Assembly: GCA_015069095.1 (NCBI GenBank)
Contig: SVJH01000021.1
Location: 1 to 35,390, forward strand
DNA: 35,390 bases
Source: Oscillospiraceae bacterium
Lineage (GTDB): Bacteria; Bacillota; Clostridia; UMGS1810
Direction: 5' to 3'
In this document: positions 1-35,390 of the stretch, one piece after another
Numbering within the stretch: the stretch's first letter is position 1
How the letters are laid out: each line of letters begins with the position of its first letter
Made by a program: the position numbers and the translations under genes
The notes under the pieces: generated by a model
The model's database searches: none
The model's input: only the letters and a program-made list of their open reading frames with translations
What the model was told of the DNA's origin: nothing

Positions 1-2
1 AA

Positions 3-48
3 GCTTTCTTTTAAGAAAGCGGGTTTTGGTTACTTTTACAAAAGTAAC
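3..48 (-). terminator. Two hairpins downstream of nfnB, at the window edge
   Basis: Two perfect inverted repeats follow the nfnB stop. One pairs 29-37 with 40-48 (GTTACTTTT / AAAAGTAAC) and the other pairs 3-10 with 13-20 (GCTTTCTT / AAGAAAGC). They may end the operon read on the minus strand, but no long T-run is visible before the window stops, so a repeat-derived hairpin is equally possible. Confidence 0.4.
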
Positions 49-57
49 ATATATATT

Positions 58-1446
58 TTACTTACTTTTCAAATACTCATCAATTGCTTTTGCACTTTTT
101 TTGCCTGCGCCCATTGCAAGAATAACGGTAGCCGCACCGGTTACCGCATCACCGCCCGCATACACGCCTTCAATGCTTGTTGCACCGGTATCCTCATCTG
201 CAATAATTCCGCCCCATACTTCAGTTTTAAGCCCATTTGTTGTTGATTTTATAAGCGGATTTGGCGACTGCCCGATTGCCATAATAACAGTTTGTGCATC
301 TATTATATGTTCGCTTCCTTCTTTTACAATTGGTCTTCTTCTGCCTGATGCATCTTTTTCGCCAAGTATCATTTCAACGCATTTTACGCCTGTTGCCCAT
401 CCGTTATCACCTAAAATTTCTGTTGGATTTGTAAGCGTTTTAAATATAATACCTTCTTCTTTTGCGTGATGCACTTCTTCTTTTCTTGCAGGCATTTCGT
501 CCTCTGAACGTCTGTATACTATATACACATTTTCACTTCCAAGACGTTTTGCACATCTTGCAGCATCCATAGCAACGTTTCCACCACCGACAACAATAGT
601 GCTTTTACCAACTTTAACAGGTGTGTCGTAATTTGGAAAATCATACGCCTTCATAAGATTTATTCTTGTTAAAAACTCATTTGCACTATAAACACCGTTT
701 AAGTTTTCGCCGCTTATTTTCATAAAACTTGGAAGTCCTGCACCGGTGCCTATAAATACTGCTTCGTACCCCATGTCAAAAATCTCACCAACAGTAAGAA
801 TTTTTCCAATAACCATATCAAGTTCAAACTTAACACCTAAATCTTTTAAGTTATCGATTTCTTTTTGAACAATATCTTTAGGAAGCCTGAACTCAGGAAT
901 GCCGTACATAAGCACTCCGCCAGCTGTATGAAATGCCTCAAATACAGTAACGTCATATCCCATTTTTGCAAGGTCGCCGCTGCATGAAAGTGATGCAGGT
1001 CCAGACCCTATAATTGCAACTTTTTTGCCGTTTTTTTCTATAACTGGTGCTTTTCTTTCACAATTTTCTCTATACCAGTCAGCCGCAAATCTTTCAAGAC
1101 GTCCAATGCCAACACTTTCGCCTTTTATGCCTCTTACACATTTTCCTTCACATTGTCTTTCCTGAGGGCAAACTCGTCCGCAAACTGCAGGAAGGGCGTT
1201 TGTTTCAGTAATTTTAAGATATGCCTTTTCAAATTCGCCTTCGGCTATAAGTGAAATAAACTCAGGTATCTTAACATTAACAGGGCAACCTGTCATACAT
1301 GGTTTATGTTTGCAGTTTAAGCATCTTTTTGCTTCTTCAATTGCTTCTTCCGGTGTATATCCTAAACATACTTCTTTAAAATTTTTGTTTCTTATGTTAG
1401 GACATTGTTCTTTTATTTTTACTTTTTCAAGGGACATATTAGGCAT
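58..1446 (-). CDS. nfnB: NADH-dependent ferredoxin:NADP+ oxidoreductase, large subunit NfnB
   Basis: Catalytic subunit of the cytoplasmic flavin-based electron-bifurcating complex that couples NADH and reduced ferredoxin to NADP+ reduction. The 462-residue protein resembles the GltD small subunit of glutamate synthase. Eight N-terminal cysteines (42, 45, 50, 54 and 89, 93, 99, 103) fit two [4Fe-4S] clusters; a GSGPAS FAD loop and a GGGNVAMDAAR nucleotide-binding motif follow. The frame stays open to 1638, but the ATG at 1446 has GGGAGGG six bases upstream and gives the family N-terminus. It overlaps nfnA by 8 bases, which argues for translational coupling. GltD is the alternative reading, but the NfnA partner next door and the absence of a glutamate synthase large subunit favour NfnB. 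Confidence 0.9.
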   Translation of the reverse strand: MPNMSLEKVKIKEQCPNIRNKNFKEVCLGYTPEEAIEEAKRCLNCKHKPCMTGCPVNVKIPEFISLIAEGEFEKAYLKITETNALPAVCGRVCPQERQCEGKCVRGIKGESVGIGRLERFAADWYRENCERKAPVIEKNGKKVAIIGSGPASLSCSGDLAKMGYDVTVFEAFHTAGGVLMYGIPEFRLPKDIVQKEIDNLKDLGVKFELDMVIGKILTVGEIFDMGYEAVFIGTGAGLPSFMKISGENLNGVYSANEFLTRINLMKAYDFPNYDTPVKVGKSTIVVGGGNVAMDAARCAKRLGSENVYIVYRRSEDEMPARKEEVHHAKEEGIIFKTLTNPTEILGDNGWATGVKCVEMILGEKDASGRRRPIVKEGSEHIIDAQTVIMAIGQSPNPLIKSTTNGLKTEVWGGIIADEDTGATSIEGVYAGGDAVTGAATVILAMGAGKKSAKAIDEYLKSK

Positions 1447-2284
1447 TATTATCCCTCCCAATTCTGCACTTGTGATTTTCAAGCGATGCTCTCTCTTCTG
1501 TTTTATACATTTCCTGTCTTTTGATTGCACTGTCAAAATCCACAAGATGCCCATCAAAATCAGGCCCGTCAACACAGGCAAATTTTGTTTCGCCGCCAAC
1601 AGTAACACGACAACCGCCGCACATTCCTGTGCCGTCAATCATAACAGGATTCATACTTACAATAGTTTTAATTCCGTATTTTTTAGTAACGTTACATACT
1701 GCTTGCATCATTCTAAGCGGTCCTATTGCTATAACAAGGTCGTAACTATTGCCTTCGTTTATAAGATTTTCAAGCATTGTTGTAACAAATCCCTGATTGC
1801 CGTTTGAACCGTCATCTGTTGCAACTACTGTTTTTGTGCTGACTTTTTTAACTTCATCTTCAAGTATGATTAAGTCTTTATTTCTAAAACCTACTATCGT
1901 GTGAACTTCGCTTCCTAAACCAAAAAGTTTTTTAGCCTGAGGATAAGCAATAGCAGTCCCAAGTCCGCCGCCAATTACTGCAACTTTTTTATAGCCCTCA
2001 AGATGCGACGCCACACCAAGCGGTCCTGCAAAATCAAGAATTTTATCGCCTTCATTTAAGTTCCCAAGTTGAATAGTAGATTTTCCGACTTTTTGGAAAA
2101 TAATTGTTACTGTTCCTTTTTCTCTGTCAAAATCTGCTATTGTAAGCGGTATTCTTTCGCCTTTTTCATCTATTCTAAATATTATAAACTGTCCCGGCTC
2201 TGCTTTTTTTGCTACAAGTGGTGCTTTTATTTCCATTAGCGTAACAGAGTCGTTAAGGTTTTCTTTTCTTACAATTTCAAACAT
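1439..2284 (-). CDS. nfnA: NADH-dependent ferredoxin:NADP+ oxidoreductase, small subunit NfnA
   Basis: FAD- and NAD(H)-binding partner of NfnB, a ferredoxin reductase-like protein related to the electron-transfer subunit of dihydroorotate dehydrogenase (PyrK) and to sulfide dehydrogenase beta. It shows an N-terminal flavin-binding barrel (GQFIIFRI, RIPLTIAD), a GGGLGTA nucleotide loop, and a C-terminal iron-sulfur region with Cys222, Cys225 and Cys237 plus Asp217. Three Cys and an Asp is the unusual [2Fe-2S] ligand set I recall for NfnA. Two starts are possible: ATG 2296 overlaps the upstream stop as TAATG but has a weak ribosome site; ATG 2284 has GGAG six bases upstream and begins MFEIV as relatives do, so I prefer it (281 residues). 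PyrK is less likely because nfnB follows at once. Confidence 0.88.
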   Translation of the reverse strand: MFEIVRKENLNDSVTLMEIKAPLVAKKAEPGQFIIFRIDEKGERIPLTIADFDREKGTVTIIFQKVGKSTIQLGNLNEGDKILDFAGPLGVASHLEGYKKVAVIGGGLGTAIAYPQAKKLFGLGSEVHTIVGFRNKDLIILEDEVKKVSTKTVVATDDGSNGNQGFVTTMLENLINEGNSYDLVIAIGPLRMMQAVCNVTKKYGIKTIVSMNPVMIDGTGMCGGCRVTVGGETKFACVDGPDFDGHLVDFDSAIKRQEMYKTEERASLENHKCRIGRDNNA

Positions 2285-2295
2285 TCTTTTCTCCA

Positions 2296-3768
2296 TTATT
2301 CTTCATTTGTCATATATTTTTCAAGATTTTGTTCGTTTAGGATTTCAATTGCTTTTTCAAGTTGTTTATCAAGTGAAATATCCTGAAAACCTATAATTTT
2401 TTCAATTTCCATCTGTGTTGTAAAATCAAGCACTCCATAAGGATGAAGTCCTGTTGCGTACTGGAAATCATATACTGCATCAAAAAGTTTTTCGTCAAAT
2501 TCGTCATTTGGAATACCAACTTCAAATCCAAGTGCTAAAAGTCTTTGTTTATATGCTTTTATAACAGGATCTTTATCGCCAAGTCTTCTTACTTGATCGT
2601 GATTTATTTCGTCAAAATATTTTCTGTTATATTTAACAACAGGATTTTTTATTTCTATATCAGGCGTGATACCTACTTTATGGATATTTCTTCCGCCCGC
2701 TGTAAGATACTGAGCGTCTGTAAGACGGATTCCGCCTCCAGAAATAATACGGCTTACCATTTGTTTTGTACCTTTACCAAACGTTGTTTCGCCAATAACA
2801 ACACCTGCTTTTGTATCCTGAACAGCACCCGAAAATGCTTCAGATGCACTTGCGCTTCCGCCATTTACCAAAACAACAAGGTTAAATTTTATTTTTTCAA
2901 GTCTTGAATAGAAAATCGATACGTCTGTAGGATTTTTACCAACAAGTTTAATTACAGGACCTTCTGGAATAAAATGAGAACAAATATTTATATATTCGTT
3001 AAGGTCGCCGCCAGGGTTGTCCCTTATATCCATAATTACATTTTTAATTCCAAGCGATTCAAAATGCGCTACTGCTTCGTCTACAAATTCAGAAGCATGA
3101 CCTTCAAAACCATAAAGATTTATATATCCGATTGTGCCGTTTTCAATTACCTGATAATATCCCATTTCGGTAACAAATGTATCTCTTTGCATTGTGATGT
3201 CAATTTTTTCGCCATTTCGCATTACTGTAAGTTTTACATCTGTCCCTTTTTCGCCTACTATATATGTTTTTGCCTGATCAATACTCATTCCTGAAATTGA
3301 AATATCATCTACTGCAATAATTACATCGTAGCGTTTAAGATTTGATCTTGATGCAGGTGTGTTCTTTAAAACTTTTGACACCAAAAGCCCATCATCATGT
3401 TCTGAAACAATAACACCTATACCGCAAAGTTCATTTAGTAGGTTCTGCATAAATAAGTCGTATTCTTCTTTTGTGTAGTATTCGCTGTTAGGATCAAGGT
3501 TGTTAAAAATACCTTTTAATGCTTCGTCTAAAAGTTCCGGATTTTTATAAAGAACCTGTCTTAATGCATTTCTATACATATCAAGTTCTGTTACATCGTC
3601 AAACACATAGCGGTTTTTAACAGTTGCTACTGATTGGTCTACTATATAACTTTCATATGTTTTTGCAGGGTCTTTTTCCTCTGTTTTTGTATCATCTGCA
3701 AAAACGCTTACATTAAATGTCAAAAATAATGTCAAAATAAGTGATATTACTTTTTTCAACTTTTTCAT
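2296..3768 (-). CDS. Secreted S41 (C-terminal processing) protease with PDZ and peptidoglycan-binding domains
   Basis: Exported serine protease of the CtpA/CtpB type, 490 residues. A signal peptide (about 1-24) is followed by a helical S41 N-region, a PDZ domain (about 115-195), the S41 catalytic domain (about 210-375) and a C-terminal domain (about 393-455) resembling PG_binding_1. The catalytic dyad is visible: Ser307 in the SASASE motif and Lys332 in FGKGTKQ, 25 residues apart as is usual. The last domain suggests attachment to the wall, which fits the murI and ddl genes in the same operon. Substrates in this family include wall-hydrolase regulators and spore-signalling proteins; which applies here cannot be read from sequence. 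Only weak AAAGGG lies before the ATG. The gap to argS is 13 bases. Confidence 0.88.
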   Translation of the reverse strand: MKKLKKVISLILTLFLTFNVSVFADDTKTEEKDPAKTYESYIVDQSVATVKNRYVFDDVTELDMYRNALRQVLYKNPELLDEALKGIFNNLDPNSEYYTKEEYDLFMQNLLNELCGIGVIVSEHDDGLLVSKVLKNTPASRSNLKRYDVIIAVDDISISGMSIDQAKTYIVGEKGTDVKLTVMRNGEKIDITMQRDTFVTEMGYYQVIENGTIGYINLYGFEGHASEFVDEAVAHFESLGIKNVIMDIRDNPGGDLNEYINICSHFIPEGPVIKLVGKNPTDVSIFYSRLEKIKFNLVVLVNGGSASASEAFSGAVQDTKAGVVIGETTFGKGTKQMVSRIISGGGIRLTDAQYLTAGGRNIHKVGITPDIEIKNPVVKYNRKYFDEINHDQVRRLGDKDPVIKAYKQRLLALGFEVGIPNDEFDEKLFDAVYDFQYATGLHPYGVLDFTTQMEIEKIIGFQDISLDKQLEKAIEILNEQNLEKYMTNEE

Positions 3769-3781
3769 CCCTTTCGGTTAA

Positions 3782-5479
3782 TTACATTTTTTCAGGAGCT
3801 TCTATTGCTAAAATATCAAGTACGTTTTTAATAACTGTTTTTACTTGTTTAATAAGGAACAGTCTTGCTTTTGAAAGATTTACGTCATCGCATTTTACTC
3901 TGCATTTTGGAGCATTGTAGAATGTGTGGAAATTTGATGCCAAATCAAGTACATATCTTGTAATTCTGCTTGGGTCGCTTAGTGTTGCACAAAGTTTAAT
4001 TTCATTTGGAAGTGATGCAAGACTTGTCATAAGTTCAACTTCTTCATCTTCTTTAAGAAGTGTTACATCAGCACCTTGTGCATCTATTCCTTCTTCATTA
4101 AGTGCATTTATTATGCTTGCAATTCTTGCATGAGCGTACTGTACATAAAATACAGGGTTGTCGCTGTTTTGTGCAACTGCAAGGTCAAGGTCAAAATCAA
4201 GATGACTTTCGCTTTGGCGAAGATTAAAGAAAAATCTTGCAGCATCAACGCCGATTTCTTCGATTAAATCATTTAGAGTAATCATTTTACCCGTACGTTT
4301 GCTCATTCTTGCAATTTCGCCGTTTCTCATAAGACGTACAAGTTGCATTATTATAATTTCAAGTTTATCAGGGTCAGTTCCTATTGCACCAAGAGCACCT
4401 TTCATTCTTGCAACGTGTCCGTGGTGGTCTGCGCCCCAAACGTTGATACCTTTGTCAAATCCACGTTTTTCAAATTTATTTCTGTGGTACGCAATATCAA
4501 CTGCAAAATAAGTAGGAATTCCTGTATTTCTTATTAAAACTTCGTCTTTTTCGCTGCCAAATTCTGTTGCTTTAAGCCAAAGAGCACCGTCTTTTTCATA
4601 TGTAAGTCCGCTCTTTTTAAGTTCTTCCATAGTTTCATTAACTTCGCCGTTTTCGTGAAGAACACTTTCTTTAAACCATACATCGTAGTTGATTTTGTAT
4701 GCTTCAAGTCCTGTTTTTAAATTTGCAATATTGATAGGAAGAGCATAATCGCAAAGTGCTTGTCTTCTTTCTTCTTCAGGAGCATCAAGGTATTTATCGC
4801 CATAAATTTCAATAAAGTTTTTAGCGTGGTCTTTAATATCTTCGCCCTGATAACAATCTTCTGTAAGTTCAATGTAATCTTCGCCTTTTAAAAGTTGAAG
4901 GTATCTTATATCAAGTGATTTTTTGAATTTTTCAATCTGCGCACCTGCATCGTTGATGTAAAATTCTTTTGTTACATCGTAGCCGCATTTTTTAAGAATA
5001 TTTGCAAGAACATCGCCGATAACACCGCCTCTTGCATTACCCATATGCATAGGGCCAGTTGGATTTGCACTTACAAATTCAACAACAACTTTTTTGCCTT
5101 CGCCGATATCCGACTCGCCGTATTTTTCGTCCAAAGAATCAATTTCTTTTAAGTTATCATAAAGCCAGTCGCTTTTTAAGTAAAAGTTAATAAATCCAGG
5201 TCCTGCAATTTCTACTTTTTCAATGTATGTATCTTCAATGTCAAAATTATCTACCAAAAGCTGGGCTGTTTGTCTTGGAGGCATTTTTACAAGTTTTGTT
5301 ATTTTCATAGCAATATTACTTGAAAAATCTCCGTTTTGTTTATCTTTTGGAACTTCAATTTCTACAGGAAGCACAAAACCCGGCTCTTCAAATTTAAATG
5401 TTTTATTTTCTTCAAGGATAGCACAGGCGTTTCCTATAACAGAAGTAATTTCGTCTTTGATTTTTGCTATAATATCCAT
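3782..5479 (-). CDS. argS: Arginyl-tRNA synthetase
   Basis: Charges tRNA-Arg with arginine; cytoplasmic class I synthetase, 565 residues, normal for the bacterial enzyme. It has the N-terminal Arg additional domain (about 1-90), the HIGH-type signature in the form PTGPMHMGNARG, the KMSKS-type loop ARMSKRTGKMITL, and a C-terminal DALR anticodon-binding domain ending in the usual -APEKM type tail. The frame is open to 5518, but ATG 5479 has AAGGAG upstream and gives the proper N-terminus. It lies 10 bases after the DUF1934 gene, the same order I know for ywiB-argS in Bacillus, so co-transcription is likely. Confidence 0.96.
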   Translation of the reverse strand: MDIIAKIKDEITSVIGNACAILEENKTFKFEEPGFVLPVEIEVPKDKQNGDFSSNIAMKITKLVKMPPRQTAQLLVDNFDIEDTYIEKVEIAGPGFINFYLKSDWLYDNLKEIDSLDEKYGESDIGEGKKVVVEFVSANPTGPMHMGNARGGVIGDVLANILKKCGYDVTKEFYINDAGAQIEKFKKSLDIRYLQLLKGEDYIELTEDCYQGEDIKDHAKNFIEIYGDKYLDAPEEERRQALCDYALPINIANLKTGLEAYKINYDVWFKESVLHENGEVNETMEELKKSGLTYEKDGALWLKATEFGSEKDEVLIRNTGIPTYFAVDIAYHRNKFEKRGFDKGINVWGADHHGHVARMKGALGAIGTDPDKLEIIIMQLVRLMRNGEIARMSKRTGKMITLNDLIEEIGVDAARFFFNLRQSESHLDFDLDLAVAQNSDNPVFYVQYAHARIASIINALNEEGIDAQGADVTLLKEDEEVELMTSLASLPNEIKLCATLSDPSRITRYVLDLASNFHTFYNAPKCRVKCDDVNLSKARLFLIKQVKTVIKNVLDILAIEAPEKM

Positions 5480-5489
5480 TTTCTTCTCC

Positions 5490-5906
5490 TTACGCTTTTT
5501 TAATATCAATATTGACACTATTTTGTCCGATGTATTCTTCGTTAATATCTATAATATAGTGAATATCTATTTTCCCGCCGTCGTCATTTATTTCTACATC
5601 AAGTTTATCTGCCATAACTCCGACAATAAGACTTCCGAACTGTGTGTTGTAATACGAAGTTGTTTTTTTGCCTTTTAAAAATATCATCTGGTTATTTACG
5701 TTTCCTGTGCGGATGATAGAAACTTTTTCGTCTTCAATTTCTACTGTTGTATTTGTCTTTTCAAATCCCGATATTTCACTTTCAGCGTATCTTAAAATAT
5801 ACTTTCCGTCTTCGTTTTCAAGTTTTCCCTCTGTAAAAAGTTCAATATCGTTTTCCTCGCCGTCTTGCATCTGCATTCCTTTTATTGAAATATTTACGTT
5901 TTGCAT
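5490..5906 (-). CDS. DUF1934 (YwiB-like) beta-barrel protein
   Basis: Small cytoplasmic protein of 138 residues with alternating hydrophobic and charged strands throughout and no signal peptide, matching the DUF1934/YwiB family, which is predicted to form a calycin-like beta-barrel. The sequence features I used are the N-terminal VNISIKG strand, the central LRYAES and TTVEIEDEKV strands, and the C-terminal IDIHYIIDINEEYIGQN segment. The function is unknown. The family's recurring place directly before argS supports the identification. It starts 12 bases after murI ends, inside the seven-gene operon. Confidence 0.8.
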   Translation of the reverse strand: MQNVNISIKGMQMQDGEENDIELFTEGKLENEDGKYILRYAESEISGFEKTNTTVEIEDEKVSIIRTGNVNNQMIFLKGKKTTSYYNTQFGSLIVGVMADKLDVEINDDGGKIDIHYIIDINEEYIGQNSVNIDIKKA

Positions 5907-5918
5907 ATTCTTTCCTCA

Positions 5919-6725
5919 TCAGTATTTTTCTATATCTATTTTTTTAACTAAACTATCTATATTTTTACCCAAAAACAAGTTTGCAATTTTTGAAAAATCA
6001 CTTGTTGAATCGCTTACAAAATATTTGTATTGCTCATCCTGTTTTTTTATAGCAAGCATATCATTTTTTATTAAGTAATCTTTAACATAGTCTGCACAAG
6101 ATGCTCCTGAATCTATAAGAGTTACATTATCTCCAAGAACTTTTTTTATTGTGTTTGTCATATGCGGATAATGTGTACATCCTAAAATGAGTGTATCAAT
6201 ACCTTCTTTTTTGAAAATATCAAGATACTCTTTTGCAACAAGGTATGCCGCTTCGCTGTCTGCCATACCGTTTTCAACAAACGGAACAAAAAGAGGACAC
6301 GCAAAAGATGTTGTTTTTATATCAGAGTCGATATTTTTTATTGTCTGTTCATACTTGTTACTTTTTATTGTTGCACTTGTGCCGATTATTCCGACTTTTT
6401 TGTTCTTTGTCATTTCGCATGCCTTTTTACTTGCGCCCTCAACAACACCTATTACAGGAATATCTTCGTTTAAATGCTCCATTACAACAGAACTTACAGT
6501 ACCGCAGGCAATAACAATAAGTTTAATATCAAATGTCTTTAAAAAATTTATGTCGCCTTTTGCATATTTAATAAGTGTCTCGGTGCTTCTTGTACCATAC
6601 GGAACTCTTCCTGTATCGCCAAAATACACAATATTTTCATCAGGGAGCACCTTCATAAGTTCTTTTACAAATGTAAGTCCGCCAAGTCCCGAATCAAATA
6701 CACCAATATATTTATTGTTCATCAT
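5919..6725 (-). CDS. murI: Glutamate racemase
   Basis: Cofactor-independent racemase that makes D-glutamate for peptidoglycan, 268 residues. It has the N-terminal FDSGLGGLT motif with Asp11 and Ser12, the first catalytic cysteine Cys74 in ACGTVSS and the second, Cys183, in GCTHYPH. The first motif carries Gly where many racemases have Asn (ACNTAS); I believe this variant occurs in clostridial enzymes, so it need not mean loss of activity. Two adjacent ATG codons (6725 and 6722) could start it, with AAGGCGATGAG upstream. It sits 13 bases after ddl, and MurD (13023-14402) uses its product, so the window holds several wall-precursor steps. Confidence 0.93.
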   Translation of the reverse strand: MMNNKYIGVFDSGLGGLTFVKELMKVLPDENIVYFGDTGRVPYGTRSTETLIKYAKGDINFLKTFDIKLIVIACGTVSSVVMEHLNEDIPVIGVVEGASKKACEMTKNKKVGIIGTSATIKSNKYEQTIKNIDSDIKTTSFACPLFVPFVENGMADSEAAYLVAKEYLDIFKKEGIDTLILGCTHYPHMTNTIKKVLGDNVTLIDSGASCADYVKDYLIKNDMLAIKKQDEQYKYFVSDSTSDFSKIANLFLGKNIDSLVKKIDIEKY

Positions 6726-6738
6726 TTCTCATCGCCTT

Positions 6739-7788
6739 TTATTTTTCAAGTGCAATTTCAATTACACCATCAAGAATTTCCTGGTAAGTCATTCCGCCTT
6801 CCATAAGAAGTTTCGGATACATACTTATATTTGTAAAGCCTGGAAGTGTGTTGATTTCGTTAAGATAAATGTTTTTGCCGTCAACAAAAAAGTCAACTCT
6901 TGAAAGACCTTTTCCATCGAGTGCAGTAAATACTTTTATTGCAGTTTCTCTTATTTTTTCTTCCACGCCTTCTTCAAATTTAGCAGGAATTATAATCTGG
7001 CTTGTTGATGTTTCACTGTATTTTTCGTCAAAATCGTAAAAGCCGTCTTTTGCTTTTATTTCGCCAACACAAGATGCTTTAACATTTCCGCGATTACCAA
7101 TAACTGCACATTCAACTTCTCTACCATTTAAAAATTCTTCTATAATAATTCGTCTGTCAAATTTAAATGCGTTCTTAACTGCCGATTTTAATTCTTCTTT
7201 GCTATTTGCTTTTCCTATTCCGATTGAAGAGCCTGCATTTGAAGGTTTAACAAACATAGGATAGCCAAGTTTTTCTTCGCATTCTTTTATTTTTTCATCT
7301 AAATCTTTAAGTTCAAAATCGTTTATTGTAACCCAGTCTGCCTGATTTATACCGGCATCTTTCATAACAATTTTTGTATATGCTTTATCCATTGAAACAG
7401 ATGAACAAAGAACACCAACACCAACATATTTGATATTTGCAAGTTCAAAAAGTCCTTGAATTGTACCGTCTTCGCCGTTTTTGCCGTGAAGAACAGGGAA
7501 TGCAACATCAATATTTATTTTTTCGCCTGTTTCTGTGCAAATTAAAGAACTATCGCCGTCAGCAAGATTTACTGTAATCTTTTTCAGACTGTCGCTATAC
7601 CAATTATCTGTAATTATATCTTTTATATCTCCATCGTAAAGACGCCATTTTCCGTCTTTTGTAATTCCCACAGGGATTATATCGTATTTTTCTTTATCAA
7701 GGTTATTTATAACCGATGTAACAGACTTTAGTGAAATTTCATATTCGGTGGAATTACCGCCAAAAAGTACACAAATCTTCTTTTTCAA
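6739..7788 (-). CDS. ddl: D-alanine--D-alanine ligase
   Basis: ATP-grasp ligase forming the D-Ala-D-Ala dipeptide of peptidoglycan. It shows the N-terminal VLFGGNSTEYEISL motif, the ATP-grasp lysine region VKPSNAGSSIGIGK, and the metal/substrate segments RVDFFVDG and LNEINTLPGFT. The frame begins with an ATG at 7806, but I favour TTG 7788: AAGGGA lies 9 bases before it, the resulting N-terminus (M)KKKICVLFGG matches the family, and the predicted transcription start near 7819 would leave ATG 7806 only about 13 bases of leader without a ribosome site. First gene of the minus-strand operon. The sequence does not settle D-Ala versus D-lactate specificity. Confidence 0.93.
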   Translation of the reverse strand: MKKKICVLFGGNSTEYEISLKSVTSVINNLDKEKYDIIPVGITKDGKWRLYDGDIKDIITDNWYSDSLKKITVNLADGDSSLICTETGEKINIDVAFPVLHGKNGEDGTIQGLFELANIKYVGVGVLCSSVSMDKAYTKIVMKDAGINQADWVTINDFELKDLDEKIKECEEKLGYPMFVKPSNAGSSIGIGKANSKEELKSAVKNAFKFDRRIIIEEFLNGREVECAVIGNRGNVKASCVGEIKAKDGFYDFDEKYSETSTSQIIIPAKFEEGVEEKIRETAIKVFTALDGKGLSRVDFFVDGKNIYLNEINTLPGFTNISMYPKLLMEGGMTYQEILDGVIEIALEK

Positions 7789-7825
7789 TTTAAGGATTCC
7801 CTTCATAAAAAAATTATTTCATTAT

Positions 7826-7854
7826 ATTATAGCATATATTAAATAAAATTCCAA
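7826..7854 (-). promoter_or_regulatory. Sigma-A promoter for the ddl-nfnB operon
   Basis: On the minus strand, TTGGAA (7854-7849), a 17-base spacer and TATAAT (7831-7826) stand upstream of ddl. A second TATAAT overlaps at 7826-7821. The predicted start lies near 7819. Confidence 0.75.
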
Positions 7855-7896
7855 CATATTTTTTATTTTTTATTAAAATAGTACAGTAATTTTTAT

Positions 7897-7925
7897 TTGA
7901 CACTTCATATTTTGTCTGTTATAAT
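7897..7925 (+). promoter_or_regulatory. Perfect sigma-A promoter for the dnaD-dnaI operon
   Basis: TTGACA (7897-7902), a 17-base spacer and TATAAT (7920-7925): a full-consensus promoter about 35 bases before the dnaD-like start codon. Confidence 0.88.
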
Positions 7926-7962
7926 TGAATTTAGACTTAAAATGCGAAAAAAGGAGGATATT

Positions 7963-8943
7963 ATGGCTTGTATAAAATTTAATAAAAACATTTCATCTTT
8001 GCCGCTTTCGGTTATATTTATTGACAAATATCTTCCTAAAGCAAACGCAACTTATGTTAAAATATATATATATGCTCTAAGACACAGTTTTTCTACATTG
8101 GATTTTGGAATTGAAACAATTGCAAAAGATTTGGAAATACTTGAAAGCGACGTTATAAACGCTTTTGAATATTGGAAAGAAAAAGGCGTTATAAATTTTT
8201 ACGAAAAAAGCGGCGAGTATTTTGTTGAGTTTTTGGAACTTGACAAAGACGAAAATAGTGAAAATTCAAAAGTAATAGATGACAAGAAAAAACCGCGTTA
8301 CAGTTCAAAAGAAGTATGCGTATATATGGAAAATGACAAATCGGTTAAAAATATGTATTCTCTTGCAGAAAAAATTCTTGCAAGACCGCTTAGCACTACT
8401 GAAATTACAACAATTTTCAGTTTTTATGACTGGCTTAAACTCCCAAAAGATGTTATTCTTATGATAATCGAGCACTGTGCATCACTTTCCAAAACAAGTA
8501 TAAGATATATCGAAAAAGTGGCAATTAGCTGGGCAGAAAACGAGATAAACACAGTTGCAAAAGCAAAAAAATACATTGAAAAACTAAACAAAGCGCACGC
8601 CCTTACAGGAAAGATTAAATCTATTCTTCAAATTGGTGAGCGTAAGTTTACAGAAACCGAACTTAAGTACATAAATACATGGATAAACGAATACAAAGTA
8701 ACAGAAGATGTTGTTAAAAAAGCATATGATATTACAATTGTAAATACATCAAAATTATCATATCCGTACCTTAATAAGATATTAAAATCGTGGTGCGAAA
8801 ACGGTGGCGAATTTGCCTCAAAAGCAAGTAATAACACTGAGCCTCCAAAGAAAGGCTTTAATAACTACAGCGAAGAGAGAAATCTTACAGATTTTGAAAA
8901 GCAGATGCTAAAAATGCGTATGGATAAGAAAGGCGGTAACTAA
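7963..8943 (+). CDS. DnaD/DnaB-type replication initiation (primosome) protein
   Basis: Predicted helicase-loading partner that helps place the replicative helicase on DNA. The 326-residue protein has an N-terminal winged-helix-like part (about 1-100) with LKI-type helices and two tandem DnaB_2/DnaD C-terminal-like domains. The first is around 125-205, with TTEIttIfsfydWL and IIEHCASLSK. The second is around 215-290, with TEtElkyiNtWI and YLNKILKSW. A charged tail ends the protein. The frame is open upstream to a TTG at 7897, but ATG 7963 has AAGGAGG at good distance and follows the promoter. The dnaI-like gene starts 3 bases after it, the standard Firmicute pairing. Two repeats of the domain point to a DnaB/DnaD hybrid architecture; I give no symbol. 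Confidence 0.88.
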   Translation: MACIKFNKNISSLPLSVIFIDKYLPKANATYVKIYIYALRHSFSTLDFGIETIAKDLEILESDVINAFEYWKEKGVINFYEKSGEYFVEFLELDKDENSENSKVIDDKKKPRYSSKEVCVYMENDKSVKNMYSLAEKILARPLSTTEITTIFSFYDWLKLPKDVILMIIEHCASLSKTSIRYIEKVAISWAENEINTVAKAKKYIEKLNKAHALTGKIKSILQIGERKFTETELKYINTWINEYKVTEDVVKKAYDITIVNTSKLSYPYLNKILKSWCENGGEFASKASNNTEPPKKGFNNYSEERNLTDFEKQMLKMRMDKKGGN

Positions 8944-8946
8944 CTT

Positions 8947-9942
8947 ATGAGATACGAAAATGCTGTTATAAAAAAAATAAATGACATATACGAAGATTTA
9001 AAAAGAGAAAGAGAAGAAGACGCTCAAAGAAGAAAAAACGAAATTTACAAAAAATTTCCGAGAATTGAAGAAATTGACGATGAAATTGCAGTAAGTGCAC
9101 TTAAAGTTGCATCTAAAATAGCAGACGGAAATCACAGCGTTGAAGAACTTTCAAAAGAACTTATGGAAACGCTTAAAACTTTAAAAACAGAAAAAGGCGA
9201 AATTTACAAAGCAAACAACATCCCTTACGATTACACAGACGAAAAATTCAAATGTGAAAAATGTAAGGATACAGGATACATTAAAGGCGAAAGATGCAGA
9301 TGTTTTCTTGAATATCTTGCAAAAAGCGTATATGAACTTTCAAACATTCCGCAAAGTGCAAAAGATGAAACTTTTGACAAGTTCGATTTTAGTTACTATT
9401 CAAAAAACATCGACCCGAAAATCGGAATTTCACACTTTGACAATGTTAAAAGCGTTTATGACAGTTGCATTTCGTTTTGTGAAAACTTTGAAAAAACAAA
9501 TGAAAATCTTTATATTTACGGCAATGCAGGCGTTGGAAAAACTTTTCTTACAAACTGTATTGCACAGGATTTAATATCTAAGGGACACAATGTTCTTTAC
9601 CAGACAGCATACAAAACTTTTTCGTTTTTAGATGATTACAAATTTGGCAAAATAGACAGAGAATCAAATCAGTTTTTGTTTGATTTAATCTACGACTGCG
9701 ACCTTTTAATTATTGACGACCTTGGTACAGAATTCAACACACAGTACACTCAGGCGGCATTCTTTGACATTTTAAACACAAGAATTAACGAAGGCAAAAA
9801 AACAATTATAAGCACAAATCTGTCGTTTGAAGAACTTAGGGATATGTACTCACCAAGAACTGCATCAAGAATTGCAGGTGTGTTTACACTTCTTCATATT
9901 TTTGGGGAAGACATAAGAATTAAAAAGAAACTTCAAGGATAA
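8947..9942 (+). CDS. DnaI/DnaC-type helicase loader, AAA+ ATPase
   Basis: ATP-dependent loader of the replicative helicase, 331 residues. A coiled, highly charged N-terminus (about 1-90) is followed by a zinc-binding motif (Cys103, Cys106, Cys117, Cys119), as in the helicase-binding domain of Bacillus DnaI. The AAA+ domain has Walker A GNAGVGKT (192-199), Walker B LLIIDDLG (253-260) and a sensor/arginine-finger region SPRTASRI (302-309). It follows the DnaD-like gene by 3 bases and shares its promoter. IstB-like transposon ATPases have a similar core, but the zinc motif and the dnaD neighbour exclude that reading. Confidence 0.9.
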   Translation: MRYENAVIKKINDIYEDLKREREEDAQRRKNEIYKKFPRIEEIDDEIAVSALKVASKIADGNHSVEELSKELMETLKTLKTEKGEIYKANNIPYDYTDEKFKCEKCKDTGYIKGERCRCFLEYLAKSVYELSNIPQSAKDETFDKFDFSYYSKNIDPKIGISHFDNVKSVYDSCISFCENFEKTNENLYIYGNAGVGKTFLTNCIAQDLISKGHNVLYQTAYKTFSFLDDYKFGKIDRESNQFLFDLIYDCDLLIIDDLGTEFNTQYTQAAFFDILNTRINEGKKTIISTNLSFEELRDMYSPRTASRIAGVFTLLHIFGEDIRIKKKLQG

Positions 9943-9946
9943 ATAA

Positions 9947-9970
9947 AAAAACGGGCATATGCCCGTTTTT
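9947..9970. terminator. Bidirectional terminator between dnaI and the M42 peptidase cluster
   Basis: Hairpin AAAAACGGGC / GCCCGTTTTT with an ATAT loop, with A-runs on one side and T-runs on the other, so it can stop transcription from both convergent operons. It overlaps the stop codon of the last M42 gene. Confidence 0.88.
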
Positions 9971-10946
9971 ATTTTTCGCAAAATGCTTTTATTAACTTTA
10001 CTGCACTTTCAATATCATCTTTATGTGCAGTTTCTTTTGTTGAATGTATATATCTTACAGGAATTGAAATTGCACCCGTTTTTACACCATATTTTGATGT
10101 GTGAATTGCTCCGGCATCAGTACCGCCAAAAGAAAGTATTTCTCTTTGGAATTTAATGCCATTGTCATTTGCTTTTTTCTCTAAACTTTCTCTTATTTCT
10201 TTATCGCAAATTACAGATGCATCTTTTACTTTTATTGCGCAGCCCATTCCAAGTTTTACATCCATAACTTTGCACGAAGGTGTATCGCCGGTATCTGTAA
10301 CGTCTACACATATTGCCATATCAGGTTCAATATTAAATGACGAAACTTTAGCGCCTCTTAGTCCTACTTCTTCCTGGGTTGTAAATACAAAATATAAATC
10401 GTAATCTGATTTTTTAAGTTCTTTTAATACTCTTAAAAGTACATAAACTCCTGCTCTGTTATCAAGCGCTTTTGATGAAATCATATTTCCCATATCTAAA
10501 AATTCGCCGCTAAACGAGCAAAAATCGCCAACATTTACTTTAGATTCGGCTTCTTTTTTATCTTTTGCACCGATATCTATAAACATTTTACTAAGTTTTA
10601 TATTTTTTATACTGTCGATGTCTTCTTCGTATGAAATGACACCTCTTGTACCGTTTTCAAATTCAACACTCTGGTACAAAGAAAATATAGCATCAACACC
10701 GCCAACAGGTCCAAAGCGCAAAAATCCGTCATCATCTATATAAGTTATAGCAAGACCGATTTCGTCCATATGGGCGCAAAGCATAAGTTTTTTCCCGTTT
10801 CCTTTTTTGTGGACTACAATGTTTGAGAGCGCATCTTTTTGTATATCATCGGCGTACGGAGTAGCCTCTTTTATTATTAAATCACATATTTTTTCTTCAT
10901 TTCCGCTTGGAGAATATGTTAAACATAATTTTTTAAGTAGTTCCAT
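9969..10946 (-). CDS. M42 family aminopeptidase (copy A, last of three)
   Basis: Cytoplasmic dimetal aminopeptidase of the M42 family (FrvX, glutamyl aminopeptidase, tetrahedral TET peptidases), 325 residues. Predicted metal and catalytic residues are all present: His59 (AHMDE), Asp162 (ALDNRAG), Glu192-Glu193 (TQEEVGLRGA), Asp215 (VDVTD) and His301 (YIHST). These peptidases trim peptides left by larger proteases; the exact side-chain preference cannot be read. ATG has AGGAGG 8 bases upstream. It starts 4 bases after copy B ends. Some M42 members were annotated as endoglucanases, but the motif set supports a peptidase. Confidence 0.9.
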   Translation of the reverse strand: MELLKKLCLTYSPSGNEEKICDLIIKEATPYADDIQKDALSNIVVHKKGNGKKLMLCAHMDEIGLAITYIDDDGFLRFGPVGGVDAIFSLYQSVEFENGTRGVISYEEDIDSIKNIKLSKMFIDIGAKDKKEAESKVNVGDFCSFSGEFLDMGNMISSKALDNRAGVYVLLRVLKELKKSDYDLYFVFTTQEEVGLRGAKVSSFNIEPDMAICVDVTDTGDTPSCKVMDVKLGMGCAIKVKDASVICDKEIRESLEKKANDNGIKFQREILSFGGTDAGAIHTSKYGVKTGAISIPVRYIHSTKETAHKDDIESAVKLIKAFCEK

Positions 10947-10950
10947 TATT

Positions 10951-11967
10951 TTAATCCTCCTTAAACTCAGATAGATTTTCTAAAATCAAATCCAAAAGTT
11001 TTTCCGTTTCTTTTATATCGTCTTTATGCACAACGCACACAGGCGAATGTATATTTCTTGAAGGTACACTAAGTACACAAACTGCGCATCCCGATGCATT
11101 TATGCTTATTGCTCCTGCATCGTTACCGCCAGCAACTGCCTGTTTTAACTGATATTTTACACCGTTTTTCTTGGCAAGATTCATTACAAACTTATTTAAG
11201 TTTTTATCATAAATCGTTCTTCTGTCAATTACGCTAAGCGCAACTCCGCGCCCCAAACGTGTAACTTTTTCGTGTTCTTTTGTAAATGGAATATCAAGCG
11301 CTGTTGTACATTCAAGTACTATGCAGATATTTGGATTTATTCTGTGAGCAAGTGCACTTGCGCCTCTTAGTCCTACTTCTTCCTGAGTTGTAAAGCAAAA
11401 ATAAATATCTTCGTCATAATCTTTTTTTATGGCGTTTATAATTTCATAGCATCCAACTCTGTCATCTAATGCTTTTGCACAGATAAATCCGTTTCCAAAT
11501 TCCTCATACGATGAATCAAATGTAAAATAATCGCCTACCGAAACGACTTTTTCGGCTTCTTTTTTATCTTTTGCACCAATATCTATATACATGTTTTTCA
11601 TCTTTACTGTTGTTTGGCGTTCATCTTTTGACTGAAGATGAACTGCTTTTATACCAAGTATACCGAAAGTATTTTCGCATCTTACTGCCTGAGTTAAAAG
11701 TGTTCTTTCATCAAGACCACCGACTTCTTCAAACTTTAACGAACCGTCTTCGTTTATTGCAGTAATGATAAATCCCACTTCGTCCATATGGGCGCAAACC
11801 ATAATTTTTCTTTCAGTTTTAGTTTTTCCTTTTTTAAATGCTATGACATTTCCCATTGTGTCAACTTCAACTTTTGTTGCATAAGGAGTAATTTTTTCTA
11901 TTATAAAATCTCTTACTTTATCCTCGTTTGATGAAACGCCGTCTAAATTACAAAGTGTTTTTAGCAT
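10951..11967 (-). CDS. M42 family aminopeptidase (copy B)
   Basis: Second of three tandem M42 paralogues, 338 residues. Predicted ligands are His60 (AHMDEVGF), Asp168 (ALDDRVG), Glu196-Glu197 (TQEEVGLRGA), Glu219 (LECTT) and His307 (NIHSP). The fifth ligand is Glu here and Asp in copies A and C, a difference that in M42 enzymes goes with metal and substrate differences. It overlaps the stop of copy C by 7 bases, with AGGTGA before the ATG inside copy C, so translation is probably coupled. It is diverged throughout from its neighbours, so this is an old duplication and not a recent one. Confidence 0.9.
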   Translation of the reverse strand: MLKTLCNLDGVSSNEDKVRDFIIEKITPYATKVEVDTMGNVIAFKKGKTKTERKIMVCAHMDEVGFIITAINEDGSLKFEEVGGLDERTLLTQAVRCENTFGILGIKAVHLQSKDERQTTVKMKNMYIDIGAKDKKEAEKVVSVGDYFTFDSSYEEFGNGFICAKALDDRVGCYEIINAIKKDYDEDIYFCFTTQEEVGLRGASALAHRINPNICIVLECTTALDIPFTKEHEKVTRLGRGVALSVIDRRTIYDKNLNKFVMNLAKKNGVKYQLKQAVAGGNDAGAISINASGCAVCVLSVPSRNIHSPVCVVHKDDIKETEKLLDLILENLSEFKED

Positions 11968-12998
11968 AAAGCATCACCTGCACTTTCAAGCGATGTTAAA
12001 AATTTTACTATCGCTTTTGATGTCATATTTGCATCTTTTATATTTACAACTTCATACGGAGTATGCATATATTTTAAAGGTATTGAAAACAGTGCAACAG
12101 GAATAGCATTTTTAGAGGTCTGTATAACCCACGCATCAGTCCCCGTCTGACCTCCGAACGCCTCAATATTATATTTTATTTTGTTTTTATCAAGAACTTT
12201 TATAATGTTATTGGTAAGATTTTTATGAAGGTTAGGCCCTTTTGTGATTACAGTTCCACTACCTGCTTTAAACGTTCCTTCTTTTGCATCAGGTGTTGTT
12301 GCATGGCAAACGTCTATTGCTATTGCAAAAGTCGGATCTACGCTGTATGCAGCGCATTTTGCACCGCGAAGTCCTACTTCTTCCTGCGATGATAAAACAA
12401 CATACAAATCAAAGTTAAGATTAGTATCTTTCAATTTTTCAAGTACATCAAGTAGGATTGCAACGCTCATTTTGTCATCCTGACTTTTTGTTGCGATATA
12501 GTCTTTAGAAAGGATTTTAAAATCAGGATAAAAGGTTACAACATCGCCTACCGATACAACTTTTTCACACTCTTTCTTATTTAGCCCAACGTCTATAAAA
12601 AGTTTATCCATAGGTATTGTTTTTGACATTTCGCCTTCTTGTAAAAGATGCGGCGGTTTTGCACCGATAATTCCCGTTAAAACTTTTTTACCATGCACTT
12701 TTACTCTATTTGCAGGAAGTATTCTTGCATCAATTCCGCCAACAGATGTAAAGTACAAAAAGCCGTCATCGTCTATTTTTGTTACCATAAGACCAATTTC
12801 GTCTATATGTGCTTCAAGCATTACACTTCCCTTTGGATTTTTGCTTTTTTTAACACCGATTACGCTTTGCAACGGGTCTATTTTTATATCGTCTGTATAC
12901 TTTTCAAAAAGTGTTTTAACTTCTTTTCCCAAATCGGCTTCAAAGCCTGAAACAGACTGAATTTCTATAAGTTTTTTTAAGTTTGCCTTCAGAGACAT
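11961..12998 (-). CDS. M42 family aminopeptidase (copy C, first of three)
   Basis: First of the three M42 genes after murD, 345 residues. Predicted ligands are His64 (EAHIDEIGL), Asp174 (KSQDDKMS), Glu206-Glu207 (SSQEEVGLRGA), Asp229 (AIDVCHATTP) and His312 (YMHTPYE). The YMHTPYEVVN tail and the AIDV.HATTPD segment are closest to the classical YsdC/FrvX type, while copies A and B have shorter HSTKE and HSPVC forms. GAGGTGG lies 4 bases before the ATG. The gap to murD is 24 bases, so it is probably in the murD operon; peptides from wall recycling are a conceivable substrate, but that is inference only. Confidence 0.9.
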   Translation of the reverse strand: MSLKANLKKLIEIQSVSGFEADLGKEVKTLFEKYTDDIKIDPLQSVIGVKKSKNPKGSVMLEAHIDEIGLMVTKIDDDGFLYFTSVGGIDARILPANRVKVHGKKVLTGIIGAKPPHLLQEGEMSKTIPMDKLFIDVGLNKKECEKVVSVGDVVTFYPDFKILSKDYIATKSQDDKMSVAILLDVLEKLKDTNLNFDLYVVLSSQEEVGLRGAKCAAYSVDPTFAIAIDVCHATTPDAKEGTFKAGSGTVITKGPNLHKNLTNNIIKVLDKNKIKYNIEAFGGQTGTDAWVIQTSKNAIPVALFSIPLKYMHTPYEVVNIKDANMTSKAIVKFLTSLESAGDALC

Positions 12999-13022
12999 CT
13001 TACCACCTCATATGTTTTAAAA

Positions 13023-14402
13023 TTAAAGTGATAGCACTATTGATTTAAATGTATTTCCTCTTTCTTCAAAGTTTTTGAACATATCAAAACTTGCACACGC
13101 AGGCGATAAAAGTACTGTATCGCCTTTTTCTGAAACTGCATATGCACTTTTTACGGCATATTCAAAATCATTTGCCATTATAACAGGTATTAAATCTTCG
13201 CCGTTAAATTCTTTTTCAACTTCTGCTTTTATTTTATCTTTTGTATCGCCGACAAGCACAAGGCATTTTACTTTTTCTTTTATTATTTTTCCAAAACCGT
13301 CAAACGGAATTTTTTTGTCATATCCGCCTGCAATAAGAATTACTTTTTCGTCAAACGATTTAAGCCCTGCTGTTGTTCTTGTAGGAGATGACGCAATAGA
13401 ATCATTGTAGAATTTCACGCCATTAGTTTCCCTTATAAATTCAAGTCGGTGCGCAACACCGCCGAAATTTTTAGCAACTTTTACAATAGAACTTTTTTTG
13501 ACAATATCATATGTTGCACTTATTGCAGCCAAAAAGTTATCTACATTATGTATACCGGGTATTCTTATATCTTTTTCGTTCATAATAAATTCATCGTTGT
13601 AGTAAATTTTTCCGTCCTGAAGATATGCCCCGTCTTTAGGTCTTTGTTTTAAACTGAATTTTACAACCTTTCCGTTTGCTTCTTTTTCAAACGAATTTGT
13701 AATTTCGTTTTCCATATTTATAATAAGTTTCCCGTCATCCTTCTGATTTAAAAAGATGTTCTTTTTAGCGTTTGTGTACTCATCCATATCTTTATGGTAA
13801 TCAAGATGGTTCGGTGCAACATTTGTTACAACGCTTATTGGTGCACTTTCACTCATACACTGAAGCTGGAAAGAACTAAGTTCTACCACTACATAATCAT
13901 TTGCATCCATATCGCCTGCTTTATCAAAAAGAGGAGTTCCGATATTTCCGCCGACAAACACTTTTTTCCCGTCTTCTTTTAAAATTTCACTTATAAGTGT
14001 TGTAGTTGTTGTTTTACCATCGCTGCCTGTAATTGCAATTATTTTACACGGGCATACCAAAAAGAACATTTCCATTTCACTTGTTATGCTTGCTCCGTTT
14101 TCCCTTGCTTTTTTAAGCGGCTCAATATCAGGATGTATCCCCGGTGTTTTAACAATAATATCACATCCGTCAAAATGGTCTAAGTAATCATCGCCAAGGT
14201 ATAGGGCTGTGGTATTTTTTGTCAGAATATCAAGAGTTTTTTTATCAAACGCTTCTTTTTGTCTTTTGTCGCAACCTATAACTATTGCGCCTTTTTTTGA
14301 AAATAGTTCAATAAGAGGCATATTGCTTACACCAAGGCCAAGTACAGCAATTTTTTTACCATTTAATGTGTCTAAATAGAATTCAAATTTAGGATTTTTC
14401 AT
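13023..14402 (-). CDS. murD: UDP-N-acetylmuramoyl-L-alanine--D-glutamate ligase
   Basis: Cytoplasmic Mur ligase that adds D-glutamate (the product of MurI, 5919-6725) to UDP-MurNAc-L-Ala. The 459-residue protein has an N-terminal Rossmann-like domain (VLGLGVSN, 20-27), the central ATPase with P-loop GSDGKTT (126-132) and the NVAPNHLDYH segment, and a C-terminal ligase domain with VKFYNDSIASSPT and ILIAGGYDKK. AAAGGAG precedes the ATG. Its start overlaps the upstream TauE-like gene by 14 bases. Unusually, murD sits outside the main division and cell-wall cluster, next to a permease pair and peptidases. Confidence 0.95.
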   Translation of the reverse strand: MKNPKFEFYLDTLNGKKIAVLGLGVSNMPLIELFSKKGAIVIGCDKRQKEAFDKKTLDILTKNTTALYLGDDYLDHFDGCDIIVKTPGIHPDIEPLKKARENGASITSEMEMFFLVCPCKIIAITGSDGKTTTTTLISEILKEDGKKVFVGGNIGTPLFDKAGDMDANDYVVVELSSFQLQCMSESAPISVVTNVAPNHLDYHKDMDEYTNAKKNIFLNQKDDGKLIINMENEITNSFEKEANGKVVKFSLKQRPKDGAYLQDGKIYYNDEFIMNEKDIRIPGIHNVDNFLAAISATYDIVKKSSIVKVAKNFGGVAHRLEFIRETNGVKFYNDSIASSPTRTTAGLKSFDEKVILIAGGYDKKIPFDGFGKIIKEKVKCLVLVGDTKDKIKAEVEKEFNGEDLIPVIMANDFEYAVKSAYAVSEKGDTVLLSPACASFDMFKNFEERGNTFKSIVLSL

Positions 14403-14754
14403 TTTTTTCTCCTTTATGATTTATTAACTGAGAAATTCCCATTATAAATAAAAATACTGCAAATATTTTTCTTAAAATTACAGTAGACATTTTTATAGCA
14501 ATATACGAGCCTATAAAAGAGCCTAAAACACCAAATATAATTATTTTCCACGAAACTTTAAAATCTATATTCTTATTTTTTATATGAACAACAAGTGCAC
14601 TTATTGCAGTTGGTACAAAATAATATAAATTTGTACACTGTGCCATATGCTGATTAAACCTAAGAAAAAGCGTAAGGCAAAGTATTAAAATTGTACCTCC
14701 GCCAATTCCCATTCCTGAAACAATGCCCGATAAAAACCCTGAAAGAATTGTCAT
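14389..14754 (-). CDS. Half-size TauE/SafE membrane protein (second half)
   Basis: Integral membrane protein of 121 residues with about four hydrophobic segments and the glycine-rich motif SGMGIGGGTILIL near the N-terminus, typical of one repeat of the TauE/SafE (DUF81) family of sulfite, sulfoacetate and other anion exporters. Full-length members are about 250 residues with two such repeats; here each repeat is a separate gene. The ATG overlaps the stop of the first half as ATGA, so the two are probably co-translated and assemble as a heterodimer. The substrate cannot be read from sequence. Confidence 0.8.
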   Translation of the reverse strand: MTILSGFLSGIVSGMGIGGGTILILCLTLFLRFNQHMAQCTNLYYFVPTAISALVVHIKNKNIDFKVSWKIIIFGVLGSFIGSYIAIKMSTVILRKIFAVFLFIMGISQLINHKGEKNEKS

Positions 14755-15107
14755 TTAATCACCATCCTTACAGCTGCAATAATCATAAAAATTCCAAACA
14801 CTTTTTTAACGTACTTACTTTTCAATTTTTTAAGAAGTTTTGCGCCTAAAAATCCGCCGATTATTCCGCCAACAGATGCCAAAAGTGTAATTTTAAAATT
14901 AAAGTATCCGCTTTTTGTGTAAAAAAACAAACTTATTAAAGTAAGCGGCAAAATTATAAAAATTGCAGTTGCGTGTGATTTTTTCGTTTCAAGATTAAGC
15001 ATTTTTTGAGAGAGCGGTACAAAAACACTTCCTCCGCCCGAGCCAAAAAGTCCGTTACAAATTCCGGTAATAAGCCCTAAAAAAGCACATTTTAAAAAAT
15101 CTTTCAT
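14751..15107 (-). CDS. Half-size TauE/SafE membrane protein (first half)
   Basis: Membrane protein of 118 residues with the family motif GICNGLFGSGGGSVFVP, hydrophobic segments and a basic loop (KLLKKLKSKYVKK) near the C-terminus. It is the first half of the split TauE/SafE pair and the first gene of the run that leads into murD. GGAGAAG lies 5 bases before the ATG. I see no convincing promoter in the 64 bases between it and the RNA-gene terminator. TCCGAT (15116-15121) can pair with ATCGGA (15137-15142) and would cover part of the ribosome site. Confidence 0.8.
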   Translation of the reverse strand: MKDFLKCAFLGLITGICNGLFGSGGGSVFVPLSQKMLNLETKKSHATAIFIILPLTLISLFFYTKSGYFNFKITLLASVGGIIGGFLGAKLLKKLKSKYVKKVFGIFMIIAAVRMVIK

Positions 15108-15171
15108 TATACTTCTCCGATGTTTTTTATTTTAATATCGGACATTTTTTAAAAAATTATACAAATCTTTA

Positions 15172-15208
15172 AAAATCGGCGTGAATCGAAAATATCAGAT
15201 TCGCGCCG
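15172..15208 (-). terminator. Terminator of the 6S-like RNA gene
   Basis: Inverted repeat 15177-15187 / 15198-15208 (CGGCGTGAATC / GATTCGCGCCG) with one G-U or mismatch position; read on the minus strand it is followed by ATTTTT. It separates the RNA gene from the TauE-murD operon. Confidence 0.8.
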
Positions 15209-15221
15209 CTTAATTTTTTAT

Positions 15222-15431
15222 GTATACCCCACTTTAGCCGTGATACGGACTATTTCTAACCTGTATTTAAACAGGTGGATATCCGCCTTTGTGCTTTTTT
15301 GTTCCCTTGTTAAATAACATAGCCAAAAAGGCTATGACATGGTCTACACCCACACAAAGAGAAAGGATTCCTTATTAGATTTGTTGGTTAAAATATATCC
15401 TATAAACACGCACCAAGCAGGGATTTACTCA
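15222..15431 (-). ncRNA. ssrS: Probable 6S RNA (RNA polymerase regulator)
   Basis: A gene-free stretch with its own promoter and terminator whose RNA (about 210 bases, ends approximate) folds like 6S RNA. The 5' arm (15424-15398) pairs over a long closing stem with the 3' arm (15249-15225), including CUUGGU..GUG..AUAGGA against UCC.UAUCAC..GCUAAAG, with small internal loops. A wide central region follows, with a small hairpin on its 3' side (15259-15264 with 15271-15276, ACCTGT / ACAGGT). An apical arm is closed by 15353-15359 with 15287-15293 and topped by AUAGCC/GGCUAU. This open-promoter mimic would bind housekeeping RNA polymerase. I identified it by architecture, not by a covariance search. 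Confidence 0.7.
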
Positions 15432-15437
15432 ATAGTT

Positions 15438-15466
15438 ATTTTAGCATAATTATTATATCATTTCAA
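15438..15466 (-). promoter_or_regulatory. Promoter of the 6S-like RNA
   Basis: On the minus strand, TTGAAA (15466-15461), a 17-base spacer and TAAAAT (15443-15438). The predicted start near 15431 agrees with the 5' end needed for the closing stem. Confidence 0.75.
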
Positions 15467-15500
15467 TATATTTAATTAAAAAAATTAAAATAACTTATTT

Positions 15501-15668
15501 TTATTTGCAATTTCCGGTTTTACATTTAAAAGTTTTACAAAATGTTTCTTTTTCTGTCGTTGCCATTGTGTTTTCTACCTGTATTGAACCTGCTGTACAG
15601 CAATCATCTTTTGTGTGATGTGCACATGATACAACATCACATTTTACACCCATAATTTTGTTTTCCAT
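15501..15668 (-). CDS. DUF1540 small cysteine-rich protein
   Basis: A 55-residue protein with eight cysteines (pattern CDVVSC, DDCC, FCKTFKC, GNC) that matches the DUF1540 domain found in small Firmicute proteins, presumably binding a metal. The function is unknown; family members are often linked to sporulation or stress, which I cannot test here. The frame is open to 15728, but ATG 15668 has AAGGAG 8 bases upstream and gives a N-terminus that starts right at the domain. It is a single gene; a weak AT-only hairpin (15486-15500) followed by T's lies after it, just before the 6S-like RNA promoter. Confidence 0.8.
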   Translation of the reverse strand: MENKIMGVKCDVVSCAHHTKDDCCTAGSIQVENTMATTEKETFCKTFKCKTGNCK

Positions 15669-15765
15669 AACACTTACTCCTTTACAATTTTTGCTATTAT
15701 TTCTACATAGCAAGCATATTATTTGCAAAAAATCAAAAAAATATTCTTTTTTTGCACATAAAATA

Positions 15766-15794
15766 TTGAAAATTATATATTGCTATGTTAAAAT
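15766..15794 (+). promoter_or_regulatory. Promoter of the pdxK-SDR-araC operon
   Basis: TTGAAA (15766-15771), a 17-base spacer and TAAAAT (15789-15794). The start near 15801 leaves a leader of about 113 bases before pdxK. Confidence 0.7.
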
Positions 15795-15836
15795 TAACTA
15801 AAGATACACTTTATATTTAAGCAGTTGCGTTAGTAT

Positions 15837-15884
15837 CCGAACCCGCCTAAACCAAGTAAAATAGCCGTTTTTCTTTGTTGTCGG
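15837..15884 (+). promoter_or_regulatory. Structured 5' leader of pdxK
   Basis: Within the leader, 15850-15861 pairs with 15868-15879 (AACCAAGTAAAA / TTTTTCTTTGTT, 10 of 12 positions paired) around the loop TAGCCG. CCGA (15837-15840) pairs with TCGG (15881-15884) outside it. No known riboswitch core was recognised; it may be a simple stabilising hairpin. Confidence 0.35.
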
Positions 15885-15913
15885 TTTCAAAATATATATT
15901 TAAGGAGAAAACT

Positions 15914-16747
15914 ATGGAAAGCATTAAACGTGTTGCTGCAATAAACGACTTATCCGGCTTTTGCAGATGCTCTTTATCTGTCGCAATTCCAATAATAAGT
16001 GCAATGGGACTTTGGTGCTGTCCCCTTCCTACTGCAATACTTTCAAATCACACAGGATATGACGATTTTTTCTTTGATGATTATACAGAAAAAATGGAAC
16101 CTTACTATAAAATGTGGAAAACAAACAACGTAAATTTTGACTCTATTTACACAGGATTTTTAGGTTCTGTAAAACAAATTGATATCGTTATGGATTTTAT
16201 AAAAAATTTTAAAAACGACAAAAATATTGTAGTTGTTGACCCCGTTATGGGCGATGACGGCGTTCTTTACTCTACATATACAAAAGATATGCAACTTGAA
16301 ATGAAAAAACTTATTAAATATGCTTTTGTTATCACGCCAAATGTTACAGAATGCTCATTTTTATCTGATACAAAATACGAAGGCGAACATATTTCAATAG
16401 ACAAAGCAAGAGATATGTGCAAAAAAATTGAAGGGCCAAAAAACATTGTTCTTACAGGGATAAGAAGCAAAGACAAAATAATCAATTTTGTATATAACAC
16501 CCAAACAAAAGAAGAAACAATCGTTTCAAGAAACGCCGTCGATGTTTACTACGCAGGCACTGGCGATGTTTTTTCATCTGCACTTTGCGCATTTTTAACA
16601 AAAGGCTTCAATTTAAAAGAATCTGTTGAAAAAAGTGCAAAATTTGTTGAAGAAGCAGTTAAGCACACATTTATGTGCAAATTAGATAATAAAGAAGGTC
16701 TTGCAATAGAAAAATGTTTAAATCTTCTATGGGAGGAAAATTTATGA
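15914..16747 (+). CDS. pdxK: Pyridoxal/pyridoxine kinase, ribokinase-fold
   Basis: ATP-dependent kinase of vitamin B6 salvage that makes pyridoxal 5'-phosphate, cytoplasmic, 277 residues. It has the N-terminal NDLSGFCRCSLSVA motif, PVMGDDG in the middle, NVTECSFL, and the ribokinase-family anion hole and catalytic Asp in AGTGDVFSSAL. This sequence pattern is that of the clostridial PdxK/PdxY group, with hydroxymethylpyrimidine kinase (ThiD) as a close relative. The frame is open to 15875, but ATG 15914 has AAGGAG upstream. It overlaps the SDR gene as ATGA. Why it is in an operon with an AraC regulator is not evident. Confidence 0.87.
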   Translation: MESIKRVAAINDLSGFCRCSLSVAIPIISAMGLWCCPLPTAILSNHTGYDDFFFDDYTEKMEPYYKMWKTNNVNFDSIYTGFLGSVKQIDIVMDFIKNFKNDKNIVVVDPVMGDDGVLYSTYTKDMQLEMKKLIKYAFVITPNVTECSFLSDTKYEGEHISIDKARDMCKKIEGPKNIVLTGIRSKDKIINFVYNTQTKEETIVSRNAVDVYYAGTGDVFSSALCAFLTKGFNLKESVEKSAKFVEEAVKHTFMCKLDNKEGLAIEKCLNLLWEENL

Positions 16748-17496
16748 AAGCGCTAATTACGGGTGCATCATCAGGAATCGGCAAAGAAATGGCATACTGC
16801 CTTGCGAAAAAAGGTATTGATTTATGCCTTGTTGCAAGAAGATACGACAGACTTTTAAGCATTAAAGAAGACATCGAAAAAACTTATAATGTAAATGTTA
16901 GCATTTTTCAAAAAGATTTATCGGTTGCAACTGATGTCATATCACTTCCTTCTTTAACAGGAAAAGTTGACATTTTAATAAACAACGCAGGATTTGGAAA
17001 ACTTGGAAATTTTACCGAAATAAGCCTTGAAGACGAACTTAATCTTATTGATGTGAATGTAAAAGCACTTCACATTTTAACAAAACTCTATCTTGAAATA
17101 ATGGATGATAAAGGTTACATTTTAAACGTAGCATCTATTGCTGCTCTTCTTGGTGCAGGTCCTCTTCTTGCAAGTTATTATGCATCTAAAGCATACGTTT
17201 TATGCCTTTCGCAAAGTATTGATGAAGAACTTAAAAGTTCTAAACGAAATATAAGCGTTTCCACACTTTGCCCAGGACCTGTAGATACAGAATTTAACGA
17301 TGTTGCAGGTGCTAAATTTAATCTTTCATCGCTTGATGCTAAAAAAGTTGCAGATTATGCAATCAAAAAAATGTTTAAGCGAAAAAGAGTGATTATCCCC
17401 GGATTTACAATTAAACTTTCTGCCATTGCAGCAAAACTTTTGCCTTCAAGTTTAATGGCAAAAATTACCCATAAAATGCAAAAGAAAAAAATGTAA
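16744..17496 (+). CDS. Short-chain dehydrogenase/reductase (SDR)
   Basis: NAD(P)-dependent oxidoreductase of the classical SDR family, 250 residues. It shows the N-terminal cofactor motif TGASSGIG, NNAGFG, the catalytic serine in NVASIAAL, and the YYASK tetrad motif, followed by a substrate-binding C-terminus with a hydrophobic basic tail (KITHKMQKKKM). The sequence is nearest to the DltE/YqjQ-type group of uncertain substrate. The start at ATG 16744 has GGGAGG upstream and overlaps the pdxK stop by 4 bases; the frame is open to 16714. The substrate cannot be read. Confidence 0.85.
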   Translation: MKALITGASSGIGKEMAYCLAKKGIDLCLVARRYDRLLSIKEDIEKTYNVNVSIFQKDLSVATDVISLPSLTGKVDILINNAGFGKLGNFTEISLEDELNLIDVNVKALHILTKLYLEIMDDKGYILNVASIAALLGAGPLLASYYASKAYVLCLSQSIDEELKSSKRNISVSTLCPGPVDTEFNDVAGAKFNLSSLDAKKVADYAIKKMFKRKRVIIPGFTIKLSAIAAKLLPSSLMAKITHKMQKKKM

Positions 17497-17508
17497 AGGA
17501 GTGATATT

Positions 17509-18459
17509 ATGAAGAAAAAAAACGACAACGAAAAGGAAAACAAATTCTCAAATAAAATACTTTATGGTGATGACAAAAGTAATGTGCGTCTTGACGAAGA
17601 TTTTGAAATTGAAATCAGAAAGCGAGACAAAAAATACTTCCTCGGAAGTGCACATTCGCACAACTATTATGAAATGTACTATCTTGTAAGCGGAGAAATA
17701 AAATACTTTATCGGCGACAGCATTTACCTTGTAAAAAAAGGAGATGTTGTGCTTATTCCACCTCACATTATTCACAAAACTGTTTCGGGCGACGATTACG
17801 AACACACAAGAATACTTGTTACAATTATGCCGAGTTATCTTGAGGATTTCTTAAAATATGACCCTGATCTTTTTGATTTTTTCAATTCATACATCATTCC
17901 ATCTACACACAGAATGACAGGAAGAATTGAAAATATACTTCAATCGCTCATTTCAGAGTATGTTGAAGGCTACGATAAAATTATGGTAAAATCACTTCTT
18001 GGTGAATTGTTTACTATCCTTAAAAGAAATGCCGACCTTGAATCAAAACGCAAAGAAGACCTTCAAGTGCACCGTGATTCATGTTCTAACAGAATACTTG
18101 GTGTTGTAAGATACATAAATAAAATGTATCACACAGATATAGGACTTGAGGATTTATCTCAGGAATTTTTTATGAGTCAGACATATCTTAGCCGTACTTT
18201 TAAAAAAATAATGGGTACTACATATTCCGATTACATAAGAAGTGTCAGAATAAATCATTCTATTCATTTACTTTTACATACCGATGACAATATTACCGAA
18301 ATCGCATCAAGTACGGGATTTAACTCAAGCAACCATTTTTGTAAAACTTTTAAAGATTGTATGGGAATTTCTCCTCTTAAATACAGACAAAGTTTAAAGT
18401 TAGAAAATGCATCTAAGAAAAATCAAAAAGAAAAAAAAGCTAAAGATGTGTCTAAATGA
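17509..18459 (+). CDS. AraC-family transcriptional regulator with cupin sensor domain
   Basis: DNA-binding regulator of 316 residues. The N-terminal half (about 30-130) is a cupin-type sugar-sensing domain (AHSHNYYEMYYLVSG, VLIPPHIIHKT). The last 110 residues form the double helix-turn-helix of AraC/XylS proteins, with LEDLSQEFFMSQTYLSRTFKK and ITEIASSTGFNSSNHFCKTFK followed by the G.SP.KYRQ signature. A basic tail ends it. It starts 12 bases after the SDR gene and is 177 bases before the xylanase, which makes the xylanase the most likely target; a 21-bp-spaced repeat lies in between. Activation by xylan-derived sugars is inference. Confidence 0.9.
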   Translation: MKKKNDNEKENKFSNKILYGDDKSNVRLDEDFEIEIRKRDKKYFLGSAHSHNYYEMYYLVSGEIKYFIGDSIYLVKKGDVVLIPPHIIHKTVSGDDYEHTRILVTIMPSYLEDFLKYDPDLFDFFNSYIIPSTHRMTGRIENILQSLISEYVEGYDKIMVKSLLGELFTILKRNADLESKRKEDLQVHRDSCSNRILGVVRYINKMYHTDIGLEDLSQEFFMSQTYLSRTFKKIMGTTYSDYIRSVRINHSIHLLLHTDDNITEIASSTGFNSSNHFCKTFKDCMGISPLKYRQSLKLENASKKNQKEKKAKDVSK

Positions 18460-18485
18460 GTTAATAAATATGTCTTATCGGGTTA

Positions 18486-18514
18486 TTGATTGCAATTTTT
18501 GTATTTGATATAAT
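18486..18514 (+). promoter_or_regulatory. Sigma-A-like promoter upstream of the xylanase
   Basis: TTGATT (18486-18491), a 17-base spacer and TATAAT (18509-18514). A weaker alternative lies further down: CTTTAT (18575-18580), 17 bases and CATAAT (18598-18603). Confidence 0.65.
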
Positions 18515-18535
18515 TATAGTAACGGTTCAAATTAT

Positions 18536-18564
18536 GCCACATAAATACAACTAATCGCCACATA
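18536..18564 (+). promoter_or_regulatory. Direct-repeat candidate operator for the AraC-family regulator
   Basis: The octamer GCCACATA occurs at 18536-18543 and again at 18557-18564, 21 bases apart, so both copies face the same side of the helix. That spacing is usual for AraC-protein sites. The repeat lies just upstream of the weaker promoter at 18575-18603, which is where an activator would bind. Confidence 0.45.
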
Positions 18565-18636
18565 TTTCCATATACTTTATGATGGTATGTATGATATCAT
18601 AATTTGGACATCAAAAAGTAAAAAGGAGAGAAATTT

Positions 18637-21600
18637 ATGAAAAAACTGTTGTCACTTATTCTTTGCATTATGATGATTTTATCTTGTTTTTCGTGCGTTT
18701 CATTTGCCGATCAGGATATTAAAATTATAATCAACGGAAAAAATCTTGAAATGGATCAAAATCCTATTATAGTTGATTCAAGAACACTTGTTCCGCTTCG
18801 TGCAATTTTTGAAGCACTTGGCGCAACAGTCACTTGGGACGATGCTACAAAATGCGCAACAGGCGTTTTAGGTACAACTACTGTATCACTTCAAATTAAC
18901 AATACTGTAGCAAAAGTAAACGGAAATGACGTTACACTTGACGTTGGCGCACAGATTGTAAATAGCAGAACTCTTGTTCCTGTAAGATTTATTTCTGAGT
19001 CACTCGGTTGCAAGGTTGACTGGGAAGATGCAACAAAAACTGTTATTATCACAAGCAGTCAGCCAACAAGCAAAAAAATTATTTTTGACGATTTAACATC
19101 TTTTGAAAATAACAAAGATTACGTTCTTGGCGGTGCATACAAAGCAGAAAACGTATCGTTATCTTCAGAAGTTGACCACACAACAGGTAGCGGAAAATCA
19201 CTTAAACTTGGAAACAGAACATCTACAAGCCACAGACTTAAACTTAAAGATGTATTTACTCCTTCAGATATAGGTAAAACATTCACAATAAAAGCATGGA
19301 TTTACATTCCTGACGCAACAAGTTTAATTGATGTAGGTGCTTACTCTGCAACAGGCACAGAATACGCAATGAAGCCAATAAGTCTTGCTGAAGCAAACGT
19401 TGGCAAAAACGAATGGACATTGATTGAATATACATACACACACGAAAATCCAATAGTTACACAACTTGGTTTTGACCAGGGAGCAAGCAAAACTATCCCT
19501 ACTTTCTATATTGACGATATTGAAATCACAAGCGATGGAAACATCCAGAGCACACCTTCAGATCCAAACGGATTGAAACTTAAAAAGTCATATAAATTTG
19601 ATGACTTGTCATCATTTAACGCTTTCGTTCTTGGCGGTGGGTACAAAGCAGAAAATGTATCGTTATCTTCAGAAGTTGACCACACAACAGGTAGCGGAAA
19701 ATCGCTTAAACTTGGAAACAGAACATCTACAAGCCACAGACTTAAACTTAAAGATGTATTTACATCATCTGATATTGGTAAAACATTTACAATTAAAGCA
19801 TGGGTTTACGTTCCCGATGCAATAAGTTTAATAGAAATGGGTGCATACTCTACAACAAATACACAGTATGCTATGGAACCGATTGCATCTTCTGAAGTTA
19901 AAGCAGGTAAAAACGAATGGACCCAAATAACACTTGTATACAAACACGAAAACGAAATAATCACACAAATCGGTTTTGACCAGGGTGCAAGTAAAACTGT
20001 CCCTGTCTTCTACATTGATGACGTTGAAATTTACGAAGGTGCCACAGAAGCAGTGCCTCCCAGTAGTGGCCAAGTAGAAGATAAAGAAGAAATTAAAGTA
20101 AACTATGTAACAGACGGACACAGACCAGTTCCGACAAACTTTACAAAAGGTAAAAACTACGAAGATTTAATATACTACGGACTTGATAAAAAAACTCCCC
20201 AACAGCTTTTAGCAGCACTTCCACAAGGAACTCAGGTTGTTGGTGGTAATTTTATTGCTGAAACAGTAACAGGCGCAACTCAGGATAGATACGATCCTAA
20301 TCACGGAAAACTTGAAGTAATAGACGTTTTAAATATGCCGTTTACAAAAGCAGTAAGAGCAACTGTTTACAACCCACTTGAACCTGCTTACACTTTCCAA
20401 TTATCACTTGGTACACCGCTTGCAGGCAAAGCCGAAGAAGGCGATGTATGTCTTTTAAAACTTTGGATGAGAACCCAGTCAGGCGGGCAGGGCGAAGCCC
20501 AAATGGGCAGTGTTATGGTTGTTGTTGAAGAAAACGGCGGTCAGCACAAAAAAACAATTGCCGCAAACGTAACAAATGCAAGGGAGTGGAAAGAGTTTTA
20601 TTTCCCATTTGTATTTAAAGACAACTACACTCACGCAACAATACGTCTTGCATATTATTCGCAGGTTGTAGACCTTGGTGGATACGAAATTATAAACTAC
20701 GGTAAAGATGTAAAAATTGAAGATTTACCAACAGACTCATTAAGTGCTCCTTATCTTGCGCCTGATGCCAAATGGCGTAAAGAAGCATGGGACAGAATTG
20801 AAAAGATAAGAAAAGGCGACTTTAAAGTTATTGTAAAAGATTCAAACGGCAACGTTATTCCAAATGCAAAAGTTGACGTTAATATGTATGAGCACGAATT
20901 TGAATGGGGCGTTGCAGTAAACACACCTGTACTTTCAGATGCTAACTATCAGAACAAACTTTCTGAAAACTTTAACGCAGCGGTTCTTGAAAACCACAAC
21001 AAATGGACTTACTACGAAAAAGATCCTGAACTTGCAAAAAGTATTTTAAAAAGAATTCAGGAACTTGGAATAGAAAAAATAAGAGGACACGTTCTTTTGT
21101 GGGACAGAGAATGGATAGAAGGGTCATCTGCAACTCCTGACGACCTTCCTTCACTTCATAATGACAAAGCGGCACTTCAAAAAAGAATTAAAGACCATAT
21201 TGATGGTATAACAAGTGATTTAAAACCATATATTCCATATGAATGGGACGTACTTAACGAAGCCGTAAGACACCACGTTATCAGAGATATTTACGGTGTT
21301 GGCATTGTTAAAGAATGGTTTGATATGGCGCGCGAAGCAATGGGTGAAGACGGAATTCTTTACTACAACGACTTTGACAGAACAGAAGGCGAATTTACAC
21401 TTTTACAAGAATACGTTGATGCAGGTGTAGATTTTGACGGAATAGGCGTTCAGTCGCACTATGGTTCTCCTGAAAACCCTGAAAGTATTTATGAGCATTT
21501 TGAAAAACTCTCTAAATACGGAAAAAGATTAAAAGTTACAGAATACGATTTTTCATCTACCGATTTTGAACTTCAGGCAAACTTCTCAAGAGATTTTATG

Positions 21601-21903
21601 ATTACAGCATTTTCTCACGAAGCAATTGACGGCTTTATTATGTGGGGATTTAGAGGGGCTGACAAATACATTCTGTACGATAAAGACTATAACCCACGTC
21701 CATCACTTGCCGTTTGGCAGGATTTAATCTACAATAAATGGTGGACAGACGAAAGCGGTGTAACAGATAAGTCTGGCGCATTTAACGTAAGAGGCTATTA
21801 CGGCGACTACGATGTTACAGCAAGTGCAAACGGAAAATCAAAAACTGTAACTGCAAAATTCTACAAAGCAAATAACAACACAATTGAAATAGTACTTGAC
21901 TAA
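18637..21903 (+). CDS. Secreted multidomain GH10 endo-1,4-beta-xylanase
   Basis: Extracellular xylanase, 1088 residues, cleaving the xylan backbone with retention. Order: signal peptide (1-24); two copper-amine-oxidase-N modules (about 28-140, with LVPLRAIFEALGA and LVPVRFISESLG); two near-twin jelly-roll modules like CBM4_9 (about 146-300 and 315-466); a linker; a third CBM-like domain (about 489-700); the GH10 barrel (about 715-1030); a small C-terminal beta domain. The acid/base is Glu875 (DVLNEAV) and the nucleophile Glu969 (KVTEYDF); GHVLLW (His818) is also conserved. The start has GGAG upstream. The two CBM copies share 107 bases with one mismatch. I see no sortase or SLH anchor; the CuAO-N pair may tether it to the wall. 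The AraC-type gene just upstream probably controls it. Confidence 0.93.
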   Translation: MKKLLSLILCIMMILSCFSCVSFADQDIKIIINGKNLEMDQNPIIVDSRTLVPLRAIFEALGATVTWDDATKCATGVLGTTTVSLQINNTVAKVNGNDVTLDVGAQIVNSRTLVPVRFISESLGCKVDWEDATKTVIITSSQPTSKKIIFDDLTSFENNKDYVLGGAYKAENVSLSSEVDHTTGSGKSLKLGNRTSTSHRLKLKDVFTPSDIGKTFTIKAWIYIPDATSLIDVGAYSATGTEYAMKPISLAEANVGKNEWTLIEYTYTHENPIVTQLGFDQGASKTIPTFYIDDIEITSDGNIQSTPSDPNGLKLKKSYKFDDLSSFNAFVLGGGYKAENVSLSSEVDHTTGSGKSLKLGNRTSTSHRLKLKDVFTSSDIGKTFTIKAWVYVPDAISLIEMGAYSTTNTQYAMEPIASSEVKAGKNEWTQITLVYKHENEIITQIGFDQGASKTVPVFYIDDVEIYEGATEAVPPSSGQVEDKEEIKVNYVTDGHRPVPTNFTKGKNYEDLIYYGLDKKTPQQLLAALPQGTQVVGGNFIAETVTGATQDRYDPNHGKLEVIDVLNMPFTKAVRATVYNPLEPAYTFQLSLGTPLAGKAEEGDVCLLKLWMRTQSGGQGEAQMGSVMVVVEENGGQHKKTIAANVTNAREWKEFYFPFVFKDNYTHATIRLAYYSQVVDLGGYEIINYGKDVKIEDLPTDSLSAPYLAPDAKWRKEAWDRIEKIRKGDFKVIVKDSNGNVIPNAKVDVNMYEHEFEWGVAVNTPVLSDANYQNKLSENFNAAVLENHNKWTYYEKDPELAKSILKRIQELGIEKIRGHVLLWDREWIEGSSATPDDLPSLHNDKAALQKRIKDHIDGITSDLKPYIPYEWDVLNEAVRHHVIRDIYGVGIVKEWFDMAREAMGEDGILYYNDFDRTEGEFTLLQEYVDAGVDFDGIGVQSHYGSPENPESIYEHFEKLSKYGKRLKVTEYDFSSTDFELQANFSRDFMITAFSHEAIDGFIMWGFRGADKYILYDKDYNPRPSLAVWQDLIYNKWWTDESGVTDKSGAFNVRGYYGDYDVTASANGKSKTVTAKFYKANNNTIEIVLD
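19153..19763 (+). repeat. Tandem CBM-coding repeat with a near-identical core
   Basis: Bases 19153-19259 and 19657-19763 (107 bases each, 504 bases or 168 codons apart) differ at one position, a synonymous change at the end of the TCA/TCG codon near 19200. The flanking parts of the two modules are much more diverged, so the identity forms a patch. Confidence 0.9.
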
Positions 21904-21906
21904 TTT

Positions 21907-21935
21907 AAAAAGCACTCTTTAATGAGTGCTTTTTT
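21907..21935 (+). terminator. Terminator of the xylanase gene
   Basis: Hairpin AAGCACTC / GAGTGCTT (21911-21917 with 21924-21930) followed by T6, starting 4 bases after the stop codon. Confidence 0.9.
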
Positions 21936-21936
21936 G

Positions 21937-21965
21937 TTGCAATTGCTTTTGTTGTGTGCTAAAAT
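21937..21965 (+). promoter_or_regulatory. Promoter of the PHP-SGNH operon
   Basis: TTGCAA (21937-21942), a 17-base spacer and TAAAAT (21960-21965), directly after the xylanase terminator. A weaker TTAAAG-N17-TATAAG pair follows further down. The PHP-SGNH pair is therefore a separate transcription unit. Confidence 0.6.
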
Positions 21966-22041
21966 TGATGTATAGATTAAAGTTTTAATATTGATTTGAT
22001 ATAAGATTACAAACAACTTACAAAAAACGGAGGAAATAAAA

Positions 22042-22842
22042 ATGAAAATAACTCACGATTTTCACATTCATACAACGCTTTCAAAATGTGCAAACAAAGA
22101 AAATGCAACGGTTGAAAACTATGTAAATCACGCAAAAAAATTAGGTCTTAAAAAACTTGGGTTTGCAAATCATTTCTGGGACGAAAAGTTCGATCCCGAT
22201 GACAATAATTTTTACAAAGCGCATCCTTTTGATTATATTTATTCTCTTAAAGATGAACTAAAAAAATATGAAACCGAAGACATTAAAATGTATTTGGGAT
22301 GCGAGGGCGAATACAGCTATAAACTGCGCTCTGTTGCAATAAGCGAAGAGGCGGCAGAAAAGTTTGATTTTATTGTTATTCCAAATTCGCACACTCATAT
22401 GTCAATGCCAAAAGAGTTTTACGAGCCATATGAAAAACACGCAAAGTTTATGATAGATGCCTACAACGATGTTTTAGACTGTTCTATCAACAAATACATA
22501 ACAGCAATGGCTCATCCATTTGAAGCAGTTTGCTGTCCGTACGACAACTCAATACTTATAGATTTAATAGACGACGATACATTTAAACGTCTTTTTAACA
22601 AACAGGCAGAGCGTGGCATTGCATTTGAAATAAATGTTAGTTCGATGAAAAAAAAGTCGCACGAAGAAATAGAAAAAATGTCGCAGATAAGAATGTTTAA
22701 AATAGCAAAAGATATGGGATGCAAATTTCTTTTTGGCTCGGATGCTCACGATGACAAGGCGCATCTTTATTATGAAAATGCATCTTTTGTGGCAGATTTA
22801 ATAGAACTTAATAATGACAACATTTTAGAAATAGGGAGATAA
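22042..22842 (+). CDS. PHP-domain phosphoesterase, histidinol-phosphatase-like
   Basis: Cytoplasmic metal-dependent phosphoesterase of the PHP superfamily, 266 residues. The trinuclear metal motifs are present: His8 and His10 (DFHIHTTLSKC), NHFWD, GCEGEY, NSHTHM, MAHPFEA and GSDAHDD. This is the HisJ/histidinol-phosphatase group, but no histidine-biosynthesis gene is nearby, and the members outside his operons have unknown sugar-phosphate or nucleotide substrates. CGGAGG precedes the ATG. The stop is 2 bases before the esterase gene, so they are an operon. A role in sugar-phosphate metabolism beside the esterase is only inference. Confidence 0.85.
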   Translation: MKITHDFHIHTTLSKCANKENATVENYVNHAKKLGLKKLGFANHFWDEKFDPDDNNFYKAHPFDYIYSLKDELKKYETEDIKMYLGCEGEYSYKLRSVAISEEAAEKFDFIVIPNSHTHMSMPKEFYEPYEKHAKFMIDAYNDVLDCSINKYITAMAHPFEAVCCPYDNSILIDLIDDDTFKRLFNKQAERGIAFEINVSSMKKKSHEEIEKMSQIRMFKIAKDMGCKFLFGSDAHDDKAHLYYENASFVADLIELNNDNILEIGR

Positions 22843-22844
22843 TA

Positions 22845-23906
22845 ATGAGTAATATAGAAAAAATTGACAAAAATTTTAAAGTGGAAACGAAAATACAAAA
22901 AGATGATATTGTTTTTTATAATCCGCTTGAAAAACCTTTTAAAATTTATGGCATTTTTAAAGAAGACGGACATTTTAAAAGAATACCAACAAACGTTGCC
23001 GAAAGCGTAAGCGACGGAGTTGTACGCCTTCACAAAGATACTGCAGGCGGAAGGATAAGATTTAAAACAAACTCTGACTACGTTGCAATAAGTGCAAAAT
23101 ATAACAGAACAGGAAAAATGCCGCATTTTGCACTGACAGGAAGCGTTGGATTTGATTTATACGCCGACAATGTTTATACAGCCACTTTTGTTCCGCCGTT
23201 TGACATTGAAGATTCGTATGAAAGCGTTATTGATTTTAAAATTAAAACAGAAAATATGCGTGATATTACAATAAACTTTCCGCTGTATTCATGTATAGAT
23301 GAAATTTATATAGGACTTAGCAAAAATGCAAAAATTGAGGAAAGTGCGCCATATAAAAACAAAAAGCCCGTTGTTTATTACGGCTCGTCAATTACACAGG
23401 GCGGATGTGCTTCAAGACCTGGAAATTCGTATCAGGCAGTTATTTCAAGACGTCTTGATTTAGATTATATAAATCTTGGATTTTCGGGAAATGCCAAAGG
23501 CGAAGATGAAATGGCAGATTACATAAAAAATCTTGATATGGAAATTTTTGTTTATGATTACGACCATAATGCTCCTACAAAAGAACATCTTGAAAAAACG
23601 CACGAAAGAATGTTTAAAATTATAAGAGAAAAAAATCCGGCTTTGCCTATTATTATGATGACAAGACCGCAGTATAATCCTACTCCTTTTGCTAAAGAAC
23701 TTAAACCGGTTATAGAAAAAACATATAACAATGCCATAAATAGCGGAGATAAAAACGTGTATTTAATTGATGGAACTTGCCTTATGGAAATTGCAAAAGG
23801 CGACGGAACTGTTGACGGAGCACATCCAAATGACCTTGGATTTTTCTCAATGGCAAAAGCAGTTGGCGATGTAATAGAAGAAATAATTAAAAAAACAGAT
23901 GTTTAA
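22845..23906 (+). CDS. GxDLY/SGNH hydrolase, probable carbohydrate esterase
   Basis: Predicted carboxylesterase, 353 residues, probably cytoplasmic because no signal peptide is visible. The N-terminal beta-rich part (about 20-165) contains GFDLY (102-106), the hallmark of the GxDLY domain (PF14607). The C-terminal part (about 174-350) is an SGNH hydrolase of the Lipase_GDSL_3 type: nucleophile Ser182 in GSSITQG, oxyanion residues around GFSGNA (212-217) and Asn242, and the Asp324/His327 pair in DGAHPND. Relatives act on acetylated or acylated sugars. Acting on imported xylo-oligosaccharide acetyl groups would fit the xylanase next door. It ends in a hairpin terminator. Confidence 0.85.
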   Translation: MSNIEKIDKNFKVETKIQKDDIVFYNPLEKPFKIYGIFKEDGHFKRIPTNVAESVSDGVVRLHKDTAGGRIRFKTNSDYVAISAKYNRTGKMPHFALTGSVGFDLYADNVYTATFVPPFDIEDSYESVIDFKIKTENMRDITINFPLYSCIDEIYIGLSKNAKIEESAPYKNKKPVVYYGSSITQGGCASRPGNSYQAVISRRLDLDYINLGFSGNAKGEDEMADYIKNLDMEIFVYDYDHNAPTKEHLEKTHERMFKIIREKNPALPIIMMTRPQYNPTPFAKELKPVIEKTYNNAINSGDKNVYLIDGTCLMEIAKGDGTVDGAHPNDLGFFSMAKAVGDVIEEIIKKTDV

Positions 23907-23919
23907 ACATCTGTTTTTT
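23891..23919. terminator. Bidirectional terminator between the SGNH and XRE genes
   Basis: Hairpin AAAAACAGATGTT / AACATCTGTTTTTT, symmetric enough to work in both directions. It overlaps the stop codon of the SGNH gene and precedes the convergent xre gene. Confidence 0.85.
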
Positions 23920-23936
23920 ATTTTAAAACATATTAT

Positions 23937-24155
23937 TTATTCCTCATATTTAAGTGTTTTTGGAAGACCTAAAAGATAATCTGCAGAAACATTAAAATAC
24001 ATACATATTGCTTTTATATCTTCTATACTTGGTTCATATTTATCATTTTCTATATAAGAAAGTTTTCGCTGTGTCATATTAAGCGCCTTTCCTAAAGTTG
24101 TTTGTGTTAAATCATTATCCTCGCGAAGATTTCTTATTTTTTCTCCTATCGTCAT
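23937..24155 (-). CDS. Small XRE-family (HTH_3) transcriptional regulator
   Basis: A 72-residue protein that is almost only a Cro/CI-type helix-turn-helix: GEKIRNLREDNDLTQTTLGK, then the recognition helix region MTQRKLSYIENDKYEPS, ending YFNVSADYLLG, the usual end of the fold. There is no sensor domain. It is divergent from the htrA-like gene, with inverted ATAGACG repeats in between, so autoregulation and control of the protease are likely. I see no phage or plasmid genes nearby. GGAGATGAG precedes the ATG. Confidence 0.9.
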   Translation of the reverse strand: MTIGEKIRNLREDNDLTQTTLGKALNMTQRKLSYIENDKYEPSIEDIKAICMYFNVSADYLLGLPKTLKYEE

Positions 24156-24183
24156 AATAACTCATCTCCATATACAATTTATC

Positions 24184-24230
24184 ATAGACGCAAACTTTCT
24201 ATTGACTTTTAGATGCAAAACGTCTATAAT
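24184..24230 (+). promoter_or_regulatory. Promoter overlapped by an inverted-repeat operator
   Basis: Promoter TTGACT (24202-24207), 17 bases, TATAAT (24225-24230) on the plus strand. Inverted arms ATAGACG (24184-24190) and CGTCTAT (24221-24227) flank it, the right arm covering the -10 box. AGACGCAAA (24186-24194) is also partly repeated as AGATGCAAAA (24211-24220). Binding by the divergent XRE protein would block this promoter. Confidence 0.6.
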
Positions 24231-24264
24231 CAAATTAACCTGCTACGTATTTTCCTTGTCATTA

Positions 24265-24293
24265 TTGACATACAACATTAAATATCCTATAAT
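24265..24293 (+). promoter_or_regulatory. Perfect sigma-A promoter proximal to the htrA-like gene
   Basis: TTGACA (24265-24270), a 17-base spacer and TATAAT (24288-24293), about 36 bases before the ATG and downstream of the operator-covered promoter. Confidence 0.85.
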
Positions 24294-24328
24294 AAATATG
24301 ATAACTTTATTTTAGAAAGGAAATAATA

Positions 24329-25441
24329 ATGAAACGACATTTTAAAACCATTTTTGCTTTATTACTTTTCATTATTTGCCTAAGTATTGTAGTATATGCT
24401 CAAAGCGGTGTAAAAGTATATGTAAACGGCATGAGAATTAACAAAGATGTTATTCTCAAAGACGGAACAACTTATGTCCCTATAAGAGCAGTAAGTGAAT
24501 CAATGGGTGCACAGGTTGAATGGGATGATGTATCAAAAAGTGCATTTATTACTTTGACCGAAGAAGATATAATATCTAAATTAGTTTCCGATATAAGTCC
24601 AAGCGTTGTTACAATTATTGGAAATTACAACTCTACAAGCGAAATAAACAAATATAACAATTCTATTATGCATGGAAGCGGAGTAATATATAAAAGCAAC
24701 GGATACATTATAACAAATGCTCATGTTGTTAAAGATATTAAAAATCTTACTGTTGTTTTAAATGATTCAACTTCACTACCGGGTAAAGTTTTATATAGCG
24801 ATGAAGACGCTGACCTTGCAGTTATAAAGATAGAAAAAATTGGTTTAAAAGCTATTAAAATGGCAGATGAAAATACAATCATATCTGGAAAAACAGCAAT
24901 AGCAATAGGAACTCCAATATCACTTTCTATGAGAAACACTGTAACAAAAGGTATTATAAGCGGTTGTGATGTTTCTGTTGAACATTCTTATTACAAACTT
25001 TTGCAAACTGATGCAGCCATCAATCCGGGCAACAGTGGCGGACCTTTAATAAACTCAAAAGGCGAACTCATAGGAATTAACTCATCAAAATTTGTAAGTA
25101 TAGGTATTGATAATATGGGGTTTGCAATTCCAATAGATACTGTTAAGTATGTAATCAATCAATTTGAAACATACGGATACATATTAAAACCGAATTTAAA
25201 TGTGGAACTTGAAGATTCATGGGAAGCAAAAATAGGACTCCCTACAGAAAAAGGCGTAACTGTTAAAAGCAGTCAAAACGATGCACTAAAAAGCGGAGAC
25301 GTTATTATTTCTGTAAATGGTATTGCAATACACAGCAAAACAGATTTAAATGAAGTTATAAAAGATACATACAACGGAAATGATCTTTTAATTGAATTTA
25401 TACGCAACAACACTACTGAGCAAGTTAAAATACAATGTTAA
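24329..25441 (+). CDS. HtrA/DegP-type serine protease with a CuAO-N module
   Basis: Exported trypsin-like protease of the S1C family for protein quality control outside the membrane, 370 residues. An N-terminal signal or anchor segment (about 6-24) is followed by one copper-amine-oxidase-N module (about 28-78, TYVPIRAVSESMGAQVEWDD), a trypsin domain (about 85-285) with catalytic His132 (NAHVV), Asp162 (DADLAV) and Ser236 (GNSGGP), and a single PDZ domain (about 295-368). Typical HtrA proteins lack the CuAO-N module. AAAGGA precedes the ATG. The 630-residue gene starts 14 bases after the stop, so they are probably co-transcribed. Confidence 0.92.
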   Translation: MKRHFKTIFALLLFIICLSIVVYAQSGVKVYVNGMRINKDVILKDGTTYVPIRAVSESMGAQVEWDDVSKSAFITLTEEDIISKLVSDISPSVVTIIGNYNSTSEINKYNNSIMHGSGVIYKSNGYIITNAHVVKDIKNLTVVLNDSTSLPGKVLYSDEDADLAVIKIEKIGLKAIKMADENTIISGKTAIAIGTPISLSMRNTVTKGIISGCDVSVEHSYYKLLQTDAAINPGNSGGPLINSKGELIGINSSKFVSIGIDNMGFAIPIDTVKYVINQFETYGYILKPNLNVELEDSWEAKIGLPTEKGVTVKSSQNDALKSGDVIISVNGIAIHSKTDLNEVIKDTYNGNDLLIEFIRNNTTEQVKIQC

Positions 25442-25455
25442 AGGAGAACTGTTAT

Positions 25456-27348
25456 ATGAAAAAAATATGTTCAATAGTTTTATTGGTTATTATGACCCTA
25501 TCAATGTTTTCTTTTCATGCAATTGCGGATGAAAACAAAAAAATCGAGATAGAATTTTGTGTTGGTGATGACACACTTATGATTAACGGAAACCCTGTAA
25601 AAGTGGAAAAACCATATGTTGTAGATGGTGTTACACTTGTTCCTTTAAGAGTAATCACAGAAGCGTTCGGCGCGAAAGTCGACTGGGATGCTTCAACAAA
25701 AACTGTTACTCTTACATATCCTGATGTAAACATCGTTTTACAAATTGGAAATCCTATTGCTGAACTTAATGGCAGTGCACAAACACTACTTTGCGCACCA
25801 CAACTTACACCAAGCGGATTTACATTTGTACCATTAAGATTTATTTCCGAAAATTTTGGTGCAACTGTATCTTATGATGATGCTACAAAGCGTATAAAAG
25901 TTATTAAAGATGTATCAGATGACAGTTTATCTATGGTAGAAGGTATTGTAGAAAACAAATACATTGGCGATAGTTTTTACGGTTGGTCTATGGAAAACTT
26001 CCGTGATATGAATATGGACTACCGCGAATTTGACGGAACATATACATCGTTTTGCGACAGTGAAAACAATTATATCGAAATATATGTAGATACAGTCGGC
26101 GATGAACTTGACTTTGATAAAGAATTTTTAGATGAAAAAGATTCGTTTTCTGACTTGACTTTAGTTAAAGCAAATAAAGATACTTCAGATGAAAACAAAA
26201 AAACAATGCATTTTCAGGCAAAAAACAAAGATACTTTTGTAGAAGAACGCATTATTATAAAAGGTGATTACAGTTATGTAATTATAGGTTACTTTAATGC
26301 GAAAAATGAAACAATAAAAACAGAAGGAAGCAGAATAATCGGAACATTTGATACAACATTTGCAGGCGATGATATTTATGATTTATCAAATGTAAAAAAT
26401 TGTGTTCGCAGATTTGAATCAGAAGAAGCAAAATTATCTTTTGATGTACCTCAGGATTATATAATTGTATCTGATACTGATTTAGAAAACGAATTTGAAT
26501 TTGTAAGTATCAAAAAAGATGATAATATATCACGTATACATGTGTCATTTTATTCTAAGGACAATGCCGGAAGTGCTTTAGAAATGGCAACTGAAGATTT
26601 TAATCACAATAAATCATATATAAATGAAGATATAGTAAAATTCTCATTAAATGTAAATCCACGCCTCTATAACGGAAGAGAAGCATATGAATATTATTAC
26701 GAAATAAACGCAACAAATTACAGTGAATATACAAGAGATATTTTCTTTGAAGTAGGCGATTATGTTTACAATGTAGGAATTACATTAAAACTTCCATATC
26801 CAAGTTACAATGCATTTATTGAATCCTTTATAAACAGTATGAAAGTTGAAGAAATTGATATAAATAAAATGGGCTCACTTTTAAGAAACATCAATGATCG
26901 CGAAGGCACATACACATCCGATGAAAATCCAAACTTTGATATCACTTTACCAAATAACTATAAAGAAGTATCTTTAGGTCAGGGCAATATGTCATATGTA
27001 AACGAGTTATCAGGTGTTGTGATACAATTACAGATAATAACCCAAAAAAATAACTTTAAAGCTTCTGAAGTAGAAGATGCAGTAGACGAAATGGAAGGTA
27101 TCGTTTACAGTACAAAAGGTGTAAAATTGATTGAAAAAACGAATCGCGTTTTATATGGTACAAAAAGATTTTGGAAGTTTATTGCAAAAAACACAATAAA
27201 TGAAGATTATGTTGTATTTGAAGAATTCTATGTTTTCCCAAAACAAAATAAACTGTATGCTTTTACAGTTACTTATTCTGAACTTGCATATTCAAAAGCG
27301 GCAAAACAAGAAATCAGCGATATTTTAACTTCAATTAAATTTAAGTAA
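25456..27348 (+). CDS. Secreted protein: two CuAO-N modules and three PsbP-like repeats
   Basis: Exported protein of 630 residues with no enzyme motif that I recognise. A signal peptide (about 1-24, ending HAIADEN) precedes two copper-amine-oxidase-N modules (about 30-90 and 95-150: LVPLRVITEAFGAKVDWD, FVPLRFISENFGATVSYDD). The rest looks like three diverged modules (about 165-302, 315-463, 485-630). Each has a short amphipathic first strand followed by beta-strands and a closing F or I..SF/SMK/SIKF-type helix, like PsbP/DUF1795-type domains. The first frame codon is at 25435 but ATG 25456 has AAGGAG upstream. Operon partner of the HtrA-like protease; substrate, partner or inhibitor of it is conceivable but not shown. 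Confidence 0.82.
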   Translation: MKKICSIVLLVIMTLSMFSFHAIADENKKIEIEFCVGDDTLMINGNPVKVEKPYVVDGVTLVPLRVITEAFGAKVDWDASTKTVTLTYPDVNIVLQIGNPIAELNGSAQTLLCAPQLTPSGFTFVPLRFISENFGATVSYDDATKRIKVIKDVSDDSLSMVEGIVENKYIGDSFYGWSMENFRDMNMDYREFDGTYTSFCDSENNYIEIYVDTVGDELDFDKEFLDEKDSFSDLTLVKANKDTSDENKKTMHFQAKNKDTFVEERIIIKGDYSYVIIGYFNAKNETIKTEGSRIIGTFDTTFAGDDIYDLSNVKNCVRRFESEEAKLSFDVPQDYIIVSDTDLENEFEFVSIKKDDNISRIHVSFYSKDNAGSALEMATEDFNHNKSYINEDIVKFSLNVNPRLYNGREAYEYYYEINATNYSEYTRDIFFEVGDYVYNVGITLKLPYPSYNAFIESFINSMKVEEIDINKMGSLLRNINDREGTYTSDENPNFDITLPNNYKEVSLGQGNMSYVNELSGVVIQLQIITQKNNFKASEVEDAVDEMEGIVYSTKGVKLIEKTNRVLYGTKRFWKFIAKNTINEDYVVFEEFYVFPKQNKLYAFTVTYSELAYSKAAKQEISDILTSIKFK

Positions 27349-27349
27349 C

Positions 27350-27388
27350 AAAAAACCTCTTTGGAAAATTCCAAAGAGGTTTTTTAAA
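27350..27388 (+). terminator. Terminator of the htrA-like/630-residue operon
   Basis: Long hairpin AACCTCTTTGGAA / TTCCAAAGAGGTT (27354-27366 with 27369-27381) followed by T's, directly after the stop codon. Confidence 0.92.
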
Positions 27389-27395
27389 ATAATAC

Positions 27396-27424
27396 TTGAT
27401 TATTTTTTTGTTTTGTAATATAAT
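27396..27424 (+). promoter_or_regulatory. Promoter of the pyrophosphatase gene
   Basis: TTGATT (27396-27401), a 17-base spacer and TATAAT (27419-27424), 30 bases before the ATG. Confidence 0.75.
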
Positions 27425-27454
27425 ACTAAGAAAAAATTAAACAAGGTGATAAAA

Positions 27455-27988
27455 ATGAGCAATATATGGCACGATATAAGCCCAAAAAGAATAACTCCAA
27501 ACGATTTTATGTGCGTTGTGGAAATTACAAAGGGCAGTAAGAAAAAATACGAACTTGACAAAGAAACAGGCTACATTATGCTTGACAGAATACTTTATAC
27601 ATCAACACATTACCCTTCAAACTACGGATTTATTCCGCGTACTTACGGTGATGATAACGACCCGCTTGATGTACTTCTTCTTTGCAGTGAAAGTATTGAG
27701 CCTTTAACGCTTGTAAGATGCTATCCGATTGGCGTTATTACAATGATTGACAACGGAAGATGCGACGAAAAAATTATTGCAATTCCGTTTGGCGACCCAA
27801 CATACAATATTTACACAGATATTTCTCAGCTCCCAAAACACATTTTTGACGAAATGACTCACTTTTTTAAAGTATACAAGGCGCTTGAAAACAAAGAAAC
27901 TGCTGTAAATGAAGTTCAGGGTGCAGATGAAGCAGTAAAAATTATAACACAGGCAATTGACAGTTATATTGAAAATTTCTGTAAATAA
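27455..27988 (+). CDS. ppa: Family I inorganic pyrophosphatase
   Basis: Cytoplasmic Mg-dependent hydrolase of pyrophosphate, 177 residues, normal for the bacterial family I enzyme. It shows SNYGFIPRTYGDDNDPLDVLLL, the core metal-binding DNDPLDVLL motif, and further conserved segments (RCDEKIIAIPFGDP, FDEMTHFFKVYKALE). Start ATG 27455 has AAGGTGAT upstream; a GTG at 27446 in frame is less likely because no ribosome site precedes it. It is a single gene with its own promoter and terminator (28030-28062). The composite repeat begins 5 bases after the stop codon. Confidence 0.94.
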   Translation: MSNIWHDISPKRITPNDFMCVVEITKGSKKKYELDKETGYIMLDRILYTSTHYPSNYGFIPRTYGDDNDPLDVLLLCSESIEPLTLVRCYPIGVITMIDNGRCDEKIIAIPFGDPTYNIYTDISQLPKHIFDEMTHFFKVYKALENKETAVNEVQGADEAVKIITQAIDSYIENFCK

Positions 27989-28029
27989 AAAAGCATCCCA
28001 TAAGTGGGTTGGTCTTAAGGATAAAATAA

Positions 28030-28062
28030 AACCGAGTGAAAATAAATCACTCGGTTATTTTT
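28030..28062 (+). terminator. Terminator of ppa, inside the repeat element
   Basis: Stem AACCGAGTG (28030-28038) / CACTCGGTT (28048-28056) followed by ATTTTTATT. The same place in the copy at 35149-35176 has an unrelated sequence that pairs as well. Confidence 0.85.
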
Positions 28063-28286
28063 ATTGCTTGAATATTGTAGGGGACGGCGCGAAACGACGT
28101 CCCGTAAAGCCTCCCTTGTGTAAAGGGCGATGTTTGCCAGTGGCAAACGCTTATCGCCGACCGAAGTGGAACGTAGACGGGGGACCACATTAGTGGTGGA
28201 GGGATTGTAATTATTAAAATTACTATAGACACAATCCCTCAGTCTCGCATTTGCTCGACAGCTCCCTTTAGGCAAGGGAGCCTTTT

Positions 28287-28320
28287 TCAAAAATCCCTAA
28301 CACGCACTCACTTAAGGGAT
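28287..28320 (-). terminator. Terminator of the S26 operon, formed by the repeat end
   Basis: On the minus strand ATCCCT (28320-28315) pairs with AGGGAT (28297-28292), followed by TTTTT. The terminal inverted repeat of the element thus serves as a terminator-like hairpin for the operon that ends at 28325. Confidence 0.5.
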
Positions 28321-28324
28321 ACTT

Positions 28325-28783
28325 TTATTTTTTGAACATTCTTTTTAACTTGTTTTTTACTCTTCTTATAAATTTTCTTAAAGGTCTTGAATATGTCCAG
28401 AATACACAATAGCATTTATATGAAAAATCATCGCAACTTATGTATTTTCCATCTTTATAAAAACCTTTAAGCACCGCAACAACATCGTTATATGTTATTC
28501 CGTATTCTTTAACATACTGATGATCTCCGCACATAACGTATGAATCTTTTTTTACTTTTATAATTCTGTGCAAAACAAAACTTCCGTCGCTTCTTCTATA
28601 AAGAGGGACATCATATTTTTTTAGTCGGCTTCCTTGTTTTATTAAAACAATTGTATCCTCGCCGTTTCTAAGCAGTGGCATCATACTTGTGCCTGTTGCA
28701 ATCATTTTAAATTCTCCGCCACTTTCAAGAACTGCCTGCATTGCAGGATAAATTTTTTCAATCGAGAAACTAACAGTTTTCAA
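28325..28783 (-). CDS. S24/S26-type peptidase with Ser-His dyad, signal-peptidase-like
   Basis: Protein of 152 residues with the signal-peptidase-like fold. GTSMMPLL carries the nucleophile Ser33, and the next motif is VLHRIIKV with His72 where most bacterial leader peptidases have Lys, as in the SipW/Sec11 type. A GDHQ segment and Asp100 follow. The usual N-terminal membrane anchor is absent; a short hydrophobic stretch (about 122-131) and a very basic tail (RKFIRRVKNKLKRMFKK) lie at the C-terminus. The start is TTG 28783 with AAGGAG 8 bases upstream, overlapping the PqqD-like gene by 14 bases. It is likely to process a protein or peptide handled by the two upstream genes. Its real substrate is unknown. 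Confidence 0.8.
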   Translation of the reverse strand: MKTVSFSIEKIYPAMQAVLESGGEFKMIATGTSMMPLLRNGEDTIVLIKQGSRLKKYDVPLYRRSDGSFVLHRIIKVKKDSYVMCGDHQYVKEYGITYNDVVAVLKGFYKDGKYISCDDFSYKCYCVFWTYSRPLRKFIRRVKNKLKRMFKK

Positions 28784-29039
28784 TTATATCGGCTCCTTTT
28801 AGAGTATTTAAAAATGTCTGTAAGTCCTCAGTTGCTGTTTTTTCGTCAATAGAATATTCTTTCATAAGTGCTTCTATAAGTTCGCCTTCTGTTGCACCTG
28901 TTTCAAGTTTTTTCCAAAGCATAATTCCGCTTTCATTTAGTGTTACCATTGAGTTAAATGTTTTGGAAAGTTTTCCCGTTGCTACAACTACACCGGTATC
29001 GTCAATTTCACTAAGTAAAAATCCTTTTTTAATATTCAT
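28770..29039 (-). CDS. PqqD-like peptide-binding (RRE) protein
   Basis: An 89-residue protein of the PqqD family, the winged-helix RiPP recognition element that binds leader peptides of ribosomally made peptides for a modifying enzyme. The visible pattern is FLLSEIDDTGVVVATG, LNESGIMLWKKLETGATEGEL (the core of the family), and DLQTFLNTLKGADII near the end. ATG follows the kinase stop codon with no gap (TAAATG) and has AAAGGAG upstream. No radical SAM enzyme, YcaO protein or peptide precursor is in the window, so its client is unidentified. It is the middle gene of a three-gene module. Confidence 0.85.
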   Translation of the reverse strand: MNIKKGFLLSEIDDTGVVVATGKLSKTFNSMVTLNESGIMLWKKLETGATEGELIEALMKEYSIDEKTATEDLQTFLNTLKGADIIENC

Positions 29040-29738
29040 TTAAATTTCTCCTTTACTCATTGTACTAAATGATAACATTGCTGCTTCATCGCTTATATTG
29101 CAATAAAGTCTGTACACATTCGTATTTTTTAAAGTCTCAATTACAAGTGCCATTAAATTTGCCATTTTATCTTCAGGTCTTATTGTCTGATTAAGTATTG
29201 GCAGTACTGCATCTGATGCTTTTACTTTTTCGATTTTATTTTCTATTCCACGCTCTAAAATGCATATTGATTTAAGCGGAACTTTTACATTTTTATTCTG
29301 GTCAGTTTTCCCTGAAAACGGCGTTCCGTAAACGTAAATTCCATCATCTTCAATTTTAATTGCAGGTTTATCGTCATTTATAATAAATGCATCTTCAAAA
29401 TTCTTAAGCCATAGTGATGTGTGGGTAGATTTACCCGTACCGCTTGATGCCGAGAACAAATACGCATTATTATCTTTTGCAACTGCAGATGAATGAAGTA
29501 AAAAACAGTTATAATCCAAGCATTTTTCATAAAAGAGCGAACCATAAAAAATATATTCACAATCGTCAAGCGTAAGATGTGGATTTTCCTTTTGTTGCTC
29601 ATTTAAAAATTCATCTGAAATGTAAAGTTCAAAGTCGATATTTTCTTCATCGCATATATACGCTTCGCTTTGAGTTTTTAAAGTTTTATATTTGGGATTC
29701 ATTTTTACATTCATCCCCGCGATTTTATATACCGGCAT
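29040..29738 (-). CDS. HprK-like serine kinase-family protein
   Basis: Protein of 232 residues related to the C-terminal kinase domain of HPr kinase and to the HprK-related kinases found in RiPP gene clusters. It shows LLHSSAV with His82 (the active-site region of the family), the P-loop SGTGKST (99-105), an acidic metal-binding segment INDDKPAI (121-128), and GTPFSGK (138-144). The N-terminal 70 residues are a divergent strand-rich domain, not the HPr kinase N-domain. GAGGTG precedes the ATG. It starts 15 bases after rex and abuts the PqqD-like gene. It is not the catabolite-control kinase of Firmicutes, as that is longer; a role in peptide modification is inference from its neighbours. Confidence 0.83.
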   Translation of the reverse strand: MPVYKIAGMNVKMNPKYKTLKTQSEAYICDEENIDFELYISDEFLNEQQKENPHLTLDDCEYIFYGSLFYEKCLDYNCFLLHSSAVAKDNNAYLFSASSGTGKSTHTSLWLKNFEDAFIINDDKPAIKIEDDGIYVYGTPFSGKTDQNKNVKVPLKSICILERGIENKIEKVKASDAVLPILNQTIRPEDKMANLMALVIETLKNTNVYRLYCNISDEAAMLSFSTMSKGEI

Positions 29739-29753
29739 CGTTTCACCTCTTAC

Positions 29754-30374
29754 TTATTTTATCTTGTATGATAATGTCATAAGACTATCTGACAAATGAA
29801 CATTTTCTATTGGAACATCTGAATCAAGTTCAATTTCGGCATATGAAAAATTCCATATTCCTTTTATACCATAGTCGATAAGTTGTTTTGCAATATCGTT
29901 TGCTACTTTTTTAGGAACTGTCAATATAGCAATTTCAGGTTTATTTTCTTTAATAAAATCTTTTAAACGGTCGTTATCATATACTTCTATACCATGTATT
30001 TTTGTACCTATTGTATCTTTGTCAATATCAAAAATCCCAATAAGTTGAAAACCTCTTTTTTCAAAGTTTGCATGGTTTGCAAGTGCATGACCGAGGTATC
30101 CCGCACCTATTAAAATTGTGCTTACACTTTTGTCAATACCTAATATTGATGCTATTTCATTTCTTAAAAGTTCCACATTGTATCCGTAGCCCTGCTGACC
30201 GAAACCTCCGAAAAAATTGAAATCCTGACGGATTTGGGATGCTGTTACTCCCATTTTTTTGCTAAGTTCTCCCGATGAAATTCTATAAACATTCTTTTTT
30301 AAAAGGTCATCGAGATAACGATAATATCTGGGTAGTCTTTTTGCAACTACCTCAGGAACATTCTTTTCCTTCAA
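29754..30374 (-). CDS. rex: Redox-sensing transcriptional repressor Rex
   Basis: NADH/NAD+-sensing repressor of fermentation genes in Firmicutes, 206 residues. An N-terminal winged helix (about 1-80: RLPRYYRYLDDL, SSGELSKKMGVTASQIRQD, FGGFGQQGYGYNV) precedes the Rossmann domain with GAGYLGHA, and a C-terminal swapped helix ends the protein. Start codon TTG 30374, with GGAGG 7 bases upstream; no better start in frame. It lies 80 bases after icd with no clear promoter in the gap, so it may be read from upstream. The palindrome AAACAG / CTGTTT (30401-30416) in the gap may be a weak hairpin or operator. I see no typical TTGTGAA-type Rex site there. Confidence 0.94.
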   Translation of the reverse strand: MKEKNVPEVVAKRLPRYYRYLDDLLKKNVYRISSGELSKKMGVTASQIRQDFNFFGGFGQQGYGYNVELLRNEIASILGIDKSVSTILIGAGYLGHALANHANFEKRGFQLIGIFDIDKDTIGTKIHGIEVYDNDRLKDFIKENKPEIAILTVPKKVANDIAKQLIDYGIKGIWNFSYAEIELDSDVPIENVHLSDSLMTLSYKIK

Positions 30375-30454
30375 TTTTATGCCTCCGCATTTATTTATTT
30401 AAACAGAAATCTGTTTATTTTTGGATAAATTCTGTCAGCTTAGTTTTTCATTTT

Positions 30455-31615
30455 TTATAGACTTTTTATTGTTTCCATAATGTAGTTGGCAAATTCTTCA
30501 CCTGTTGCACCTGTATCTCTGCCTGTCATTACAAGTTTCTTTTCTTTAAACATACAAATATCAAGTGCTTCTTCAAGTTTTCTTGCTTTGTCGCTTTCGC
30601 CAATATGGTCTAAAAGCATAACACCTGCTCTTATAATGCTGCAAGGGTCAGCGTATTTATCTCTGCCTTCTTTAACCATTCTTGGAGCACTTCCGTGAAT
30701 TGCTTCAAACATAGCATATTTTTTACCGATGTTTGCACTTCCTGCAGTACCTACACCACCTTGGAATTCTGCTGCTTCGTCAGTTAAAATATCGCCGTAA
30801 AGGTTAGGAAGAACAAGCACTTCAAATTGTGTTCTTCTTTTTTCGTCAACAAGTTTTGCTGTCATAATATCAATATACCAGTCATCAAGTTCAATGCCAG
30901 GGTAATCTTTAGCAACCTCCTGACAAATATTTAAGAACTTACCGTCTGTTGTTTTAACAACGTTTGCTTTTGTAACTGCAGTAACTCTTTTCTTGCCTGT
31001 TTTTTTAGCGTATTCAAATGCAGCGCGTGCAATTCTTTCGCATCCTTCTGTTGTAGCAACGCAAAAGTCCATTGCAAGGTCATCTGTAACGTGAACACCG
31101 TCGCTTCCAAGAGCGTAACTTCCTTCTGTATTTTCACGATAGAAAGTCCAGTCTATACCTTTTTCCGGAACTCTTACAGGACGTACGTTTGCAAAAAGGT
31201 CAAGTTCTTTTCTCATTGCAACGTTTGCACTTTCGATATTTGGCCATTCATCGCCTGCTCTTGGTGTTGTTGTAGGACCTTTTAAAATAACATGGCATTT
31301 TTTAAGTTCGCAAAGGACATCATCAGGAATTGCTTTTCCGCAAGCAACTCTGTTTTCAATTGTAAGACCGTCTATAACTTTAAATTCAACCTTGCCTGCT
31401 TTTACTTTGTCTTCTAATAAGAATTCCAAAATTCTGTGTGCTTCTTTTGTAATTGCAGGACCTATTCCGTCGCCACCTACAACGCCGATTATAAGTTTAT
31501 CAAGTTTTTCGTAATCTACAAATTCTTTTTCCGCATTTATTCTTTCTACTCTTTCAAGTTGATTTCTAAGTAGTTTTTCAAATTTTTCCATTGCAATTTT
31601 AATGCTGTTTTCCAT
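30455..31615 (-). CDS. Isocitrate/isopropylmalate family dehydrogenase, probable isocitrate dehydrogenase
   Basis: Decarboxylating dehydrogenase making 2-oxoglutarate, 386 residues. It has an N-terminal extension of about 40 residues, then VVGGDGIGPAI, the substrate motif SANVAMRKELDLFANVRPVR, YRENTEGSY, the catalytic lysine segment TKANVVK, and NLYGDILTDE followed by FEAIHGSAPRM. The S-x-N-V arrangement and the aconitase gene next door point to isocitrate, not isopropylmalate. The cofactor-binding segment around HGSAPRMVKEGRDKY does not clearly match the NADP- or NAD-type pattern, so cofactor is open. AGGAGG precedes the ATG; the gap to the aconitase gene is 26 bases. No citrate synthase is visible in the window. 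Confidence 0.88.
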   Translation of the reverse strand: MENSIKIAMEKFEKLLRNQLERVERINAEKEFVDYEKLDKLIIGVVGGDGIGPAITKEAHRILEFLLEDKVKAGKVEFKVIDGLTIENRVACGKAIPDDVLCELKKCHVILKGPTTTPRAGDEWPNIESANVAMRKELDLFANVRPVRVPEKGIDWTFYRENTEGSYALGSDGVHVTDDLAMDFCVATTEGCERIARAAFEYAKKTGKKRVTAVTKANVVKTTDGKFLNICQEVAKDYPGIELDDWYIDIMTAKLVDEKRRTQFEVLVLPNLYGDILTDEAAEFQGGVGTAGSANIGKKYAMFEAIHGSAPRMVKEGRDKYADPCSIIRAGVMLLDHIGESDKARKLEEALDICMFKEKKLVMTGRDTGATGEEFANYIMETIKSL

Positions 31616-31641
31616 TATATTTTCCTCCTATATGTGTAGTA

Positions 31642-33564
31642 TTATTTACTTGTTTCTCTTGTGTAGTTAAGTAATCCGCCAAGCACCATCATTTCTCTTT
31701 GACGGTCTGAAAGTGCGATGTTTACTTTATACTCCTCACCTTTTGTAATGTTTTTAACGATTATTTCATCACATTCCATAACATTTTTTGCAGCATTTTC
31801 GATTTTTAATTCATCATACATATCTATTTTATCATAATCAGCTTCATTTGTAAATGTCATTGGAAGTATACCTGAATTTATAAGGTTTGCCATATGAATT
31901 CTTGCAAATGATTTTGCAATTACGCCTTTAATTCCAAGATAAAGCGGAACAAGAGCCGCATGTTCTCTTGATGAACCTTGTCCGTAGTTAGAACCTGCAA
32001 TAATAAATCCGCCGCCGTTTTCTTTTGCACGCTGTGAGAATTTATCATCACAAGGAGCTAAACAGAAAGATGACAAATAAGGAATATTTGAGCGATATGG
32101 AAGTAGTTTTGCATTTGATGGCATAATGTGGTCTGTTGTAATGTTATCTTCAACTTTAATAAGTGATTTTCCAACTATTTCATCGCCCATTTTTGTGTTA
32201 ACTGGGAATTCTTTGATGTTTGGTCCTTTTATAACTTCAACATCGTCGCCTTCTTTAGCAGGAGCAACTACCATATTATCGTTTATAAGGAATTTTTCAG
32301 GCATATCAACGTGATTTGAAAATTCAAGTTCTGTTGGGTCTGTAAGATAGCCTGTAATTGCACTTAGTGCAGCAGTTTCAGGGCTTACAAGATAAACCTG
32401 AGCCGATGCTGTACCGCTTCTTCCTTCAAAGTTTCTGTTAAATGTTCTAAGTGAAACAGCATTTGTTTTTGGAGACTGTCCCATACCGATACAAGGACCG
32501 CAAGCAGATTCAAGTATTCTTGCACCTGCAGCTATCATATCAGCAAGAGCGCCGTTTTCGCTAATCATATTAAATACCTGTTTTGAACCCGGTGCAATTA
32601 CCAAACTTACATCTTCGTGAACTGTTTTACCTTTAAGTATTCTTGCAACTTTCATCATATCCATATATGATGAGTTTGTACAACTTCCGATTGCTACCTG
32701 GTCAACTTTTATTTTACCGATATTTTTAACTGTATCTACATTGTCAGGCATATGAGGTTTTGCAGCAAGCGGAACAAGTTTAGATAAGTCTATTGTGATT
32801 TCTTCGTCGTATACTGCATCTTCGTCTGCTTTAATTTCAACAAAATCTTCTTCTCTGCCTTGTGCTTTAAGGAATGATTTTGTAACTTCATCACTTGGGA
32901 AAATACTTGTTGTTGCGCCAAGTTCAGCACCCATATTTGTAATTGTTGAACGTTCAGGAACAGTGAGTGTTTTTACGCCTTCGCCTGTGTATTCAATTAC
33001 TTTTCCTACGCCGCCTTTTACAGTTAAAATTCTAAGTACTTCTAAAATAATATCTTTTGCAGCAACCCATTTGTTTAATTTTCCAACAAGGTTAACTTTA
33101 ACAACTTTTGGCATTGTAATATAATATGCGCCGCCGCCCATTGCAACAGCAACATCAAGTCCACCTGCACCTATTGCAAGCATACCAATACCGCCGCCTG
33201 TTGGTGTATGGCTGTCAGAACCAAGTAATGTCTGACCAGGAATACCAAATCTTTCAAGATGTACCTGATGGCAAATACCATTACCAGGTCTTGAAAAATA
33301 AATTCCGTGTTTTTTAGTTACTGTCTGTATAAATTTCTGGTCGTCAGCATTTTCAAAACCTGACTGTAATGTATTGTGGTCAATATATGCTACTGATCTT
33401 TTTGTTTTTACTCTTGGAATACCCATTGCTTCAAATTCAAGATACGCCATTGTACCTGTTGAATCCTGAGTAAGTGTCTGGTCTATTCTGATAGCAATTT
33501 CCTCGCCTGCTACCATATTACCTGAAACTAAATGGTCTTTGATAATCTTTTGTGTAATATTCAT
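31642..33564 (-). CDS. Aconitate hydratase
   Basis: [4Fe-4S] enzyme converting citrate to isocitrate, 640 residues, the shorter mitochondrial/clostridial type. Domains 1-3 hold the cluster cysteines (SCTNSSY and ACGPCIGMG) and the HTPTGGGIGML and PGSKQV motifs; a linker leads to the C-terminal swivel domain (about 500-640) with GSNYGQGSSREHAA, the substrate-binding serine-arginine motif. AGGAGG precedes the ATG, within the end of the MATE gene region. It is followed by isocitrate dehydrogenase, so together they supply 2-oxoglutarate for glutamate. Homoaconitase and isopropylmalate isomerase are smaller or split and do not fit. Confidence 0.93.
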   Translation of the reverse strand: MNITQKIIKDHLVSGNMVAGEEIAIRIDQTLTQDSTGTMAYLEFEAMGIPRVKTKRSVAYIDHNTLQSGFENADDQKFIQTVTKKHGIYFSRPGNGICHQVHLERFGIPGQTLLGSDSHTPTGGGIGMLAIGAGGLDVAVAMGGGAYYITMPKVVKVNLVGKLNKWVAAKDIILEVLRILTVKGGVGKVIEYTGEGVKTLTVPERSTITNMGAELGATTSIFPSDEVTKSFLKAQGREEDFVEIKADEDAVYDEEITIDLSKLVPLAAKPHMPDNVDTVKNIGKIKVDQVAIGSCTNSSYMDMMKVARILKGKTVHEDVSLVIAPGSKQVFNMISENGALADMIAAGARILESACGPCIGMGQSPKTNAVSLRTFNRNFEGRSGTASAQVYLVSPETAALSAITGYLTDPTELEFSNHVDMPEKFLINDNMVVAPAKEGDDVEVIKGPNIKEFPVNTKMGDEIVGKSLIKVEDNITTDHIMPSNAKLLPYRSNIPYLSSFCLAPCDDKFSQRAKENGGGFIIAGSNYGQGSSREHAALVPLYLGIKGVIAKSFARIHMANLINSGILPMTFTNEADYDKIDMYDELKIENAAKNVMECDEIIVKNITKGEEYKVNIALSDRQREMMVLGGLLNYTRETSK

Positions 33565-33566
33565 TT

Positions 33567-34934
33567 TTAAGCCTCCTGCAAAGTTTTTATCCTTGTATTA
33601 TATAAATTGATTACAAGTCCTATGCAGACGATAAGTGATAGAATCTCTGCAATCGGAAATGCTAACCATGTTGCACTAACGCCAAATTGTGACAGATAAT
33701 ATGCCACAGGAAGTATTATGACAAGTTGTCTTAATACTGAAACACACAAACTGTATGTTCCTTTGCCGACCGCCTGGAAAAGTGTTGATGACATAATTCC
33801 AAGTGCTGCCGGTATAAAGTTTATACAAATTATTCTAAGTGCCGGAATACCTATTTCCATCATTTCTTTATTCGCATTAAATATCGATAAAAGAATATGA
33901 GGAATTGTCATAAATAAAACTGTTCCGACAATCATTATTATTAGCGCAATAAGAATTGCTTTTTTATAGCAGTCCATAAGTCGCATTTTGTTTCTTGCAC
34001 CAAAGTTATATCCCATAATAGGCATTACACCTTGATTCAAGCCGAATACAGGCATAAATACAAATGACTGAAGTTTAAAGTAAATACCAAGTACCGCAAC
34101 TGCAACTTCACTAAGTGTAATAAGTATCATATTTAAAAATGTTGTAAGAACAGATGCTATACTTTGCATAAGAATGGCAGGAATACCTACCTGATATATA
34201 TTTTTTATAATTTTGAAATCCAATTTAAAGTTTTTAAATGAAAAACTAACGTGAAAATCCTTTCTTTTTACAACATAATACGCATAAACAGCAGATATAA
34301 TCTGACCTATTACTGTTGCTGTTGCAGCACCTGCAACTCCCATTTTCGGAATACCAAAATATCCGAATATAAATATCGGGTCAAGTATTATGTTTGAAAT
34401 TGCACCTATAAGTTGAAACATCATAGGATAAAACATATTACCTGTTGCCTGAACTATTTTTTCAACACTTGTTGCATAAAATGCACCTATCGAAAATACC
34501 ATTACAATTGTAAGGTAAGTTTTTGCATCTTTTATAATTACATCACTTGTAGATGGCGAAGAACACATTTTTATAAATGGTCCTGATAAAAACAGTCCTG
34601 CAATAACAAAAATTATCCATGTTGCAACCGCTAATACTATGCCGTGCGCTGCTGCTAAATTTGCTTCGTCCTGTTTCCTTTCGCCAAGTCTTCTTGATAT
34701 AAGTGAATTTGCACCAACACCCGTACCTACTGAAAATGCAACTATCATCATTTGCATAGGATACGCGAGCGACACGCTTGTTAGAGCATCGCCGCTTATT
34801 TGCGAAACAAATATACTGTCTACTATATTATAAAGCGACATTATAAGCATTGAAAACATAGCCGGAAGAGACATATTTAAAATGAGTTTAAGCATTGGCA
34901 TAGTGCCCATTTTATTGCTTTTTTCATCTGCCAC
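33567..34934 (-). CDS. MATE family multidrug/cation exporter
   Basis: Twelve-helix inner-membrane exporter of the MATE family, 455 residues, probably driven by sodium or protons. Two homologous halves are visible: first half LILNMSLPAMFSMLIMSLYNIVDSIFV, second half around KNIYQVGIPAILMQSIASVL. The frame starts at a GTG (34943), but the GTG at 34934 has GAGGTGG 5 bases upstream and is the better start. Stop and the aconitase start are 2 bases apart. Its presence as first gene of a central-metabolism run is unusual; it may export an organic acid or drug, which the sequence does not tell. Confidence 0.92.
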   Translation of the reverse strand: MADEKSNKMGTMPMLKLILNMSLPAMFSMLIMSLYNIVDSIFVSQISGDALTSVSLAYPMQMMIVAFSVGTGVGANSLISRRLGERKQDEANLAAAHGIVLAVATWIIFVIAGLFLSGPFIKMCSSPSTSDVIIKDAKTYLTIVMVFSIGAFYATSVEKIVQATGNMFYPMMFQLIGAISNIILDPIFIFGYFGIPKMGVAGAATATVIGQIISAVYAYYVVKRKDFHVSFSFKNFKLDFKIIKNIYQVGIPAILMQSIASVLTTFLNMILITLSEVAVAVLGIYFKLQSFVFMPVFGLNQGVMPIMGYNFGARNKMRLMDCYKKAILIALIIMIVGTVLFMTIPHILLSIFNANKEMMEIGIPALRIICINFIPAALGIMSSTLFQAVGKGTYSLCVSVLRQLVIILPVAYYLSQFGVSATWLAFPIAEILSLIVCIGLVINLYNTRIKTLQEA

Positions 34935-34973
34935 TTTTTCCACCTCGTAAAAATATCAAAATATAATCAGTTT

Positions 34974-35002
34974 ATTATATCATAAAAGGTTTTATTTTTC
35001 AA
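34974..35002 (-). promoter_or_regulatory. Promoter of the MATE-aconitase-icd-rex run
   Basis: On the minus strand, TTGAAA (35002-34997), a 17-base spacer and TATAAT (34979-34974), 40 bases before the MATE start codon. Confidence 0.75.
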
Positions 35003-35111
35003 CTGTAAATCGCAGTTTATATGAATATTTTTTCGATAAAATAATAAATATTTTTCAAAAAATTCAAAACAAATGTACTTTTGTAAATTTTGTACTTTTA
35101 AACGTAAAAAA

Positions 35112-35280
35112 CTCCACTTAAGTGCGTTGTTCTTAGGGATAAAAAACAACCCAAGTAATTTTAAAGTTACTTGGGTATTTTTATTAATATTGTAGGGGAG
35201 GGGCTCTGTCCCCTCCCGTATTTCTTGGGTGTTTTTGCTATTGTTGTAGGAAATGGCGATTTTCGACATTCCGTTTTTCA
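35112..35280 (+). repeat. Second, partial member of the intergenic repeat family
   Basis: Starts with CTCCACTTAAGTGCGTTGTTCTTAGGGATAAAA-type sequence (35112-35144), close to the end of the 27993-28322 element. The same order follows: a terminator-like stem (35149-35158 / 35167-35176, ACCCAAGTAA / TTACTTGGGT) with ATTTTTATT after it, then an ATTGTAGGGGA unit with an 8-bp stem (35196-35203 / 35210-35217), then a second TTGTAGGAAATGG unit (35249-35272). The inner CTCCCTTG part and the far inverted end are missing. Confidence 0.7.
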
Positions 35281-35329
35281 CAAAATTATTTCAACATAAA
35301 ATCGTTAGTTTACTTTCATGTCTCCGACG

Positions 35330-35386
35330 GGTTCTTTTGGCGAATAAAGAACCAAAAACGCGGGGATTTCGGTCGAGAACCTCGAC
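35330..35386. repeat. Hairpin pair at the right edge
   Basis: GGTTCTTT (35330-35337) pairs with AAAGAACC (35346-35353), and GTCGAG (35372-35377) pairs with CTCGAC (35381-35386). Between the repeat and these hairpins (35281-35320) I see nothing identifiable. The same kind of GGTT..AACC hairpin opens the window at 29-48. Confidence 0.5.
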
Positions 35387-35390
35387 TTGA

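Follow-up and report, generated by a model that had tools for sequence, protein, structure and literature searches.

The trio and its surroundings

In this work, we focus on three tightly coupled genes carried by an Oscillospiraceae contig, of which a stretch of 35,390 nucleotides was analysed (hereafter the window). An earlier note, drawn from the letters alone, had placed three coupled open reading frames at 28325-29738, and they are indeed present there, on the minus strand. They are listed here with the rex gene that precedes them:

29754..30374, minus strand: rex, upstream of the trio on the same strand, outside the module
29040..29738, minus strand: HprK-fold kinase (LppK-type), 232 aa, with P-loop SGTGKST (99-105), His82, Asn121/Asp123/Lys124 and GTPxxGK (138-144)
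28770..29039, minus strand: PqqD-family RiPP recognition element (RRE, LppB-type), 89 aa, with Asn35 and Asp72 aligning with LppB N33 and D70
28325..28783, minus strand: S26/SipW-like leader peptidase (LppS-type), 152 aa, with a TTG start, Ser33/His72, Asp87 and Glu93

The stop codon of the kinase gene abuts the start of the PqqD gene (TAAATG at 29040/29039), and the TTG start of the peptidase gene (28783) is found 14 bases inside the PqqD gene, whose end is at 28770. Between the stop of rex (29754) and the kinase start (29738) there is a 15-base gap, and rex is possibly co-transcribed with the trio in the window. This gap and the shared strand speak for a redox-controlled rex operon in which the trio would functionally belong to Rex, much as the earlier note had suggested when it proposed redox control. 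Such a reading is nevertheless extremely improbable: among about 100 kinase/RRE/peptidase loci examined, rex is found near that of the window only, and membership of a Rex regulon was rejected because the linkage is not conserved. A repeat-like stretch (window 28000-28300) separates the peptidase gene from a pyrophosphatase gene, and a very similar stretch at locus L180 (11315-11449) encodes a near-identical spurious peptide. In G003, a genome of the same family, an RRE gene and a peptidase gene also adjoin an inorganic pyrophosphatase gene, with no kinase there (L096, contig C42, 8691-10234).

The kinase has no match in Pfam and only sub-threshold matches in NCBIfam (ScmC, HprK_rel_A/B), and the peptidase falls below the cut-offs of Pfam S24 and NCBIfam sigpep_I_arch. 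The AlphaFold2 model of the kinase (pLDDT 96.9) has HPr kinase/phosphorylase as its top fold match (1kkm, E 2.5e-5), while the model of the peptidase (pLDDT 94.6) matches LexA, UmuD and type I signal peptidases with weak E-values (best 2.1e-3). The PqqD protein matches Pfam PF05402 over its cut-off (E 5.5e-16). The families first assigned to the three proteins (HprK-related kinase, PqqD/RRE protein and signal-peptidase-like protease) are thus borne out, by the Pfam match for PqqD and by the models for the other two. Lys103 and Thr105 of the P-loop, His82 and Asp123 are kept in 28/28 aligned kinases; Ser33, His72 and Asp87 are invariant in 56/56 aligned peptidases, in which Glu93 is near-invariant; and Asn35 and Asp72 are kept in 35/36 and 28/36 aligned RREs, respectively. 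Since the expected functional residues are kept across relatives and the PqqD match is clear, the objection raised in advance, that the genes could have degraded active sites or lack a true RRE, does not apply. The window peptidase is the sole one of its type that was found in its own genome. In another genome (L103, G244, contig C282, 8506-9654), kinase and peptidase are found in a single open frame of 382 aa, which may be a natural fusion or an assembly error.

Among 391 related genomes of the class, the kinase profile matches 112, the RRE profile 119 and the peptidase profile 103; 100 genomes have all three enzymes, and of the 103 with the peptidase, 102 also have the kinase. The search for the trio and its flanking genes that the earlier note had called for shows that the trio recurs: all three families are grouped at 51 of 94 peptidase loci, the commonest arrangement being kinase-RRE-peptidase, the order of the window, within 2.2 kb (26 loci). 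This grouping is more than chance. Three neighbouring families, named by eye, are enriched by loci, namely an MsbA-like ABC exporter (49 near vs 4 far), SLH-domain proteins (30 vs 8) and an NTP-transferase-like family (17 vs 1); as the loci were chosen for their peptidase or kinase, these counts describe neighbourhoods, not random genomes.

Relation to known peptide systems

Linear polyphosphorylated peptides (LPP) are RiPPs described by Popov et al. (Nat Commun, 20 May 2026; PMC13381572), with a core made of LppK-LppB-LppS, as in lppAKBSDN of Paenibacillus alginolyticus. In that system, deletion of lppK abolished phosphorylation and deletion of lppS abolished leader removal; LppK phosphorylates Ser, the LppA site S3 corresponding to Tyr+18, and the peptidase cuts the LppA leader after F-E-T (PMC13381572). 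In LppB-LppA (9x8z), D70 of LppB contacts the leader Tyr and N33 the leader Pro (PMC13381572). The window likewise encodes an HprK-like kinase, with HprK/P as top fold match and its motif residues kept, a discrete RRE and, adjoining it, a SipW-like S26 leader peptidase with Ser and His. By alignment to 9x8z, Asn35 and Asp72 of the window RRE are N33 and D70 of LppB, which means that the residues touching the leader Tyr and Pro are retained. As LPPs are defined by the same enzymes, the trio is an LPP-type enzyme set, and therefore no cyclase, radical SAM enzyme or YcaO is expected. The remark of the earlier note that the usual precursor and modifying enzyme are missing holds for the precursor, as there is none near the trio, but loses its force for the modifying enzyme.

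Other systems share part of these features. Phosphorylated lasso peptides of the paeninodin type have, like the window system, an HprK-like kinase, an RRE, a YxxP/WxxP leader and an NTP transferase, but they rely on the transglutaminase-like leader peptidase B2 (PF13471) together with a macrolactam cyclase, whereas the window peptidase is S26-type. PF13471 has no match in the own genome, and a lasso peptide system was rejected on this ground; no asparagine-synthetase-like macrolactam cyclase was recognised by eye around the trio or in the stretch of the second cluster described below (C28). SipW of Bacillus subtilis is likewise a relative of the S26 signal peptidases of archaeal type, but it sits in the membrane and removes signal peptides from secreted proteins, whereas the window peptidase shows no sign of a membrane anchor and comes with an RRE. 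Anti-phage defence was rejected too, as PADLOC gave no convincing match.

Precursors scattered over the genome

The loci of many relatives encode a peptide of 35-70 aa with a YxxP leader, and in some of them (L100, L107, L121, L141) the trio itself adjoins such a precursor; genes for an ABC exporter and an NTP-transferase-like protein often accompany them. The short-ORF search around each instance, also proposed beforehand, thus found YxxP peptides at many loci of relatives but none beside the trio of the window, where no precursor following the YxxP rule lies within 6 kb of the trio and where no exporter, NTP transferase or precursor adjoins it. A variant order is seen in G003 (L044, contig C22, 1102-4426), with an upstream ORF, a 37-aa peptide (NDIVTTS), a 454-aa protein, which by eye may be a radical SAM enzyme, and a short-type kinase.

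In the own genome, contig C28 (L038, 9160-13381) carries a second cluster, made of a long-type HprK-like kinase, a 59-aa YxxP precursor (starting MKEYIKPTFDIVELRINEEINAS), a 343-aa secreted protein, an MsbA-like ABC exporter, which is the exporter candidate of this genome, and an RRE. It adjoins an SLH protein and lacks a peptidase like that of the window. Contig C21 carries a tandem pair of NTP_transf_5 (LppN-like) genes (L259, 6094-8523), with no linkage to either the trio or C28. The precursor inventory of the genome rests on profile searches. A profile made from 12 cis precursors and none of the scattered ones (A5) detected the precursor of C28 as well as 14 short ORFs located on other stretches, and a second profile, made from those 14 ORFs, gave 16 intact copies and a broken one. 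The 16 intact short genes (48-54 aa, for example MKNYIKPEVKINSFVSEDVITTSGTSTPTKQELIAKGYNIGTVNNLFNK) are scattered over the genome and have the leader YxxPxxx[IV]xxFxxED[IV]ITxSG. The broken copy is a remnant with an in-frame stop (L239, contig C20, about 4816-4947). Five precursor types were compared with NCBIfam, and no known precursor family was found.

The consensus of 43 precursors, assembled by hand and selected for their acidic/[IV] motif irrespective of Ser, is Y/F0-x-x-P3-x-hydrophobic5-x-[IV]7-x-x-F10-x-x-E13-[DN]14-[IV]15-I16-T17-x-S19-G20. Ser is found at Tyr+19 in 39 of these 43, and in 58 of a wider set of 88 ORFs, which a script filtered on the leader pattern and which still includes chance ORFs; in this wider set, no other position examined has Ser in more than 16 ORFs. 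The precursors and the enzymes also occur together. All three enzymes are present in 44 of the 49 precursor-bearing genomes and in 56 of the 342 without a precursor match (p 1e-24, a value that overstates independence because the genomes are related and phylogeny was ignored). The precursor profile (A7) drew on sequences of seven genomes that were also surveyed; when these are left out, the peptidase accompanies the precursor in 38 of 42 genomes and in 29 of 30 precursor-bearing genera. It is also present in all 16 genomes with at least three precursors. Several of the latter, including G116 and G360, have kinase and RRE on the same contig but the peptidase on a different one, so that the dispersion of the system is recurrent.

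Compared with LPP, the own genome has the YxxP leader, a Ser about 18-19 residues past the Tyr, no lasso peptidase, and genes for an MsbA-like exporter and NTP_transf_5 proteins. The differences concern the leader and the layout. The published LPP precursor motif is Px9Fx[T/A] (PMC13381572), whereas here we find P-x6-F-x2-E-D-[IV]-I-T: the leader is two residues longer, E-D-[IV]-I-T replaces F-E-T, and the hydrophobic-x-[T/A] comes two residues later. Precursor, exporter (C28) and NTP_transf_5 pair (C21) are all away from the trio, and the 16 precursors are scattered and paired with secreted-protein genes. Because the motif spacing and the lack of a cis precursor and exporter depart from the published definition, we term the system an LPP variant.

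We consider it very likely that the trio is the trans-acting maturation core (LppK-LppB-LppS) of an LPP-type RiPP pathway, with the scattered precursors as its substrates. The trans-acting module that the earlier note had put forward for a precursor encoded elsewhere is supported by the 16 scattered precursors, the co-occurrence of enzymes and precursors, the intact active sites and the leader-contact residues of the RRE; its other proposal, a minimal pathway with no precursor, is not, given these 16 genes. The trio could instead mainly serve the lone C28 precursor, the scattered peptides being matured otherwise or not at all. Indeed, C28 has no peptidase, the window has the only one of its type in the genome, and G003 shows the same split, with kinase, precursor, exporter and RRE on its contig C55 and RRE and peptidase on C42. 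We find this unlikely, since the window kinase is of the short type, which elsewhere adjoins precursors with EDII/EDIV leaders, and the scattered precursors have such a leader while the C28 precursor does not. Both roles are compatible in any case, and the C28 kinase/RRE pair could conversely serve the scattered precursors.

With the trio as a trans-acting core, we infer from the LPP work (PMC13381572) that the RRE would bind the YxxP leader of precursors made from about 16 other places. The kinase would then phosphorylate the conserved Ser at Tyr+19, the presumed counterpart of LppA S3 (PMC13381572). A different role, that of a nucleotide-dependent assembly or regulatory subunit, would leave a peptide that is only trimmed. 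The HprK-fold model resembles PEPCK too, and the kinase motifs NDDKP and GTPxxGK presumably differ from those of classical HprK. This role is nonetheless quite improbable, considering the invariance of the P-loop Lys and Thr and of the His and Asp, the action of LppK on Ser (PMC13381572) and the Ser kept at the equivalent place of the precursors. In the third step of the proposed pathway, the peptidase would cut the RRE-presented leader at its end, by analogy with LppS (PMC13381572). We place the cut most likely after Tyr+17 (ED-[IV]-I-T / x-S-G) because of the F-x-[T/A] analogy and because signal peptidases cut after small residues; a cut one residue earlier is possible. This would release a linear phosphopeptide of about 30 residues. 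More speculatively, an MsbA-like exporter, the nearest known being that of C28, might export this peptide, perhaps once the LppN-like proteins of C21 have carried out a further transfer.

The LPP enzyme set was already known; in our best reading, what is new is this dispersed, multi-substrate form linked to secreted proteins. LPP precursors were previously sought within or at most 5 kb from clusters, and phyletic patterns mapped in Bacilli (PMC13381572). Mining based on clusters near the enzymes would miss dispersed precursors, and our approach gives a way to the substrates of orphan RRE/kinase/peptidase sets. A literature search on dispersed or clostridial LPP versions found nothing relevant. 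A parallel in layout is that of the prochlorosins, whose precursors are dispersed in the genome. They have lanthipeptide chemistry and Nif11 leaders, belong to cyanobacteria, and to our knowledge are not paired with secreted proteins. One maturation enzyme (ProcM) serves many precursors per genome there (PMC10783134), as we propose here for the trio.

Apparently secreted partner proteins

In the own genome, 15 of the 16 precursors lie directly 3' of a partner gene that encodes a large, apparently secreted protein, secretion being judged by eye from the N-termini. Twelve are directly behind a gene for a protein that seems to start with a signal peptide (at L180, this gene has an internal stop); one (L185) follows an ORF that has no clear start of its own; and two are found at contig starts, just behind the C-terminus of a partner. 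The remaining one, on contig C9, has no upstream partner and a secreted-protein gene downstream. Seven partner proteins gave no confident Pfam domain.

In sequence, the precursor core covaries with the 110 C-terminal residues of the partner (Mantel r 0.88), the leader less so (0.50), and two partner C-terminal types, which a profile comparison could not join, pair with two core types. This covariation is due in part to duplication of the two-gene unit. However, when all collected ORFs were searched with the type-1 C-terminal domain profile, the matches outside the own genome were only beside such precursors (L228, E 1.6e-11; L235 and L243-L245, weaker), which argues that the pairing is maintained. 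We would tentatively suggest, as a possibility less likely than its opposite, that LPP-type phosphopeptides are no stand-alone natural products in this genome but dedicated partners of about 16 secreted surface proteins: each protein would come with a small peptide of its own, phosphorylated and trimmed in trans by the shared trio, that attaches to it, folds it or regulates it via the C-terminal domain; in this speculative last step, the exported peptide would act outside the cell with its co-encoded partner. The biological role of LPPs was stated as unknown (PMC13381572), and the detection of precursors across whole genomes, in several families and in pairs with secreted proteins, offers a first handle on LPP function, at the cell surface.

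In other genomes, the precursors found by pattern search have their upstream gene 9-38 bases away, except for the second one of a tandem pair. One such upstream gene ran past the end of the available stretch, and a few further precursors have a longer gap or no visible upstream gene.
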